In this document: one piece after another, positions 1 to 64,000 of the stretch
Layout of the letters: every line of letters starts with the position of its first letter
Position numbering within the stretch: the first letter of the stretch is position 1
From: Xylanimonas cellulosilytica DSM 15894
GTDB taxonomy: Bacteria > Actinomycetota > Actinomycetes > Actinomycetales > Cellulomonadaceae
Reading direction: 5' to 3'
NCBI RefSeq assembly: GCF_000024965.1
Contig: NC_013530.1
Location: forward strand, 2,232,001-2,296,000
Length of the DNA stretch: 64,000 nucleotides
Translations under genes and position numbers: made by a program
Notes under the pieces: generated by a model
What the model was told of the DNA's origin: nothing
Databases searched by the model: none
What the model saw: the letters and a program-made list of their open reading frames with translations, nothing else

Positions 1-834
1 GTGTTCGGCGTGATCGGCCTCGCCCTGAACTTCTTCGCCGAGTACTGGAACTTCCAGCTCGCGAGGACTCGCGGCCCGGAGGGGACGCTCCTCCAGACTC
101 GTCAAGGGCTGTTCACGACGCGGGAGGTCAACCGCGACGAGAACCGCATCCGCGGTGTCCAGGTCTCCGAACCGCTTCTCTGGCGCTGGATGGGCACCGC
201 CGACACCAGCGTGATCACGACCGGGCTCGACATGTGGTCCATGTCCACCCCCGCCACGATCCTGCCCCGCGGCCCCGTCACCGTCGCCAAGCGTGTCGCC
301 ACGGAGGTGCTCGGCACCGACGCGCCCTTCGCTACCGCCTTGGCGGCCCATCCGCCCGCAGCCCTGCGGCGCCGGCTCTGGTGGGCCACGACGTTCTCCC
401 TCGGCATCGCCCTGGTGCTGACGTGGCTGGCGCTGACCGGCGTCCTCCCATACCGGGCGATCTGGGCGGCCGCTGCGCTCTGGCCGGTCTCCCTCGGCGC
501 GGCGCTCGTCGCCTACCGTGCGCTCGGCCACGCGATCGTCGGACCTCATCTCGTCACCCGATCCGGTCTGGTCTCCCGGTCGACCACCGTCGTCCAACGC
601 TCCGCCGTGAGCACCATCGTGATCCGCGAGTCTCTCCTCCAACGCCGCCTCGGGCTCCAGAGCGTCTCCGTCACGACCGCCGCAGGGTACGGCGCCTACG
701 ACACCCCCGACCTCGACGCCGGCACCAGCCTCGCCTTCGCGGTCCGGGCCGCCCCCGGGGTGCTCGACCCCTTCCTCGCGGCCCACCCCGGGACCGAACC
801 CGAGAGCGTCACACAGGCACCCGCCCGCCGCTGA
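1..834 (+). CDS. PH domain-containing membrane protein (YdbT-like), 5' end cut off
   Basis: C-terminal part of a membrane protein with bacterial PH (bPH2) domains. The visible 277 residues hold one PH-like beta-rich stretch (about 25-100), a pair of hydrophobic segments (about 125-175) and a second PH-like stretch (about 180-260) with the typical pattern of a basic SGLVSRST region followed by VSTIVIRESLLQRRLGLQSV. YdbT-type proteins repeat this PH-TM-TM-PH arrangement, so at least one more unit is probably missing upstream. The reading frame is open at base 1 and GTG at 1 need not be the true start. The function of the family is not well established; a membrane or envelope role is inferred. 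Confidence 0.75.
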   Translation: MFGVIGLALNFFAEYWNFQLARTRGPEGTLLQTRQGLFTTREVNRDENRIRGVQVSEPLLWRWMGTADTSVITTGLDMWSMSTPATILPRGPVTVAKRVATEVLGTDAPFATALAAHPPAALRRRLWWATTFSLGIALVLTWLALTGVLPYRAIWAAAALWPVSLGAALVAYRALGHAIVGPHLVTRSGLVSRSTTVVQRSAVSTIVIRESLLQRRLGLQSVSVTTAAGYGAYDTPDLDAGTSLAFAVRAAPGVLDPFLAAHPGTEPESVTQAPARR

Positions 835-872
835 ACGACGGCCCCGGCTCGCGCGGCCCGTAGGGTTTCGGG

Positions 873-1706
873 GTGCTTCTGCTGCTGCCGCCCTCCGAGG
901 GCAAGACGCCCGCTCCCGACGACGCCGCCCCCGTAGACCTGGCGACCCTCACGGGGGCGGACGCCCTGACCGTGCAGCGCACCCGGGTCCTGGCATCCCT
1001 CGCCGAGGCCAGCGCGCGGCCCGACGGCGTCGACGTCCTCGGCGTCGGGCCGTCGCTCACCGCCGAGGTCGAACGCAACACCCGGCTGCGCACCGAGCCC
1101 GCCGCACCCGCCGCGCACGTCTACACGGGCGTGCTGTACGCGGCCGCCGGGCTGGCCGGCGCGCTGACCGACGGGACTGCCGCGGCCCGCGCCGCCGACG
1201 GCGTGCGCGTCTTCTCCGGCCTGTGGGGCGCGGTCTCCCCCGCCGACCGCATCCCCGCCTACCGCCTCTCGATGGCGGTCGACCTGCCCGGCGTCGGCAG
1301 GCTCGCCGCCGCGTGGCGGGCACCGCTGGCCGAGGCGCTCGACGCCCGTGCGGCCGGGGACGTCGTCGTCGACTGCCGGTCGGCCCCCTACGTCGCCGCG
1401 TGGAAGCCTCCGGCCGGCACCGCCGAGTGGGTCACCGTGCGGGTGGTGCGGCACGCGGCCGGCAAGCGCACCGTCGTGTCGCACAACGCGAAGCACACCC
1501 GGGGCGTGCTCACGGGGCACCTGCTCCGGCGTGCGGACGCGGCACCGTCGAGCGCCGGCGGCCTGCTCGACGCCGCGGCCGAGCTGGTCGGCACGGTCAT
1601 CGGCACCGAGGCGGGCACGGGGCTGAGCTACCGGCTCCTGGAGGCGACCCTGCACCCCGCGGCGACCCGCACCGGACCGATGACGCTCGAGCTGGTCATC
1701 GCCTGA
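873..1706 (+). CDS. yaaA: Peroxide stress protein YaaA (UPF0246 family)
   Basis: A 277-residue protein that opens with the family signature LLLLPPSEGKT and has the conserved C-terminal KRTVVSHNAKHTRG segment. YaaA proteins lower free iron and protect DNA under hydrogen peroxide stress in E. coli; the biochemical activity is still debated, with DNA binding reported. Length matches the family. GTG at 873 is the only start that keeps the LLPPSEGK motif at the extreme N-terminus. It follows the PH-domain gene by 38 bp and may be cotranscribed with it, and it converges with the RNase H gene on the other strand 9 bp downstream. Confidence 0.88.
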   Translation: MLLLLPPSEGKTPAPDDAAPVDLATLTGADALTVQRTRVLASLAEASARPDGVDVLGVGPSLTAEVERNTRLRTEPAAPAAHVYTGVLYAAAGLAGALTDGTAAARAADGVRVFSGLWGAVSPADRIPAYRLSMAVDLPGVGRLAAAWRAPLAEALDARAAGDVVVDCRSAPYVAAWKPPAGTAEWVTVRVVRHAAGKRTVVSHNAKHTRGVLTGHLLRRADAAPSSAGGLLDAAAELVGTVIGTEAGTGLSYRLLEATLHPAATRTGPMTLELVIA

Positions 1707-1715
1707 CCCACCCGC

Positions 1716-2954
1716 TCAGGTCGGGTAGCCGACCGTGACGACCTCCGTCGTCGTCGGGAAGTAGCGCAGGATCGTCAGCGAGCACGGCGGGATGCGCAGG
1801 CTCGCCCACGACGACGGGGGCATCGCCAGCGCCCGGCCCACGAACGTGCGGATCATCGCGGCGTGCCCGGCGACCACGACGGTGCGGCCGGTGCCGGCCG
1901 CGCGCAGGTCGTCGACCACGGCGGCGACCCGCTCACCCACCTGGACGTACGACTCGCCGCCCGGCGGGGCGAACGTGCCCTCGCTGAACCAGCGCGCGAA
2001 GTCGCCCGGCCAGCGCTCCTCGACCTGCGCGGGCGTGAGCGACTCCCACTGCCCGAACTCCATCTCACGCAGCCGGTCGTCGACCTCCACCGTCAGGCCC
2101 AGGCGGCGGCCGATGGCGCCGGCGAGCTCACGCGTGCGCACCATCGGCGAGGAGACGACGTGGCTGGGCCGGGGCAGGTCGTGCCAGGTCTCGTGCATGC
2201 GATAGACCGCGTCGGCCGCTCGCGCGGCCTGGACACGGCCCTGAGCTGTCAGCGGCGGGCCGGGCACCTCGCCACCGGACAGGCTCCCGACGAGCGTCAG
2301 CGGGGTCACGCCGTGCCGGACCAGGACGAGGGTCAGCGCCTCGGCAGGGTCGAGGGACGAGAACGCACCCGCCGGGAGCCACCTCGGCTCGCGGTGTGCG
2401 GGCGCGGCGGCCGCCGTGAGCGGTTCGAGATCCTGGGGCGCGCCCATCGTCTCGCCGGGCTCGGCGACCGCGTGCACGGTGGTGTCGGCGGGCAGGGTCG
2501 CGTCCGAGCCCGGGAAGTCGCGCGCGATGCGCGGTTCGCGCGAGTCCATCGCCTCGTTCGCCAGCGCGTCCGCGGCGGCGTTGCTCGCCCGCGGGATCCA
2601 CTCGTAGGTCACCTGCGCGGCCGGGAGCACCGCGCGGGCCTGCGCGGCGATGGCGCGCAGCGCGTCGTGCTTGATCTGCCACCTGCCGCTCATCTGCTCG
2701 ACGACGAGCCGCGAGTCCAGGCGCACGTGCACCCGGGCAGCAGGGTCGATGCCGGCCGCGGCGCGCAACCCTTCGAGCAGGCCCGTGTACTCGGCCACGT
2801 TGTTGGTGGCCACGCCCAGGTACCCGGCGCGCTCGGCCAGCACCGACCCGGTGGCGACGTCGCGCACGAGCGCCCCGTAGCCCGCCGGGCCGGGGTTGCC
2901 GCGCGAGCCGCCGTCGGCCTCGACGACGAGCTCGCGCCCGACTCCCGCCACCAT
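1716..2954 (-). CDS. Bifunctional ribonuclease HI / histidine phosphatase-type acid phosphatase
   Basis: Fusion of an RNase H type I domain (residues about 8-140) and a histidine phosphatase (phosphoglycerate mutase/CobC-like) domain (about 205-405). The RNase H carboxylates are visible as D14 (ADGGSRGNPG), E61, D80 (RLDSRLV) and D129; the phosphatase has the RHG motif at about 213-215 and a second histidine in VVAGHAAMIRT. The same fusion is known from M. tuberculosis Rv2228c, where the N-terminal half cleaves RNA in RNA-DNA hybrids and the C-terminal half has acid phosphatase activity. ATG at 2954 is chosen because it overlaps the stop of the upstream zinc-ribbon gene by one base (TGATG), implying coupled translation. 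Last gene of a three-gene operon. Confidence 0.9.
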   Translation of the reverse strand: MVAGVGRELVVEADGGSRGNPGPAGYGALVRDVATGSVLAERAGYLGVATNNVAEYTGLLEGLRAAAGIDPAARVHVRLDSRLVVEQMSGRWQIKHDALRAIAAQARAVLPAAQVTYEWIPRASNAAADALANEAMDSREPRIARDFPGSDATLPADTTVHAVAEPGETMGAPQDLEPLTAAAAPAHREPRWLPAGAFSSLDPAEALTLVLVRHGVTPLTLVGSLSGGEVPGPPLTAQGRVQAARAADAVYRMHETWHDLPRPSHVVSSPMVRTRELAGAIGRRLGLTVEVDDRLREMEFGQWESLTPAQVEERWPGDFARWFSEGTFAPPGGESYVQVGERVAAVVDDLRAAGTGRTVVVAGHAAMIRTFVGRALAMPPSSWASLRIPPCSLTILRYFPTTTEVVTVGYPT

Positions 2955-3691
2955 CAGGCGTCGGTGACCCGCACGAGGATGCGGCCGCACTCCTCACAGC
3001 GCACCACGTGGTCCGCGGCCGCGGAGCGCGCCACGGCCAGGTCGCCGGGGTTGAGCTCCAGCCCGCAGCCCTCGCAGCGCCCGCCGCGCAGGGCCGCCGC
3101 GCCGGTGCCGCCGAGGCGCGTGCGCAGCCGGTCGTAGACCGCGACCAGGCCCGCGTCGATGCCCTCGGCGGCGGCCTTCCGCTCGGCCGTCAGCGTGCGG
3201 CCCTGCCCGTTGATCTCCTCGAACGCCGCGTCCCGCTCACCCTCGGCCGCCGTCCGGGCGTCGACGAGCTGCTGGTGGGCCGCCTCGACCTTGTCGAGCG
3301 CGTCCTGGTGCGCCTCGAGCCGCTCCATGATCTCGAGCTCCACCTCCTCGAGCGCGGCCTGACGCCGCACCAGGGAGGTGAGCTCCTCGGTGACCGCGAG
3401 GGCGTCCTTCGCGCCGAGCGCCCCCGAGTCGAGCCGGTCCTGGTCCTTGGCCTGCCGGGCGCGCACCTGGGCGACGTCGGCCTCGGCCTTGGCGAGCTCG
3501 CGCCGCAGGTCGCTGACCGCGGTGCGCGAGTCGACCAGCGACCCGTGCAGGTCGTCGATCTGCTTGTCGAGCTCGGCGATGCGGGCCAGGGACGGGTGGG
3601 TCTTCTTGGCGTGCACGAGCTGCTGGATGCGCGTGTCGAGCGCTTGGAGGGAGAGCAGGCGGAGCTGGTCCTCGGGGGCTGCAGAGGTCAC
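2954..3691 (-). CDS. Coiled-coil protein with C4 zinc ribbon (DUF164, CdsZ-like)
   Basis: A 245-residue protein: a long charged helical hairpin (residues about 15-185, rich in heptad-like Leu/Ala and Lys/Glu/Asp) followed by a zinc ribbon with two Cys pairs (CEGCGLELNPG and CEECGRILV, near residues 200-235). This architecture is the C4-type zinc ribbon family that includes M. tuberculosis Rv2229c; it is thought to bind nucleic acid or protein partners, but its role is not settled. GTG at 3691 overlaps the stop of the Nif3 gene by four bases (GTGA), and its own stop overlaps the RNase H start, so the three genes form a tightly coupled operon. Confidence 0.87.
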   Translation of the reverse strand: MTSAAPEDQLRLLSLQALDTRIQQLVHAKKTHPSLARIAELDKQIDDLHGSLVDSRTAVSDLRRELAKAEADVAQVRARQAKDQDRLDSGALGAKDALAVTEELTSLVRRQAALEEVELEIMERLEAHQDALDKVEAAHQQLVDARTAAEGERDAAFEEINGQGRTLTAERKAAAEGIDAGLVAVYDRLRTRLGGTGAAALRGGRCEGCGLELNPGDLAVARSAAADHVVRCEECGRILVRVTDA

Positions 3692-4560
3692 TGCTGGTCC
3701 TTCCTGGGGTGGGCGACGGCGGTCCACGGGTCGGTGACACGCGTGGAGACCTTGCAGGTCACCGTACCTGTCCCACCGCGGCTGCTCAGCAGCGCGCCCA
3801 CCCCCGCCGCCAGGTCCGTCGCCGCGTAGCGCAGCCACGGCCACTCCGAGGCGAAGTGGGCCGTGTCCACGAGGTAGGGGGTGCCGTCCTCGAACAGCGC
3901 ACGCTCGCGCAGCTCCGAGGCCGGGTGGTGGCGCAGGTCGCTGGTCACGTACACGTCCGCGCGTGCCGCACGGACCGCGTCGAACAGCGAGTCGCCGGAG
4001 CCGCCGACGACGGCGACGGTCGTGACCTGCGCGTCCACGTCACCCGCGACCCGGATGCCCTGGGCCGTCGCGGGCAGCGCGTCCGCGACCCGCTGCGCGA
4101 ACGCGCCCAACGTCGTCGGCTCGGCAAGGCGGCCCACGCGCCCGATGCCCGTCTCGGCGTCGTCGGTCCGCGCCACCAGCGGCTGCCGGTCCACGATGCC
4201 GACGGCGTCGGCCAGCGCGTCCGCCACGCCGCGCGGAGCGGCGTCGGCGTTGGTGTGCGCGTTGTAGAGCGCGACGCCCGCGGTCAGCAGGCGGTGCACC
4301 ACCGCGCCCTTGAACGTCGTCGCGGCCACCGAGTGCACCCCCTTGAGGAACAGCGGGTGGTGCGTGACCACCAGGTCGGCGCCCCACTCCAGGGCCTCGT
4401 CGACGACGTCGGCCACCGGGTCGACGGCGAGCAGCACCCGGCGCACCGGCGCGCTCGGATCCCCGGCGATGAGCCCGACGGAGTCCCACCCCTCGGCGGT
4501 GCCCGGCGGGTAGAGGCCGTCGAGGACCGCGACGACGTCGGCGAGGGAGGCGTGGGTCAT
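3688..4560 (-). CDS. Nif3-like dinuclear metal-centre protein (YbgI/YqfO family)
   Basis: A 290-residue Nif3 family protein. The metal-ligand motifs are present: the HH pair in LVVTHHPLFLKG (H67, H68), the N-A-H-T-N-A-D motif (H102, D106) and a C-terminal VDTAHFASEWP motif with His and Glu. Members form toroidal hexamers with a two-metal site; some are annotated as GTP cyclohydrolase I type 2, but the general function is unproven. It is first in the operon with the zinc-ribbon and RNase H genes, an order kept in mycobacteria (Rv2230c-Rv2228c). ATG at 4560 starts the family-typical N-terminus. Confidence 0.9.
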   Translation of the reverse strand: MTHASLADVVAVLDGLYPPGTAEGWDSVGLIAGDPSAPVRRVLLAVDPVADVVDEALEWGADLVVTHHPLFLKGVHSVAATTFKGAVVHRLLTAGVALYNAHTNADAAPRGVADALADAVGIVDRQPLVARTDDAETGIGRVGRLAEPTTLGAFAQRVADALPATAQGIRVAGDVDAQVTTVAVVGGSGDSLFDAVRAARADVYVTSDLRHHPASELRERALFEDGTPYLVDTAHFASEWPWLRYAATDLAAGVGALLSSRGGTGTVTCKVSTRVTDPWTAVAHPRKDQQ

Positions 4561-4619
4561 GGCCCGACCCTACGGCGACAGACCCACGGCGGCGGTCCGG
4601 CGGCGGCTAGATTGCGCGG

Positions 4620-6284
4620 ATGAGCCTGCGCGAGCTGATGCCTTCCCGCGCCGACTACGACCTGCGGCCGCGCACGCTCGGCGCCGACCTCGTCGCCGGG
4701 GTGACCGTCGGCGTCGTCGCGCTGCCCCTTGCCCTCGCGTTCGGGGTCTCCTCCGGGGTGGGTGCCGCGGCCGGGCTGGTCACGGCCGTCGTCGCGGGCA
4801 TCGTCGCGGCCGTGTTCGGCGGGTCGGGGGTGCAGGTGTCCGGGCCCACGGGGGCGATGGCCGTGGTGCTCGCCCCGATCGTCGCCCAGCACGGCATCGG
4901 GTCCGTCGCCCTCGTCTCGGTGATCGCCGGGGCCGTCGTCCTCGCCGCGGGTGCCCTGCGCCTGGGCCGCATCATCACGTACATCCCCTGGCCCGTGGTC
5001 GAGGGGTTCACCCTCGGCATCGCCTGCATCATCTTCCTGCAGCAGGTACCGGCCGCCGTCGGCGTCGCCGCCGCCCCCGGCGGGAACACCGCCGTCGCGG
5101 CCGTGCAGGCGGTCGCGGCCGCCACCCCCTCCGCGGCCGCCTGGACGCTCGGAGCCGTCGCCGTCGTCGCCGCGACCATGCTCGTGCTCGGCCGGTTCGC
5201 GAAGGCCGTGCCCGCCTCGCTCGTCGCCGTCGCCGCGGTCACCCTCCTCGCCGAGCTGTTCGACGCCCCGGTCGCACGCATCGGCGCCCTCCCCGACACG
5301 CTGCCGCTGCCCGTGCTGCCCACCGCGAGCGCCGGCGCCCTGCGCGACATCGCCGGGGCGGCGCTCGCCGTCGCCGCGCTCGCGGCGATCGAGTCGCTGC
5401 TCTCGGCCCGCGTCGCCGCCGGGATGACGACGACGGGAAGCGTCTACCACCCCGACCGTGAGCTCGTGGGCCAGGGCCTCGCGTCCGTCGCCAGCGGGCT
5501 CTTCGGCGGCATGCCCGCAACAGGGGCGATCGCCCGCACCGCCGTGAACGTGCGCTCGGGTGCCCGGACGCGGCTGGCCGCCGTCGTGCACGCCCTGGTG
5601 ATCCTCGGCGTGATCTACCTGGCCACCGGGCCGGTCTCCCGCATCCCGCTCGCGGCGCTCGCCGGGGTGCTCATGGTGACGGCGACCCGCATGGTCCCCA
5701 CCCGCACGGTGCTGCAGGTGGTGCGTGCGAGCCGCTCGACGGCGGTGACGTTCGCGGTGACGGCCGTGATCACGGTGGCGTTCGACCTCATCGAGGCCGT
5801 GCAGATCGGCGTGCTGGTGGCCGCGTTCTTCGCGCTGCGCGCCGTCGCGCGGGCCGCCACCGTGCACCGGGAGCCGCTGCCCGGACCGGCCCGGCCTGGT
5901 GACGAGCACGTGGCGCTGTTCCGACTCGAGGGTGCGATGTTCTTCGGCGCCGCCGACCGCGTGCTCACCGAGGTGTCGCACGACTCGTTGCGGGACGGCA
6001 TCCGCGTCGTCGTGCTGCGCCTCTCGGGGCTGCGCATGGTGGACGCGACCGGGGCGAAGGCGCTGGCCGACCTGCTCGCCGCGCTGGAGCGCGGCGGCGT
6101 GACCGTGCTGGTCAAGGGGGTGCAGCCGGGGCATCTGGGCATGCTGCGCAACGTCGGCGTGCTCGACGAGCTGGCGGACGAGCGGCACCTGTTCGACACG
6201 CTGGAGGACGCCGTCGCGCACGCGCGGGCGCTCGTGGCAAGCGACCCCGGCAACCCCGCGCCGCCGCTGGTCCCTGCAGGATGA
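4620..6284 (+). CDS. SulP family anion transporter with C-terminal STAS domain
   Basis: A 554-residue integral membrane protein of the SulP/SLC26 family, which moves sulfate, bicarbonate or other anions across the plasma membrane. It has the family opening (DYDLRPRTLGADLVAGVTVGVVALPLALAFGVSSG is typical of TM1-TM2), about 10-12 hydrophobic segments through residue ~410, and a cytoplasmic STAS domain (about 425-540) containing LSGLRMVDATGAKAL. The STAS phospho-acceptor serine position reads Ala-Thr here. Substrate cannot be read from the sequence; no carbonic anhydrase or sulfur-assimilation gene is adjacent. It diverges from the Nif3 operon, with a 59-bp spacer that must hold both promoters. 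Confidence 0.88.
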   Translation: MSLRELMPSRADYDLRPRTLGADLVAGVTVGVVALPLALAFGVSSGVGAAAGLVTAVVAGIVAAVFGGSGVQVSGPTGAMAVVLAPIVAQHGIGSVALVSVIAGAVVLAAGALRLGRIITYIPWPVVEGFTLGIACIIFLQQVPAAVGVAAAPGGNTAVAAVQAVAAATPSAAAWTLGAVAVVAATMLVLGRFAKAVPASLVAVAAVTLLAELFDAPVARIGALPDTLPLPVLPTASAGALRDIAGAALAVAALAAIESLLSARVAAGMTTTGSVYHPDRELVGQGLASVASGLFGGMPATGAIARTAVNVRSGARTRLAAVVHALVILGVIYLATGPVSRIPLAALAGVLMVTATRMVPTRTVLQVVRASRSTAVTFAVTAVITVAFDLIEAVQIGVLVAAFFALRAVARAATVHREPLPGPARPGDEHVALFRLEGAMFFGAADRVLTEVSHDSLRDGIRVVVLRLSGLRMVDATGAKALADLLAALERGGVTVLVKGVQPGHLGMLRNVGVLDELADERHLFDTLEDAVAHARALVASDPGNPAPPLVPAG

Positions 6285-6378
6285 GCCGTCGCGCTGAGCC
6301 GTCGCGCTGATCCGTCGCGCTGATCCGTCGCGCTGAGCCGTTCCCTTGTGCCGTTGTGCCGTTGTGCCGTTGTGCCGT
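6282..6378. repeat. Two abutting tandem repeat arrays (13-mer and 8-mer)
   Basis: Directly over and after the SulP stop codon, a 13-bp unit (TGAGCCGTCGCGC, with T replacing G in two copies) runs for four full copies at 6282-6333 plus a decayed fifth at 6334-6346. It is followed without a gap by four perfect copies of the 8-mer TGTGCCGT at 6347-6378. Every 13-mer copy starts with a stop codon in the SulP frame, so expansion or contraction would not alter that protein. It looks like slipped-strand minisatellite DNA between two convergent genes. Confidence 0.9.
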
Positions 6379-6394
6379 CGCGCCGAGCCGGGCG

Positions 6395-8035
6395 CTACTT
6401 CGCGTCCGCGTAGGAGTCGACCGTCGCGACCGTCAGGGGGAACTCGACCGGGTAGTCGCCGAACAGGAGGCGGCCCGCCTCCGCGGCCGCCTCGCGCAGC
6501 TCGCGGGCGACGTCGTCGGCCATCGCCGCCGGCGTGTGCACGACCACCTCATCGTGCAGGAAGAACGCGAGATGGGGCCGGTTCGCGAAGACGCCGTCAC
6601 CGGTGCCGTGCTCGCCCAGCGCCCACAGCCGTCGTCGGGCGGACGCCAGCCACGCCAGCGCCCACTCGGCCGCCGTGCCCTGCACCACGAAGTTGCGGGT
6701 GAACCGCCCGAACGACCGCGTGTACGAGCGGGCGCGGGCGCCGTCGTCGGCGTCGTAGGCGCCTGCCTGCGCCCGCTCCCAGTCGGCGCCGGGGCGGGGC
6801 GAGCCGCGGCCCAGCCACGTCGAGACGACCTCGCCGCGTTCACCGGCGCGGGCGGCGTCCTCGACGAGCGCGATCGCGCGGGGGAACGTGCGCGCGAGGC
6901 TGGGCAGCACCTGGGCGCTCGCCCCGGTGGTGCCGCCGTACATCGCGCCGAGCATGCCCACCTTGGCCAGGTCGCGGGTGGCGACGGCGCCCGAGGCGAC
7001 GATGCCCGCGTACATGTCGCCGCCGCGTCCTGCGGCGGCCATCGCGTCGTCGCGGCTCATCGCGGCGAGCACGCGCGGCTCGAGCTGGGCGACGTCGGCG
7101 ACCACGAGCGTCCAGCCGGGGTCGGCGACGACGGCGCGGCGCACCTCCTTGGGCAGCTGGAGCGCTCCCCCGCCCACGCTCGACCAGCGGCCGGTGACGA
7201 CGCCGCCCACCACGTACTCGGAGCGGAACCGGCCGTCGCGCACCCAGGTGTCCAGCCAGTTCCAGCCGTTCGCCGTGAGCAGCCGGCTGAGCTTCTTGTA
7301 CTCCATCAAGGGTTCGACGACGGGGTGCTGGACCTCCATCAGCTCCCACTGGGACAGGCTCCGGACCCCGATACCGGCGTACTGCAGCGCTTTGAGCAGG
7401 CTCGGGTGGGAGTCGGGGTTGAGGGTGGGCGGGGCGTCGAGCAGCTCGCGGATGCGGACCGCGAGCGCCTCCAGCCGGGCGGGGCGCTGCCCGAACGGCG
7501 GGCGGGGACCCAGGCGCTGCGTGAGGATCGCGTCGTGCACGTCGGCGCGCCAGGGCAGGCCCGTGTGGTGCAGCTCGGCGGCGACCAGGGCGCCGGCCGA
7601 CTCGGCGGCGAGCAGGAACCGCAGGCGGCCGGGGTCGCGTGCGTCCGCGACGGCGGCCTCCTGCGCCCGGAGCTCGGCGGCGGGGTCGAGCCCGTCGTAG
7701 GGGCCGGGCGAGGCATCGTCCAGGTCGAAGAGCCCTTCGGCCTTCGGCGCCAGTCCCGGGACGGGTGGGGGCGGCCCGGCGGGTGCGGGTTCGAGCCGGT
7801 CCCAGGGTCCGGCGGGCGCGCGGGCGAACGGGGTGTGCGCCGTCAGCGGGGAGCGCCGCAGGATCGCGTGCGCCAGCCGCAGGTCGTGGGCCCGCTCGAC
7901 GCGGACGCCGTCGTCGAGCAGCCCGGGGTACCACCGGTTGGTGTCGTCCCACGCCCACCGCGTCTCGGGGTCGCCGTCCCGCACGACGGCGGACAGCCCA
8001 CCCGCACGCTCTGCCTCGCCGACGACCTGGAACAC
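6395..8035 (-). CDS. Bifunctional 3'-5' exonuclease / family A DNA polymerase-like protein
   Basis: A 546-residue protein resembling the Klenow part of DNA polymerase I. A divergent 3'-5' exonuclease-like region lies at about 1-190, followed by a family A polymerase domain. Motif A is seen as VVADVAQLEPRVLA (metal-binding Asp, Gln and Glu), the O-helix as RDLAKVGMLGAMYGG, and motif C as LHDEVVVHTP with the catalytic His-Asp-Glu. Actinobacteria commonly carry such a short PolA paralogue in addition to full PolA; a repair role is inferred. GTG at 8035 is preferred because a GGGAGAGG Shine-Dalgarno lies just upstream and the residues that follow (VFQVVGE) begin the homologous region. The exonuclease acidic residues are hard to assign, so that activity is uncertain. 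Confidence 0.85.
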   Translation of the reverse strand: MFQVVGEAERAGGLSAVVRDGDPETRWAWDDTNRWYPGLLDDGVRVERAHDLRLAHAILRRSPLTAHTPFARAPAGPWDRLEPAPAGPPPPVPGLAPKAEGLFDLDDASPGPYDGLDPAAELRAQEAAVADARDPGRLRFLLAAESAGALVAAELHHTGLPWRADVHDAILTQRLGPRPPFGQRPARLEALAVRIRELLDAPPTLNPDSHPSLLKALQYAGIGVRSLSQWELMEVQHPVVEPLMEYKKLSRLLTANGWNWLDTWVRDGRFRSEYVVGGVVTGRWSSVGGGALQLPKEVRRAVVADPGWTLVVADVAQLEPRVLAAMSRDDAMAAAGRGGDMYAGIVASGAVATRDLAKVGMLGAMYGGTTGASAQVLPSLARTFPRAIALVEDAARAGERGEVVSTWLGRGSPRPGADWERAQAGAYDADDGARARSYTRSFGRFTRNFVVQGTAAEWALAWLASARRRLWALGEHGTGDGVFANRPHLAFFLHDEVVVHTPAAMADDVARELREAAAEAGRLLFGDYPVEFPLTVATVDSYADAK

Positions 8036-8118
8036 GCCCCCATCCTCTCCCGCCCCCACCGACACCCCCGCACACCCCCGCACACTCCGGCACCCCGGCA
8101 CGCCTCGCACGCCCCGAG

Positions 8119-8168
8119 CTGTCAGACGCACGCTGGCGCATTCCCTTGCCTCCGTCTGACAGCGCGGA
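8119..8168. repeat. 50-bp dyad element, copy 1 (CTGTCAG-N30-CTGACAG)
   Basis: Seven-base inverted arms CTGTCAG (8119-8125) and CTGACAG (8156-8162) are separated so that their starts are exactly 37 bp apart, and the right arm continues as CTGACAGCGCGGA. The same arms, spacing and right-hand 13-mer recur at 24641-24690 inside the carboxylase alpha gene, and a second copy with the same spacing follows at 8181-8230. The stretch 8149-8161 is also a perfect 13-bp inverted match to 8182-8194, linking copies 1 and 2 into a larger hairpin. Confidence 0.75.
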
Positions 8169-8180
8169 GGCTCCTGTGGG

Positions 8181-8230
8181 GTGTCAGACGGAGGCATGGC
8201 CCTGGACTTGCCACGCTCTGACAACGGGGG
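8181..8230. repeat. 50-bp dyad element, copy 2
   Basis: Second copy, starting 62 bp after the first. Arms are TGTCAG (8182-8187) and CTGACA (8218-8223), again at the 37-bp spacing. The rest of the spacer 8036-8333 holds no recognisable gene and must include the start signals of the polymerase-like gene (minus) and of the DUF5302 gene (plus). Confidence 0.65.
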
Positions 8231-8333
8231 TGGATCAGGGGTGACGTGTCGCGGTGCGCGACATATGGGTTCGCGTGCGGGGGACGGTTCGGGCAGCCTG
8301 GGGCGAGCACGACACACGAGAGGACGTGATCCC

Positions 8334-8543
8334 ATGGCTTCCACCGACAAGCCGGTGGCCAAGGAGGCGGCGGCGTCGACCGCGCCGAGCGAGGAGAGCA
8401 AGGCGAAGTTCCGCGAGGCGCTGGAGCGGACCAAGGCCGCCCACCATCGTCACAACGACGGCCAGCGCAACACGGGCGCCGTCCACGGCTCGGAGACCGC
8501 CGGCCCGGCCCAGAAGATGTTCCGCCGCAAGAGCGGCGGCTGA
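8334..8543 (+). CDS. DUF5302 small protein
   Basis: A 69-residue, highly charged, Ala/Lys/Glu-rich protein with no membrane segment (begins MASTDKPVAKEAAAS, ends QKMFRRKSGG). The central stretch SEESKAKFREALERTKAAHH followed by an H-rich/G-rich turn and the Arg/Lys-rich end RRKSGG is the pattern of the DUF5302 family of small actinobacterial proteins of unknown function. An AGAGGA ribosome site 8 bp before the ATG supports the start. It is followed by a long hairpin (8561-8614) and is likely monocistronic. Confidence 0.75.
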   Translation: MASTDKPVAKEAAASTAPSEESKAKFREALERTKAAHHRHNDGQRNTGAVHGSETAGPAQKMFRRKSGG

Positions 8544-8560
8544 CCTTCCCGGCACCTTCG

Positions 8561-8614
8561 GCAGAACCCCCGAGCTTCGGCAGTTGAATCTGCCGAATCT
8601 CGGGGGTTCTGCCG
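8561..8614. terminator. Long hairpin, probable bidirectional terminator
   Basis: A near-perfect palindrome: 24-bp arms (8561-8584 and 8591-8614) with one mismatch and a 6-base loop. It sits between the convergent DUF5302 (plus) and SDR (minus) genes, the usual place for a shared terminator. No U-tract follows on either strand, so factor-independent termination is only inferred; the arm length is unusual for a simple terminator. Confidence 0.65.
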
Positions 8615-8656
8615 TACTGCGGGGGTGCTGCCGAACGGGCGCGCGGCTGCGGTCCG

Positions 8657-9340
8657 CTACTGGGCCGTCGCCGCCACCGCGGTCGCGATCGGGACGTGGC
8701 CCGTCGTCAGCTCCAGGGTGCGGCGCACCGCGGCGCCGGAGACGACGAGCTCCGCGAGCACGGTCGCGACGTCGGCTCGCGGGACGGTGCCGCGCGGCAC
8801 GTGGCGCCCCGCGAGGGTGACCCGTCCGGTGCCCGGGCCGTTCGTCAGCGCGCCCGCGCGCAGGATCGTCCAGTCCAGGTTCGTCGCCTTGAGCGCGTCC
8901 TCGGCCTGCGTCTTCGCGTCGATGTACGCGACCCACACCGGCGTGGACCCCGTCGCCGCGGGGGAGCCAGCCCGGCTGGTCGAGACCTGCACGAACCGCT
9001 TGACCCCCGCCTGTTCGGCGGCCGCGGCGAGCAGGATCGACGCGTCACGGTCGACGGTGTACTTGCGCTCCGCGGTGCTGCCCGGCCCCGCGCCGGCCGC
9101 GAAGACGACGGCGTCCGCTCCGGTCAGCACCTCGGCCACCGCGACGACGTCGGACGCCTCCAGGTCCTGGACGACGGCGGAGCCGCCCACGGCCTCGACG
9201 TCGGCGACGTGGTCAGGGTTGCGGACGATGCCGACGACGTCGTGCCCCCGGTCGGTCAGGGTGCGGGTGAGCAGCAGCGCGATCTGGCCGTGGCCGCCGG
9301 CGACGACGACGCGCAGGCTGCGTGGGGCACGTGTGGGCAC
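8657..9340 (-). CDS. NAD(P)-binding short-chain (atypical SDR) oxidoreductase, YwnB/BVR-B-like
   Basis: A 227-residue Rossmann-fold protein. The nucleotide-binding motif is VVVAGGHGQIALLLTRTL near the N-terminus, followed by the LEASD segment, the strand VVFAAGAG, and a Tyr-Ile-Asp-Ala-Lys motif (AYIDAKTQAEDAL) in the position of the SDR Tyr-x-x-x-Lys pair. This matches the atypical SDR5-like group that includes biliverdin reductase B and YwnB; the substrate is unknown. GTG at 9340 is chosen over ATG at 9361 because a perfect AAGGAGGT Shine-Dalgarno lies 5-8 bases before it and would fall inside the coding sequence if the longer form were used. Confidence 0.84.
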   Translation of the reverse strand: MPTRAPRSLRVVVAGGHGQIALLLTRTLTDRGHDVVGIVRNPDHVADVEAVGGSAVVQDLEASDVVAVAEVLTGADAVVFAAGAGPGSTAERKYTVDRDASILLAAAAEQAGVKRFVQVSTSRAGSPAATGSTPVWVAYIDAKTQAEDALKATNLDWTILRAGALTNGPGTGRVTLAGRHVPRGTVPRADVATVLAELVVSGAAVRRTLELTTGHVPIATAVAATAQ

Positions 9341-9345
9341 GGCCG

Positions 9346-9354
9346 ACCTCCTTG
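9346..9354 (-). promoter_or_regulatory. Strong Shine-Dalgarno that fixes the SDR start
   Basis: On the minus strand the bases AAGGAGGTC immediately precede the GTG at 9340 with ideal spacing. The site excludes the in-frame ATG 21 bases further upstream as the main start. Confidence 0.8.
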
Positions 9355-9525
9355 TGGGCATGCTCGGTCGTCGAGCCGCCGAGTCGGCACCAGTCTTTCA
9401 GCGTCGGCGCGCACCGGCACGCGCTTCGGCGTCGACGCGCGGTGATGTGGCGCATCGCAACCGTCGTCGCCGTCGTCGCCGCAACCGCGGCCGCCGCCGA
9501 CGCCCCCTCGGCGTCGGGCCCTGCG

Positions 9526-11391
9526 CTACTGCGCGGAAACCGCCGCGACCACCGCGAGCACCGCCTCGCCGTACCGCTCCAGCTTGGTCTCGCCGACCCC
9601 GGAGACGGCCGCCAGCTCGCCCGGTGTCCCGGGCCGGGCGGTCGCGATGCCCCGCAGGGTCGCGTCGCCGAAGACGATGTACGCGGGCTTGCCCTGCGCC
9701 TTGGCCTCCCCCGCGCGCCAGGTGCGCAACGCCTCGAACAGGGCCGTGTCGGCCTCGGCCAGGTCCTCCACCACAGCAGTCTTGCGGGCCCGCGCCGTCC
9801 GGGCGGGCCGTTCGGGCTCGTGGCGCATCCGCACCTCACGACGCCCGGCCAGCACCTCGCCGGACGCCTCGGTGAGCACGAGCGTGCCGTGCACCCCCTC
9901 GACCGTGAGCAGCCCCTGGGCGAGGAGCTGGCGCACCACGGCCCGCCACTCGGGCTCGGCCAGGTCGGTGCCGACGCCGAACACCGTCAGGTCCTGGTGC
10001 CGGAAGCGGCGCACCTTCTCGGTGTCCCGGCCGAGCAGGATGTCGATCACCTGCCCGACGCCGAAGCTCTGCCCTCGCTCGCGTGCGAGCCGCAGCACCG
10101 TCGAGAGCACCTTCTGCGCGGCCACGGTCCCGTCCCACGCCTCGGGGGGCGCGACGCAGGTGTCGCACGCCCCGCACGCCCCCGGGTGTTCCTGCCCGAA
10201 GTACGCGAGGAGCTGGGCCCGCCGGCACTCGACGGTCTCGCACAGGGCGAGCATCGCGTTCAGGTGCTGGGCGAGGTTGCGCCGGTGCGCCGGGTCCCCC
10301 TCGGACGTCTCGATCAGCCGTCGCTGCTGGACGACGTCGGCGAGCCCGTACGCGAGCCACGCCGTCGACGGCAGGCCGTCACGGCCGGCGCGGCCCGTCT
10401 CCTGGTAGTACCCCTCCACCGACTTGGGCAGGTCGAGGTGCGCGACGAACCGGACGTCGGGCTTGTCGATGCCCATCCCGAACGCGATGGTCGCGACCAT
10501 GACCACGCCGTCCTCGCGCAGGAACCGGGACTGGTTCGCGGCCCGCACCCCGGCGGGCAGCCCCGCGTGGTACGGCAGCGCCTCGATGCCGTTCTGGACG
10601 AGCATCGCCGCCGTCTTCTCCACCGATGCCCGCGACAGGCAGTAGACGATGCCGGCGTCACCGCGCCCGTCGGCGTGGCCGTGCTCGGTGCGCAGCAGCT
10701 CCAGGAGCTGCTTGTCGGGGCGGTCCTTGGGCACGATCCGGTAGGTGATGTTGGGCCGGTCGAAGCTGGAGACGAAGTGGCGTGCGCCCGCCAGGTCCAG
10801 CCGGGTGGCGATCTCGGTGCGGGTCGCGGCCGTCGCCGTCGCCGTCAGCGCGATGCGCGGCACCGTGGGCCACCGCTGGTGCAGCATGGACAGCTCGAGG
10901 TAGTCGGGCCGGAAGTCGTGCCCCCACTGGGACACGCAGTGCGCCTCGTCGATCGCGAACAACGCGATCCGGGCCTGGTCGAGCAGGTCGAGGGTGGTGC
11001 GGTTCCGCAGCGCCTCGGGAGCCAGGTAGAGCAGGTCCAGCTCGCCCGCGACGAGCGCCCGCTCGACGTCGCGGCGCGCCTCGAAGGACAGCGTCGAGTT
11101 GAGGAACGCGGCCCGCACACCGAGCGCCGCGAGGGCGTCGACCTGGTCCTGCATGAGTGCGATGAGCGGGGAGACGACGACGCCGGTGCCCTCGCGCACG
11201 AGCGCGGGGATCTGGTAGCACAGCGACTTGCCGCCGCCGGTGGGCATCAGCACGAGCGCGTCCCCACCCCCGACGACCGTGTCGATGACGGCTGCCTGCT
11301 CGCCGCGGAAGGCGTCGTACCCGAAGACGCGGCGCAGCACGTCGAGCGCGGGACCGGTCGCAGCGGGGCTGGTCGTCGTCGGGATCGTCAC
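9526..11391 (-). CDS. recQ: ATP-dependent DNA helicase RecQ
   Basis: A 621-residue superfamily 2 3'-5' helicase acting in recombination and repair. Visible parts: Walker [13 protein letters not shown] (K55), DEAH box in [19 protein letters not shown], the second RecA-like domain with [25 protein letters not shown] and [10 protein letters not shown], the four-Cys zinc-binding region ending GACGACDTC, a winged helix, and an HRDC domain at the C-terminus ([33 protein letters not shown]). Length fits a full RecQ. GTG at 11391 is the start. The upstream VOC gene ends 73 bp away on the same strand. Confidence 0.95.
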
Positions 11392-11464
11392 GCCGCGAAC
11401 CCTACAAGCAGGCTCCGACGCGTCACCGAGGCCTGTGCACGGCCCGCCACGGCGTCATGCGCCG

Positions 11465-12220
11465 TCACGCCTCGCCGAGCGTCGCCCGGGCCTCGGCCAG
11501 CGCCGTCTTCGCCGCGCGGCTCGGCGTGCGCCGCACCAGGTCCTCCAGGGTGGCCAGGAGCTCGCGGGCGTCGTCGGGATCCTCGGACCGCACGGCCAGC
11601 TCGACGGCGAACGCGAGCGCCCGCGCGCGGTCGACGGGGCGCGTGTCCTCGGGGGCGCGGCGCAGCGCGCCGAGCAGCGCCTTGCGGGCCTGCGGCACGT
11701 CGCCGTGCGAGTCGGCGAGCACGACGGCGTTCTCCACGGCCTTGGCGAGCCTGCCGCCGCCCGCCGAGGTCCACTGCACGGCGTCCCCGGACGGCTGGAT
11801 CTTCTCGGTGGGCTTGCGCGAGACCCGCACCCAGTTGCCGGCGGGGTCGATCACCGAGAACCCCGACAGGCCCCCGTTGTTGGCCCGCTCGCGCGGGCGG
11901 GTGATCCGCGGGAACCCCGTCACGGGCACCTTGCCGTACCGGGCTCGCAGCCCCGTCTGGAACAGCTCGAACAGCGGCCGCGTGTCGGGGACGACGATGG
12001 CGCAGGTCGAGTGCGACTGCTCCGGGTCCCACTCGTCGAGCCCGTAGTAGTGCAGGTCGATGGCGCCGAGCGCGACCGAGACGTACGGGTTCGGGCGTAC
12101 CTGCCGGTAGGTCTGCTTGAGCCCGAGCGCCGTCCAGAACTCGAGCATCACGTCCACGTCCGCGCACGGCAGCATCGGCACCATGACGGCCTGGGCCGCG
12201 ACGTCGTCCGATGAGGTCAC
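11465..12220 (-). CDS. VOC (glyoxalase/bleomycin-resistance fold) protein with C-terminal helical region
   Basis: A 251-residue protein. Residues about 10-135 show the vicinal-oxygen-chelate pattern (VPMLPCADVDVMLEFWTALGL, later LHYYGLDEWDP, ending in FSVIDPAGNWVRVSR), as in fosfomycin/bleomycin resistance and dioxygenase-like proteins. The C-terminal 110 residues are helical and Ala/Arg-rich, with repeats like a small TPR region. The usual metal-binding His/Glu set is not complete, so an enzymatic role is uncertain. GTG at 12220 gives the expected N-terminus; it diverges from the next gene with a 112-bp spacer. Confidence 0.75.
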   Translation of the reverse strand: MTSSDDVAAQAVMVPMLPCADVDVMLEFWTALGLKQTYRQVRPNPYVSVALGAIDLHYYGLDEWDPEQSHSTCAIVVPDTRPLFELFQTGLRARYGKVPVTGFPRITRPRERANNGGLSGFSVIDPAGNWVRVSRKPTEKIQPSGDAVQWTSAGGGRLAKAVENAVVLADSHGDVPQARKALLGALRRAPEDTRPVDRARALAFAVELAVRSEDPDDARELLATLEDLVRRTPSRAAKTALAEARATLGEA

Positions 12221-12332
12221 GCCTGCCAGCGTAGGTCGGGGCCCCGCACCTTGCCCGCCGCCCGCCGCGCGGGCCACGTGCGTCCAGCGCCACGGCACCC
12301 CGCGGCGGTGCGCCACGGCGCAGGATGACGGC

Positions 12333-13922
12333 ATGCAGGCCCCGCTCCTTCGCCTCGGTGGCGGACCGTCGATCTACGACGTCGTCCGGAGCCACGTCAC
12401 GCTCCACGGCGAGCTCGACGATCCCCTGCTCGAGCTGCCCGACGAACCACCGGCCGCCCCGGGTGACGCCCGCTGGTCGCCGGGTGCGATCGACGGCGTG
12501 ATGATCCATCACACGTCGTGCTGCGCCAGCCCGACGACGGCGCTCGTGCCGTGGGCGACCCATCTCGCCTGCGCGGCCGCGTCGTGCCCGTCCGAGCAGA
12601 ACCTGCGCGCGCTGCACGGCGAGCTCGCCCGGGTGTCCCCGCTGGGCTACGTCGACGACCTGCTCACCGCGGTGTGCGACGCCGAGCCGAGCGGGGAGGG
12701 CCTGCACGCCGTGGCACGCTGGCTGGTGACGGCCTCCGCGAACCGCCGCGTCGTGAAGGTCGGCATCGCGCTGCTCGGGATGCTCGGGTTCGCCGACGAC
12801 GACGCCGACGTCGTCTGGACCCTCGCCCTGCACGAGGAGTTCACGCTGTTCGCGGCCATCGCGCTCGCGCGCAACGACGACCGGCCGGACGAGACCGTCT
12901 GGCAGCTCGCGCAGCGGCTGCACGGCTGGGGCCGGATCCACTGCGTGGAGCAGCTCGCGACCACCACGGACGACCGCATCAAGGACTGGATCCTGCGCGA
13001 GGGCTATCGCAACACCGTCATGGTGGACTACCTCGCGTGGACCGCCGCCACGGCGGGCCGCCTCACCGCGGTGCTGCGCGAGTCCCCGGACCGCGGCCAG
13101 CTCACCGCGGCCGGCGAGATCCTCACCGCGCTCCTGCGCGAGGGCCCGGCCCGCGACGTCGGGGCGTACGACGACGGCGAGGAGGCCGTGAGCCTGTTCC
13201 TGGAGCACCTCATGGGCGAGCCCGGCACGCTCGACGACTTCGCCGCCGTCGAGGCGATCTGCGACTTCGTGCAGGACGACGGCGCGTGGGCCACCGACGC
13301 CCGCGAGGGGTGGTCGCCGGCGCGCACACGGTTCGTCGCGGAGCTCTGCACCGAGATCCTGCACCGGGCGCACTGGCCGGAGCTTGTCGCCGAAGGGCTG
13401 CGCTCCGCGGACCGCCACCAGTTCGCGCTCGCGGACTCGGCCGCCGCGTCGCTGGGCATCGACACGTTCGACGTGCACCTGGCCCGCATCCACGCCGACC
13501 CGCTGGGCTGCGGGTGGATGCGCGCGTGGGCGCAGGCCGACGGCGAACGCGCCGAACGGCTCGCCGCCCTGGCCCGCGAGGTGCTGCCTCTCGACGTCAT
13601 CGCCTCCGGCCCCCGCGACGAGCACGGCGACGGCCTGGCCTACGCGGCCCACCGCACGCTCGGCCTGACGCTCCAGGCGCTCGGCGATCACCCGGGGGTG
13701 GGGGCGGACCTCATCCTGGCAGGGCTGCACAGCCCCGTGACCCGCAACCGGTTCGTCGCGCTGACGGCGTTGGCGGCCTGGCCGCGCGAGGCGTGGCCGC
13801 CCGCCGCCGCCGCCGTGCTGGAGGTCATGGCCGCGGCCGACCCGCACCCGCGCCACCGCCCGCGCGCCCGGCTGCTGCTGGACGGCCGCCGTGACGGCAG
13901 CGAGCAGAGCCGTCACGCCTGA
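12333..13922 (+). CDS. Hypothetical alpha-helical (HEAT-like) protein
   Basis: A 529-residue soluble protein of unknown function. It begins MQAPLLRLGGGPSIYD and holds an early Cys-rich stretch (HHTSCCASPTT... and CAAASCPS, residues about 60-90), then a long run of 30-40-residue helical units with Leu/Ala periodicity that resemble HEAT-type repeats (for example VVKVGIALLGMLG and NRFVALTALAAWPREAWP). No catalytic motif or signal peptide was recognised. ATG at 12333 is the first start after the divergent promoter region. It ends 3 bp from the convergent membrane-protein gene. Confidence 0.72.
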   Translation: MQAPLLRLGGGPSIYDVVRSHVTLHGELDDPLLELPDEPPAAPGDARWSPGAIDGVMIHHTSCCASPTTALVPWATHLACAAASCPSEQNLRALHGELARVSPLGYVDDLLTAVCDAEPSGEGLHAVARWLVTASANRRVVKVGIALLGMLGFADDDADVVWTLALHEEFTLFAAIALARNDDRPDETVWQLAQRLHGWGRIHCVEQLATTTDDRIKDWILREGYRNTVMVDYLAWTAATAGRLTAVLRESPDRGQLTAAGEILTALLREGPARDVGAYDDGEEAVSLFLEHLMGEPGTLDDFAAVEAICDFVQDDGAWATDAREGWSPARTRFVAELCTEILHRAHWPELVAEGLRSADRHQFALADSAAASLGIDTFDVHLARIHADPLGCGWMRAWAQADGERAERLAALAREVLPLDVIASGPRDEHGDGLAYAAHRTLGLTLQALGDHPGVGADLILAGLHSPVTRNRFVALTALAAWPREAWPPAAAAVLEVMAAADPHPRHRPRARLLLDGRRDGSEQSRHA

Positions 13923-13925
13923 CGG

Positions 13926-14981
13926 TCAGACCACCGTCTGGGCGGGCACCCGGGCGTTCGAGCGCGGGATGCGCGCCTCGAAGGTCTGGATGCACCAGAA
14001 GCCCAGGAACCCGAGGACGAGCACCCACTCCAGCCCCCAGAACCACCGGCTCGACGGCCCCGCCAGGTCGAAGACGCGCGCCCCCGCGGTGGCTGCGACC
14101 CCGATGAGCATGGCGGCGGCGACGACCACGTACAGGATCGCGGTGACCTCACGCCCCGCGTCGCTCAGGGCGCGCGTCGCCGCCGTCCGCCCGCGCCAGG
14201 CGGCGCGCCCCGCCAGCAGCGCGACCACCGTCATCGGCAGGAACACGAACGACGCGGCGACGGCGTGCGCGGTGAGGACGAACGAGTCGCGGCCGACCCC
14301 GTACCAGACGATCACGGCGGCCCAGATCAGCAGGGCGAGCACGACGCCGGTGAGCTCCTCGCCCCGACCCGGTTCACGCGTGTCGTCGCGCAGCACCCGG
14401 TCACGGAACCAGTGCCACGGGTTCGCGTCCCCGTCCCGGTACACCAGGGCCGGGTTGCGCTTCCGCAGGACGACGTAGACGAGGGTCGCGACCAGGGCGA
14501 CCGACCCGACCCAGAAGTAGGGCACGATCGCGCCGTCGACACGCGCCACGAACTCGGCGCAGGCCGCGGCGTTCCACCGGCCCTCGATGGTGGGCGTCTG
14601 CTGGGCGGCCAGGCTCGGGTCCGCGACCCGGCCGAAGCACGGACCCTGGACCGGCTCCGGCGTCGGGACGAACGCCACGACGGGCGCGAACAGGCCCGCG
14701 AGGTTGAGCAGCGGCTCCTGGATGCCCCGGCCCCGCAACGCGACCATCGCCGCCCCCGCCCCCACCAGCACCGCGACGAAGACGGACTGCACGGGCGTGT
14801 ACCAGGACGCGCTGATCGAGCCGAGCGCCACACCGTTGGCCGGCGCACGGTCCTCGCGCAGCACCGCGACGGTCAGCAGCCCGACCAGCACGATGATCCC
14901 GACGCGCAGGTAGAAGTAGGTGAGCGCGGCCGAGTCCTCGCGGAAGGCGCGGTCCGACGGCGGTGGCAGCTCTTCCCTCAT
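13926..14981 (-). CDS. Hypothetical integral membrane protein
   Basis: A 351-residue protein with about seven hydrophobic segments (for example VGIIVLVGLLTVAVL, VFVAVLVGAGAAMVAL, GSVALVATLVYVVL, LTGVVLALLIWAAVIVW, FVFLPMTVVALLAG, AILYVVVAAAMLIGVAA, WVLVLGFLGFWCI). Between the second and third lies an extracytoplasmic-looking loop of about 75 residues with a Cys pair (GPCFGRVADPS and AACAEF). No family was recognised. ATG at 14981 has only a weak ribosome site, so the start is less certain than the frame. Confidence 0.7.
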   Translation of the reverse strand: MREELPPPSDRAFREDSAALTYFYLRVGIIVLVGLLTVAVLREDRAPANGVALGSISASWYTPVQSVFVAVLVGAGAAMVALRGRGIQEPLLNLAGLFAPVVAFVPTPEPVQGPCFGRVADPSLAAQQTPTIEGRWNAAACAEFVARVDGAIVPYFWVGSVALVATLVYVVLRKRNPALVYRDGDANPWHWFRDRVLRDDTREPGRGEELTGVVLALLIWAAVIVWYGVGRDSFVLTAHAVAASFVFLPMTVVALLAGRAAWRGRTAATRALSDAGREVTAILYVVVAAAMLIGVAATAGARVFDLAGPSSRWFWGLEWVLVLGFLGFWCIQTFEARIPRSNARVPAQTVV

Positions 14982-15048
14982 ACCTGTGAAGGATGGCTGG
15001 CCGGGCGATCTGTGACAACGGACACACCGGGGCACCTACCGTAGGCCC

Positions 15049-15573
15049 ATGCAGGAACAGCCCGGGCACGAGCCGTCCGACGACGACGACGCCACCCCTC
15101 GCACCCGCGCCCGTGCGGCGCTCGCGGCGTCGGGCGTGGCGCACACGATCACGGAGCACGGACCCGTCGGCTCCCTGGCCGAGGCGGCGGCCGCGCGCGG
15201 GCTCGCCCCGGAGCAGGTGCTCAAGACGATCGTCGTGCGGCGCGGCGAGGGCGACTTCCTCTTCGTGCTGGTGCCTGGCGACCGGCAGATCTCCTGGCCG
15301 CGGCTGCGCCGCCTGCTCGGCGTCTCGCGGCTCTCGCTGCCCGACAAGGAAGTGGCCCGTGAGGTCACGGGCTACGAGCGCGGCACCATCACGCCCTTCG
15401 GGTCGCTGCGCGCGTGGCCCGTGATCGCCGACGAGCGCGTCGTGGGCGCCGGACCGGTGTCGGTCGGGGCCGGCGCGCCCGGCGTCGCCGCGACCCTCGA
15501 CGCCGACGCGCTGATCCACGCCCTCGCCGCCCAGGTGGCCGACGTGACGGACCCGGCGCCCCGCCAAACCTGA
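15049..15573 (+). CDS. YbaK/EbsC-type aminoacyl-tRNA deacylase
   Basis: A 174-residue member of the YbaK/ProX editing family, which hydrolyses mischarged aminoacyl-tRNAs (YbaK clears Cys-tRNA-Pro). The conserved catalytic lysine lies in EQVLKTIVVR, followed by the LVPGDRQISWPRLRRLLG and GYERGTITPFG segments that shape the pocket. Substrate specificity cannot be set from sequence. It diverges from the membrane-protein gene and stands alone. Confidence 0.85.
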   Translation: MQEQPGHEPSDDDDATPRTRARAALAASGVAHTITEHGPVGSLAEAAAARGLAPEQVLKTIVVRRGEGDFLFVLVPGDRQISWPRLRRLLGVSRLSLPDKEVAREVTGYERGTITPFGSLRAWPVIADERVVGAGPVSVGAGAPGVAATLDADALIHALAAQVADVTDPAPRQT

Positions 15574-15683
15574 CGCGAAACCGCGCCAGATGCGCCCGGG
15601 GCCGCCCCCGGTTTGGCACCCTCGGACGACCGTCCGGCCGGGCGGGCACCGATCCACGGCACCGATCACCCAGGGGGCGCACG

Positions 15684-17048
15684 ATGTCGACCATCACCGA
15701 GCTGGCCACGCGCACGCCCACCACCCGCCTGCGGCACGTCGACCTGCTGCGCGCCGTCGCGATCATCGCCGTCGTGCTCGGGCACTGGCTGCTCATGACC
15801 GTCGAGCGCACCGCCGACGGGCGCCTGATCGGGTACACGGCCCTCCCCCAGCTCGCCGACGTCCACCACCTCACCTGGGTGTTCCAGGTGATGCCGCTGT
15901 TCTTCCTGGTGGGCGGGTTCGCCAACGCGATCTCCTGGAACCGGCACCAGGGCCGCGGTCGCGACGCCGGCTCGTGGCTGCTCGACCGCAGCCGCCGCGT
16001 CTTCCCGCCCATGACGGTGCTGCTGCTGACGGTCGCCGTGGGTGCGCTGGTGGCCGGCCAGGCGGGTGTGTACGCGAGGCTGCTCACCGACGTCGTCGCC
16101 GTCGTCGTGCTCCCCCTGTGGTTCCTGGTGGTCTACCTCGCGGTGATCCTCCTGACGCCCGTGATGCTGCGCCTGCACCGGCGGTTCGGGCTGCGGGTCG
16201 TGGCGGTGATGCTCGCCGTCGTCGTCGTCGGTGACGTGCTGCGCCTGACCACGGGCCTGGAGGGCCTGGCGAGCGCCAGCTCGGTGTTCGGGTGGCTGGC
16301 CATGCACCAGACCGGCTTCGCCTGGCAGGACGGCTCGCTGCGGCTGACCGCCCGCCGCGCCGCGCTGCTGTTCGCCGGCGCCGTGGCGGCGCTGCTGCTG
16401 CTCACCGGCGTCGGGCCCTACCCCGTGTCGATGGTGTCGGTGCCGGGCGCGGCGATGCAGAACCCGTCGCCGCCGTCGGTCGCGCTCATGGTGCTGGCGA
16501 CCGCCCAGCTCGCGCTCGCGGTGCTGGTCTCCGGCCCGGCCGAGCGGTGGATGGCGAGGCGCCGCCCGTGGGCGTTCGTGGTCGGGCTCAACGGCGTGGC
16601 CCTCACGCTCTTCCTGTGGCACATGGTCGCCGCGTTCGTCGGCGCGCTCCTGCTCGACGTCGCGGGGTGGCTGCCGTCCGCCGACGTCGGGAGCAGCGCC
16701 TGGTGGCTCGGCCGGGTGCCGTGGCTGCTGACGCTCACCGTGGTGATGGGCCTGCTGGTGGTGACCGTCGGGCGGATGGAGACGCGGATCCTGCTGCGCA
16801 AGGCCGCCGCACCCGCGGGCGCCTCACGGCCTGCGGTGTCCCTGCCGCTCGTCGCCGGCTGCTACCTCGCGGCCGTCGGCGGGATGCTGTGGCTCGCCGC
16901 CTCCGGGCCCGGGCCGCACGGCATCTTCAAGGTGCCGACGGGTGCGCTCGCGCTCGTGCTGGCGGCGTCGGCGGTGCTGGCGGTGGCCCGGGCGCGAGCG
17001 TCGTCGGGCCGGGCGACGGCGAGCGCCGCTCCAGCGGTCGAACGGTAG
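15684..17048 (+). CDS. Acyltransferase 3 family membrane protein
   Basis: A 454-residue membrane protein with about ten transmembrane segments and the acyltransferase-3 signature at the N-terminus: RHVDLLRAVAIIAVVLGHW, where the Arg and the His after the first segment are the conserved residues. Members O-acylate envelope polysaccharides, lipids or antibiotics. The central FFLVGGFANA and LFLWHMVA motifs are also family-typical. No partner biosynthetic genes flank it, so the acceptor is unknown. It ends 3 bp from the convergent regulator gene. Confidence 0.84.
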   Translation: MSTITELATRTPTTRLRHVDLLRAVAIIAVVLGHWLLMTVERTADGRLIGYTALPQLADVHHLTWVFQVMPLFFLVGGFANAISWNRHQGRGRDAGSWLLDRSRRVFPPMTVLLLTVAVGALVAGQAGVYARLLTDVVAVVVLPLWFLVVYLAVILLTPVMLRLHRRFGLRVVAVMLAVVVVGDVLRLTTGLEGLASASSVFGWLAMHQTGFAWQDGSLRLTARRAALLFAGAVAALLLLTGVGPYPVSMVSVPGAAMQNPSPPSVALMVLATAQLALAVLVSGPAERWMARRRPWAFVVGLNGVALTLFLWHMVAAFVGALLLDVAGWLPSADVGSSAWWLGRVPWLLTLTVVMGLLVVTVGRMETRILLRKAAAPAGASRPAVSLPLVAGCYLAAVGGMLWLAASGPGPHGIFKVPTGALALVLAASAVLAVARARASSGRATASAAPAVER

Positions 17049-17051
17049 ACG

Positions 17052-17525
17052 TCACAGCTCCCGGCGGGCCTTCTCCATGAGGGGCCGCAGCCGGTACGGG
17101 ATCAGCTCGCCCATCGCGAGCGACGTCTCGGTGCGCTCCACGCCGTCGATCGCCAGGATCGCGGCGTCGATGCGGAACAGGTGGTCGGTGTCCCGGCACA
17201 CCAGCTGCACCCGGAGGTCTGCGGTGCCGCTGCGGCCGAAGGCCTGCACCACCTCGGGGATCTGCCGCAGCTCGGCGACGATCCGCGCGAGCTCCTTCTG
17301 CCGCACCTCGACCTCGAGGAACGCCGTGAGCGAGTGTCCGAGGTAGTGCGGGTCGACGCAACGGTCGAAGTCCAGGAAGGCCCCCGCCTTCTCGAGCTGG
17401 ACCAGGCGCGCGTGGATCGTGTTCCGGGACATTCGCAGCGCCTGGGCCAGGGCAGCGACGGTCGCTCGCGGGTCGTCCGCGAGCGCCGCCAGGATGGCGA
17501 GGTCGACAGCGTCGTAGCTGCGCAC
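17052..17525 (-). CDS. Lrp/AsnC family transcriptional regulator
   Basis: A 157-residue regulator: an N-terminal winged HTH (residues about 6-50, with ATVAALAQALRMSRNTIHARLVQLEKAG) and a C-terminal RAM ligand-binding domain (about 65-150). It diverges from the branched-chain oxoacid dehydrogenase cluster, the usual place for a BkdR-type regulator that responds to branched-chain amino acids. GTG at 17525 is used because the neighbouring ATG at 17527 is out of frame. A TACGCT -10-like hexamer only 7 bp upstream suggests a leaderless transcript. Confidence 0.87.
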   Translation of the reverse strand: MRSYDAVDLAILAALADDPRATVAALAQALRMSRNTIHARLVQLEKAGAFLDFDRCVDPHYLGHSLTAFLEVEVRQKELARIVAELRQIPEVVQAFGRSGTADLRVQLVCRDTDHLFRIDAAILAIDGVERTETSLAMGELIPYRLRPLMEKARREL

Positions 17526-17535
17526 ATCGTTCAGC

Positions 17536-17607
17536 GTAACCGCCGGTCGTCGGGCATTCCGCTCAGCGGGTCGCAGGGTGCTGGCCGCCGGGTGTGACCG
17601 GCGTTAC
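17536..17607. promoter_or_regulatory. Inverted repeat in the divergent Lrp/bkd promoter region
   Basis: GTAACCGCCGGTC at 17536-17548 is matched in inverted orientation by GACCGGCGTTAC at 17596-17607, with one base missing in the right arm. The arms bracket the space between the divergent Lrp gene and the oxoacid dehydrogenase operon, so they are candidate binding sites for the Lrp-type regulator. Function is inferred from position only. Confidence 0.5.
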
Positions 17608-17620
17608 GTTCCGGGTACGC

Positions 17621-17644
17621 CCGGTCCTCGACGAGGAGGACCGG
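17621..17644 (+). promoter_or_regulatory. Leader hairpin before the oxoacid dehydrogenase operon
   Basis: A 9-bp perfect stem (CCGGTCCTC / GAGGACCGG) with a 6-base loop lies 26 bp before the E1 alpha start. It would form in the 5' leader if transcription begins upstream of it. No U-tract follows, so an mRNA stability or initiation effect is as likely as attenuation. Confidence 0.4.
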
Positions 17645-17669
17645 CCCGGAGATCCGAGCGAGGCACACC

Positions 17670-18938
17670 ATGCCAGGCATCACGGACTCGCCGACGCGCG
17701 ACGGCCTGCCACCCGCGGGCATCGCAGGCGATGACCTCACACGCGAGCCGGACCGCCGCCCCGGCGGGGTGGACGACGTCGGCACCGTCCGGCTGCTCGA
17801 CCCCGACGGCGGTCGGCACCCGTGGCCGGAGCACGACCGGTGGCTCACCGACGTCGACGGCGAGGCCGGCGGTACGACGCTGCTGCGGCTGTACGAGGAC
17901 ATGGTGGTGGTGCGGCGCATCGACGCCGAGGCCACCGCCCTGCAGCGGCAGGGCGAGCTCGCGCTGTGGCCGCCGCTGCTGGGGCAGGAGGCGGCCCAGG
18001 TCGGATCCGCGCACGCGCTGCGCCGCGACGACTTCGTGTTCAGCAGCTACCGGGAGCACGCCGTCGCGTACGTGCGGGGTGTGACGCCGGTGGACCTGGT
18101 GCGCGAGTGGCGGGGCGTGACCGGCTCCGGGTGGGACCCGTACGCGGTGAACATGGCGACGCCGCAGGTCATCGTGGGCGGGCACCCGCTGCACGGGGTG
18201 GGGTACGCGATGGGCGTCCTCGCGGACGCGGAGCGCGCGCGGGCCGGTGATGACACCGCGGCGGCCGAGACTGCCGCCGTCGTCACGTACTTCGGGGACG
18301 GCGCCATGAGCCAGGGGGCCGTCAGCGAGGCGTTCGTGTTCGCCGCGACGTGGTCGGCGCCCGTGGTCTTCTTCTGCCAGAACAACCAGTGGGCGATCTC
18401 GGAACCGGTGGCGCTGCAGTCGCGGGTGCCGCTGGTGAATCGCGCCGCGGGCTTCGGCCTGGCCGGGGTCCGGGTGGACGGCAACGACGTCCTGGCCGTG
18501 CTGGCGGTGACGCGCGCGGCCCTGCACCGCGCCCGCACGGGCGGTGGGGCGACGCTGGTCGAGGCCGTGACGTACCGCCGCGGCCCGCACACCACGGCCG
18601 ACGACCCGACCCGGTACCGCGACACCGCCGAGGTCGAGGCGTGGGTGCGGCGCGACCCGGTCGACCGGTTCGCCGCCCACCTGCGGGGCCTTGGCGTCCT
18701 GACCGACGACGCCGAGGCGCGGGTCCGGGCCGCCGCCGACGAGGTGGCGGCGGACCTGCGGGCTCGCATCGCGACGGTCACCGACCCGCCGCCGATGTCG
18801 ATCTTCGAGCACGTGTACGCCGAGCCGCACGAGGCGCTGGCCGCGGAGCGAGACGCGTACGCGCGGTACCTCGCCGGGTTCGCCGACGACGCGGGGCCAA
18901 CCGACGCGGGGCCCATCGACGCGAGGGACGAGCGATGA
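17670..18938 (+). CDS. bkdA: Branched-chain 2-oxoacid dehydrogenase E1 component, alpha subunit
   Basis: A 422-residue thiamin-diphosphate enzyme subunit that, with E1 beta, decarboxylates the 2-oxoacids of leucine, isoleucine and valine. The ThDP motif is clear: GDGAMSQGAVSEAF ending in NNQWAIS. Other family motifs are LLGQEAAQVGSAHAL, SSYREHAVAYVRG and EAVTYRRGPHTTADDPTRYR, the last containing the regulatory-loop serine/threonine region of E1 alpha. The protein could in principle act on pyruvate, but aceE is present elsewhere in the window and the downstream genes are for leucine, so the branched-chain assignment is favoured. First gene of an eleven-gene operon; the next start overlaps its stop by 4 bp. 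Confidence 0.88.
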   Translation: MPGITDSPTRDGLPPAGIAGDDLTREPDRRPGGVDDVGTVRLLDPDGGRHPWPEHDRWLTDVDGEAGGTTLLRLYEDMVVVRRIDAEATALQRQGELALWPPLLGQEAAQVGSAHALRRDDFVFSSYREHAVAYVRGVTPVDLVREWRGVTGSGWDPYAVNMATPQVIVGGHPLHGVGYAMGVLADAERARAGDDTAAAETAAVVTYFGDGAMSQGAVSEAFVFAATWSAPVVFFCQNNQWAISEPVALQSRVPLVNRAAGFGLAGVRVDGNDVLAVLAVTRAALHRARTGGGATLVEAVTYRRGPHTTADDPTRYRDTAEVEAWVRRDPVDRFAAHLRGLGVLTDDAEARVRAAADEVAADLRARIATVTDPPPMSIFEHVYAEPHEALAAERDAYARYLAGFADDAGPTDAGPIDARDER

Positions 18939-19951
18939 CGATCCTCACGATGGCGAAGGCGCTGAACGCGGCCCTGCGGCGGTCCCTGGCCGACGACCCG
19001 TCGGTGGTGCTGATGGGCGAGGACATCGGCCGGCTCGGCGGCGTCTTCCGTGTGACCGACGGGCTGCAGGCGGAGTTCGGCGCGCGCCGCGTCCTGGACA
19101 CCCCGCTGGCGGAGGCCGGGATCGTCGGCACGGCGGTGGGGCTGGCCTACCGCGGCTACCGGCCCGTGGTGGAGATCCAGTTCGACGGGTTCGTGTACGT
19201 CGCGTTCGACCAGATCGTCAGCCAGGTCGCGCGGATGTACGCCCGCACCGCGGGTGCGGTGCGGCTGCCGATCACGATCCGGATCCCGGTGGGCGGCGGG
19301 ACGGGTGCGGCGGAGCACCACTCGGAGTCGCCCGAGGCGTACTTCGTGCACACGGCGGGCCTGCGGGTCGTCGAGGTGGCGACGCCGCAGGACGCGTACA
19401 CCGTGCTCCAGCAGTCGATCGCGTGCGACGACCCGGTGATCTTCTTCGAACCCAAGCGGCGCTACTACACCAAGGGCGAGGTGGACACGGACGCCCCGCT
19501 CGCCGACGCACTGCCGATGGCGGCGGCCCGCGTCGTGCTGCCCGGCCAGGACGTCACGCTCGTGACCTACGGCGGTCTGGTCGCCACGGCCGTCGACGCG
19601 GCGGTCGCCGCCGCCGACGACGGCGTCTCGGTCGAGGTGATCGACCTGCGCTCCCTGTCCCCCGTCGATCACGACGCCGTCGCCGCGTCGGTGCGGCGCA
19701 CGGGTCGGCTCGTCGTCGCGCACGAGGGTCCGCACGAGGCGGGGGTCGGGGCGGAGGTCGCGGCAACCGCGACCGAGCGCTGCTTCGAGTACCTGGAGGC
19801 GCCGCCGGTGCGGGTGACCGGCCACGACATCCCCTATCCGCCGCCCAAGGTCGAGATGCACCACGTCCCCGACCTGGACCGGATCCTCGACGGCGTCGAC
19901 CGGGTGCTGGGCCGCGTGTCCGTTCCCGCGTCCGAGGCGGTGGCCCGATGA
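18935..19951 (+). CDS. bkdB: Branched-chain 2-oxoacid dehydrogenase E1 component, beta subunit
   Basis: A 338-residue transketolase-like subunit that pairs with E1 alpha. It carries LMGEDIGRLGGVFRVTDGL with the ThDP-activating glutamate, the EIQFDGFVYVAFDQIVSQVA stretch, and a C-terminal transketolase domain (VTLVTYGGLVATAVDAA, VEVIDLRSLSPVDHD). The ATG overlaps the E1 alpha stop by four bases (ATGA), implying translational coupling and equal subunit dosage. Confidence 0.9.
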   Translation: MTILTMAKALNAALRRSLADDPSVVLMGEDIGRLGGVFRVTDGLQAEFGARRVLDTPLAEAGIVGTAVGLAYRGYRPVVEIQFDGFVYVAFDQIVSQVARMYARTAGAVRLPITIRIPVGGGTGAAEHHSESPEAYFVHTAGLRVVEVATPQDAYTVLQQSIACDDPVIFFEPKRRYYTKGEVDTDAPLADALPMAAARVVLPGQDVTLVTYGGLVATAVDAAVAAADDGVSVEVIDLRSLSPVDHDAVAASVRRTGRLVVAHEGPHEAGVGAEVAATATERCFEYLEAPPVRVTGHDIPYPPPKVEMHHVPDLDRILDGVDRVLGRVSVPASEAVAR

Positions 19952-21561
19952 CCGCGCGCGAGTTCCTGCTGCCGGACCTGGGCGAGGGCCTCACCGAGTC
20001 CGACCTCGTCACCTGGCACGTCGCCGTCGGCGACACCGTCACGCTCAACCAGGTGATCGCAGAGGTCGAGACGGCGAAGGCGTTGGTCGACCTGCCCTCG
20101 CCGGTCGCGGGCGTCGTCACGGCCCTGCACGCGCAGGAGGGGCAGACGGTCGGCGTCGGCGCACCGCTGGTCACGTTCGAGGTGTCCGACGACGGCGACG
20201 CGGGTGGGTCGGCGTTCTCCGGGGGGTTCCCGGCACCTGCGACCGTCTCCGCGCCATCGTCGTCGGCACAGCAGGGCGAACCGGCAGGCCCGACCCTCGT
20301 CGGGTACGGCGCGGCGCCCGAGCGCGGCGGGCACCCGACGCGTCGGCCGCGGCGGTACGCCGTGCCCGCCACCATGCAGGGTGCCGCTGCGGCGTCGTCG
20401 CTGCTGCCCGCCGAGGTGACGCCGCTGTCCGCGGTCTCCCCGGCCGACCGGGCCCGCTCGACGCCCGGCGTGCGGGCGTTCGCGCGACGGCTCGGCGTGG
20501 ACCTGGCAGGTGTCCCGGGGACGGGGCCGGACGGGCGGGTGACCCGGCAGGACGTGGAGGCCGCGAGCGCCGCGGGTTCCGCGGGTTCCGCGGGTTCCGC
20601 GGGTGCCGCGCCTGGGGCTTCCGCGGCATCGGCCGGCGAGACCCGCACACCGGTCCGCGGTGTGCGTAAGCACACCGCGGCGGCGATGGTCGCGAGCGCG
20701 TTCACGGCCCCGCAGGCGTCGGTGCTGCTCACGGTGGACGCGACGGCGAGCATGGAGCTGCTCGACCGGTTGCGCGGCCACCGGCTCGCACGCGGCGAGC
20801 GGGTCACGGTGCTGGCCCTCGTCGCGCGTGCGGTGTGCGCGCTGCTGGGCGCGCACCCGACGCTCAACTCCCGGTGGGTGGACCTACCGGACGGCTCGGC
20901 GGAGATCGCGCAGCCCGCGCACGTGAACCTCGGCATCGCCGTCGCCACCGAGCGCGGCCTGGTCGTGCCGAACCTCCCGGCGGCCGAGACCCTGGGGCTG
21001 GCCGAGCTCGCCGCCGCGCTCACCGCGCTCACGCGCACCGCCCGCGAAGGCCGCACCGCCCCGGAGCGCCTGGCGGGCGGCACGTTCACGATCACGAACG
21101 TCGGTGTGTTCGGCGTGGACGCGGGCACCCCGATCCTCAACCCGGGCGAGTCCGGCATCCTCGGGCTCGGTCAGGTGCGCCGCCTGCCGTGGGAGCACGA
21201 CGGGCAGGTCGCGCTGCGGGACGTGGTGACGCTCAGCCTGACGTTCGACCACCGCGTCGTCGACGGCGAGCAGGCAGCCCGATTCCTCGCGGATCTGGGC
21301 GCCGTGCTGAGCGACCCGGCGCTCACACTCCTGGTGAGGTCTCAAGACCCGGCGCCCTCGGTGGTTGAGCCGGTCGAAACCACCCAACCCGACACCCCGG
21401 TGGTTGAGCCTGTCGAAACCACCCCACAACGGAACGTGGCTTCGACAGGCTCAACCACCGGCGCCACCCGACAGCGGAACGTGGTTTCGACAGGCTCAAC
21501 CACCGAAACAGGCTCAACCACCGGCGCGACCGCGACCGCCAAGGGCCGGGGCGCCTCGTGA
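19948..21561 (+). CDS. bkdC: Branched-chain 2-oxoacid dehydrogenase E2 (dihydrolipoyl acyltransferase) with repeat-derived tail
   Basis: A 537-residue E2 that transfers the acyl group from E1 to CoA. Order: one lipoyl domain (residues 1-80; lipoyl lysine K44 in [12 protein letters not shown]), a long low-complexity linker, an E3/E1-binding domain (about 170-205, [19 protein letters not shown]), an Ala-Gly-Ser linker built from a 9-bp tandem repeat (about 20571-20610), and the catalytic domain ending in the active-site motif [19 protein letters not shown]. The normal fold ends near residue 465. Residues 472 onward are an extra tail made of in-frame 25-bp repeats, read as VVEPVETT twice and then STGSTT. 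No E3 (lipoamide dehydrogenase) gene is in the window, so E3 must be shared. Confidence 0.9.
21359..21524. repeat. Cluster of 25-bp palindromic repeats inside the E2 3' end
   Basis: The unit GTGGTTGAGCCTGTCGAAAC with its closing CAC occurs in direct orientation at 21359-21384 (one variant base) and 21398-21423, in inverted orientation at 21436-21460 and 21481-21505, and as a truncated inverted copy at 21506-21523. GGTGGTT and AACCACC arms make each copy a small hairpin with an 11-base loop. Five of the six frames of the unit lack a stop codon, so it can lengthen an ORF in either direction; here it supplies most of the last 65 residues of E2. Other copies lie at 28763-28883 and 58683-58738. 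Confidence 0.92.
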
Positions 21562-23183
21562 CCGTCCTGGGCACCGCCGTCGACCCGCGCTCCGAGTCCG
21601 CCCACGCCACCGAGGTGGCGCAGCGGGCGTTGGCCGACCGGCTGCGCGAGCGCACCGCTTCCGCCGCCGTGGGCGGGCCGGAGCGCGCCCGGGCCACGCA
21701 CGTCGCGCGCGGCAAGCTGCTGCCCCGCGAGCGCGTCGAGCGGCTCCTGGACGAGGGCAGCCCGTTCCTGGAGATCGCGCCGCTGGCCGGGTACGGGATC
21801 GGCGCCGCGGCCGAGGGCGAGGCCGGGGACTGGCCCGGCGCGGGGGTCGTCGCGGGCATCGGGCTGGTCGAGGGCCGGCAGGTGATGGTCGTGTGCAACG
21901 ACGCGACGGTCAAGGGCGGCACCTACCACCCGCTGACCGTCAAGAAGCACCTGCGGGCGCAGGAGATCGCGCTGGAGAACCGCCTGCCGTGCGTGTACCT
22001 GGTCGACTCGGGCGGTGCGTTCCTGCCGCTGCAGGATGAGGTGTTCCCCGACCGGGACCACTTCGGGCGGATCTTCTACCAGCAGGCGAGGCTGTCCGCG
22101 GCGCGCGTCCCGCAGATCGCGGCCGTGCTGGGCTCGTGCACCGCGGGCGGGGCCTACGTCCCCGCGATGAGCGACGAGTCGGTGATCGTGCGCGACCAGG
22201 GCACGATCTTCCTCGGCGGCCCGCCGCTGGTGCAGGCGGCGATCGGCGAGGTGGTCACGCCCGAGGAGCTCGGCGGCGGCGCGCTGCACGCCCGCCGCTC
22301 CGGCGTCGTCGACCACCTTGCCGACGACGACGAGCACGCCCTGGACCTGGTGCGCGGCATCGTGGCGACGCTGCCGCCGGACCCGGCCCCCGCGTGGGAC
22401 GTGATCGAGCCGACCGAGCCGGCCGTCGACCCGGCGGGCCTGTACGCCGCCGTCCCCACCGACGTGCAGACGCCGTACGACCCCCGCGAGATCATCGCCC
22501 GCGTCGTCGACGGCAGCGAGTTGCACGAGTTCAAGCGCGAGTACGGCACCACCCTGGTGACCGGGTTCGCGCGGGTCTGCGGGCACCCCGTCGGCATCCT
22601 GGCGAACCAGGGCGTGCTGTTCGGCACGTCCGCGCTCAAGGGCGCCCACTTCGTCGAGCTGTGCGACCAGCGCGGCATCCCGCTGCTGTTCCTGCAGAAC
22701 GTGTCGGGCTTCATGGTGGGCACCGACGCCGAGGCGGGCGGCATCGCGAAGGACGGCGCCAAGATGGTCACGGCCGTGGCGACGACGCGGGTGCCGAAGC
22801 TGACGGTGATCGTCGGCGGGTCGTTCGGGGCGGGCAACTACGCGATGTGCGGGCGCGCGTACTCGCCGCGCTTCCTGTGGTCGTGGCCGGGCAGCCGCAT
22901 CTCCGTCATGGGCGGCGCGCAGGCGTCGTCGGTGCTCGCGACGGTCAGGAACGACCGCCTCGCCCGGTCCGGCGAGACGTGGGACCCCGACGACGAGGCC
23001 GCGTTCCGGGCGACCGTCAGCGACACGTACGAGCAGCAGGGCGACCCGTACCACGCGACCGCCCGGTTGTGGGACGACGGGATCATCGACCCGCTCGACA
23101 CCCGCCGCGTGCTGGGCCTCGCCCTCGCGGTGTGCGCGCGCACGCCCCTTCCCGAGCCCGCGTTCGGGCTGTTCCGGATGTGA
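21558..23183 (+). CDS. accD1: Acyl-CoA carboxylase beta subunit (methylcrotonyl-CoA carboxyltransferase type)
   Basis: A 541-residue carboxyltransferase subunit. Both crotonase-like halves are complete: the N-terminal carboxyl-CoA site region ([27 protein letters not shown], then [17 protein letters not shown]) and the C-terminal half ([26 protein letters not shown], then [35 protein letters not shown]). The [20 protein letters not shown] and [17 protein letters not shown] segments match 3-methylcrotonyl-CoA carboxylase beta more than propionyl-CoA carboxylase. The GTG start overlaps the E2 stop by four bases. With the following alpha subunit it would convert 3-methylcrotonyl-CoA to 3-methylglutaconyl-CoA in leucine breakdown. 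Confidence 0.9.
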
Positions 23184-25567
23184 CGGCCATGCCTGCGGCT
23201 CCGTCACTCCGCCAGTTCACCACGGTGCTCGTGGCCAACCGGGGCGAGATCGCCTGCCGGGTGACCGGCACGCTGCACCGCCTCGGCGTGCGCTCCGTCG
23301 CCGTCCACACCGCCGCCGACGCCGACGCCCGCCACGTCCGCGAGGCCGACGTCGCGATCCGCCTCGAGCCCGTCGAGTCCACGCACCACACCACGCACCC
23401 GCACCCCCGCGCCGCCTACCTCGACGTCGACGCGATCATCGGTGCCGCGGCCGCCACCGGCGCCGAGGCCGTCCACCCGGGCTACGGGTTTCTTTCCGAG
23501 AGCCCCGCGCTCGCCCGGGCGTGCGAGCGGGCGGGCCTCACGTTCGTCGGCCCGCCGGCCGAGGTTCTCGAGCTGATGGGCGACAAGCTCGCCGCCAAAC
23601 GGCTGGTCGCCGCGCACGGCGTGCCCGTCCTGCCCGGCACGCTCGACGGCGCCTCCCTCGCCGCGGGCACGCCCGCCGAGACGCTGGCCGCGACGGCGCG
23701 CGACGTCGGGTTCCCGCTGCTCGTCAAGCCCGCCGCGGGCGGTGGCGGCAAGGGCATGGTGGTGGTCCGCTCCCCCGAGGCGCTGCCTGCCGCGCTCGAC
23801 TCCGCCCGACGGGTGGCCGCGGCATCGTTCGGGGACGACACGCTGCTGATCGAGCGCCTGGTCGACCGGCCACGTCACATCGAGGTGCAGGTGCTCGCCG
23901 ACGCGCACGGCGCCGTCGTGCACCTCGGGGAGCGCGAGTGCACGCTGCAGCGGCGCTATCAGAAGGTGGTCGAGGAGGCCCCGTCGCCCGCGCTCGACGA
24001 CGCCGCGCGTGCCCGGCTCGGGGCGGCGGCGTGCGCGGTCGCTCGCGCGGTCGGGTACGTGGGCGCCGGGACGGTCGAGTTCCTGGTCCCCGCGGACGAC
24101 CCGTCGTCGTTCTGGTTCATCGAGATGAACACCCGCCTGCAGGTGGAGCACCCCGTGACCGAGCTGGTCACCGGGCTGGACCTCGTCGAGCTGCAGCTCC
24201 ACGTCGCGGCGGGCGAGCCGCTGCCGTTCACGCAGTCGGGCGTGCACGTGACCGGGCATGCGGTCGAGGCGCGCCTGTACGCCGAGTCCCCCGCCCGCGG
24301 CTTCCTGCCCGCGACGGGACGCGTCCTGGTGTACGACGACGCGGGCGTGGCGGCCGGGCCGGACGCACGCCCGCTGCGGCTCGACAGCGGGCTGACCGAG
24401 GGCGCCGAGGTGACCGCCGACTTCGACCCGCTGCTCGCCAAAGCGGTGGCGCACGCGGCGACCCGCACCGAGGCCCTGGACCGGCTCGACCACCTCCTGG
24501 CCACCATCACGGTGCTCGGCGTCGACACCAACCAGTCGTTCCTGCGCACCCTCCTGGCCGACGACGACGTCCGCGCAGCCCGCCTGGACACAACCCTGAT
24601 CGACCGCCTGATCACCAGTCCCGCCACCCCGGCCACCCCCCTGTCAGGCCCTGGGCGCGCCCTGCCACCCCCTGACCCTGACAGCGCGGACCACGCCCCC
24701 GCGTCGTCAGGCCCACCGGGCGGTCTGGCGCACCGCGAGCCTGCCATCGCGGTGGCGACAGTGGCGGTGGTGGCGGTGGTGGCCGCGGCTTTCGCCGTGC
24801 TGTCGCGGGCGGCGGGACACGGTCGCGGGCCGTGGGCCGTGGGCGACGGGTGGCGGCTCAATGCCGACCCAGTGCCGCGGCGTGTCTTGCTCGCCGACGG
24901 CGACGTCGACGGCGACGGCGACGGCGGCGGCGACGGCGGCGGCGGCGTCGGCGAGCACGTCGTCAGCATCGCCGGCCCCTTGACCGACGCTGTCGTCACC
25001 GTCGACCGGGGCGATGCCGCTGCGGCCTGGCGGCCCGACGCACGTCCCCATACGTGGTGGTTCACGCTCGACGGTGTCACCCGACGGTGCCTGGCCACGA
25101 TCGACGACGGCGGAGGCGGCGACGGCGACGGCAGCGGCGCACCGCCCACGGTGTGGGTCGCCGTCGACGGTCGTGTCGAAAGGTTCGCCGTGCTCGACCG
25201 GACCCGTCAGGCCGCAAGGTCGCGCACCGCCCTCGCCAAGGCCGCTCCGGGCGCTCCGCAGCACGACGTCTCCGGCGAGGTCCGCGCCGCGATGCCCGGC
25301 ACCGTCGCCGCGGTCACCGTCGCCGACGGCGAGAGCGTCGCCCCTGGCGCGACCGTCGTCGTCGTCGAGGCCATGAAGATGGAGCACCCCCTCACCGCAC
25401 CGCGCGGCGGCACCGTCCGGCTGCGCGTGCAGCCTGGCGACCAGGTGCGGCTCGACCAGGTGGTCGCCGTCGTGGAGTCCCCCACCACCGAGTCCCCCAT
25501 CACCGAGACGGACGCGGCAGACCCCGCCGACCCGGTCCCCCACTCCGCCACCCGAGGAGCGCCATGA
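23180..25567 (+). CDS. accA1: Acyl-CoA carboxylase alpha subunit (biotin carboxylase + biotin carrier), methylcrotonyl-CoA type, enlarged linker
   Basis: A 795-residue biotin-dependent subunit. Residues about 12-465 are biotin carboxylase ([16 protein letters not shown] loop [14 protein letters not shown], active site [16 protein letters not shown] and [16 protein letters not shown]). A C-terminal biotin carrier domain has the biotinyl lysine K733 in [10 protein letters not shown]. Between them is the BT-type beta-barrel region, but it is swollen: residues about 488-525 come from a dyad repeat also found in a spacer (8119-8230), and two loops are Gly/Asp runs. Usual length is 650-700. GTG at 23180 is chosen because every other junction in this operon is a 4-bp overlap; ATG at 23189 is the alternative. 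Confidence 0.88.
24641..24690. repeat. 50-bp dyad element, copy 3, in frame inside the carboxylase alpha gene
   Basis: CTGTCAG at 24641-24647 and CTGACAG at 24678-24684, starts 37 bp apart, ending in the 13-mer CTGACAGCGCGGA shared with 8156-8168. The CTGTCAGG/CCTGACAG arms extend to 8 bp here. It encodes Pro/Asp-rich residues in the linker after the biotin carboxylase domain. Confidence 0.72.
24704..24753. repeat. Degenerate fourth copy of the dyad element
   Basis: A decayed copy starts 63 bp after copy 3, as copy 2 starts 62 bp after copy 1. CGTCAG at 24705-24710 matches the left arm, and the stretch from 24741 matches the right-hand 13-mer at 10 of 13 positions at the same 37-bp offset. 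The 63-bp step keeps the reading frame. Confidence 0.4.
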
Positions 25568-26748
25568 TCACCGAGACCCACGGCCTGACCGACGAGCAGA
25601 GCAAGTTCGCCGAGCTGGTGCGCGACTTCGCCGACCAGGTCGTCTCACCGGCCGCGTACCGGTTCGACACCGAGGGGCGGCTGCCGGTCGAGATCGTGCA
25701 CCAGATGGGCGAGCTCGGGCTGTTCGGCCTCCCGTTCCCCGAGGAGGTGGGCGGCCAGGGCGGCGACTACGTGACGCTGTGCCTCGCCGTCGAGGCGCTC
25801 GCGCGCGTCGACCAGTCCATCGCCGTCACCCTGGAGGCCGGAGTGGGGCTCGGCATCATGCCGATCTACCGCCACGGCACCGACGCACAGCGCGAGCAGT
25901 GGCTTCCCGACCTCGTCGCCGGACGCACGCTCGCCGCGTTCGGGCTCACGGAGGCCGGCGCAGGGTCCGACGCCGCGGCCACGCGCACGACGGCGCGGCT
26001 CGAACCGGGCGAGGGCGGGGCGTGGGTGATCGACGGTTCCAAGCAGTTCATCACCAACTCGGGCACGCCCATCACGAGCGTCGTCACGGTCGTCGCCGTC
26101 ACCGGATCCGCGACCGGTCCCGACGGGAGCGCGGCCCCGGAGCTCTCGGCGATCCTGGTGCCGGCCGGGACGCCAGGCTTCGTCGTCGGGCCGTCGTACG
26201 ACAAGGTGGGCTGGCACGCCTCCGACACCCACCCGCTGATGCTCAACGGCGTGCGCGTGCCGGCGGCGAACCTGCTGGGCGAGCGCGGCCGCGGGTACGC
26301 CAACGCGCTGCACGTGCTCGACGAAGGGCGCATCGCGTTCGCCGCGCTCGCCACGGGAGCCGCGCAAGGCTGCCTCGAGGAGGCGCTGCGGTACGCGGGC
26401 GAGCGCACCGTCTTCGGCGCCAGCATCGGCTCCCACCAGCACGTGGCGTTCACGCTCGCGCGCATGCAGGCGCGCGTGCACGCCGCCCGCACGAGCTGGT
26501 TCGACGCCGCGCAGAAGCTCGTGCACGGGCTGCCGTCCAAGGCGGAGGCGTCCGTCGCGAAGCTCGTCGCGAGCGAGGCGGCGATGGCCAACGCGCGCGA
26601 CGCGACGCAGATCTTCGGCGGCTACGGGTTCATGAACGAGACCCCGGTGGCCCGGCACTACCGCGACTCCAAGGTGCTGGAGATCGGCGAGGGCACCAGC
26701 GAGGTGCAGCTCATGATCATCGCGCGGGACCTGGGGCTGACCGCATGA
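25564..26748 (+). CDS. Acyl-CoA dehydrogenase of leucine/branched-chain catabolism
   Basis: A 394-residue FAD-dependent acyl-CoA dehydrogenase that introduces the alpha-beta double bond. Motifs: AFGLTEAGAGSDAAATRTTA, the DGSKQFITNSG flavin region and the C-terminal IFGGYGFMNETPVARHYRDSKVLEIGEGTSEVQ. By context it should oxidise isovaleryl-CoA. However, a Glu (E376) stands in GEGTSE, the catalytic-base position of medium-/short-chain enzymes, whereas classical isovaleryl-CoA dehydrogenases have a small residue there and use a Glu in helix G; the substrate is therefore less certain. M. tuberculosis FadE19 occupies the same place in the matching locus. Starts within the stop of the carboxylase gene (ATGA). 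Confidence 0.87.
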   Translation: MITETHGLTDEQSKFAELVRDFADQVVSPAAYRFDTEGRLPVEIVHQMGELGLFGLPFPEEVGGQGGDYVTLCLAVEALARVDQSIAVTLEAGVGLGIMPIYRHGTDAQREQWLPDLVAGRTLAAFGLTEAGAGSDAAATRTTARLEPGEGGAWVIDGSKQFITNSGTPITSVVTVVAVTGSATGPDGSAAPELSAILVPAGTPGFVVGPSYDKVGWHASDTHPLMLNGVRVPAANLLGERGRGYANALHVLDEGRIAFAALATGAAQGCLEEALRYAGERTVFGASIGSHQHVAFTLARMQARVHAARTSWFDAAQKLVHGLPSKAEASVAKLVASEAAMANARDATQIFGGYGFMNETPVARHYRDSKVLEIGEGTSEVQLMIIARDLGLTA

Positions 26749-27224
26749 ACGAGCGGGTGGTCACCCAGCGCGGGCTCTTCTACGACGAGCTCGACGAGGG
26801 CGTGCGCTACGTGCACCGCCCCGGCCGCACCCTGACCGAGGCCGACGACGTCCTCTTCTCGACCCTGACGATGAACCCGCAAGGGCTCCACCTGGACGCG
26901 GCCTGGGCGGCGACGCAACCGTTCGGCAAGCCGCTGGTGAACTCGATGCTGACGCTGGCCACGCTCGTCGGCCTGGCGGTCGCACACCTGTCGCGCGACA
27001 CCACCGTGGCCAACCTCGGCTTCGCGGAGGTCGCGTTCCCCCACCCGCTGTTCCACGGCGACACGCTCTACGGCGAGACGACGATCCAGGCCAAGCGCCC
27101 GTCGCGGTCGCGGCCCGGCGAGGGCGTGGTCACCTTCGAGCACGTGGGCAGCAACCAGGACGGCGACGTCGTCGCGCGGGCCGTGCGGACGGCGCTGGTG
27201 CGGATGCGTGAGGGACGGCCATGA
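26745..27224 (+). CDS. MaoC-family (R)-specific enoyl-CoA hydratase
   Basis: A 159-residue hot-dog-fold protein of the MaoC dehydratase group; the hydratase motif region is LTEADDVLFSTLTMNPQGLHLDAAWA, with Asp and His in the places of the catalytic pair. In the corresponding M. tuberculosis locus the homologue (Rv2499c) sits beside the CitE-like lyase. The likely job is hydration of 3-methylglutaconyl-CoA to an HMG-CoA of R configuration, replacing the crotonase-type hydratase of the usual pathway. Four-base overlap with both neighbours. Confidence 0.85.
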   Translation: MNERVVTQRGLFYDELDEGVRYVHRPGRTLTEADDVLFSTLTMNPQGLHLDAAWAATQPFGKPLVNSMLTLATLVGLAVAHLSRDTTVANLGFAEVAFPHPLFHGDTLYGETTIQAKRPSRSRPGEGVVTFEHVGSNQDGDVVARAVRTALVRMREGRP

Positions 27225-28078
27225 ACCCCGCGCCGTTCACCCTCGGCCCCGCCCTGCTGTTCTGCCCCGGAGACCGCCCGGACCGGTTCGCCAAGGCCCT
27301 GGACCGCGCCGACGCCGTCGTGCTCGACCTGGAGGACGGCGTCGCCCCCGACCGCAAGGAGGCCGCACGGCAGGCCGTGGTCGACACCCCGCTCGACCCG
27401 GCCCGCACGATCGTGCGCGTCAACCCGGCGGGAACCCCGGACCACGACGCCGACCTCGCCGCGCTGGCCCGCACCGGCTACCGCACGCTGATGCTGCCCA
27501 AGGCAGACGGCCGGTTCGTCGGCCCGCTGGTGCGGTCCGACGGCACGCCGTACGCCGTCGTCGCGCTGTGCGAGACCGCGGCGGGCGTGCTCGCGGCCCC
27601 GGCGCTCGCGGCACGGCCCGACGTCGTCGCGCTGGCCTGGGGGGCCGACGACCTGGTGGCTTCCCTGGGCGGGACCGCCAGCCGGCGGGCCGACGGCGAG
27701 TACCGGGACGTGGCCCGGCACGCCCGCTCGGCGGTGCTGATCGCGGCGGGCGCCGCCGGGAAGGCGGCGATCGACGCCGTGCACCTGGACCTCACGGACC
27801 TCGACGGGCTGCGGGCCGAGGCGCTCGACGCCGCCGCCGTCGGGTTCGCCGCGAGCCTGTGCGTGCACCCGTCGCAGGTGCCGGTGATCCGCGCGGCCTA
27901 CGTGCCGGGCGACGACGCGGTGGCCGAGGCGCGCGCCGTGCTCGCCGCGGCGCGGCGCACCCCGGGGGCGTTCGCGCTCGACGGGCGGATGGTCGACGGG
28001 CCCGTGCTCAAGCAGGCGCACGCCGTGCTGCGGCGGGCGGGCCTCGACGCGAGACTCGACGAGGAGGTTCGACCATGA
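27221..28078 (+). CDS. CitE-like beta-hydroxyacyl-CoA lyase (HpcH/HpaI aldolase family)
   Basis: A 285-residue TIM-barrel lyase of the CitE/HpcH group. Substrate and metal motifs visible: CPGDRPDRFAKALDRADAVVLDLEDGVAPDRKEAAR, RIV-R-VNPAG region, and the Mg-binding Glu and Asp in LCETAAGVLAAPA and WGADDLVASLGG. No citrate lyase partner subunits are present, so it is a stand-alone acyl-CoA lyase. Its M. tuberculosis counterpart Rv2498c cleaves (R)-HMG-CoA and citramalyl-CoA, linking leucine and itaconate breakdown; the same reaction is inferred here and would explain why no HMGL-like lyase gene is in the operon. Confidence 0.85.
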   Translation: MNPAPFTLGPALLFCPGDRPDRFAKALDRADAVVLDLEDGVAPDRKEAARQAVVDTPLDPARTIVRVNPAGTPDHDADLAALARTGYRTLMLPKADGRFVGPLVRSDGTPYAVVALCETAAGVLAAPALAARPDVVALAWGADDLVASLGGTASRRADGEYRDVARHARSAVLIAAGAAGKAAIDAVHLDLTDLDGLRAEALDAAAVGFAASLCVHPSQVPVIRAAYVPGDDAVAEARAVLAAARRTPGAFALDGRMVDGPVLKQAHAVLRRAGLDARLDEEVRP

Positions 28079-28911
28079 CGGTGCTGCATCCCACGGCCGC
28101 CCGGGCGCTGGAGGGCCTGCTGCACGACGGCATGACTCTCGCGGTCGGCGGGTTCGGGCTGTGCGGCAACCCGACGGACCTCATCGAGGCGGTGCGCGAC
28201 TCCGGCGTGCGCGACCTGACGGTGGTGTCGAACAACATGGGCGTCGACGGCAAGGGCCTGGGGCTCCTGCTGGAGAGCGACCAGGTGCGGCACGTGCTCG
28301 CCTCCTACGTCGGGGAGAACGCGCTGTTCGCGCGCCGGTTCCTGGACGGCGACCTGGACGTCGAGTTCGTGCCGCAGGGCACGCTGGCCGAGCGGCTGCG
28401 CGCGGGCGGAGCGGGCATCCCCGCGTTCTTCACCGCGACGGGAGTGGGCACGCCGCTCGCCGAGGGCAAGCCGGTCCAGGAGCTCGACGGGCGCCGCTAC
28501 GTGCTGGAGCGCGCCATCGTGCCCGACCTCGCGCTGGTGCACGCGTACCGCGCGGACCGGTTCGGCAACCTCGTCTACCGGCGCACCGCCCGCAACTTCA
28601 ACCCGCTCGTCGCCGCCGCCGGGCGGATCACCGTCGTCGAGGCGGAGCACCTCGACGACGACCCGCTGGACCCGGACGTCGTCGTCACCCCCGGCATCTA
28701 CACGGACCGGCTGGTGCAGGCGCGCGAGCGCGTCAAGGACATCGAGCAACGCACCACCTCTCCGGTGGTTGAGCCGACCCCGGTGGTTGAGCCTGTCGAA
28801 ACCACGCCCGCCGCTCCGCTGGTCGATCCCACTTCTCCGGTGGCCGATTCCACTTCTCCGGTGGTTGAGCCTGTCGAAACCACGCCCCCCGACGCCGGAG
28901 CCCTCCGATGA
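28075..28911 (+). CDS. scoA: 3-oxoacid CoA-transferase subunit A with repeat-derived tail
   Basis: A 278-residue alpha subunit of a class I CoA transferase, which moves CoA from succinyl-CoA to acetoacetate. The glycine-rich [14 protein letters not shown] loop, [16 protein letters not shown], and [10 protein letters not shown] near the C-terminus are family signatures. The normal fold ends near residue 228 (KDIEQRT). Residues 231-278 are an extra tail made from the 25-bp repeat (VVEPVETT twice, plus decayed copies reading SPVADSTSP). Four-base overlap with both neighbours is kept despite the tail. Confidence 0.9.
28763..28883. repeat. Cluster of 25-bp palindromic repeats inside the scoA 3' end
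   Basis: Direct-orientation full copies at 28781-28805 and 28859-28883, a truncated copy at 28763-28780, and between them two decayed units (28812-28858) that keep the TCCGGTGG.CGAT core. All are in the frame that reads VVEPVETT. The same repeat closes the E2 gene seven genes upstream (21359-21524) and lies next to tRNA-Val (58683-58738). Confidence 0.9.
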
Positions 28912-29555
28912 CCTGGACCCGCGACGAGATGGCCACCGTCGCCGCCGGCGAGCTGCGTGACGGCGACTACGTGAACCTCGGCATCGGCATCCCGACGCTC
29001 GTGGCGAACCACCTGCCCCCGGGCGTCCACATCACCCTCCAGTCCGAGAACGGCCTGCTCGGCATCGGCCCCTTCCCCTACGAGGGCGAGGAGGACGCCG
29101 ACCTCATCAACGCGGGCAAGCAGACCGTCACGGCCCTGCCCGGGGCCAGCTACTTCGACTCCGCGGAGTCGTTCGCCATGATCCGTGGCGGGCACGTGAG
29201 CATCGCGATCCTCGGCGCCCTGGAGGTCTCCGAGTCCGGCGACCTCGCCAACTGGACGGTGCCGGGCAAGCTCGTCAAGGGTCCGGGCGGCGCCATGGAC
29301 CTCGTCGTCGGGTCGCCGCGCATCGTCGTCCTCATGGACCACGTCGCCCGCGACGGGACGCCCAAGATCCGCAACCGGTGCACCCTGCCGCTGACCGGCG
29401 AGGGCGTGGTGGACCGGATCGTCACCGACCGCGCGGTGCTCGACGTCACGCCGGCCGGGCTGGTGCTGCGGCGCCTGGCCCCGGGCGTCACGGCCGACGA
29501 GGTGCGCGCGGCCACCGAACCCTCGCTCTCCGTCGACCTGGAGGCCGCACCATGA
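28908..29555 (+). CDS. scoB: 3-oxoacid CoA-transferase subunit B
   Basis: A 215-residue beta subunit. The catalytic glutamate that forms the glutamyl-CoA thioester is in [14 protein letters not shown]. Other motifs: [34 protein letters not shown]. It pairs with subunit A, encoded immediately upstream. Length and motifs are typical, with no tail on this subunit. Confidence 0.92.
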
Positions 29556-30727
29556 CCGTCATCGCGGGGTACCGCCGCACTCCCTTCGTCCGCGCCAACG
29601 GGGCGTTCGCCACCGTGCCCGCCACAGTGCTCGGTGCGCACGCTCTCGCCGCGGCGCTGGCCGCGTCCGGCATCGCGCCCGACGACGTCGACGTCGTCCT
29701 GGGCGGACAGGTGCTCCAGGGCGGCGCGGGCCAGAACCCAGCGCGGCAGGCGGCCGTGGGGGCCGGCGTGCCGATGACGACACCGGCCCTCACGCTCAAC
29801 GTCGTCTGCCTGTCCGGCGAGGAGGCCGTAGTGCAGGCCCATCGGCTGATCAGCACGGGCGAGGCGGCGGTGGTGGCCGCCGTCGGCATGGAGTCGATGA
29901 CGCTCGCCCCGCACGCATGGGTCGGCTCGCGCGCGGGCCGGCGGTTCGGTCCCGTCGAGCTGCTCGACACGATGCAGCACGACGGCCTGACCGACGCGTT
30001 CGAGCACGACTCGATGGGCGTGAGCACCGAGCGGTACGGCGACGCGTTCGGCGGCGCGGCCTGGGCGACGCGTGAGGCGCAGGACGCGTTCGCGGCCTCG
30101 TCGCACGCGCGGGCCGCCGCGGCGGCCGCGTTCCTCACCGGCGAGATCGCACCCGTCGAGGTCCCGGGTCGCCACGGCACCGTCACCGTCGACACCGACG
30201 ACGGCGTCCGCCCGGACACCACCGCCGACACGCTGGCGCGGCTGCGCCCCGCCTTCCGCGCCGACGGCACGATCACCGCGGGCAACGCGTCACAGATCTC
30301 CGACGGCGCCGCCGCGCTCGTCCTGGTGTCCGACGACGTCGCCGCGGCGCGTGGGCTGAGCGGCGCCCGGATCCTGGGGCACGGCCTGGTCGCCGGCCCC
30401 GACGTCGGGCTCCACCTGCAGCCGGCGCACGCGATCTCGGCGGCGTGCGCCCGGGCGGGCCTCGACGGCCACCACCTGGCCGCCGTCGAGATCAACGAGG
30501 CGTTCGCGTCGGTGGTGCTCGCGTCGGCCGACCACCTGGGACTGGACCTCGGGACCGTCAACGCGAACGGCGGCGCGATCGCGCTCGGGCATCCGATCGG
30601 TGCGTCGGGCGCGCGCATCGTCGGGCACCTGGCGCGGCGGCTCGCCGAGCTCGGTCCGGGTTCCGTGGGTGTCGCGTCGGCGTGCGGCGGCGGCGGGCAA
30701 GGCTCCGCGGTGGTGCTGGGGGTCTGA
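29552..30727 (+). CDS. Acetyl-CoA acetyltransferase (thiolase)
   Basis: A 391-residue thiolase. Active-site residues are present: nucleophilic Cys86 in [11 protein letters not shown] (the usual C-x-SG), the His in [16 protein letters not shown] and the second Cys in [13 protein letters not shown]. It would cleave acetoacetyl-CoA, formed by the CoA transferase, to two acetyl-CoA, closing the leucine route. Last gene of the operon; 18 bp separate it from the convergent phosphoesterase gene. Confidence 0.9.
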
Positions 30728-30745
30728 CGGCGGCCGCCAAGCCCG

Positions 30746-31270
30746 CTACGGGACAGTGTTCAGCGGGTGCACGACGCCGGAGCCCGCGTCGATCAGCGCC
30801 GCCCGATCCAGCGTGGCGGCCAGCGGAAGGATCTCGTAGGCGGCCTCCATCACGATCGGTGCCTGCGTCAGTCGGACCCGCGTCGCCACGGTGAGGTGCG
30901 GCGTCCAGACGCCGGGGACGTAGTGCCAGTGCAGCGCGTCTTCGGACGCCCCGATAGCCTCGACCAGCCGTTCCTGGCGCAGCGCGAGGCCGCTCGGCAG
31001 CGACGGGACCAGGCTCATGCGCCCGCGCCGGAACGCGGCGACGGCGTCGAACCGCACCCTCGTGGGGCCGGCGTCGGGCAGCGCCTCGACGGCGGCGCGC
31101 ACCGCGTCGAGATCCCAGGAGCGCAGCACCGCCAGCGAGAGGTGCGGCACGTGGCGCCCGTGCGTATGCGTGGCAAGGGTGGGCACGCCCTGGCGCTCCA
31201 GCCGCTGCCACAGGCGTCGCACGGCCCGGTCCGCCGGACCGTCGAGCAGCAGGCACACCGCGAGCGCCAC
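30746..31270 (-). CDS. 2'-5' RNA ligase / 2H phosphoesterase family protein
   Basis: A 174-residue protein with the two H-x-T/S motifs that define the 2H phosphoesterase fold: HLS in GRHVPHLSLAVL and HLT in VWTPHLTVATR, about 85 residues apart. Such enzymes act on 2'-5' or cyclic phosphodiesters in RNA or nucleotides; the substrate here is unknown. GTG at 31270 begins the first beta strand (VALAVCLLLDG); an in-frame ATG at 31330 would add 20 residues with no better ribosome site. Next to a toxin-antitoxin-like module, but nothing shows a functional link. Confidence 0.8.
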   Translation of the reverse strand: MALAVCLLLDGPADRAVRRLWQRLERQGVPTLATHTHGRHVPHLSLAVLRSWDLDAVRAAVEALPDAGPTRVRFDAVAAFRRGRMSLVPSLPSGLALRQERLVEAIGASEDALHWHYVPGVWTPHLTVATRVRLTQAPIVMEAAYEILPLAATLDRAALIDAGSGVVHPLNTVP

Positions 31271-31340
31271 CGGTCCACGGTAGGCCGGTCGGGCCCGGAG
31301 GGCTGACCCGCCCGTCGCCGTCGTCAACATACCCAGAGTG

Positions 31341-31370
31341 TTGCTTATTTGCTACGCCCCGGCGTAACCT
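31341..31370 (+). promoter_or_regulatory. Promoter and operator of the HTH/nucleotidyltransferase pair
   Basis: TTGCTT (31341-31346) and TAACCT (31365-31370) are spaced 18 bp apart as -35 and -10 elements. The palindrome TACGCC-CC-GGCGTA (31353-31366) fills the spacer and overlaps the -10, as expected for autorepression by the HTH protein. The -10 ends 6 bp before the ATG at 31377, so the transcript is probably leaderless. The stretch is clearly richer in A and T than its surroundings. Confidence 0.6.
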
Positions 31371-31376
31371 CGGTAG

Positions 31377-32135
31377 ATGGACCTTGCAGAGCGCATCTCG
31401 ACGCTGCGCCGCGCCAACGGGCTCAGCGCCCGCCAGCTCGCGGCACTGGTCGACGTCGCGCCGACCACGGTGACACGGATCGAGGCCGGCTCGGTGAGCC
31501 CGTCGTTCGACCTGGCCCAGGAGATCATGCGGGTTCTTGGCGAGCCGATCGGCTTCACCGGCGGCGCCGATCCCGATGCCATCGCCGCAGGGCGCCTCAG
31601 TCTCGATCCGACGCTGCAGCTCGAGGCCACCGAGGGTGTGCGGGCATGGTGGGAACGCTGGGCGCGGATCCGGCTGGTCGGCGACGACGGGACTGTCGCA
31701 CCCGGTCAGCGAGAGAACCTTCTCTTCCGTGCCGCGACTGCTGCACGGCTGTCCCGGCGCGCCGGTTCGGTCGACTTCCTGCCGACCTCGTCAGCCCGCG
31801 ACCTCGCCAACGCACTTGACCGTGCCGGTCTCGAGTACGCACTGACCGGCGACACCGCGGCAAACCTGTACTCCCCTGGCGCCGGTGAGGTGTGGCCGGT
31901 CCTGTACGTCGCCGACATCGCCTCGGCCATACAGGCCGCACACCTGGAACGCCGCGACCCGCTGCGCTTCGGCGCACGGGTGACGCTCATCCCGTTCGAC
32001 GGCGTCTGCGAGCTGCGCCGCGAACGGATCGACGGGGCCATGGTGGCCGCGCTGGACCAGGTGATCCTCGACTGCTTCGGCGGGACCGGCCGTATGGCCG
32101 AACAAGCAGACCTCCTGCTGGGCCGCGCAGGATGA
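31377..32135 (+). CDS. XRE-family HTH protein with AbiEi-like C-terminal domain (putative antitoxin)
   Basis: A 252-residue protein. Residues 4-60 are an XRE/Cro HTH (LRRANGLSARQLAALVDVAPTTVTRIEAG). The C-terminal part (about 130-250) resembles the AbiEi antitoxin/regulator family: LEYALTGDTAANLYSP, WPVLYVAD, VTLIPFDG, then a DGAMVAALDQVILDCFGGTGRMAEQADLLL tail. The stop overlaps the start of the nucleotidyltransferase gene by 4 bp, as in bicistronic AbiE type IV toxin-antitoxin pairs. Canonical AbiEi has a winged helix, so an XRE head is a variant. Antitoxin role is inferred from architecture and pairing; no experimental relative was identified. Confidence 0.7.
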   Translation: MDLAERISTLRRANGLSARQLAALVDVAPTTVTRIEAGSVSPSFDLAQEIMRVLGEPIGFTGGADPDAIAAGRLSLDPTLQLEATEGVRAWWERWARIRLVGDDGTVAPGQRENLLFRAATAARLSRRAGSVDFLPTSSARDLANALDRAGLEYALTGDTAANLYSPGAGEVWPVLYVADIASAIQAAHLERRDPLRFGARVTLIPFDGVCELRRERIDGAMVAALDQVILDCFGGTGRMAEQADLLLGRAG

Positions 32136-32980
32136 GCGGCCTCACCGAGCCCCGCTCGGAAGCCGAGTGGAGTAGGCGGGCCGTCATCAACGTCGTCAGT
32201 GTCCTGACGTCGCACGCCAGTTCCCTGACCCTCATCGGCGCACACGCGGTGATGCTGAGGACTGCGGACCTCGACGCCCCCTTCGCCCCGACCAGCGACG
32301 GCGACCTCGGCGTGACGCCGGGACTCGTGGGCGACGTCCCGAGCATCGAGAACCTGCTCACCGATGCCGGGTATGCGCACCGGACGACGGCGCGGCCCGG
32401 CCTGTGGGGCCGGCACCCGTACGTCGACCGTCTCGGCAACACCGGCTACCGAGAGAAGATCGACCTCCTCGCACCGCACGGGCTCTCGGGCACGACATCC
32501 CGGTCCAGGCGCGGTGTTCCGGCCCTCCAGCCGACGCACGGCAAGCTCGCCGTCGGCAACGCGATCGGGATCGAACTTGCCGCGTTCAACCGATCGCCGA
32601 TGACGATCACGGACTTCGCCGACCCCAACACCCGCGCCCAGGTCCACGTCGCCGAGATCCCTGCCCTCATCGTGGCGAAAGGTGCCAAGGTCGGCGAGCG
32701 GCTCGGTGAACCCCGCAAGGGCCCGATCCGCGACAAGGACCTCGGTGACCTGTGGCGACTGATGGCTTGCGCCGAGCCTGAACCGGCTGCCGCACTCATC
32801 AGCCAGTACGCGGGACACCCACTGATCGGCGCTGACGTGCGCCTGGCGACGACATGGACACGCGACGTGCTTGAGGATCTCGCGAGCACTGAGCGGGCGA
32901 GACGCTCGCTCGAAGGCGTCGTAGACCCTGCCGAGATCGACCGGGTCTTCAGCGTGTGGCGCGGGTCGTTCACCGTCTAG
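32132..32980 (+). CDS. Nucleotidyltransferase-like protein (putative AbiEii-type toxin)
   Basis: A 282-residue protein. The N-terminal LTLIGAHAVMLRT (Gly36-Ala37) followed by TSDGDLGV (Asp56-x-Asp58) matches the nucleotidyltransferase pattern of a G-[SAG] helix start and an acidic pair, and EKIDLLAPHG offers a possible third acidic residue. The C-terminal half is helical with a conserved-looking KGPIRDKDLGDLWRLMAC stretch, like the KDxxDL motif of AbiEii-type proteins. Such toxins transfer nucleotides to tRNA or other targets. With the upstream HTH gene it forms a likely type IV toxin-antitoxin or phage-defence module. Confidence 0.68.
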   Translation: MSGLTEPRSEAEWSRRAVINVVSVLTSHASSLTLIGAHAVMLRTADLDAPFAPTSDGDLGVTPGLVGDVPSIENLLTDAGYAHRTTARPGLWGRHPYVDRLGNTGYREKIDLLAPHGLSGTTSRSRRGVPALQPTHGKLAVGNAIGIELAAFNRSPMTITDFADPNTRAQVHVAEIPALIVAKGAKVGERLGEPRKGPIRDKDLGDLWRLMACAEPEPAAALISQYAGHPLIGADVRLATTWTRDVLEDLASTERARRSLEGVVDPAEIDRVFSVWRGSFTV

Positions 32981-32993
32981 GACCACGCCTGAT

Positions 32994-33023
32994 GGCCCCG
33001 AGCCGGCAGTGCGGCTCGGGGCC
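32994..33023. terminator. Bidirectional terminator hairpin
   Basis: Perfect 12-bp arms (GGCCCCGAGCCG / CGGCTCGGGGCC) with a 6-base loop, placed between the convergent nucleotidyltransferase and MFS genes. No strong U-tract is seen, as is common in high-GC actinobacteria. Confidence 0.75.
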
Positions 33024-33046
33024 CTCGGCCCACTCCAGGAACGACC

Positions 33047-35345
<2,299 letters not shown>

Positions 35346-35356
35346 CTTGCACCCGA

Positions 35357-35379
35357 TGCAACTTGCAGTCAATGCAAGT
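35357..35379 (-). promoter_or_regulatory. Palindromic operator before the TetR gene
   Basis: ACTTGCA-GTCAA-TGCAAGT (35361-35379) is a perfect 7-bp inverted repeat, overlapped by a second one, TGCAA-C-TTGCA (35357-35367). The site starts 12 bp before the TetR ATG and overlaps a possible -35 (TTGACT on the minus strand). Overlapping palindromes of this kind are typical of TetR/QacR-type operators. Confidence 0.7.
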
Positions 35380-35404
35380 TCTTCCCGGGTCCGACGGCGC
35401 GACC

Positions 35405-36439
35405 TCAGCCAGCGTGGCCCAGGTGCCGGGGCGCGACGGGCGCTCCGGTCGCTGCCGCTTCGTAGAACGCGAGCGCCACCGAGAGGTTCTCCCACGCGTC
35501 CTCCACCGTGGCGAGCGCACCCCCGCCGTGCGCGGCGGTGACGATCTCGTCGACACCCGCCGAATAGTCCGACGGCGACGTGAAGTGCTGCCACCCGGGG
35601 ATCGAGCCACCCTGTTCGCGCACGGAGGTCAGCCCGGTCGAGCTGTCGACGGCGATGGCGCCGTCGGTGCCGATGATGCTGGTGGTGATCCGCCCGGCGC
35701 CGTCCGGTCCGCTCCACGTGTCCTCGACGGAGGCGATCGCGCCGCCGTCGAACCGCAGGATCGCGTGGCCGAAGTCCTCCACCTCCAACGTGGGATGCAC
35801 GAGGTTGGCGACGCGTCCGCTGACCTCGGCGACCTCCTCGCCCAACAGCCACCGCATCCGGTCGATCTGGTAGAGGCTGTGGTCGATCCAGGCACCTCCA
35901 GGCACGCGTTCCGGATCGACCCACCAGCCGGCGTCCGTGGCTCCCGGCCACGCCTGGGGAAGCCGCCCGACGAGCGCGAACGACGCCGACACGATGCGCC
36001 CGATCCGGCCGGACGCGACCCAGGAGTGCAGCAGCCGGCCCTGGTCGGTCGTGCGCGAGCGCGACTCTGCGGGTGTGAAGGTGACGCCGGCCGCACGGAC
36101 GGCCTCGACGACCCGGTCCGCCTCGGCGAGCGTCCGTGCAAAGGGCTTGACCGAGACGATGTGCTTGCCCGCAGCGGCGGCCGCGACGCAGACGCCAGGG
36201 TTCAGGTCCGCGCTCACGAAGCTCGCGATGACGTCGACCGAGTCGTCCGCGAGCACCTCGTCGAACGACGTGGTGGCGCGTCCGCCAACCTGGCCCGCCA
36301 CCTCACGGGCGCGGTCGAGCACGTGGTCGGCAACCGCGACGACCTCGGTGCGGCCGTCGGCGGCGACGGCCTGGGCGAGCGGGACCGCCGAGTACCAGTG
36401 GTCGAGCCCGACGAAGCCGAGGCGCAGAGGTGCAGACAT
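35405..36439 (-). CDS. Gfo/Idh/MocA family oxidoreductase
   Basis: A 344-residue NAD(P)-dependent oxidoreductase: N-terminal Rossmann domain (LRLGFVGLDHWYSAVPLAQA; note a variant of the usual GxGxxG), with the SVKPFARTLAEAD motif carrying the conserved Lys-Pro in place of EKP, and a C-terminal alpha/beta substrate domain with VPGGAWIDHSLYQIDRMRWLLG, where Asp and His are the likely catalytic pair. It is transcribed away from the ABC-transporter operon and shares its control region, which holds two GntR-type palindromes, so it probably belongs to the same sugar pathway. The substrate is unknown. Confidence 0.85.
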   Translation of the reverse strand: MSAPLRLGFVGLDHWYSAVPLAQAVAADGRTEVVAVADHVLDRAREVAGQVGGRATTSFDEVLADDSVDVIASFVSADLNPGVCVAAAAAGKHIVSVKPFARTLAEADRVVEAVRAAGVTFTPAESRSRTTDQGRLLHSWVASGRIGRIVSASFALVGRLPQAWPGATDAGWWVDPERVPGGAWIDHSLYQIDRMRWLLGEEVAEVSGRVANLVHPTLEVEDFGHAILRFDGGAIASVEDTWSGPDGAGRITTSIIGTDGAIAVDSSTGLTSVREQGGSIPGWQHFTSPSDYSAGVDEIVTAAHGGGALATVEDAWENLSVALAFYEAAATGAPVAPRHLGHAG

Positions 36440-36602
36440 GTGTTGTGGTCCTCCGATGGGGTGATGAGATCAGCGAACGCGAGACTGGCGACAGGCGGTA
36501 CCCGACGGGCGACAGGCGTCCGTGCCCGCGTCCTGGCGCCTCGGTGCGCCGAGCTAGGGTCGCCGCGTGAAGGCTACGACCCTCGCCCCGAAACGCGCCA
36601 TC

Positions 36603-36613
36603 TGGTATAGACC
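36603..36613. promoter_or_regulatory. GntR-type operator A (TGGTATAGACC)
   Basis: TGGTATAGACC at 36603-36613 is the reverse complement match of GGTCTATACCA and the same motif as at 36733-36743, 48816-48826 and 49630-49641. It stands in the 364-bp spacer 36440-36803 between the divergent Gfo/Idh/MocA and binding-protein genes, on the Gfo/Idh/MocA side. Apart from the two operators and one promoter, the spacer shows no gene. Confidence 0.65.
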
Positions 36614-36723
36614 CAACCGCGACGCGGTTTGCCGCTCGCCCGACCAGACACGGCTCACGAAGCCCAGAAACGCGCGGTTTCGTACACCGGGGGAAGTTGC
36701 CCGACAGAGACCAGCCAAGTTCT

Positions 36724-36752
36724 TGACAGATTGGTCTATACCTGTGATGCTC
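36724..36752 (+). promoter_or_regulatory. Promoter of the sugar ABC operon with GntR operator B
   Basis: A consensus -35, TTGACA (36724-36729), is followed after 17 bp by a GATGCT -10 (36747-36752) with a TG extension. Operator TGGTCTATACC (36733-36743) lies exactly between them, so a bound GntR-type repressor would block RNA polymerase. This is the best -35 seen in the window. Confidence 0.75.
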
Positions 36753-36803
36753 CACCACATAAGCCGAACCGGCTTTTCAGACAGCGCGAACAGGGAGGTA
36801 CGT

Positions 36804-38090
36804 ATGTCTAGTCGGAAGTTGGTGGCGGCCGTCGCCAGCGTTGCCGCAGGACTCACGCTCGCAGGGTGTGGGCTCTCCGGTGCCCAGGCGGGCGGCACGG
36901 ACGCGGGTCCCAGCGCCGACGGCGAGATCACGGGTGACGTGACCTTCCAGACGTGGGCGCTCAAGGCAGGGTTCTCCGACTACATCGAGGGCGTGATCGC
37001 CGACTTCGAGGCGGCGTACCCGGGCACTCACGTGACCTGGATCGACCAGCCGGGTGACGGCTACGCGGACAAGCTGCTCGCCCAGGCAGCGGCGGGCGAG
37101 CTCCCCGACGTCGTCAACACGACACCGGCGTTCGGGTACCAGCTCGCGAACGAGGACCTGTTGCAGGACCTCTCGGCGCTCGACGGCACGCTGGACGAGA
37201 CCTACGTCCCTGGCTCGCTCGAGGGCTTCCAGTTCGCCGGCCTCGACGGCACCTTCGGATACCCGTGGTACCTGTCGTCCGAGCTCAACTACTGGAACAC
37301 CGACATCCTCGCCGAGGCCGGCATCGACCCGAAGGCCCCGCCCGCAACCTTCGACGAGCTGGTCACGGCGTCGCAGGCGCTCAAGGAGGCCAGCGACGGC
37401 GAGGCGTACCTGATGAGCAAGAAGCCCAACCTGGGCGACTTCGCCTCGGCGGGCATCCAGGTCATCAACGAGGACGGCACGGAGTTCGTCTTCAACTCCG
37501 ACGAGGCCGTCGCGCTCCTCGACAAGTACGTCCACACGTACGCGGACGGTCTCATGCCGGCGGACGTGCTGACCGACAAGTTCCTCGGTGACACGGAGCT
37601 GTTCAAGAAGGGGACTGTCGGCTGGACCGCCACCGGCGGCAACTACATCGCGAGCGCCGTCAAGGACAACCCGTCGCTCGAGGGCAAGTTCGCGGTGTCG
37701 CCACACTTCGGCACGGCACCGATCGCCGTCCAGGGCCTCTCGATCCCCCGGACGACGAAGAACCTGCCGACGGCGATCGCCCTGGCGCAGTTCGTCACCA
37801 ACGCCGTGAACCAGGAGGCGTTCGCCGAGCTCGTCCCGGGCATCTTCCCGTCGACGTCGGCCTCGCAGTCGGCGGACCTCGCCAAGTCCGACGGCACGCC
37901 CGAGGGCGACGCCAAGGCCATCGCGTTCGAGTCGCTGAGCACGGCCAAGGTGATGGAGCCGGTGCAGATCACGACGGCGATGTCGACGGCGATCAACCAG
38001 GAGATCACCGCGGCCCTGACGGGGCAGACGACGTCGAAGGAGGCGCTCGACAACGCGGTCGAGAGGTGCAACCAGCTTCTCGCCGAGTGA
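36804..38090 (+). CDS. Sugar ABC transporter substrate-binding lipoprotein
   Basis: A 428-residue extracellular binding protein (family 1, MalE-like). The signal peptide ends in a lipobox TLAGC with the lipidated Cys22. The mature protein shows the family opening VTFQTWALKAGFSDYIEGVIADFEAAYPG, LLAQAAAGELPDVVNT, and GTVGWTATGGNY. A GGGAGG ribosome site precedes the ATG. It feeds the two permeases encoded downstream; no ATPase gene is in the locus, so a shared MsiK/MsmK-type ATPase is expected. Neighbouring alpha-galactosidase and alpha-glucosidase genes point to an alpha-linked oligosaccharide as ligand. Confidence 0.92.
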   Translation: MSSRKLVAAVASVAAGLTLAGCGLSGAQAGGTDAGPSADGEITGDVTFQTWALKAGFSDYIEGVIADFEAAYPGTHVTWIDQPGDGYADKLLAQAAAGELPDVVNTTPAFGYQLANEDLLQDLSALDGTLDETYVPGSLEGFQFAGLDGTFGYPWYLSSELNYWNTDILAEAGIDPKAPPATFDELVTASQALKEASDGEAYLMSKKPNLGDFASAGIQVINEDGTEFVFNSDEAVALLDKYVHTYADGLMPADVLTDKFLGDTELFKKGTVGWTATGGNYIASAVKDNPSLEGKFAVSPHFGTAPIAVQGLSIPRTTKNLPTAIALAQFVTNAVNQEAFAELVPGIFPSTSASQSADLAKSDGTPEGDAKAIAFESLSTAKVMEPVQITTAMSTAINQEITAALTGQTTSKEALDNAVERCNQLLAE

Positions 38091-38095
38091 TCGCG

Positions 38096-38133
38096 GCGGT
38101 GGGGCCGGACCGCCGGCCGGTCGGCCCCACCGC
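38096..38133 (+). promoter_or_regulatory. Intercistronic hairpin between binding protein and permeases
   Basis: An 11-bp outer stem (38096-38106 / 38123-38133) encloses a 5-bp inner stem (38108-38112 / 38118-38122). Located just after the binding-protein stop and before the first permease, it probably slows 3' decay or causes partial termination, giving more binding protein than permease. Confidence 0.65.
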
Positions 38134-38167
38134 TCGTGGACAGCTTCCATCTCATTGAGGAGAGCAG

Positions 38168-39127
38168 ATGAGCGCCATCGCGCATGCGACGAGGAGACCG
38201 GTGAGCACGCCGGTCCCCGAACGGGCAGGGAAGGCCCGGAAGGCAGGGTCTTCGACCCGTACCCACGGCTGGTTCACGCCCTGGCTGCTCTGCCTGCCCG
38301 CCTTGTTCTTCCTCGTCACGTTCAACGTCGTGCCCGCGGTCAACACGATCGTGCTGTCGTTCTCGAACGCGAAGATGCTCTCGGGCGGGACGTTCGTCGG
38401 GGTCGACAACTACGTCCGCATGTTCCAGGACCCCCAGGTGGGGACGTCGCTCGTCAACGTCCTGGTCTACCTCGCGGTGTGCTTGCCGTTCCTGCTCTTC
38501 CTCCCGCTCGGCCTCGCGATCCTCGTCGAGAAGAAGATCCCCGCGATCGGGTTCTTCCGGACCATGTTCTACACGCCGGTCGTCGCCTCCGCCGTCGTCG
38601 TCGGCCTGATCTGGACGTGGATGCTCGACGATCGCGGCGCGATCAACGGCATCGCGCGCAGCCTCGGCATCATCACGAGGTCGATCCCGTTCCTCACCGA
38701 CCGGTGGCTGCTGCTGTTCAGCGCGATCAGCCTGACGATCTGGAAAGGGCTCGGCTACTACATGGTCATCTACCTGTCCGCGTTGGGCAGCGTGTCGCGC
38801 GAGCTCCACGAGGCCGCGGCGGTCGACGGCGCAGGCGCCTGGCGCCGCTTCTGGACCGTCACCGTGCCGGGGGTCCGCGGGACCATGTTCCTCATCGGCA
38901 TGCTCATCGTGATCGGCTCGCTGAGGGTGTTCTCCGAGCTGTACATCCTGACGAACGGTCAGGGCGGTGTCGGCGGGAAGAACGTCTCGCCGGTCATGCT
39001 CATCCAGATGCATGCCAGCGGGTTCAACGGGAACCTCGGCTACGCGTCGGCGCTGTCCGTGATGCTCTTCTTCGTCACGCTCGTCCCGCTCCTCGTCATG
39101 GCGCGCATCCAGCGGAAGGCCGACTGA
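38168..39127 (+). CDS. Sugar ABC transporter permease (MalF/UgpA-type)
   Basis: A 319-residue permease with six main membrane segments and the binding-protein-dependent transport EAA loop: SRELHEAAAVDGAGAWRRFWTVTVPGVRG. The N-terminus is a cytoplasmic, basic tail. A TGAGGAG ribosome site precedes the ATG. Its stop overlaps the second permease start by one base (TGATG). Confidence 0.93.
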   Translation: MSAIAHATRRPVSTPVPERAGKARKAGSSTRTHGWFTPWLLCLPALFFLVTFNVVPAVNTIVLSFSNAKMLSGGTFVGVDNYVRMFQDPQVGTSLVNVLVYLAVCLPFLLFLPLGLAILVEKKIPAIGFFRTMFYTPVVASAVVVGLIWTWMLDDRGAINGIARSLGIITRSIPFLTDRWLLLFSAISLTIWKGLGYYMVIYLSALGSVSRELHEAAAVDGAGAWRRFWTVTVPGVRGTMFLIGMLIVIGSLRVFSELYILTNGQGGVGGKNVSPVMLIQMHASGFNGNLGYASALSVMLFFVTLVPLLVMARIQRKAD

Positions 39128-40002
39128 TGACCACCGTCACCGCCCCTGTCGACCGCACCCTCCACCGCGGGTTCTCCTCCATCCGGCCACGCGAGATCGT
39201 GATCCGCTACGCCCTGCTGGTCCTGGTGCTCGTCCTCATGGTCGGCCCGTTCCTGTGGCAGCTGTCGACATCGCTCAAGGGCCCGGCGGACGACATCTAC
39301 AGCACGACGCCGCAGCTCATCCCCGGCGACCCGACCTTCGCGAACTTCGTGGAGGCGGCGACGAAGATCCCGATCCTGCAGTTCGCCCTCAACTCGGTGC
39401 TCGTGGCGGTGCTCGTCGTCGGCGGCAACGTCCTCGGTGCCACGCTGGCCGGATACGCCCTCGCGCGGTTGCGCTTCCGGGGCCGGGCGGTCGTCCTGGG
39501 GGCGATCCTGGGGACGATGCTGCTCCCGGCCGAGTCCACGATCGTGGCGCAGTACCTGACCGTCCGATCGATGGGCCTGTCGGACAACCTCCTCGGCGTC
39601 GCCCTGCCCGGGATGGTGGGCATGATCAACATCCTGCTCATGCGCGCCGCCTTCACGGCCGTCCCGAAGGAGCTCGACGAGGCCGCGCTGGTCGATGGTG
39701 CCAACGTGTGGCAGCGGTTCTGGCGCATCGGCGTGCCGAACGTGCGGGGCATGATCGCGGTCGTCTCGGTCTTCGCGTTCATCGCCGCGTGGGACGACTT
39801 CCTGTGGCCGCTCATCGTGCTCACGACACCCGACCGGTTCACGCTCACGGTCGGGCTGCAGTACCTGTCCGGCGCCTTCTCCTCGAACCCCAGGGTGGTG
39901 GCCGCCGGGACGATGATCGCGTTCATACCGATCGTCATCTTCTTCATGGTCCTTCAGAAGCAGTTCTTCAAGGGCGTGGACGCCGGCGCGATCAAGGGGT
40001 AG
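39127..40002 (+). CDS. Sugar ABC transporter permease (MalG/UgpE-type)
   Basis: A 291-residue permease. Six membrane segments and the EAA motif PKELDEAALVDGANVWQRFWRIGVPNVRG are present, and the protein ends in the MalG-like FFKGVDAGAIKG. It forms the channel with the preceding permease. The ATP-binding subunit is not encoded nearby. Confidence 0.94.
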   Translation: MTTVTAPVDRTLHRGFSSIRPREIVIRYALLVLVLVLMVGPFLWQLSTSLKGPADDIYSTTPQLIPGDPTFANFVEAATKIPILQFALNSVLVAVLVVGGNVLGATLAGYALARLRFRGRAVVLGAILGTMLLPAESTIVAQYLTVRSMGLSDNLLGVALPGMVGMINILLMRAAFTAVPKELDEAALVDGANVWQRFWRIGVPNVRGMIAVVSVFAFIAAWDDFLWPLIVLTTPDRFTLTVGLQYLSGAFSSNPRVVAAGTMIAFIPIVIFFMVLQKQFFKGVDAGAIKG

Positions 40003-40110
40003 CCCCATCGCCGGTCACGAACCTGCACGCCCGGATGCGACGCGCGGAGCCGTGTGGCTTCCGCACGCCACCACACCAGAGTCAAAGTCGACGAGAGGAA
40101 CGGTATTGCC

Positions 40111-42531
40111 ATGAGAGCCCGACACACCGCCACGGCCACTCCCCCCGGGGTGGTCGGCCGCGTAGCCCGGACGCTGGTCGCCCTGGCGCTGGCCGCGACG
40201 GGGGTCGGCGTCGCCGCCGTGCCCGCGTCGGCACAAGACCCGGTCGACCGAACCACCGTCGTCGCCGCGGACGGCACCACGTGGGCGATCGACGCCGTCA
40301 ACGCGGGGCGCGGGGTGGGGCAGCTCGTCCAGTACACGCCCGACTACGGCTTCACCACGTTCACGAACCAGTGGGGTGCCGAGGCGGTCCTCGAGGCCAC
40401 CGGCGCGCCGAACACCTACCGTGTCACCACGGTGGTCTCGGCGGCCGTCGACGGCGATGGTGCCGGCAACCAGCCGATCCCCGCCGACGGCTTCGTGCTG
40501 AGCGCCGGCCCGGCCGGCGACGCCGACCCTGCCGCCTGGGTCGCGGGCCACCTCGCGCCCGGCGACGAGGTCACCGTCCTCCGCCCGACGTCGCTCGACG
40601 GGTCGTACGCGCTCGCCGCGACCGACCCGACGCCGGAGTCGAACCCCGACGGCGCGCCTTTCCCCGGGTACCGCGGCGGAGACCAGCTCATCCAGTACAC
40701 GCCCGTGTTCGGTGAGACGACCGGCACGAACGAGTGGGGTTCGGAGGCCGTCGTCCAGGGCGGTGTCATCACCGCGCTCGGCGCCGCCTCCACGGCCATC
40801 CCCCAGGATGGGTACGTGCTGAGCGGCAACGGCCTCGCGGACGACTGGCTGCGCGCCCACGCGGTCGTGGGCGCGAGCGTGGAGATCACGGACGGGACGG
40901 TCCACATCAGCAGCAACGTCGGGACGTCCATCGACAACGCCGCGCGTGGCCTGGCCGACGTCGCCCAGACCGTCACGGCCCGGTACGACGCCTTCGAGGA
41001 CGCCGACTTCGACGGCGCGAACGCCGCGCTCGCCGAGGCGAACGCGCTCCTCGAGAAGGCACGCGTCGCGCAGGGTACCGACGACCAGCTGGCCCTCTAC
41101 TACGTCGACCAGGCCACCGCGGCCGCGAACACCGCGAGCTACCGGTCCATCCCGGCACGCGTCGCGGAGTCCCGCGGAGTCTGGTACCGGCCGGAGGAGA
41201 AGAACCCCGAGGCGGTCGAGGCGACCGTCGAGGCGATGGCCTCCGCCGGCGTCAACGAGGTCTACCTCCAGGTGCTCTCGGGCGGCTACACGATCTACCC
41301 CAGCGCCGTGGCCGTCGCCCACGGGCTGCCCGCGGTGCGCCCGGACCTCGCGGGGTACGACGCGCTCGCCGCGTGGAAGTCTGCCGCCGACGAGAACGGC
41401 ATCGAGCTCCACGCCTGGATCGACGGCCTTCAGGTCGGCAACGAGCTCGGTGACGGCATCGGGCCGATCGTCCAGCAGCACCCCGAGTGGCTGGCCGTCG
41501 ACCGCGCCCACGCCGGCACCACGACCGCGACGCCGTCCTTCAACGGCTTCTACTGGCTCGACATCACCGACCCGGTGGCCCGCCAGTACATGATCGACGT
41601 CACCACCGAGATGGTCTCCCGCTACGACCTCGCGGGCCTGAACCACGACTACATGCGCTACTGGGACAACGGGAACGCCCAGGACTCGTACAACTTCTCC
41701 GACGACTCCCGCGCCGCCTACCAGGCGCTGACCGGGGTCGACCCGGTGACCCTCTCGCCGGAGGCCGACGCCGCCGCCTGGGAGCGCTGGAAGGCGTTCG
41801 TGAGCTCCGAGGAGGACCGCCTCGTCCGAGACATCTTCCGCAGCGTCAAGAAGGCCGCCCCGACGGCCGTCGTGTCGAACGCTCCGGAGGTCGGCCGGGA
41901 GAACGCCGAGATCGGCCGGTGGAACGACGTCGTCGACGTCGTCATCCCGCAGGCCTACACGGCCAACCTCGACTCGATCCACCAGCGGGTCGAGTGGATC
42001 CAGGACACCATGACCGGGGGGCAGCTCGTCTACACCGGCCTGAGCGCCATGTACCAGCGCTTCGGCTCCGCCCGCACGGTGGAGCAGACCCAGGCGGCGC
42101 GCGACCTCGACGAGGGCTCCGTGATCTTCTCCTGGGGGCAGGCCGGTCCGGCGCACATCGCCGCCCTCTCGAACGGCCCGTGGCGCGGCCGGGCCGTCTC
42201 CCCGGGCGTCCACCCGGTCGAGGCGACGCGCGCGCTGATCGACGACACCGTGGCGACGATCGACGAGCTGTACCTCGCCCGCGGCGGCATGAAGGCGAAC
42301 ATCGCCAAGCAGGTCGGGCAGCGGCTCACGTCGATCAAGGCGACCCTGAGCAACGGACCGACCCGCGGCCAGCTCAACGCGGCCCGCAAGCAGCTCGCCG
42401 CGATCGAGGAGAAGGTCGAGCGTGAGCGTGCCGCCGGGAACGTCGCCGACGCGGTGGCCGACCGCCTGGGCGAGACCTTCCGCTCCGCCACCGCGTTCCT
42501 CACCTACGCCTCCGAGCGAGGCATGCGGTGA
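40111..42531 (+). CDS. Secreted GHL10 (DUF187) family glycoside-hydrolase-like protein
   Basis: An 806-residue secreted protein. A signal peptide (twin basic start, hydrophobic core, cleavage near ASA-QD at 41) is followed by two related ~100-residue repeats (each with a [QL]-[LI]-[VI]-QYTP-x-[FY]-G-x-T-[TG]-[FT]-TN-x-WG-[AS]-EA core), an alpha-helical linker, and a TIM-barrel GHL10 domain starting SRGVWYRPEEKNPEAVEATVEAMASAGVNEVYLQVLSGG and containing LNHDYMRYWD and VVDVVIPQAYTANLD, where acidic residues could be catalytic. A helical C-terminal region closes it. It would cut polysaccharide outside the cell before import. A GAGAGGAA ribosome site supports ATG at 40111. Enzymatic specificity is unknown. 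Confidence 0.82.
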   Translation: MRARHTATATPPGVVGRVARTLVALALAATGVGVAAVPASAQDPVDRTTVVAADGTTWAIDAVNAGRGVGQLVQYTPDYGFTTFTNQWGAEAVLEATGAPNTYRVTTVVSAAVDGDGAGNQPIPADGFVLSAGPAGDADPAAWVAGHLAPGDEVTVLRPTSLDGSYALAATDPTPESNPDGAPFPGYRGGDQLIQYTPVFGETTGTNEWGSEAVVQGGVITALGAASTAIPQDGYVLSGNGLADDWLRAHAVVGASVEITDGTVHISSNVGTSIDNAARGLADVAQTVTARYDAFEDADFDGANAALAEANALLEKARVAQGTDDQLALYYVDQATAAANTASYRSIPARVAESRGVWYRPEEKNPEAVEATVEAMASAGVNEVYLQVLSGGYTIYPSAVAVAHGLPAVRPDLAGYDALAAWKSAADENGIELHAWIDGLQVGNELGDGIGPIVQQHPEWLAVDRAHAGTTTATPSFNGFYWLDITDPVARQYMIDVTTEMVSRYDLAGLNHDYMRYWDNGNAQDSYNFSDDSRAAYQALTGVDPVTLSPEADAAAWERWKAFVSSEEDRLVRDIFRSVKKAAPTAVVSNAPEVGRENAEIGRWNDVVDVVIPQAYTANLDSIHQRVEWIQDTMTGGQLVYTGLSAMYQRFGSARTVEQTQAARDLDEGSVIFSWGQAGPAHIAALSNGPWRGRAVSPGVHPVEATRALIDDTVATIDELYLARGGMKANIAKQVGQRLTSIKATLSNGPTRGQLNAARKQLAAIEEKVERERAAGNVADAVADRLGETFRSATAFLTYASERGMR

Positions 42532-44693
42532 CGACGGGGACCGACGGCGTCGTGCACCTGCGCGCGGGGGGAGTCTCGCTCGTCGTCGAGACGGGCGGTG
42601 GGCTGCCGCGGATCGTGCACTGGGGTGAGGACCTCGGTGACCTCGATCCGTCCAGCGTGCGGGCCGTCGCGACGTCGTCGGTCCCACCCGTGGTCTCGGG
42701 CCCGGTGGACGAGGTCGTCCCGCTCGCGGTGCTGCCCGAGGCGCACCGCGGGTGGCTGGGCACTCCTGGCCTCTCCGGGCACCGCCGCGGCCGGCACTTC
42801 GCGCCGGCCTTCGTCACCGCCGCCGTCGAGGCACAGACGTCCGACGGCGGTGCGCAGCGGCTGGTCACGCATGCACGTGACGATGACGCGGCACTCTCCC
42901 TCACGGTGACGATCGAGCTCGCGCCGTCCGGCCTCGTGTCGCTCGACGCAGCCCTCACCAACGACCACCCGACGGAGCCGTACCAGCTGGACGCCCTGCT
43001 GCTCGCGCTCCCCGTGCCCACGCTCGCGACGGAGATCGTGGACTTCACGGGACGCCACCTGCGGGAACGGTCGCCGCAGCGGCACCGGTTCACCCAGGGC
43101 ACCCATCTGCGGGAGAACCGCCGGGGTCGGACCGGTGCCGACGCGACGACGCTGCTCCTCGCCGGCACGCCGTCCTTCTCGTTCGAGTCCGGCGAGGTGT
43201 GGGGCGTCCACGTCGCGTGGAGCGGCAACCATCGCACGCTGGCCGAGCGGAGCGCCGAGGGGCAGGGAGTCCTGGCCGGCGGGGAGCTGCTGCTCCCCGG
43301 CGAGCTGGAGCTCGCCCCCGGCGAGACGTACACGTCCCCGACCGTGTACGGCGCCTGGGGGCGTGGCCTCAACGCGCTCTCGTGGCGGTTCCACGAGTAC
43401 CTGCGCGCGCGCCCGGGCCACCCGAGCGCGCGCCGCCCGGTACTCCTCAACACGTGGGAGGCCGTCTACTTCCACCAGGACGTCGACGCTCTCACGCAGC
43501 TCGCGGACGTCGCCGCCGACGTCGGCATCGAGCGGTTCGTGCTCGACGACGGCTGGTTCCGGGGCCGGCGCGACGACACCGCGGGCCTGGGCGACTGGTA
43601 CGTCGACACCGACGTGTGGCCGCAGGGCCTCCACCCGCTCGTCGAGCGCGTGCGGGAGCGCGGGATGCAGTTCGGGCTGTGGTTCGAGCCCGAGATGGTC
43701 AACCCCGACTCGGACCTCGCCCGCGCGCACCCCGAGTGGATCCTCGGCCCCGGCCCGAGCCTGCCGCCCGAGGCGCGTCACCAGCAGGTGCTCGACCTGG
43801 CCGACCCGGACGCCTTCGCGTACGTGCTCGGCCGGCTCGACGCCGTCATCAGCGAGTACGACGTCGACTTCGTCAAGTGGGACCACAACCGCGACCTCGT
43901 CGCGCCCGGGCGCGGCCCACGCCGCACGGCCGGGACCCACGAGCAGACGCTCGCCGTCTACCGCCTGGTCGACACGCTGCGCGAGCGCCACCCACGGCTC
44001 GAGATCGAGTCGTGCTCGTCGGGCGGCGCGCGCGTCGACCTCGGCATCCTCCAGCGCACGGACCGCGTCTGGGCCAGCGACTCGATCGACGCGCTCGAGC
44101 GCCAGCACATCGAACGCTGGACGCGTCTGCTGCTGCCGCCCGAGCTCGTCGGTTCGCACATCGGGTCGGCGTGGGCGGCCGCGACCGGCCGCACCCACGA
44201 GCTCGAGATGCGGGCGGGCACGGCGTTCTTCGGCAGCCTCGGCATCGAGCGCGACCTGCGTCACGCCGACGCCGAGGAGCGTGCCGCGCTCCAGGCCTGG
44301 ATCGCCCTGTACCAGCAGCACCAGGAGCTGCTCCACACCGGGCGCTTCCACACCGTGGACCACGGCGACCCGTCGCTGCACGTCCACGGCGTCGTCGCGC
44401 AGGACCAGGCCGAGGCGATCTACTCCTTCGTCGCGGTGGCGACGTCCGAGTACGCGCGGCCGGGCCTGGTGCGGCTGCCCGGCCTCGACCCGGACGTCAG
44501 CTACGACGTACGGCCCGTGCCGCTCGCCGCGCGCGTCGAGAAGTTCATGGGGTTCACCGCTCCCCCCTGGTGGGCTGACGGGATCACCCTTCCCGGCAGC
44601 GTCCTGTCCCGGCACGGGGTGCAGATCCCCGCGCTCTTTCCCGAGAGGTTGACGATGGTGCATGTGCAGCGGGCGACGGCGGTCGCGCGATGA
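42528..44693 (+). CDS. Alpha-galactosidase, GH36 family
   Basis: A 721-residue cytoplasmic GH36 enzyme (no signal peptide). An N-terminal beta-sandwich (about 1-320) precedes the TIM barrel with VLLNTWEAVYFHQD, FVLDDGWFRGRRDD, the nucleophile Asp in FVKWDHNRD and the acid/base Asp in DRVWASDSID. CSSGGARVDLGIL is also diagnostic. It would cleave terminal alpha-galactose or alpha-GalNAc from imported oligosaccharides. GTG start overlaps the upstream stop by four bases. Confidence 0.92.
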   Translation: MTTGTDGVVHLRAGGVSLVVETGGGLPRIVHWGEDLGDLDPSSVRAVATSSVPPVVSGPVDEVVPLAVLPEAHRGWLGTPGLSGHRRGRHFAPAFVTAAVEAQTSDGGAQRLVTHARDDDAALSLTVTIELAPSGLVSLDAALTNDHPTEPYQLDALLLALPVPTLATEIVDFTGRHLRERSPQRHRFTQGTHLRENRRGRTGADATTLLLAGTPSFSFESGEVWGVHVAWSGNHRTLAERSAEGQGVLAGGELLLPGELELAPGETYTSPTVYGAWGRGLNALSWRFHEYLRARPGHPSARRPVLLNTWEAVYFHQDVDALTQLADVAADVGIERFVLDDGWFRGRRDDTAGLGDWYVDTDVWPQGLHPLVERVRERGMQFGLWFEPEMVNPDSDLARAHPEWILGPGPSLPPEARHQQVLDLADPDAFAYVLGRLDAVISEYDVDFVKWDHNRDLVAPGRGPRRTAGTHEQTLAVYRLVDTLRERHPRLEIESCSSGGARVDLGILQRTDRVWASDSIDALERQHIERWTRLLLPPELVGSHIGSAWAAATGRTHELEMRAGTAFFGSLGIERDLRHADAEERAALQAWIALYQQHQELLHTGRFHTVDHGDPSLHVHGVVAQDQAEAIYSFVAVATSEYARPGLVRLPGLDPDVSYDVRPVPLAARVEKFMGFTAPPWWADGITLPGSVLSRHGVQIPALFPERLTMVHVQRATAVAR

Positions 44694-46372
44694 CGGACGT
44701 GGTGACGGACGTGGTGACGGGCCAGGTGGCGCCGGACGAGGCGTGGTGGCGGCAGGCCGTCGTCTACCAGATCTATCCCCGCAGCTTCGCGGACGGCAAC
44801 GGTGACGGCATCGGCGACCTCGCCGGGATGCTGTCCCGTGTCGACCACATCGTGTCCCTCGGGGTGGACGCCGTGTGGCTCAGCCCGTTCTATCCGTCCG
44901 CCCTGGTGGACGGCGGGTACGACGTCGACGACTACATGGACGTGGACCCGCGCATCGGCACGCTCGACGAGCTCGACCGGCTCGTGGCCGCGCTGCACGC
45001 GCACGGCATCCGCGTGATCGTCGACCTGGTGCCCAACCACTCGTCGGACCGGCACGAGAAGTTCCGGGCGGCCGTGGCCGCCGGGCCTGGCTCGCCGGAG
45101 CGTGACCTGTACATCTTCCGTGACGGGCGCGGGGAGCACGGCGAGCTGCCACCGGCGCAGTGGAGCTCCCTCATGGGCGACCCCGCCTGGACCCGGGTGC
45201 CCGACGGCCAGTGGTACCTGCACCTGTTCACCAAGGAGCAGCCCGACTGGAACTGGGCCAACCCGGCGGTCCACGCGTATTTCCTGGAGGTGCTGAGGTT
45301 CTGGGGCGACCGCGGCGTCGACGGGTTCCGCGTCGACGTCGCCAACGGCCTGACCAAGCGACTCGCCGCCGACCTGCCGACGCAGGAGGAGCTCGATACC
45401 CCGGGCACCTTCGAGGTAGGCGACCACCCGCTGTTCGACCGGGACGACGTCCAGGACGTGTACCGCGAGTGGCGCGAGGTGTTCGACGCGTACGACCCGC
45501 CGCTCATGGCGGTCGCGGAGGCGTGGGTGACGCCCGACCGGCGGCTGCGCTACACGGCGTCGGGGGGTCTCGACCAGGCGTTCGGCTTCGACCTGCTGCG
45601 GGCCACCTGGGATGCGGCGTCGTTCCGCCGCATCATCGAGGAGAGCTGCGCGCTCGCCGAGCGGGCGGACGTCCCGGCCACGTGGGTCTTCTCGAACCAC
45701 GACGTGGTGCGGCACGCCACCCGGTACGGGCTCGTCGGCGGGGACGAGAACGACTGGCTCCTGAGCCGGGGCGCGCACCCGGTCGAGGACCGCGACCTCG
45801 GGCTCCGGCGGGCCCGCGCGGTGACGCTGCTGGCGCTCGCGCTGCCGGGGTCGGCCTACCTGTACCAGGGCGAGGAGCTCGGCCTGCCGGAGGTCATGGT
45901 GCCGGACGACGAACGGCAGGATCCGGTGTTCTGGCGCAAGGGCGGCAAGGAGATCGGCCGGGACGGCTGCCGTGTGCCGCTGCCGTGGACCAAGGACGGG
46001 TCGTCGTTCGGCTTCGGTGACGGCGGCGCGCACCTGCCGCAGCCCGAGTGGTTCGCTCGGTACGCGGCCGACCTGCAGGAGCAGGACCCCTCGTCGACGC
46101 TCCACCTGTACCGGCGCGCCCTGGCGCTTCGCACGCGCCTCCAGGCCGCGGCTCGGATGGAGTGGCTCGACCTCGGCGACGAGGTGGTGGCCTTCCAGAG
46201 GCCCGGCGGGTGGTGCTCGGTGACCAACTTCGGGACGGCGCCGGTGCCCCTCCCCCAGGGCACGGTGCTGCTGGCCAGCGACGATCGCGGCCTCCAGGAC
46301 GGGTCGCTCGGACCGGACACGACGGCGTGGCTGCGCCTCGACGGTCCGGTGGACCCGGCGCTGGACGTGTGA
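44690..46372 (+). CDS. Alpha-glucosidase / oligo-1,6-glucosidase, GH13 family
   Basis: A 560-residue GH13 enzyme. The four conserved regions are seen: VDLVPNHSS (I), GFRVDVANGL with the nucleophile Asp (II), AVAEAWVT with the acid/base Glu (III) and FSNHDVVR (IV). The opening WWRQAVVYQIYPRSFADGNGDGIGDL is typical of the oligo-1,6-glucosidase/trehalose-6-P hydrolase group. No signal peptide, so it acts on imported sugar. Four-base overlap with the GH36 gene suggests joint digestion of a mixed alpha-galactoside/alpha-glucoside. Confidence 0.92.
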   Translation: MTDVVTDVVTGQVAPDEAWWRQAVVYQIYPRSFADGNGDGIGDLAGMLSRVDHIVSLGVDAVWLSPFYPSALVDGGYDVDDYMDVDPRIGTLDELDRLVAALHAHGIRVIVDLVPNHSSDRHEKFRAAVAAGPGSPERDLYIFRDGRGEHGELPPAQWSSLMGDPAWTRVPDGQWYLHLFTKEQPDWNWANPAVHAYFLEVLRFWGDRGVDGFRVDVANGLTKRLAADLPTQEELDTPGTFEVGDHPLFDRDDVQDVYREWREVFDAYDPPLMAVAEAWVTPDRRLRYTASGGLDQAFGFDLLRATWDAASFRRIIEESCALAERADVPATWVFSNHDVVRHATRYGLVGGDENDWLLSRGAHPVEDRDLGLRRARAVTLLALALPGSAYLYQGEELGLPEVMVPDDERQDPVFWRKGGKEIGRDGCRVPLPWTKDGSSFGFGDGGAHLPQPEWFARYAADLQEQDPSSTLHLYRRALALRTRLQAAARMEWLDLGDEVVAFQRPGGWCSVTNFGTAPVPLPQGTVLLASDDRGLQDGSLGPDTTAWLRLDGPVDPALDV

Positions 46373-46383
46373 GAGGGACGACC

Positions 46384-47895
46384 ATGCAGATCGCGCTGCT
46401 TCCGCTCGACGAGCGACCGGTGAACGTGCGGCTTCCCGCCGACGTCGCCGCGATCGCGGGTGCCACCGTGGCAGTCCCGCCCGACGCCGCCCTCCCGCTG
46501 CACCGCCGTCCTGGGGACGTCCGGGTGCTCGGCGACTGGCTGGTCGAGCAGTGCGTCGACGCGCGTGCCGACGCCGCGGTCGTGTCGCTGGACATGCTCC
46601 TGCACGGAGGTCTGATCGCCTCGCGCGTGAGAGACGACGACCTGGCCACGACCCTGGCCCGGACGCAGGTGCTGCGGACCATCCGGGCCGCCCGGCCCCG
46701 GATGCCCGTATCGGCCGTCTCGGTGGTCATGCGCGCGAGCGACTCCTACATCGCCGACGAAGAGCCCGACTACTGGACCCGCTACGGCCGCGACCTGCAC
46801 GCGCTCGGCGGCGACCTGCACCGCGGCTTCCTCGGCCAGCCGACGACGCCGCGGGGCGCGCAGGCCCGGGCGATCCCCGACGACGTGCGTAGGGACTTCC
46901 TGCGGCGCCGTCTGCGCAACCACGCGGCGAACCTCGCGGCGGTGGACCTCGCCGCCGAGGGTGTCGTCGACCCCTTGCTGATCACCGCCGACGACACCGC
47001 GAGCCGCTCGGCCGGCTCGCTCGAGCAGGTCTGGCTCGACCAGTGGGTGCGCGCCCTGCGGCTCGACGCAGGCTCGGTGATGGTCCACGCGGGCGCCGAC
47101 GAGGTCGACGCCGTCCTGGTGTCCCGGGCCCTGGGCGCACTGGACCCGAACCCGGTACGGATGCGCCTCGTGTGCGCGGAGGCGGACGGCCTCGACCGCG
47201 TCGCGCTGTACGAGAACACCTCCGTCGGTGCGGGCGCGGCGTCGCAGGTCCGAGCCTCGGGCAGTGTTGTCGTCGACACCGCCACGGACGCCGACGCCCT
47301 CCTCGTGGTCCACGCCCCGGACCGCGACCGCGGCGACTGGCGCGGCGACCGGCCCGACGACGCCGCGCTCGCGCCGGTCGAGGCGACCGTGGCCGCCGTG
47401 CGGACCGCGCTCGACTCGGGCGTCGAGGTCGGCGTCGCCGACGTGCGGTACGCCAACGGCGCCGATCCCGCGGTCGTGGAGCGGCTTCGCGACGAAGGGC
47501 TGCTGAGCGAGCTTGCCGCGTACGGCGGATGGAACACCGCAGGCAACACCCTCGGGTCGGTCGTCGCGGCGCTGCGTGCGTGCGTCGTCGGCAAGCGCGC
47601 GGGAACGTTCGATGCCGGCGCGGCGCGGCGCCTCCTCGTGCACCGGGCGCTGGAGGACTGGGGCTACCAGGCGCTGGTGCGGACGCGGCTGACGGGACCG
47701 ACCGATCCGCGCACGGGTCAGGACCCGGCGGCCGGTGCCGCGGAGGACGGCTACGTCGAGCGGACCCGCCAAGGGCTCGAGCTCCTGCTCAGGACGCTGG
47801 TGCCTGGCGCCCGGCTGGACCGCGTGGGGCTACCCTGGCACCGCTCGTTCGAGGTCGACTTCGACGTTCACCTGCCCGACGGGTGGGACGCCTGA
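46384..47895 (+). CDS. DUF4127 family protein
   Basis: A 503-residue protein that opens with the DUF4127 signature IALLPLDERPVNVRLP and keeps VVSLDMLLHGGLIASR, VMRASDSYIADEEPDYWTRYG, LITADDTA and GWNTAGNTLGSVVA. The conserved Asp, Arg, His and Asn residues suggest an enzyme acting on sugars or nucleotides, but no activity is known. Its place between glycosidases and a sugar kinase suggests a carbohydrate role. A GAGAGGGA ribosome site precedes the ATG. Confidence 0.85.
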   Translation: MQIALLPLDERPVNVRLPADVAAIAGATVAVPPDAALPLHRRPGDVRVLGDWLVEQCVDARADAAVVSLDMLLHGGLIASRVRDDDLATTLARTQVLRTIRAARPRMPVSAVSVVMRASDSYIADEEPDYWTRYGRDLHALGGDLHRGFLGQPTTPRGAQARAIPDDVRRDFLRRRLRNHAANLAAVDLAAEGVVDPLLITADDTASRSAGSLEQVWLDQWVRALRLDAGSVMVHAGADEVDAVLVSRALGALDPNPVRMRLVCAEADGLDRVALYENTSVGAGAASQVRASGSVVVDTATDADALLVVHAPDRDRGDWRGDRPDDAALAPVEATVAAVRTALDSGVEVGVADVRYANGADPAVVERLRDEGLLSELAAYGGWNTAGNTLGSVVAALRACVVGKRAGTFDAGAARRLLVHRALEDWGYQALVRTRLTGPTDPRTGQDPAAGAAEDGYVERTRQGLELLLRTLVPGARLDRVGLPWHRSFEVDFDVHLPDGWDA

Positions 47896-48815
47896 TGCGC
47901 GTCGCGATCGGTGTCGACGTCGGCGGGACGAAGACCGCGGCCGGGGTGGTCGGCCCGCGCGGCGAGCTGCTGCGCACCACCGTACGGCCGACGCCGGCCC
48001 GCGCGGGCGCGGCCGCCGTCCTGGCCACCGCCTGCGACGTCGCGGCCACCCTCCTGGCCTGGGCGCGCGGGCAGGGGCACGACGTCGTGGGCTGCGGCGC
48101 CGGCGTCGCGGGAACGGTGGACCTCGCGGGCGTCATCACCCACGCGACCGACGCCCTGCCCGGCTGGGCCGGCACCGACGTCGCCTCGGCGCTGGCCGCA
48201 GCGACAGGCCTGCCGGCCCGGGTCGTCAACGACGTCCACGCCCTCGCCCTGGGCGAGGTGCGGTCCGGGGCGGCCGCCGGCCTGCCGAGCGCGCTCGTCG
48301 TCGCGGTCGGCACGGGGATCGGTGGGGCCTTCGTCGTGGGCGGAGAGCTGGTCGTCGGCCGGACCGGCACGGCGGGAGCGATCGGGCACGTACCCGTCGT
48401 CGGCGAGTCCAGGCCGTGCCCCTGTGGCGGCGTCGACCATCTGGAGGCGTACGCGTCCGGGCCGGCGATCGTGGCGCGGTACCGCGAGCGCGGCGGTGCG
48501 GCGGCGCGGCTCGAGGACGTCGTCGCGGCGGCGGGCGCCGGCGTCGTCCTGGCCCGCGACGCGCTCGCGGAGGCGGGCGCGATGATCGGGTACGCCGTCG
48601 CCGGAGCGATGAACCTCCTGGACCCCCACGCCGTCGTGCTCGGGGGCGGCGTGGTCAACGTCGGCCCGATGCTGCTCGACGCCGTGCGGCGCGAGATCGC
48701 TGCGAGCGCTCTGCCCGGCCCGCGCGCCGTGCCCGTCCGCACCGTCGCGGTGCCGGAGTACGCGAACGTGATCGGCGCTGCGAGCCTCGTCACGCTGGAG
48801 ACGGCCTCCGCCTGA
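47895..48815 (+). CDS. ROK family sugar kinase
   Basis: A 306-residue ROK kinase: phosphate-binding GVDVGGTKTAAGVV at the N-terminus, VVNDVHALALGE with the catalytic Asp, and the second ATP motif VVAVGTGIGGAFVV. The ROK zinc motif reads CPCGGVDHLEAYASG, so the third Cys of the usual CxCGxxGCxE is a His, an acceptable zinc ligand. With NanE nearby, an N-acetylmannosamine kinase role is plausible; glucose or N-acetylglucosamine are alternatives. Start overlaps the DUF4127 stop by one base. Confidence 0.87.
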   Translation: MRVAIGVDVGGTKTAAGVVGPRGELLRTTVRPTPARAGAAAVLATACDVAATLLAWARGQGHDVVGCGAGVAGTVDLAGVITHATDALPGWAGTDVASALAAATGLPARVVNDVHALALGEVRSGAAAGLPSALVVAVGTGIGGAFVVGGELVVGRTGTAGAIGHVPVVGESRPCPCGGVDHLEAYASGPAIVARYRERGGAAARLEDVVAAAGAGVVLARDALAEAGAMIGYAVAGAMNLLDPHAVVLGGGVVNVGPMLLDAVRREIAASALPGPRAVPVRTVAVPEYANVIGAASLVTLETASA

Positions 48816-48834
48816 TGGTGTAGACCTTTATGCT
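48816..48834 (+). promoter_or_regulatory. GntR gene promoter with operator C
   Basis: Operator TGGTGTAGACC (48816-48826) abuts a TATGCT -10 (48829-48834) that ends 6 bp before the GntR ATG, indicating a leaderless, autoregulated transcript. The -35 is weak. Confidence 0.65.
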
Positions 48835-48840
48835 GGCGCC

Positions 48841-49575
48841 ATGACCAAGAACGACGCGAGTGCCACCGCACCGGTGCGGGCCAAGTACCTGCAGATCAAG
48901 GACTCCTTGCTGCAGGATCACGTCGAGGGCAAGCCGGCGGGCACCGCCCTGCCGCCCGAGCGGGTGCTGGCGCAGGACTTCGGCGTCACGCGGGTCACCG
49001 TGCGCCGGGCGATCGACGAGCTCGAGTCCGACGGGCTCGTGTACCGGATCCAGGGCGGCGGCACGTACACGGTCGGCCCGTCGATCGCCAAGTCGCTGCG
49101 TCTGACGTCCTTCTCCGAGGACGTGCGCGCGCGTGGGCGGACGCCCAGTTCCGAGGTGCTCGAGGTCTCCCAGGGCCCTGCCGGGGACGAGGTGGGCAGG
49201 AGCCTGCATCTGAGTCCGATGGACACCGTCGTCACGATCCGCCGCCTGCGCATGGCCGACGGCGAACCGATGTGCCTCGAGGTGTGCGCGCTCCCGGCCC
49301 GCCTCGCGCCGGGCATCGAGGAGGAGGACCTCACCGGGTCGCTGTACGCGATCCTGTCGGGGCGCTACGGGCTGGAGCCGGCGCGCGCCGAACAGGTCAT
49401 CGAGGCGACCGTGCTGGACGAGCGCGAGGCGGGGATGCTCGCCGTCCCCCCGTTCTCGGCCGCCCTGCGCGCCACCCGCACGTCGTACGACACGCGCGGC
49501 GGGCCGATCGAGTTCGCGGTGACGACCTACCGCGCCGACCGGTACTCGCTGAGGTTCGCCGTCCGTCGCGACTGA
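48841..49575 (+). CDS. GntR family (HutC subfamily) transcriptional regulator of the sugar locus
   Basis: A 244-residue repressor: winged HTH (about 12-80; PERVLAQDFGVTRVTVRRAIDELESDGLVYRIQGGGTY) and a UTRA effector domain (about 95-240). HutC-type proteins bind palindromes of the GGTCTAxACC kind. Four close matches lie at 36603, 36733, 48816 and 49630, upstream of the ABC operon, of this gene and of nanE. It is therefore the likely local repressor, relieved by a sugar phosphate. Confidence 0.9.
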   Translation: MTKNDASATAPVRAKYLQIKDSLLQDHVEGKPAGTALPPERVLAQDFGVTRVTVRRAIDELESDGLVYRIQGGGTYTVGPSIAKSLRLTSFSEDVRARGRTPSSEVLEVSQGPAGDEVGRSLHLSPMDTVVTIRRLRMADGEPMCLEVCALPARLAPGIEEEDLTGSLYAILSGRYGLEPARAEQVIEATVLDEREAGMLAVPPFSAALRATRTSYDTRGGPIEFAVTTYRADRYSLRFAVRRD

Positions 49576-49611
49576 GCGCGTACGACCGTGGGCCGGCCCG
49601 CAGACCCGTCA

Positions 49612-49641
49612 TTGCATCCGTTCGGCAACTGGTATATACCA
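49612..49641 (+). promoter_or_regulatory. nanE promoter with operator D
   Basis: TTGCAT (-35, 49612-49617), 17-bp spacer, TATACC (-10, 49635-49640). The perfect 12-bp palindrome TGGTATATACCA (49630-49641) covers the -10, so a bound regulator would prevent initiation. Confidence 0.72.
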
Positions 49642-49673
49642 ATACCGTGAGAACGATCCGAGGGGAACTGACC

Positions 49674-50396
49674 ATGCGACCAGAACCACGTACGCGGGTG
49701 GACGTCGTCGCGCTGCTCGCCCGCGGGATCGTGGTCTCGGCCCAGACCCACCGGTCGGGCGGTCCGCTCGACGACGCGGCAACGCTCGTCCGCCTGGCGC
49801 TCGCCGCCGGGGACGGCGGCGCCAGCGCCTTCCGGGTCGCGTCGGCCCACGTCGTCGAGCTGCTCCGGTCGCAGACGGCGCTGCCGATCATCGGCATCAC
49901 CAAGCACGACGTCCCGGGCTACGACGTCTACATCACCCCGACGCTCGCGGACGCGACCGCCCTGATCGACGCCGGAGCGGACATGGTGGCAGCCCAGGCG
50001 GCCCCCGACGGGAGGCCGGCGGAGACGTTCGAGGAGATCGCCCGGGCCTGCCACGACCGCGGCGTGCCGGTGCTCGCGGACTGCGCGACCGCCGACGAGG
50101 CGTTCCAGGCGGTCGACGCCGGCGCCGACGTCGTGGCGACCACCATGGCCGGGTACACGCACGGCACCCGCCACGTCGTCCCGCCCGCCCTCGACCTGGC
50201 CGCGCGCCTCGCCCGCGAGCTGCCCGTGCCCGTGATCGTCGAGGGCGGGGTGTGGGACCGCGAGGCCGTCGCGGCGGCGTTCGAGGCCGGCGCCCACGCC
50301 GTGGTGGTCGGCTCCGCCGTCACCGACCCCGAGCGCATCACGCGGCGCCTCGTCGAGGCAGTCCCCGCCCTTGAGAACACCCCTACGCATCGCTGA
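49674..50396 (+). CDS. nanE: Putative N-acetylmannosamine-6-phosphate 2-epimerase
   Basis: A 240-residue TIM-barrel epimerase of the NanE family, which converts ManNAc-6-P to GlcNAc-6-P. Family segments: LARGIVVSAQTHRSGGPLDD, IIGITKHDVPGYDVYITPTLAD, LADCATADEAFQAVDAGADVVATTMAGYT and VIVEGGVWD. ATG at 49674 has an AGGGGAA ribosome site; an in-frame GTG at 49647 is the predicted transcription start and less likely. No NanA sialic-acid aldolase or NagA/NagB gene is in the window, so ManNAc may come from another source. Confidence 0.87.
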   Translation: MRPEPRTRVDVVALLARGIVVSAQTHRSGGPLDDAATLVRLALAAGDGGASAFRVASAHVVELLRSQTALPIIGITKHDVPGYDVYITPTLADATALIDAGADMVAAQAAPDGRPAETFEEIARACHDRGVPVLADCATADEAFQAVDAGADVVATTMAGYTHGTRHVVPPALDLAARLARELPVPVIVEGGVWDREAVAAAFEAGAHAVVVGSAVTDPERITRRLVEAVPALENTPTHR

Positions 50397-50406
50397 GGAG
50401 AGACGA

Positions 50407-51420
50407 GTGACCAGAGTCGGTCTTGTGGGAGCGGGAGGGATCGCAGTCGAGCACGCCGCCGCGTGGAACGCGCTCGGCGCCGAGATCTCGATCTACAGCC
50501 TGGCGGGTGCCGAGGCGCTCGCCGCACCGTACGGCGCCACGGTCGCGGCGTCGTTCGACGAGCTCCTGGCGACCAGCGACGTCGTCGGCGTGCTCACGCC
50601 GACGCCGCACCACTACGAGTACGCGCTCGCCGCGCTCGAGGCGGGCCGGAACGTGGTGTGCGAGAAGCCCCTCGCTCGGACCCCGCAGCAGGCCCACGCC
50701 CTGGTGCACGCCGCCGCCGGCTCCGGCGCACAGCTCTACCCGGCGCACGTGGTCCGGTACTTCCCCGAGTACGTGGCGCTGCGGGCGGCCGTGGACGCCG
50801 GGCACGTCGGCCGGCCCGCCGTCCTGCGGTTCTCGCGCGCCGGCGTCTTCCCGTCCTGGTCGTCCTGGTTCGGCGAGGAGGACCAGTCCGGCGGCGTCGT
50901 GATGGACCAGATGATCCACGACATCGACATCGCGCGGTGGGTCGCCGGCGAGGTCGTCGCCGTCTACGCCACCCGCAGCCCCGCACGAGCGGACGGCCGC
51001 CAGAGCGCGCACGTGACGCTGACCCACACGTCCGGCGCAACGAGCCTCGTCACCGGTGTGTGGGGCCCACCCCACCTGACCTTCCGCACCGGGTTCCACG
51101 TCGCAGGCGACCGCGGGACGCTCCGGTACGACTCGACCGACGCGCACGGCGTGCGCCTCGACCTCGGGCCCGCGCCGGAAGGCGGACAGCCGCGGCCCGC
51201 GGCGGCCGGCGGCGAGAGCCCGTACCTGACGGAGGTGCGGGAGTTCGCCGTCGCCTTCGCCGGCGGTCCCGCACCGCGCGTCAGCGCGCCCGACGGCGCC
51301 GTGGCCGTCCAGCTCGCGTGCGCCGCTCTCGAGTCCATCGCCACGGGCGAACCGGTCGAGGTCGACACCGCGGCGCTCGCCGCCGAGCTGACCGCCGTCG
51401 CCGTCGGGGGGGACGCATGA
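50407..51420 (+). CDS. Gfo/Idh/MocA family oxidoreductase
   Basis: A 337-residue dehydrogenase. Rossmann motif VGLVGAGGIAVEHAAAW, the conserved CEKPLA lysine-proline motif, and GGVVMDQMIHDIDIARWVAG with the substrate-domain Asp/His. First of three consecutive, divergent paralogues (50407-53643) after nanE. GGAGAGA ribosome site 6 bp before GTG at 50407. Substrate unknown; likely oxidises a sugar or inositol-type hydroxyl. Confidence 0.88.
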   Translation: MTRVGLVGAGGIAVEHAAAWNALGAEISIYSLAGAEALAAPYGATVAASFDELLATSDVVGVLTPTPHHYEYALAALEAGRNVVCEKPLARTPQQAHALVHAAAGSGAQLYPAHVVRYFPEYVALRAAVDAGHVGRPAVLRFSRAGVFPSWSSWFGEEDQSGGVVMDQMIHDIDIARWVAGEVVAVYATRSPARADGRQSAHVTLTHTSGATSLVTGVWGPPHLTFRTGFHVAGDRGTLRYDSTDAHGVRLDLGPAPEGGQPRPAAAGGESPYLTEVREFAVAFAGGPAPRVSAPDGAVAVQLACAALESIATGEPVEVDTAALAAELTAVAVGGDA

Positions 51421-52460
51421 CCGGCATCGGGCACGAGCGCGCCGTGAAGATCGCCCTGCTCTCCTTCGCGCACTCGCACGCCGAGGCGTACGCGCCGCTC
51501 CTGGCCGCCTGGCCGGGTGTCGAGCTGCTGACGACGGACCCGGACGGCGACGCCGTCGACGACGGCACGCTGCGCGGAAGGCGGCTCGCCGAGCACCTCG
51601 GTGTGGCGTACGTCGACACCTACGAGGAGGCGCTCGCCTGGGGACCGGCCGCCGTCGTCGTGTGCAGCGAGAACGCACGGCACCGCGACCTCGTGGTCGC
51701 CGCCGCGAGCGCCGGGGCGCACGTCCTGTGCGAGAAGCCGCTCGCGACCACCATCGAGGACGGGCAGACGATGGTCGACGCGTGCCGGGATGCCGGGGTG
51801 TTCCTCATGATGGCCTACCCGGTGCGGTTCAGCCCCGAGTTCGAGACGCTGCGCAGGAACGTCGAGGCCGGCGTTCTGGGTGACCTGCTCGCCGTCGTCG
51901 GGACGAACAACGGCAAGATCCCCGTCGGTGGCCGCCCGTGGTTCGTCGACCCCGAGCTCGCCGGTGGCGGCGCGCTCTTCGACCACGTCGTGCACGTCGC
52001 CGACCTGGTCGACGCGCTGACGGGCGGCGAACAGCCCGCGACGGTGCGCGCGGTGACGAACCGCATCCTGCACGCCGACGACCCGCGGGTGCGGGCCGAG
52101 ACGGGCGGCCTGGTCACCGCCACGTACGACGACGGGACGGTGCTCACCATCGACTCCTCCTGGAGCCACCCCGACGCTGCGCCCAACTGGGGCGGCCTGA
52201 CCCTGCAGGCCGTCGGCAGCGAGGGCGTCATCGATATCGACCCGTTCGGCACCCACGTCGGCGGGACCGCCGGCGGCGGTGAGGCCTGGCTGTACCTCAG
52301 CACGGACCTCGACCACGCGATGCTCGGCCACTTCCTCGCGGCCATGCGATCCGGGACGGCTCCCCAGCCCGACGGCGAGGTGGGCCTGCGCACGCTGCGG
52401 CTCGTGCTCGACGCGCAGGAGTCCGCCGTGTCCGGCGCCGTCGTGCATCGTGCGCGCTGA
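51417..52460 (+). CDS. Gfo/Idh/MocA family oxidoreductase
   Basis: A 347-residue dehydrogenase with a divergent N-terminus (KIALLSFAHSHAEAYAPLL replaces GxGxxG), a clear CEKPLATTIEDGQ motif and LAGGGALFDHVVHVADLVDAL with the catalytic-type His. Start overlaps the previous stop (ATGA). The missing glycine-rich loop raises doubt about normal NAD(P) binding, but the rest of the fold is complete. Confidence 0.85.
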   Translation: MTGIGHERAVKIALLSFAHSHAEAYAPLLAAWPGVELLTTDPDGDAVDDGTLRGRRLAEHLGVAYVDTYEEALAWGPAAVVVCSENARHRDLVVAAASAGAHVLCEKPLATTIEDGQTMVDACRDAGVFLMMAYPVRFSPEFETLRRNVEAGVLGDLLAVVGTNNGKIPVGGRPWFVDPELAGGGALFDHVVHVADLVDALTGGEQPATVRAVTNRILHADDPRVRAETGGLVTATYDDGTVLTIDSSWSHPDAAPNWGGLTLQAVGSEGVIDIDPFGTHVGGTAGGGEAWLYLSTDLDHAMLGHFLAAMRSGTAPQPDGEVGLRTLRLVLDAQESAVSGAVVHRAR

Positions 52461-53643
52461 CCTGCGCGTCGGCGTCGTCGGGGTCGGTGACCGCGCGGCG
52501 ATCGCCCGGCACGTCGAGGCGGCGGGGGTCGGCGCGCGGGTGACCGCGATCGCCGACCCCTCGCCGGACGGCGTGGCCCGGGGCCGGGTGCTGTTCGGGA
52601 ACGAGGTCCGCGCCTACGGGAGCCACCGAGAGCTCGCCGCGAGCGGGACCGTGGACGCCGTCGTCGTGGCCTCCCCGGACGACACCCATGCCGACGTCGC
52701 CGCGGACCTGCTCGACGCGGGTATCGCCGTCTATCTGGAGAAGCCGCTCGCCATCACGCTCGAGGACGCCGACCGGGTGCTCGGCGTGGCGGCCCGCACG
52801 GGCACGCCCCTCTACGTCGGTCACAACTACCGAAGCTCCGCCGTCGTCCGGATCCTGCACGACGTCGTCGCACGCGGCGAGATCGGCGACGTCCGCGCGG
52901 TCTGGGTGCGGCATTTCGTCGGCCACGGCGGGGACTACTACTTCCGTGACTGGCACGCGGACCGGCGCCGGGTCAACTCGCTGCTCCTGCAGAAGGCCAG
53001 CCACGACCTGGACGTCGTGCACCTCCTGGCGGGGGCGGCGACGCGCCGCGTCGTCGGGATGGGGGCGCTGTCGGTCTACGGCGACGTCCCCCGTGCGGCG
53101 TCGCTGCCGACGGGGGTGATGACCGACTGGTTCTCCGAGGACCACTGGCCGCCCACGTCGCTCGACGGCCTGGCACCGACGGTCGACGTCGAGGACGTGT
53201 CGATGATGATGATGTCGCTCGCCAACGGCGTCCTGGCGAGCTACGAGCAGTGCCACTTCACGCCCGACTACTGGCGCAGCTACACCGTCATCGGGACCGA
53301 AGGGCGCGTCGAGAACTTCGGTGACACGGCCGGCGGCGTCGTCAGGGTGTGGAACCGCCGGCGGTCCTGGAGCCACCAGGGCGACCGCGAGTACCCGATC
53401 GGCGGCGTCGTCGCGGGCCACGCGGACGCCGACGAGGCGACCGTCGTCGAGTTCGTCCGCCACGTCGCCCTCGGCGAGCCCGTCGCGCTCTCCCCCGTCG
53501 GCGCCCGGGAGGCGGTCGGCGCGGCCGCGCTCGCGACCGCGTCGCTCCGCGCGGGCTCGGTCCCGCTCGACGTGCCCGAGGCCGACCCGGCCGTCGTCGC
53601 GGCGCTGGACGCGCGCGCCCGCGGCAGGATCCGTGCCGAGTGA
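52450..53643 (+). CDS. Gfo/Idh/MocA family oxidoreductase
   Basis: A 397-residue dehydrogenase: RVGVVGVGDRAAIARHVE Rossmann motif, LEKPLAITLEDAD, and a substrate domain with HFVGHGGDYYFRDWHADRRR and LLLQKASHDLDVVHLL (conserved Lys, His, Asp). Longer than its two neighbours. GTG at 52450 overlaps the preceding gene by 11 bp. The trio is probably one operon with nanE under operator D. Confidence 0.86.
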   Translation: MRADLRVGVVGVGDRAAIARHVEAAGVGARVTAIADPSPDGVARGRVLFGNEVRAYGSHRELAASGTVDAVVVASPDDTHADVAADLLDAGIAVYLEKPLAITLEDADRVLGVAARTGTPLYVGHNYRSSAVVRILHDVVARGEIGDVRAVWVRHFVGHGGDYYFRDWHADRRRVNSLLLQKASHDLDVVHLLAGAATRRVVGMGALSVYGDVPRAASLPTGVMTDWFSEDHWPPTSLDGLAPTVDVEDVSMMMMSLANGVLASYEQCHFTPDYWRSYTVIGTEGRVENFGDTAGGVVRVWNRRRSWSHQGDREYPIGGVVAGHADADEATVVEFVRHVALGEPVALSPVGAREAVGAAALATASLRAGSVPLDVPEADPAVVAALDARARGRIRAE

Positions 53644-53798
53644 GGTTCCCCGAGCCGGTCCCCCGCACCTTCGCCCGGGCGATCCCCGGTCGGCGCCCAG
53701 CCTGGCACCGCAGCGTCGCCGGCGTCACGGTGGTGACGCCAGACCGACCGGCGCTCGGTGGTCGCGCGTAGCGCGGCAAACACGAGAAGGCTGGATGC

Positions 53799-54713
53799 AT
53801 GGCCACCGACCTCGTCACCGGCGCCAACGGGTACACCGGCTCGTTCGTCGCGCAGCGCCTCCTCGACGCCGGGCACCACGTACGCACGCTGACCCGCGAC
53901 CCGGGCTCCGTCGTCGGCCCCGTGGAGCCGTTCCCGTACCGCTTCGACGACGCCGAAGCCCTCGCCGACGCGTTCCGCGGCGTCGACACGTTCTACAACA
54001 CCTACTGGATGCGGTTCGTCCGCGGCACCGCCACCCACGACGTCGCCGTCACGCGCAGCCGTGCGCTGGTCACGGCGGCCGCCCGCGCCGGGGTGCGACG
54101 CGTGGTGCACGTGGGCATCATGAACCCCGACGTCCGATCGCCGTACTCCTATCACCGCGGGAAGGCGCTGGCAGAGCAGGCGGTGCGCGAGGCGGGCCCG
54201 AGCTTCGCGATCGTGCGGCCGTCCGTGCTGTTCGGCGGGAACGAGGTGCTGCTCAACAACATCGCCTGGCTCCTACGGCACCTGCACGTGTTCGCCGTCC
54301 CCGGTGACGGGCGCTACCCCGTCCGCCCCACGCACGTCGAGGATCTCGCCGACCTCATGGTCGCCCTCGGTGCCCGCGACGACGACGTCGTACGCAACGC
54401 CGGCGGACCCGAGACGTTCGAGTTCGGCGCGCTCGTGCGCCTCATCCGCGACGCGATCGGTGCGCGGGCGCTGGTCGTCGACCTTCCGCGCGCGCTCGTG
54501 CTGCCCCTGACACGCCTCGTCGGCCTCGTCACCCGCGACGTCACCGTGCACCCGGACGAGCTCGACTCGCTCATGGAGGGCCTGGCCTCCTGCGACGGCC
54601 CTGCGGCCGGGAGCCGGCGGTACACCGACTTCCTGGCCCAGCACCGTGAGGCCTACGGGCGCACCTACACCAACGAGGTGCGCCGCAACTTCACCGACGG
54701 CGAGGCACACTGA
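53799..54713 (+). CDS. NmrA-like NAD(P)-binding atypical SDR
   Basis: A 304-residue Rossmann protein: LVTGANGYTGSFVAQRLLDAGHHVRTLTRDP, a central SYHRGKALAEQAV segment in the position of the Tyr/Lys pair, then VRPSVLFGGNEVLLNNIAWLL and a helical C-terminus. Similar proteins act as NADH-ubiquinone oxidoreductase-like or redox-sensing epimerase-type proteins. Substrate unknown. The 155-bp spacer upstream (53644-53798) shows no gene; 33 bp separate it from the flavoprotein, so the pair may be cotranscribed. Confidence 0.82.
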   Translation: MATDLVTGANGYTGSFVAQRLLDAGHHVRTLTRDPGSVVGPVEPFPYRFDDAEALADAFRGVDTFYNTYWMRFVRGTATHDVAVTRSRALVTAAARAGVRRVVHVGIMNPDVRSPYSYHRGKALAEQAVREAGPSFAIVRPSVLFGGNEVLLNNIAWLLRHLHVFAVPGDGRYPVRPTHVEDLADLMVALGARDDDVVRNAGGPETFEFGALVRLIRDAIGARALVVDLPRALVLPLTRLVGLVTRDVTVHPDELDSLMEGLASCDGPAAGSRRYTDFLAQHREAYGRTYTNEVRRNFTDGEAH

Positions 54714-54746
54714 ACGAGGGCCAGGTTCTGCCGATGGAGGCCGCGC

Positions 54747-56159
54747 ATGGCGATGCGTTCGTTGGACACCGACTACCTCGTCGTCGGCGCGGGTGCGACG
54801 GGCATGGCGTTCACCGACGCCCTGATCGACCACGCCGACGTCCACGTGACGCTGGTCGACCGTCGCCATGCCGCCGGTGGGCACTGGCAGGACGCCTACC
54901 CGTTCGTCCGGCTTCACCAGGCCTCGGTGTTCTACGGTGTCGCGTCGACGGTGCTGGGGACCGGCGCCGTGCAGCAGCGCGGTCCCGAGGCAGGCCTCCA
55001 GGAGCGCGCGCGAGGTGCGGAGGTCCGGCACTACTACGACGAGATCCTGCATCGTCGCTTCGCCGACTCGGGCCGCGTGACCTTCCTCGGAGGCAGCGAC
55101 CATCACACGGACGGCACCTCCCACTTCGTCACGTCCCGGGTGTCGGGCGAGACGACCCGCATCGAGGTGCGACGCCGCGTCGTCGATGCCACCTACGTGT
55201 CGCCGACGATCCCCGCGACGACACCACCGCCGTTCGGCGTCGCCGACGGCAGCCGGGTCATCGCCGTCAACGAGCTCGCCCGCTTGGGCGAGGCGCCGCG
55301 CAGCTTCGTGATCGTCGGGTCCGGGAAGACCGCCACCGACGGGATCGTGTGGTTGCTGATCAACGGTGTGCCACCGGACCGGATCATGTGGGTCCGGCCG
55401 CGTGAGCCCTGGATGCTCAACCGCGCCGTCGTCCAGCCCGACCCGTCGGTCGCGCTCGGGCTCGCTGCCGACACCATGGCAGCCGCCGCCGACGCCGAGT
55501 CGCTCGACGACCTGTTCCTGCGGCTGGAGGCGGCCGACGTGATGCTCCGGATCGACACCGGCGTCGTTCCCACGATGGCGAAGGCGCCCACTCTTGGCGC
55601 GTGGGAGCTCGATCTCCTCCGCACCGTCGAGAACGTCGTTCGCCTCCGGCACGTCAGGTACGTGACTGCGGGCGAGATGGTCCTCGACGACGGCGTCGTT
55701 CCCCTCGCGCCGGGCGCGCTCGTGGTGCATTGCGCCGCATCCGGGCTGCAGTACCCGCCGCTGGTCCCCCTCTGGAGCCCGGGCAAGATCGTGCTCCAGA
55801 CGATCCGCGCAGGCTTCCCCTGCTTCAATGCGGCTCTTGCCGGCTTCGTCGAGGCGACCCGCGACGACGACCGGGAACGCAACCGGCTGTGCCCGCCCAA
55901 CACCCTGCCGGACGACCCAGCCTCCTGGGCACGGATGCAGGTTCGTGGAGCCCTTGCGGCCCGCGCGTTCGGCGCTGAACCGGACATCGCAGCCTGGGCC
56001 AACGGCTGCGCCCTCAACCCGGCGCGCGTCCAACCCTCGCAACGGGACGAGCCCGACGTGCGTGCCGCTGCCGCCCGGCTGGCCGACGTCGCCGAACGCG
56101 GGCTCACGCGGATGGCCGCGCTCGCTCGCGAGCCGCTGACGAGCGGCAAGGAACGCTGA
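54747..56159 (+). CDS. FAD/NAD(P)-dependent oxidoreductase (monooxygenase-like)
   Basis: A 470-residue flavoprotein. FAD motif YLVVGAGATGMAFTDALIDH at the N-terminus, a following VDRRHAAGGHWQDAYPFVRLHQAS stretch like that of flavin monooxygenases, and a second Rossmann motif FVIVGSGKTATDGIVWLLINGV for NAD(P)H. The pattern matches NAD(P)-binding FMO-like proteins of unknown substrate. Normal length, no signal peptide. Confidence 0.82.
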   Translation: MAMRSLDTDYLVVGAGATGMAFTDALIDHADVHVTLVDRRHAAGGHWQDAYPFVRLHQASVFYGVASTVLGTGAVQQRGPEAGLQERARGAEVRHYYDEILHRRFADSGRVTFLGGSDHHTDGTSHFVTSRVSGETTRIEVRRRVVDATYVSPTIPATTPPPFGVADGSRVIAVNELARLGEAPRSFVIVGSGKTATDGIVWLLINGVPPDRIMWVRPREPWMLNRAVVQPDPSVALGLAADTMAAAADAESLDDLFLRLEAADVMLRIDTGVVPTMAKAPTLGAWELDLLRTVENVVRLRHVRYVTAGEMVLDDGVVPLAPGALVVHCAASGLQYPPLVPLWSPGKIVLQTIRAGFPCFNAALAGFVEATRDDDRERNRLCPPNTLPDDPASWARMQVRGALAARAFGAEPDIAAWANGCALNPARVQPSQRDEPDVRAAAARLADVAERGLTRMAALAREPLTSGKER

Positions 56160-56163
56160 TCGC

Positions 56164-56445
56164 GACGAGCAGCAGGCCGACCGGCCCACCTTCCGGGCGC
56201 ACCCCGCCGATGTGACCGTCAAGGCCGCCGGCTAGCACCGGCCCGCTTACGCCCGGCGCTCCTGTGGGACGCCGGCGTCGCGAAGCAGTGCAGACACCTG
56301 GGTACCCGATTCGACGTGGACTATCTCGATGGGGACTGTCGAGCGTTCAGCCCGGATCTGCGACCGTGGACCCCCGGTGGAGCGGGAGACGAGCGACGGC
56401 GCACGCCACCGTCTCAACGGCCCTTCGCCTCACCATCGTCAGGCT
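56164..56445. other. Degraded-looking coding remnants in the spacer
   Basis: Part of the 676-bp gap between the flavoprotein and the exonuclease. On the plus strand 56164-56235 is a 23-codon run with strongly coding-like codon use (third bases nearly all G or C) ending in TAG but lacking a start. On the minus strand a frame open from about 56440 to a TAA at 56247 reads like a genuine C-terminus (VPIEIVHVESGTQVSALLRD) but has no start. No family was recognised; both look like gene fragments. Confidence 0.3.
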
Positions 56446-56689
56446 CGTGGGCCTCAACATGGCCACGCTTCTGGTGACGCGCCACGGCAAGCGTCACGCC
56501 CATGGAAACGATCACCGCGACACCGCAGCGTCCGCTCGCGGCGCTCGCCTCGGCAGAACGCTCGCCGCCGCTCGGTGAGGCTGCGTTCGCCTGCGCCCGC
56601 CCGAGGAACCCACTCGAGTGGCCCCCGTCCGGTTCGGACGATCGGCCACACCAGCCGAGGAGGCGTCGCGACCCACGACGCCACTGCAT
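56414..56689 (-). CDS. Possible small membrane protein (uncertain)
   Basis: A 91-residue frame whose last 40 residues look like protein: a hydrophobic stretch (VAVIVSMGVTLAVA) followed by a charged tail (RHQKRGHVEAHEPDDGEAKGR), with coding-like base use at the second codon position. The first 50 residues are Ser/Gly/Arg-rich and unconvincing, and no good ribosome site is seen. It may be a remnant rather than a working gene. Confidence 0.25.
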   Translation of the reverse strand: MQWRRGSRRLLGWCGRSSEPDGGHSSGFLGRAQANAASPSGGERSAEASAASGRCGVAVIVSMGVTLAVARHQKRGHVEAHEPDDGEAKGR

Positions 56690-56835
56690 CGCTACTCAGG
56701 CATGCTCAGCGGCTCACTGTGCAACCACCATCCGCGTCGGGTTCACCCGCGATCTGGCGCCCGCTGCCCCTGGTACGCCTGGCCGGGTCGCTACCGTCAC
56801 CGACGCCAACCTGTCGTGACGTGAACGGAGAAGTC

Positions 56836-58479
56836 GTGGGGTTCCTCAACCGGATCTTCAATCGCAGCAAGGCCCCCGAGGCACCGACCGCGACTTTCAC
56901 CCGTCCCGCTGCTGCTTCCCTACACGCGCGTTCGGCCACGGCGCCGTGGTCGACTACACCGCCGCCGTTTGGTGCCGGGTTCGCCGTCGTCGACGTCGAG
57001 ACCACCGGGCTGTCCCCGAGGTACGACCGAGTCATCGAGGTCGCGATCCTGCGCCTGGATACGAACGGTCGCACGGTCGACGAGTGGTCGACCCGCCTGA
57101 ACCCGCAACGCACCGTCGGCGCGACCTGGATCCATGGCATCACGGACGCAGACGTTGCTCACGCCCCATCGTTTGCCGACGTCGCCGCCCAGGTCGCCCA
57201 GCGACTTACCGGGGCCGTGTTCGTCGGCCACAACGCACGCTTCGATGCCGGGTTCGTCCTCGCCGAGCTCACACGCGCGGGATGGGATGCCCCGGAGCCG
57301 ACGATCTGGTGCACGCAGGCCGCATCCCACCACTGGCTTCCCGACGCGTCGTCGCGCCGTCTGGTCGACGTAGCCGCGGCCGCGGGGATCTCACTGACCC
57401 ACGCGCACTCCGCCCTCGGCGATGCCCGAGCCACCGCGGCGATGCTGACCCGGTACATCGGCGCGTCGACCGGCGTCGACCGCCTCGACGACCTGGCCGC
57501 GGTCGCCGCGGCGACCGCGTGGCCCGAGCGCGCCGCTCGCACGGCGCTCGGTCCCGTCACGATCGACGTTCCTCCGCTGTCGATCTACCCGCGCCGCCCC
57601 GCCCGGGCGCGGCAGACGGTGCCTCCCAAGCTGCGTACCTACCGCTTGTCCGGCACCGCGCTCGACGGGTTGACCGAGGCCGTGCGGGCGTATGCGCTCG
57701 ACCTTTCTGCCGGGTTCCCGAACGTCTCCGCCTCGCTACGCACGGCCCTGGCCGACAAGCACGGCCTGGACGACGTCGGCGTGCTCGCCGCGCACGAGAG
57801 ACTGCTCGCGACGATGGCGGTCCAGGTGGTTGCCGACGGCCGGGTCACGGCCACCGAGCAGGGTGACCTCGACGACTTCGCCGACACCCTGGGCCTGCCC
57901 ATCGATGCCGCGTCGAAGGCGATTGCTTCTGCGAACGAGGCCCGCACGATCCGCCTGTCCGAGACGGTGCGCCCGCTGCCCGCGACCTGGGAGCACGGCG
58001 CTCCGTTGCACATCGGCGACGCCGTCGTCTTCACCGGCGACTTCCCCTCCCGCGCTGCGCTGACCGCCAAGGCCGAGGCCGCCGGCCTGCGCGTGGTCGG
58101 CTCGGTCTCACGCAAGACCGCCGCCCTCGTCACCGACGGCGAGTTCATCGGCAACAAGGCCAACCGCGCCGCCGAGCTCGGTACCCGGATCGTCAGCCCT
58201 GACGACTTCACTGTGCTCCTGCGCTACGTCCAGCACGCCCCCGCACCGCAGCCCAAGCCCAAGCCCAAGCCCAAGCCTCCGGCGGTGTCAGCGCGACGGC
58301 ACACGTCGGCCCCTGCTGACGTGGCTGCCACCGGCCCTCAGGCCGACCCGGCCGCTGTTCGCGCATGGGCACGCGAGAACGGCCTCACTGTCAGCCAACG
58401 AGGCCGCCTGTCCTCGTCCGTCGTTGCCGCCTACCAAGCCGCACACTCCGACCTCGACGATGCCTCCGTCGCCAGGTAG
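56836..58479 (+). CDS. DEDDh exonuclease with TerB-like, BRCT and Lsr2-type DNA-binding regions
   Basis: A ~547-residue nuclease. Residues about 47-205 are a DnaQ-like 3'-5' exonuclease with all DEDDh residues: D53 and E55 (FAVVDVETTGLS), D137 (FVGHNARFDAGF), H191 and D196 (AHSALGDARAT). A helical TerB-like region lies at about 315-365 (LATMAVQVVADGRVTATEQGDLDDF), a BRCT domain at about 388-460 (GDAVVFTGDFPSR..., VSRKTAALVTDG), a PKPKPKPKP linker, and a C-terminal Lsr2-like domain (VRAWARENGLTVSQRGRLSSSVVAAY) with the RGR AT-groove motif. GTG at 56836 has a GGAG site at 56827; GTG at 56821 is the alternative. Confidence 0.87.
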   Translation: MGFLNRIFNRSKAPEAPTATFTRPAAASLHARSATAPWSTTPPPFGAGFAVVDVETTGLSPRYDRVIEVAILRLDTNGRTVDEWSTRLNPQRTVGATWIHGITDADVAHAPSFADVAAQVAQRLTGAVFVGHNARFDAGFVLAELTRAGWDAPEPTIWCTQAASHHWLPDASSRRLVDVAAAAGISLTHAHSALGDARATAAMLTRYIGASTGVDRLDDLAAVAAATAWPERAARTALGPVTIDVPPLSIYPRRPARARQTVPPKLRTYRLSGTALDGLTEAVRAYALDLSAGFPNVSASLRTALADKHGLDDVGVLAAHERLLATMAVQVVADGRVTATEQGDLDDFADTLGLPIDAASKAIASANEARTIRLSETVRPLPATWEHGAPLHIGDAVVFTGDFPSRAALTAKAEAAGLRVVGSVSRKTAALVTDGEFIGNKANRAAELGTRIVSPDDFTVLLRYVQHAPAPQPKPKPKPKPPAVSARRHTSAPADVAATGPQADPAAVRAWARENGLTVSQRGRLSSSVVAAYQAAHSDLDDASVAR

Positions 58480-58599
58480 CCCAGGATCATCTCCGGCCCT
58501 GGTCCACAGGCCTATGGGTGGCGAGCCGTGTCTACGAGGGTCCCCGCGTGACCGCGCAGAGCCCGGACATCAGCGCAGGTCAAGGTGAGGGAACCCCTG

Positions 58600-58675
58600 T
58601 GGTGGGCCCGGCCGGACTCGAACCGACGACATCCACGGTGTAAACGTGGCGCTCTACCAACTGAGCTACAGGCCC
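58600..58675 (-). tRNA. tRNA-Val (anticodon TAC)
   Basis: A complete cloverleaf on the minus strand: 7-bp acceptor (GGGCCTG / CGGGCCC, one T-G pair), D-arm GCTCAGTTGGTAGAGC, anticodon stem CCACG/CGTGG with loop TTTACAC (anticodon TAC, valine), T-arm with TTCGAGT, discriminator A and an encoded CCA at 58602-58600. The tRNA body without CCA is 58603-58675. Confidence 0.96.
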
Positions 58676-58682
58676 CGGCCGC

Positions 58683-58738
58683 TGGTTTCGACAGGCTCAA
58701 CCACCGGGTGCGGGTGGTTTCGACAGGCTCAACCACCG
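58683..58738. repeat. Two 25-bp palindromic repeats between tRNA-Val and the peroxiredoxin gene
   Basis: Inverted-orientation copies of the VVEPVETT-type repeat at 58683-58706 and 58714-58738, 31 bp apart and linked by GGGTGCGGG. They fall in the 86-bp spacer between the peroxiredoxin stop and the tRNA 5' end. Their hairpins (GGTGGTT/AACCACC) could terminate or protect the peroxiredoxin mRNA. Confidence 0.9.
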
Positions 58739-58761
58739 GGTGACCGCCAAGGATAGTGGAG

Positions 58762-59220
58762 TCAGATCTCTGCGAGCGCCGTCCGGTACGCCTGGAGGTC
58801 GCGGCGCTGGCCGCGCGGGTTCGTCACGGACCAGCGCACGACGCCGCCGGCGTCGATGAGGAACGTGCCGCGCAGCGCGTGCCCGTTCTGCTCGTCGAGG
58901 ACGCCGTAGGCGCGCGCGACGGCTCCGTGGGGCCAGAAGTCCGAGAGCAGGTCGAACGTGTACCCCTCGACCTGCTGCCAGGCCTTGAGCGTGAACACGG
59001 GGTCGGTGGAGACGGCGACGAGCCGCACGCCGGCGGTCTCGAAGTCCTCGATGTTGTCGCGCAGCTCGCAGAGCTCGCCGGTGCAGATGCCGGAGAACGC
59101 GAACGGGAAGAACACGAGCAGCACGGGTCCGTCGGCGAGCAGGTCGGCGAGGTGGACGGGCGTGCCGTGCGTGTCTTGGAGCGTGAAGTCGGGTGCCGGT
59201 TCGCCAGGCTGCAGCGCCAT
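58762..59220 (-). CDS. ahpE: AhpE/BCP-type peroxiredoxin
   Basis: A 152-residue thiol peroxidase that reduces peroxides. Peroxidatic Cys in FPFAFSGICTGELCELRDN, with a second Cys five residues later (CTGELC), the spacing seen in BCP-type proteins where it resolves the sulfenic acid; M. tuberculosis AhpE lacks this second Cys. The catalytic Pro/Thr of PxxxTxxC is replaced by the F-x-G-I-C form of AhpE. Its ATG overlaps the DUF3052 stop by one base. Confidence 0.9.
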   Translation of the reverse strand: MALQPGEPAPDFTLQDTHGTPVHLADLLADGPVLLVFFPFAFSGICTGELCELRDNIEDFETAGVRLVAVSTDPVFTLKAWQQVEGYTFDLLSDFWPHGAVARAYGVLDEQNGHALRGTFLIDAGGVVRWSVTNPRGQRRDLQAYRTALAEI

Positions 59221-59630
59221 CAGCGGCCGCGTCCGCGGTTCGCCAGCCGCGTGCCCGACCAGTCGTCCGCGACGGCGAACGTGGTCATCGCGTGCAGGCC
59301 CGCGGTGGTGGCGGCCTCCTGGATCTCGTCGTGGCCCACGTGGCCGCTGCGGCCCGCCTTGCGGGTGAAGACCCAGACGGCTCCGCCGTCGTCGAGCACG
59401 GTCAGCGCGTCGACGAGCATGTCGGCGAGGTCGCCGTCCTGGGAGCGCCACCACACGATGACGGCGTCGGTGACGTCGTCGTAGTCCTCGTCGGCGAGCT
59501 CGGTTCCGGTGATCTTCTCGATCGCCGCGCGCAGCGCGTCGTCGACGTCGTCGTCCCAGCCGAACTCCTGCACCACCTGACCGGGCGCGAGCCCGAGGCG
59601 GTCGGCCTGGGAATCCGTCTGCTTACCCAC
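59220..59630 (-). CDS. DUF3052 family protein
   Basis: A 136-residue acidic protein. The segment LGLAPGQVVQEFGWDDDVDDALRAAIEKITGTELADEDYDDVTDAVIVWWR is the core of DUF3052, found only in actinobacteria and nearly always beside ahpE and aceE (compare Rv2239c). Function unknown; it may bind a nucleic acid or regulate the neighbouring redox genes. GTG at 59630 is the start; an AAGGAAGG site lies upstream, a little further than usual. Confidence 0.87.
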   Translation of the reverse strand: MGKQTDSQADRLGLAPGQVVQEFGWDDDVDDALRAAIEKITGTELADEDYDDVTDAVIVWWRSQDGDLADMLVDALTVLDDGGAVWVFTRKAGRSGHVGHDEIQEAATTAGLHAMTTFAVADDWSGTRLANRGRGR

Positions 59631-59666
59631 GTGGTCCGTCCGTTCCTTCCTTCGGCAATGTCGATG

Positions 59667-59686
59667 CCGGACAGCGCACTGTCCGG
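59667..59686. promoter_or_regulatory. Inverted repeat between DUF3052 and aceE
   Basis: CCGGACAG-CGCA-CTGTCCGG is a perfect 8-bp inverted repeat in the 283-bp divergent spacer 59631-59913. It is closer to the DUF3052 start and would fit a regulator-binding site or a leader hairpin. No other structure is clear in this spacer, and the aceE promoter was not identified. Confidence 0.4.
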
Positions 59687-59913
59687 GATGGTGGTCAAGG
59701 TAGCCCACCTGCGCCCCGAGTGCCCGGTGATCGTCCCCAGGGCGTCGTCTGACGGACGCCGGATGGTGCTGATCATGACGGACGTCACGAGACAGGCGGG
59801 GGGAACTGGTATGCCCACCGGCGAGTTGGGGACAGAATGGGGGTGATTCCACGACCAGCGCTGCCCTGGGGTGCACGTTCGCGCACCGGGTCACGCCAAG
59901 AGAGAGGGTACTG

Positions 59914-62676
59914 GTGGCTTCGTACGACGAGACCGGACCGCTGATCAACGGTCTGCTCAGCTCGGTCCCTGACATCGATCCCGGCGAGACCGCCGAGTGG
60001 GTCGAGTCCTTCGACGGCCTGATCGACGACAAGGGCGGCCCTCGCGCGCGCTACGTCATGCTCAACCTGCTGCGGCGGGCGCGGGAGCGCAACGTGACGA
60101 TCCCGGCGTCGTTCGCCACGCCGTACGTGAACACGATCGGCGTGCACGAGGAGCCGTACTTCCCGGGTGACGAGGCGCTCGAGCGCCAGTACCGGGGCTG
60201 GAACCGGTGGAACGCGGCCGTGATGGTGACGCGCGCGCAGAAGCCGGGCATCGGCGTCGGCGGGCACATCTCCTCGTACGCGTCGACCGCGACGCTGACC
60301 GAGGTGGGCCTCAACCACTTCTTCCGCGGCAAGGACCACGCGGGCGGTGGCGACCAGGTCTACTTCCAGGGGCACTCCTCTCCCGGCCAGTACGCCCGCG
60401 CGTATCTCGAGGGCCGCCTGGCGGCCGAGGACCTCGACGGCTTCCGCCAGGAGAAGTCGAAGGAGGGGCACGCGCTGCCCTCCTACCCGCACCCGAGGCT
60501 GCTGCCCGAGTTCTGGGAGTTCCCGACCGTCTCGATGGGCCTCGGCCCGGCGTCGGCGATCTACCAGGCGTGGACGAACAAGTACCTGCACAACCGCGGT
60601 ATCAAGGACACCTCGCAGCAGGACGTCTGGGCGTTCCTCGGCGACGGCGAGATGGACGAGCCGGAGTCGCGCGGCATGCTGCAGCTCGCGGCGCACCAGA
60701 ACCTCGACAACCTGACGTTCGTCGTGAACTGCAACCTGCAGCGTCTCGACGGTCCGGTCCGCGGGAACGGCAAGATCATCCAGGAGCTCGAGGCCCAGTT
60801 CAAGGGTGCGGGCTGGAACGTCATCAAGGTGATCTGGGGCCGTGAGTGGGACGCCCTGCTCAACGCGGACAAGGACCGCGCCCTGGTCAACCTGATGAAC
60901 GTCACGCCGGACGGCGACTACCAGACGTACCGTGCCGAGTCGGGCGCGTTCATCCGGGAGCACTTCTTCGGTCGCGACCCGCGGACCAAGGCCCTCGTCG
61001 AGAACATGACGGACGAGGACATCTGGAACATGAAGCGCGGTGGCCACGACTACCGCAAGATCTACGCGGCCTACGCGGCGGCGCGCGCCCACGAGGGCCA
61101 GCCGACGGTGATCCTGGCGCAGACGGTCAAGGGCTACGGCCTGGGTTCGGGCTTCGCGGGCCGCAACTCCACGCACCAGATGAAGAAGCTCAAGTCGGAC
61201 GACCTCAAGGCCCTGCGCGACTCGCTGCGCATCCCGATCCCGGACGAGCAGCTCGAGGACCCGTACAACGCCCCGTACTACCACCCGGGCAACGACGACC
61301 CGGCCATCCAGTACATGCTGGAGCGCCGCCGTCAGCTCGGCGGGTTCGTGCCGGAGCGCCGCCACTCCCCCAAGGCGATCCCGCTGCCGGAGCCGAAGGT
61401 CTACGAGCTGCTGAAGAAGGGTTCGGGCACGCAGGAGGTCGCCACGACGATGGCGTTCGTCCGCCTGCTCAAGGACCTCATCAAGGACAAGGAGTTCGGC
61501 AAGCGCATCGTGCCGATCATCCCGGACGAGGCCCGCACGTTCGGCCTGGACGCGATCTTCCCGTCCGCGAAGATCTTCAACACCGGTGGCCAGCACTACC
61601 TCGCGGTGGACCGCGAGCTGATGCTCTCCTACAAGGAGTCCGAGGCCGGCCAGATCATGCACACGGGCATCAACGAGGCCGGTTCCGCGGCCGCGTTCCA
61701 GTCCGTGGGCACGTCGTACGCCACGCACGGCGAGCACATGGTGCCCGTCTACATCTTCTACTCGATGTTCGGGTTCCAGCGCACCGGTGACCAGTTCTGG
61801 GCGGCGGGCGACCAGCTCGCGCGCGGCTTCATCATCGGCGCGACGGCCGGGCGCACCACGCTCGCCGGCGAGGGCCTGCAGCACATGGACGGCCACTCGC
61901 CGATCCTCGCCGCGACGAACACGTCGATGGTCATCTACGACCCCGCGTACGGGTACGAGATCCGGCACATCATCCGCGACGGCATCGAGCGCATGTACGG
62001 CGCGTCGTCCGACGGCGTGCACGACGAGCTCGGCCGCGACCAGAACGTCATGTACTACCTCACGGTGTACAACGAGCCGATGGTCCAGCCGGCCGAGCCG
62101 GAGGACGTCGACGTCGAGGGCATCAAGCGCGGCATCCACCGCATCTCGGTCTCTGACGCGCAGGGCCCCAAGGCGCAGCTCCTCGCGTCGGGTGTCGGCG
62201 TGCCGTGGGCGCTCGAGGCGCAGCAGCTCCTGCGCGACGACTGGGGCGTCTCGGCCGACGTGTGGTCCGTGACCTCCTGGACCGAGCTGCGCCGCGACGC
62301 GCTGGCCGCCGAGCGCGAGGCGTTCGTGAACCCCGCCGCGGAGGCCCGGACCCCGTACGTCACGGAGAAGCTGGCCGGCACCGGTGGCCCGTTCGTCGCG
62401 AGCAGCGACTACGACCACATGGTCCCCGACCAGATCCGCAAGTGGGTCCCGGGCGACTACGAGGTGCTGGGCGCCGACGGCTTCGGCTTCTCGGACACGC
62501 GTGCCGCCGCCCGCCGCTTCTTCCTCATCGACGGCCCGTCGATGGTGGTCAAGACGCTGCAGGCCCTGGCCCGCCGTGGTGAGGTCGACGGCGCCGTCGT
62601 CGGCCAGGCCATCGAGAAGTACCGCCTGCTGGACGTGAACGCGGGCACGTCGGGCAACGCGGGCGGCGACAGCTGA
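59914..62676 (+). CDS. aceE: Pyruvate dehydrogenase E1 component, homodimeric type
   Basis: A 920-residue ThDP-dependent enzyme of the homodimeric E1 class, decarboxylating pyruvate and acetylating the lipoyl groups of E2. The ThDP motif is [12 protein letters not shown] ... NCNLQRLDG (about 243-275); the conserved [16 protein letters not shown] and HMDGHSP histidine motifs are present. Full length. GTG at 59914 follows an AGAGAGGG ribosome site. As in other actinobacteria it lies apart from E2 and E3. It ends in a strong terminator. Confidence 0.97.
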
Positions 62677-62696
62677 CGCAGCCCGCCGACGCATGA

Positions 62697-62736
62697 CGAA
62701 GGGCCTGGGGTTTCGGACGAAACCCCAGGCCCTTCG
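62697..62736. terminator. Terminator hairpin after aceE
   Basis: An 18-bp perfect stem (from 62697 and 62736 inward, CGAAGGGCCTGGGGTTTC with its complement) and a 4-base loop, lying between the convergent aceE and TPR-like genes. It serves both strands. Confidence 0.85.
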
Positions 62737-62745
62737 GTGTCGAGG

Positions 62746-63453
62746 TCAGGAGGTGGGCTGCTGCGCCTCCGCGTGCGCGGCGATGGCCTGCTCGAGCTCG
62801 GGGCGCAGCCGCGAGATCGCCGCGGCGTCGGGGTAGAGGTCCAGGTTGGCCAGGTGCTGCTTGGCCTCGAACGGGCGATCGGCCTCGAGCGCGGCCAGCA
62901 CGAGCTGCCGCCCGACCGACGGGTGGTGCTCGCGTGCTCGCCAGTGCCCGACGCCGAGGCCGAGCGCCTCGACCGGCATGCCGGCACCGCGCAGGATCTC
63001 CAGGCCGGCGGCGAGCGCCCGCCCTTCCGTGTCGCGCTCTGCGGCGGTCGCCAGGCGGCGGATCGCGCCCTCGGGGTCCGAGGCCAGGGAGAGGCGGCCG
63101 AGCTCGAGCAGCGGGTACCAGCCGCGCGGGTGGCCTGCGAGCTCCTCCGCGAGCGACCACACGGCCAGGTCCGCGGCGCGCTCGCGCTGCTCCACCGCCG
63201 TCTGCTCGTCGCCGGGCGCGGTCAGCGGGTCGTCCTCCAGGTGGGTGGACTCGGCAGCCCGGCGCCGCACCAGCTCGGCGAGCGCGTCGAACGCCCGCGC
63301 GTCGTTCGGGTCGTCGAGCAGCATGGCGCGCAACGCGTCCTCCTGCACCGTGTCGCCGCGGCGTCGGTCGGACGGCAGTGGACGCCGGGCGCCCACGGTC
63401 GAGGCCGAGAACGGTTTACGGAGCAGAGCACGAAGACGGGGCACAAGAGCCAT
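62746..63453 (-). CDS. Tetratricopeptide-like protein of unknown function
   Basis: A 235-residue soluble helical protein with TPR-like helix pairs (DDPNDARAFDALAELV, LLELGRLSLASDPEGAIRRLATAAERD, and RQLVLAALEADRPFEAKQHLANLDLYPDAAAI), expected to bind a protein partner. ATG at 63453 starts MALVPRLRALLRKPF; an in-frame ATG at 63507 would add an unlikely Gly-rich leader. Diverges from the PucR-type regulator. Confidence 0.82.
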   Translation of the reverse strand: MALVPRLRALLRKPFSASTVGARRPLPSDRRRGDTVQEDALRAMLLDDPNDARAFDALAELVRRRAAESTHLEDDPLTAPGDEQTAVEQRERAADLAVWSLAEELAGHPRGWYPLLELGRLSLASDPEGAIRRLATAAERDTEGRALAAGLEILRGAGMPVEALGLGVGHWRAREHHPSVGRQLVLAALEADRPFEAKQHLANLDLYPDAAAISRLRPELEQAIAAHAEAQQPTS

Positions 63454-63578
63454 ACGTCGACCATAACCACAACCCGACCCCACGGGCAGTCCCGTGCCTG
63501 TCCTCATCTGTCCCGCGCCCCGTGCCGTTTGTCACTTCCCCACAACCGTGGCATCCATCTGTACGCCCTCGGGACACG

Positions 63579-63584
63579 TATCCT
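63579..63584 (+). promoter_or_regulatory. -10 element before the PucR-type regulator
   Basis: TATCCT ends 6 bp before the GTG at 63591, so the transcript probably starts at the codon itself (leaderless). No Shine-Dalgarno is seen, which agrees with this reading. The -35 is not clear. Confidence 0.45.
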
Positions 63585-63590
63585 CGACAC

Positions 63591-64000
63591 GTGACCCGCT
63601 CCTCGACCCACGCCGATCGCACCCTCGAGCACCGCGCCGCGACGGTCCAGCGGGTCCGCGAGGGCGCCGGCACCCTCACCAACGCCGCCCTGCGCCGGCT
63701 CGACGACGAGCTCCCGTGGTACCGCGACCTGCCCGCCGAGGACCGCAGCTATGTGGGCATGGTCGCCCAGTCCGGCATCCGGTCGTTCGTCACCTGGTTC
63801 GCGGACCCGTCGGCACCGCCCAGCGGCGTCGGCGAGATGTTCTCCGCCGCGCCGCGCGAGCTGACGCAGTCGATCTCGTTGCAGCACACGCTGCAGCTCG
63901 TGCGCCTGATGGTCGACGTCGTCGAGTCGCACGCGGCCGAGATCGCCGCCCCGGGCGCGGAGCGCGAGGTGCGCGAGGCCGTGCTGCGCTACTCGCGCGA
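63591..64000 (+). CDS. fasR: PucR-type transcriptional regulator (FasR-like), 3' end cut off
   Basis: The first 136 residues of a regulator, open to the window end. The stretch VREGAGTLTNAALRRLDDELPWYRDLPAEDRSYVGMVAQSGIRSFVTWFADP and the later LTQSISLQHTLQLVRLMVDVVESHA match the N-terminus of the actinobacterial PucR-type protein encoded between aceE and fabD (compare Rv2242). In streptomycetes this regulator (FasR) activates the fatty-acid synthase genes that follow; fabD, fabH, acpP and fabF are predicted beyond 64000. Confidence 0.87.
   Translation, partial: MTRSSTHADRTLEHRAATVQRVREGAGTLTNAALRRLDDELPWYRDLPAEDRSYVGMVAQSGIRSFVTWFADPSAPPSGVGEMFSAAPRELTQSISLQHTLQLVRLMVDVVESHAAEIAAPGAEREVREAVLRYSR

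Follow-up and report, generated by a model that had tools for sequence, protein, structure and literature searches.

A REP-like palindromic repeat of Xylanimonas cellulosilytica that lies near gene ends and is read in frame in the tails of an E2 and a CoA-transferase subunit gene

The window, by which we mean the whole 64,000-nucleotide stretch of the Xylanimonas cellulosilytica DSM 15894 genome analysed here, contains a gene whose product is predicted to be a 2-oxoacid dehydrogenase E2, an identity supported by Pfam matches to lipoyl, E3-binding and catalytic domains. The catalytic domain ends at residue 461 of 537, the first repeat starts at about codon 471, and the gene shares its last 4 bp with the one that follows (21558-23183). 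An initial annotation had placed a 25-bp palindromic repeat at the end of this gene, in frame past the catalytic domain, with four complete copies and a partial fifth, two of them direct and the others inverted. The coordinates confirm this for an imperfect palindrome of ~25 bp, two copies of which lie in one orientation and the next two and a half in the other:

19948..21561, plus strand: 2-oxoacid dehydrogenase E2 gene (open reading frame and gene call; Pfam PF00364, PF02817, PF00198)
21331..21558, plus strand: E2 C-terminal tail past the catalytic domain, residues 462-537 (Pfam match ends at 461; same-genus orthologues short or worn)
21361..21383, minus strand: repeat copy 1, read as VVEPVETT, one mismatch to GTGGTTTCGACAGGCTCAACCAC
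21400..21422, minus strand: repeat copy 2, read as VVEPVETT, exact match to GTGGTTTCGACAGGCTCAACCAC
21436..21458, plus strand: repeat copy 3, read as VASTGSTT, one mismatch to GTGGTTTCGACAGGCTCAACCAC
21481..21503, plus strand: repeat copy 4, read as VVSTGSTT, exact match to GTGGTTTCGACAGGCTCAACCAC
21508..21524, plus strand: partial repeat copy, read as TGSTTG

Further upstream in the same gene, the second linker (20570-20606) holds a tandem 9-bp repeat, CCGCGGGTT, translated as SAGSAGSAG, which by eye looks like an ordinary flexible linker.

The repeat unit is a hairpin of ~25 to 27 bp with arms GGTGGTT and AACCACC, a 2-nt bulge, an inner GA/TC pair and the loop CARGC. The consensus of 130 copies is GGTGGTTTCGACAGGCTCAACCACCGGGG, in which the loop is nearly invariant, as is an asymmetric core of 13 nt, TTCGACARGCTCA. 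Folding beats that of shuffled sequences on both strands (z about -3 as DNA and -2.5 as RNA), and the 25-mer is free of stop codons in five of six frames, as had been proposed. At the stem pair beside the bulge, 81 places in three relatives gave T-A 40, C-G 18, T-G 9 and C-A 14. This covariation is significant when pooled over the three (odds ratio 5.7, p 6e-4), and taken singly the genomes gave an odds ratio of 1.9 (p 0.5) in G005 and 11 (p 0.08) in G001, with C missing altogether in G008; the signal is modest, and lineage may account for part of it.

The repeat is not confined to the E2 gene; confinement to it is what, by the initial annotation, would have refuted its reading. The 19-mer GGTTTCGACAGGCTCAACC occurs exactly 217 + 220 = 437 times in the 3.83-Mb genome, against 0 + 0 for a reversed control; allowing up to three mismatches gave 636 occurrences (control 1), and the core TTCGACARGCTCA was found 505 times (control 0). 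Copy number is therefore far above chance. Exact counts of GGTTTCGACAGGCTCAACC in ten other genomes of the genus (G001 to G010, in order) are 3, 134, 0, 0, 18, 1, 1, 19, 1 and 141, a range of 0 to 437 once X. cellulosilytica is included, several of the ten, three low-count ones among them, being incomplete. Beyond the genus the 19-mer is rare: one of 26 genomes from 24 other genera of the family has it (G033, 11 copies), as do two of 22 genomes from the rest of the order (G041 with 11 copies and G056 with one), and five of 396 genomes drawn from the phylum gave a match, the X. cellulosilytica genome counted.

Two other places in the window carry the repeat. One is the end of a CoA-transferase subunit gene in the same operon as E2, where domain PF01144 spans residues 7-215 of 278 and the tail is again repeat-built; the other is an intergenic pair flanked by a tRNA gene on one side and the stop of a protein-coding gene on the other:

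28075..28911, plus strand: CoA-transferase subunit gene with a repeat-built tail at its end (Pfam PF01144)
28783..28805, minus strand: exact repeat copy in the CoA-transferase tail, read as VVEPVETT
28861..28883, minus strand: exact repeat copy in the CoA-transferase tail, read as VVEPVETT
58600-58675: tRNA-Val, flanking the intergenic repeat pair at 58682-58736 on its other side
58682..58704, plus strand: intergenic repeat copy, one mismatch
58714..58736, plus strand: exact intergenic copy of the repeat, 26 nt away from the stop codon of minus-strand gene 58762-59220

Placement relative to genes was assessed in the window and 38 further stretches of 20 kb, together 824 kb or 21% of the genome, with genes called by a simple home-made codon-usage caller, using copies with up to three mismatches at least 1 kb from the stretch ends (n=112). 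Called genes make up 659,467 of the 746,000 sampled bases, and 81 copies are intergenic and 31 inside called genes. Mapping the copies relative to gene ends, as the initial annotation had proposed, bore out its view of in-frame copies for some of them, but in-gene copies are a minority because the repeat is chiefly 3'-intergenic and REP-like. Grouping copies within 150 nt gave 43 arrays, of which 15 lie between convergent genes, 11 between codirectional genes and one between divergent genes, and 16 touch genes (these statistics take protein-coding genes as the neighbours). Set against gap length, the intergenic arrays are enriched between convergent genes (p 1.5e-6), and the distance from array to adjoining gene end is 80 nt or less in 37 of 41 cases, with a median of 23 nt. 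The copy adjoining the gene end favours one orientation, by 23:7 (p 0.005) where the flanking genes converge and by 9:2 (p 0.07) where they run in the same direction. All 22 arrays of mixed orientation switch only once, and in a list of 51 arrays that includes the stretch ends 26 are mixed, 19 of them running minus-then-plus against seven the other way (p 0.03); the E2 tail array belongs to this commoner kind. In placement and array anatomy the repeat is REP-like.

Seven of the 31 in-gene copies were set aside: a match with three mismatches that looks like chance (L063), three copies no more than 23 nt from a called start and three in an N-terminal extension. The 24 copies judged secure form 11 arrays in ten genes of this sample of the X. 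cellulosilytica genome, all of them conserved according to Pfam:

HemA: five 36-bp repeat units in frame
HemB: repeat in frame
Cysteine desulfurase: four repeat copies
ClpB: repeat in frame
LigD: three copies in two places, both between Pfam domains
FolB-HPPK fusion: repeat between domains
Two-ATPase ABC protein: repeat between the ATPase domains
S9 peptidase: repeat inside the N-terminal beta-propeller match
E2 and CoA-transferase: repeat in the C-terminal tails, completing the ten

In predicted translation, 21 of the 24 copies read as VVEPVETT-like peptides or as a second kind (12 letters, not shown), and the remaining three, all in cysteine desulfurase, as GFDRLN. Ten of the 11 arrays are confined to two of the five open orientation-frame classes (binomial p 7e-4, assuming five equal classes). 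Some in-gene calls may be wrong because the caller is home-made; read from the codons, the two preferred frames have lower third-position G/C than the GFDRLN frame, and a caller driven by third-position G/C would therefore not favour them. HemA and HemB lie within 10 kb of each other in a haem gene cluster (L067, 2697-11994), and the N-terminus of an oxidase-like gene between them perhaps holds repeat copies too.

Comparison with solved structures places the repeats at extra residues. HemB has 16 more residues than 5mhb between its HGHCGVL and VDNDATLE segments, a single residue of the 9wep chain corresponds to 71 in cysteine desulfurase, ClpB has 11 more than 6dju ahead of the second ATPase domain, and the significant alignment of HemA to 1gpj ends at residue 278, right before the repeats. 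Within the genus, the HemB site is empty in G009, G006, G005 and G001, while G002 (locus L719) has at this site a long, related Gly/Ser-rich insert that apparently grew from element remnants; HemB of G004 and G007 was found and left unaligned at the site, and the HemB search gave no match in G003, G008 and G010. The five HemA units are absent from the five relatives examined, in which the length of this loop varies even where the repeat is absent. A MITE would have terminal inverted repeats and a target-site duplication; the unit has hairpin arms, and the alignment of filled and empty HemB sites, with diverged flanks, gave no clear target duplication. The CoA-transferase tail is without the repeat in G001 and holds worn forms (VREPVEVT, VSTSSD) in G009, and the two closest same-genus E2 orthologues follow suit, with a short tail and no repeat in G001 and a single worn copy (VVGPVED) in G009.

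These sites bear on whether the repeat is a regulatory site selected by the host (a terminator, an RNA-stability hairpin or a protein-binding site) rather than a dispersing element. Placement near gene ends, the orientation bias and the near-invariant loop would all fit such a site, and the differences in copy number between relatives could equally reflect loss. We nevertheless regard it as improbable: selected terminators would hardly be expected inside HemA, HemB, ClpB and further coding sequences, HemB sites are both filled and empty within one genus, and exact counts span the whole range given above, though three of the low-count genomes are incomplete.

A second alternative is that the E2 tail is a functional, selected feature of the protein, for example a spacer tuning assembly of the E2 complex, and that the repeat is kept for its peptide. 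The initial annotation had named a conserved domain among E2 orthologues as an observation that would speak against a repeat-derived tail. No such domain was seen: in the 70 readable tails obtained from 80 named E2 loci (the best 80 of 470 relatives, the nearest among those kept being Luteimicrobium xylanilyticum at 73%), the element peptide occurs in one, and 63 tails are short. Element-like units (up to seven mismatches in 24) do recur in E2 genes of other genera among these best 80 of 470 relatives, with 25 in 113,748 bp of E2 genes against 29 in 1,459,211 bp of flanks, counts that may include chance hits among those with six or seven mismatches and that draw on non-independent species. Twenty-two of the 25, at 13 loci, share one orientation and frame; ten of these loci belong to Arthrobacter or Pseudarthrobacter, and the units lie mostly in the first linker. 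The other three units are a palindromic echo of an L086 copy and two, in the lipoyl domain, that are probably chance matches. Units at L086 and L145 match at 23 and 22 of 24 bases, respectively, and Krasilnikoviella flava (L122) has units in both the linkers and the tail of its E2.

This recurrence in one orientation and frame favours a selected peptide, as do the similar peptides kept by the worn G009 copies (VVGPVED, VREPVEVT). Against it, the tail is absent in G001 and short in most of the readable orthologues, and units in other genera sit chiefly in a linker and not in the tail. Changes by codon position in the E2 linkers (8/21/35) match those of intergenic copies (4/15/24, p 0.87); an excess at third positions was considered as a sign of selection on the peptide and rejected, because the intergenic copies show the same pattern, and the linkers thus give no sign of such selection. 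We judge a selected tail quite improbable. An arrangement like that of the E2 tail was found on a plasmid of Arthrobacter sp. ERGS1:01 (L346, 1859-3139), in which the gene for a Gfo/Idh/MocA oxidoreductase (WP_082368803.1) ends in two in-frame copies and overlaps the downstream gene by 4 bp. The plasmid search with the window dimer that returned it gave three records, of which Arthrobacter alone is convincing.

REPs of the GTAG and CGTC families are described in passages of PMC3733652 as palindromes of 20-40 bp, present in high copy number, often in arrays and near gene 3' ends, and sometimes intragenic, inside open reading frames; a term search of the main text of that paper gave no mention of "Actinobacteria". 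The present repeat resembles them in size, copy number, hairpin, arrays, placement near gene 3' ends and occasional in-frame copies, and its palindromic form, high copy number and mainly intergenic position close to gene 3' ends make it a REP in the broad sense. Unlike GTAG and CGTC REPs it lacks the tag (by eye, neither motif nor its complement is in the 130-copy consensus), and no RAYT was found in 11 genomes of its genus. The Y1 transposase domain (Y1_Tnp, PF01797) gave no match in the 11 genus genomes, X. cellulosilytica included, nor in G033 and G041, and a Y1 transposase flanked by the repeat, as in RAYT-associated REPs, was not found; a control search was positive in five of 14 named genomes. 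Y1_Tnp and the core co-occur in a few distant genomes of the same phylum (six Y1_Tnp matches and 11 core copies in G246, three and five in G320), with no core copy within ~1.5 kb of any of the nine matches (loci L347-L355). A RAYT mobiliser was accordingly rejected, PF01797 being negative or unlinked to the core in the X. cellulosilytica genome, the genus and 30 chosen genomes or records. An ordinary REP of the GTAG or CGTC type, mobilised by a RAYT that was lost recently or whose gene lies elsewhere, would account for the general form and placement of the repeat (PMC3733652, in the passages noted) and for the few distant genomes that have both components; given the missing tag, the absence of Y1_Tnp from the 11 genus genomes, G033 and G041, and the unlinked copies in G246 and G320, we consider this unlikely.

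The Rickettsia palindromic elements (RPEs) are described in passages of PMC2229807 and PMC10969869 as palindromes of 105-150 bp lying in frame in conserved genes and also between genes. The present repeat shares both locations, with its 24 secure copies in ten genes, and differs in having a ~25-bp unit and an actinobacterial host, where RPEs, by those descriptions, are larger and Rickettsia-specific. The initial annotation's view that the repeat behaves like the coding palindromes of Rickettsia is upheld by the in-frame copies in ten conserved proteins and by the filled and empty HemB sites within the genus, but the label "selfish" is not supported, because no mobilising enzyme was found. Its remark that it knew of no published description of the family agrees with our searches of open-licence papers, which gave no account of the repeat or its peptides.

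Outside the Actinobacteria the core turns up in proteobacterial plasmids, where its arms differ. CCTTCGACAAGCTCAGG was found in at least 120 stretches of a viral collection, of which 80 loci were kept, and in 30 distinct other core matches of this set the inner three arm pairs match in 23, 26 and 25 cases, against 15.9, 14.0 and 13.1 for shuffled arms; in the viral sets whose core is followed by A, C or T, arm pairing is mostly like chance and these were discarded. A plasmid search with a 48-base query from a viral contig (L239) gave 97 records at E values up to 10. The one Comamonas stretch examined among them, from a Comamonas endophytica plasmid, contains two copies of the core whose arms differ from each other, with pairing over three bases in both before a mismatch interrupts it, and Phaeobacter plasmid matches at E 10 were dismissed as probably chance. 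The minus-plus pair of the window (21357-21461) aligns to Rfam RF02901 with E 2.8e-9 and 44.5 bits, below the gathering score of 97 that membership of that family calls for; RF02901 gave no match in L067 and L032 at E 0.001, and Rfam miRNA matches have E values of 0.03-0.2. RF02901, which Rfam labels AaHKsRNA41 (Aggregatibacter sRNA 41), has a consensus in which a core almost identical to that of the repeat occurs twice as an inverted pair, UGAgCUUGcCGAAGC ... UUCGgCAAGcUCA; it differs from the window repeat in its arms and in coming from another phylum. This resemblance to an inverted core pair raises the prospect that the Aggregatibacter sRNA may itself be a REP-type dimer.

We tentatively suggest, as a possibility that falls somewhat short of even, a miniature hairpin family that crosses phyla, with the near-invariant 13-nt core TTCGACARGCTCA and swappable self-complementary arms, spread by a trans-acting factor other than Y1. 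In the Micrococcales this family would repeatedly have given housekeeping proteins in-frame loops and tails, and would have landed separately in the linker or tail of E2 in several genera. Because the other viral sets look mostly like chance, the cross-phylum part of this suggestion draws on the CCTTCGACAAGCTCAGG set, the Comamonas plasmid stretch and the sub-threshold Rfam match.

The explanation that we find probable is narrower: the repeat forms a REP-like family for which no transposase is known and which resembles the Rickettsia coding palindromes in its behaviour, and the E2 and CoA-transferase tails are in-frame copies of it. This reading draws on copy number, placement, reading frames and presence or absence within the genus, on the residues in excess of solved structures, and on the Arthrobacter plasmid oxidoreductase as a separate case. 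Against it count the lack of any Y1_Tnp match in the 11 genus genomes, the HemB sites without a clear target duplication, the modest stem covariation and the varying length of the HemA loop. Units sit near gene ends, alone or in short arrays, and mostly face one way with respect to the gene upstream; there they most likely act as a 3'-end RNA hairpin. New sites would be reached by means of a trans-acting enzyme, and arrays probably grow by tandem duplication, as suggested by near-identical neighbours such as the five hemA units. With five of six frames free of stops, a copy arriving within a gene, or at the end of an operon gene that overlaps its neighbour, would survive where it falls in a loop, a linker or a tail, and would be read as one of the polar peptides VVEPVETT or VVSTGSTT. 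E2 and CoA-transferase each have a complete catalytic domain and a stop codon that runs into the start of the following gene, and their added residues most likely form a disordered and more or less neutral appendage.

The passages cited above report coding palindromes in conserved genes for Rickettsia and for the REPs of other groups. Here an actinobacterium carries them in HemA, HemB, cysteine desulfurase and ClpB, and for the genes compared (E2, CoA-transferase, HemA and HemB) relatives of the same genus show empty or different sites. The VVEPVETT and VVSTGSTT stretches seen in related proteins may, as these data suggest, be derived from the repeat rather than being domains. Two questions thereby become testable within a single genus: by what means such a repeat disperses when no Y1 transposase is known for it, and how frequently repeat DNA turns into protein sequence.
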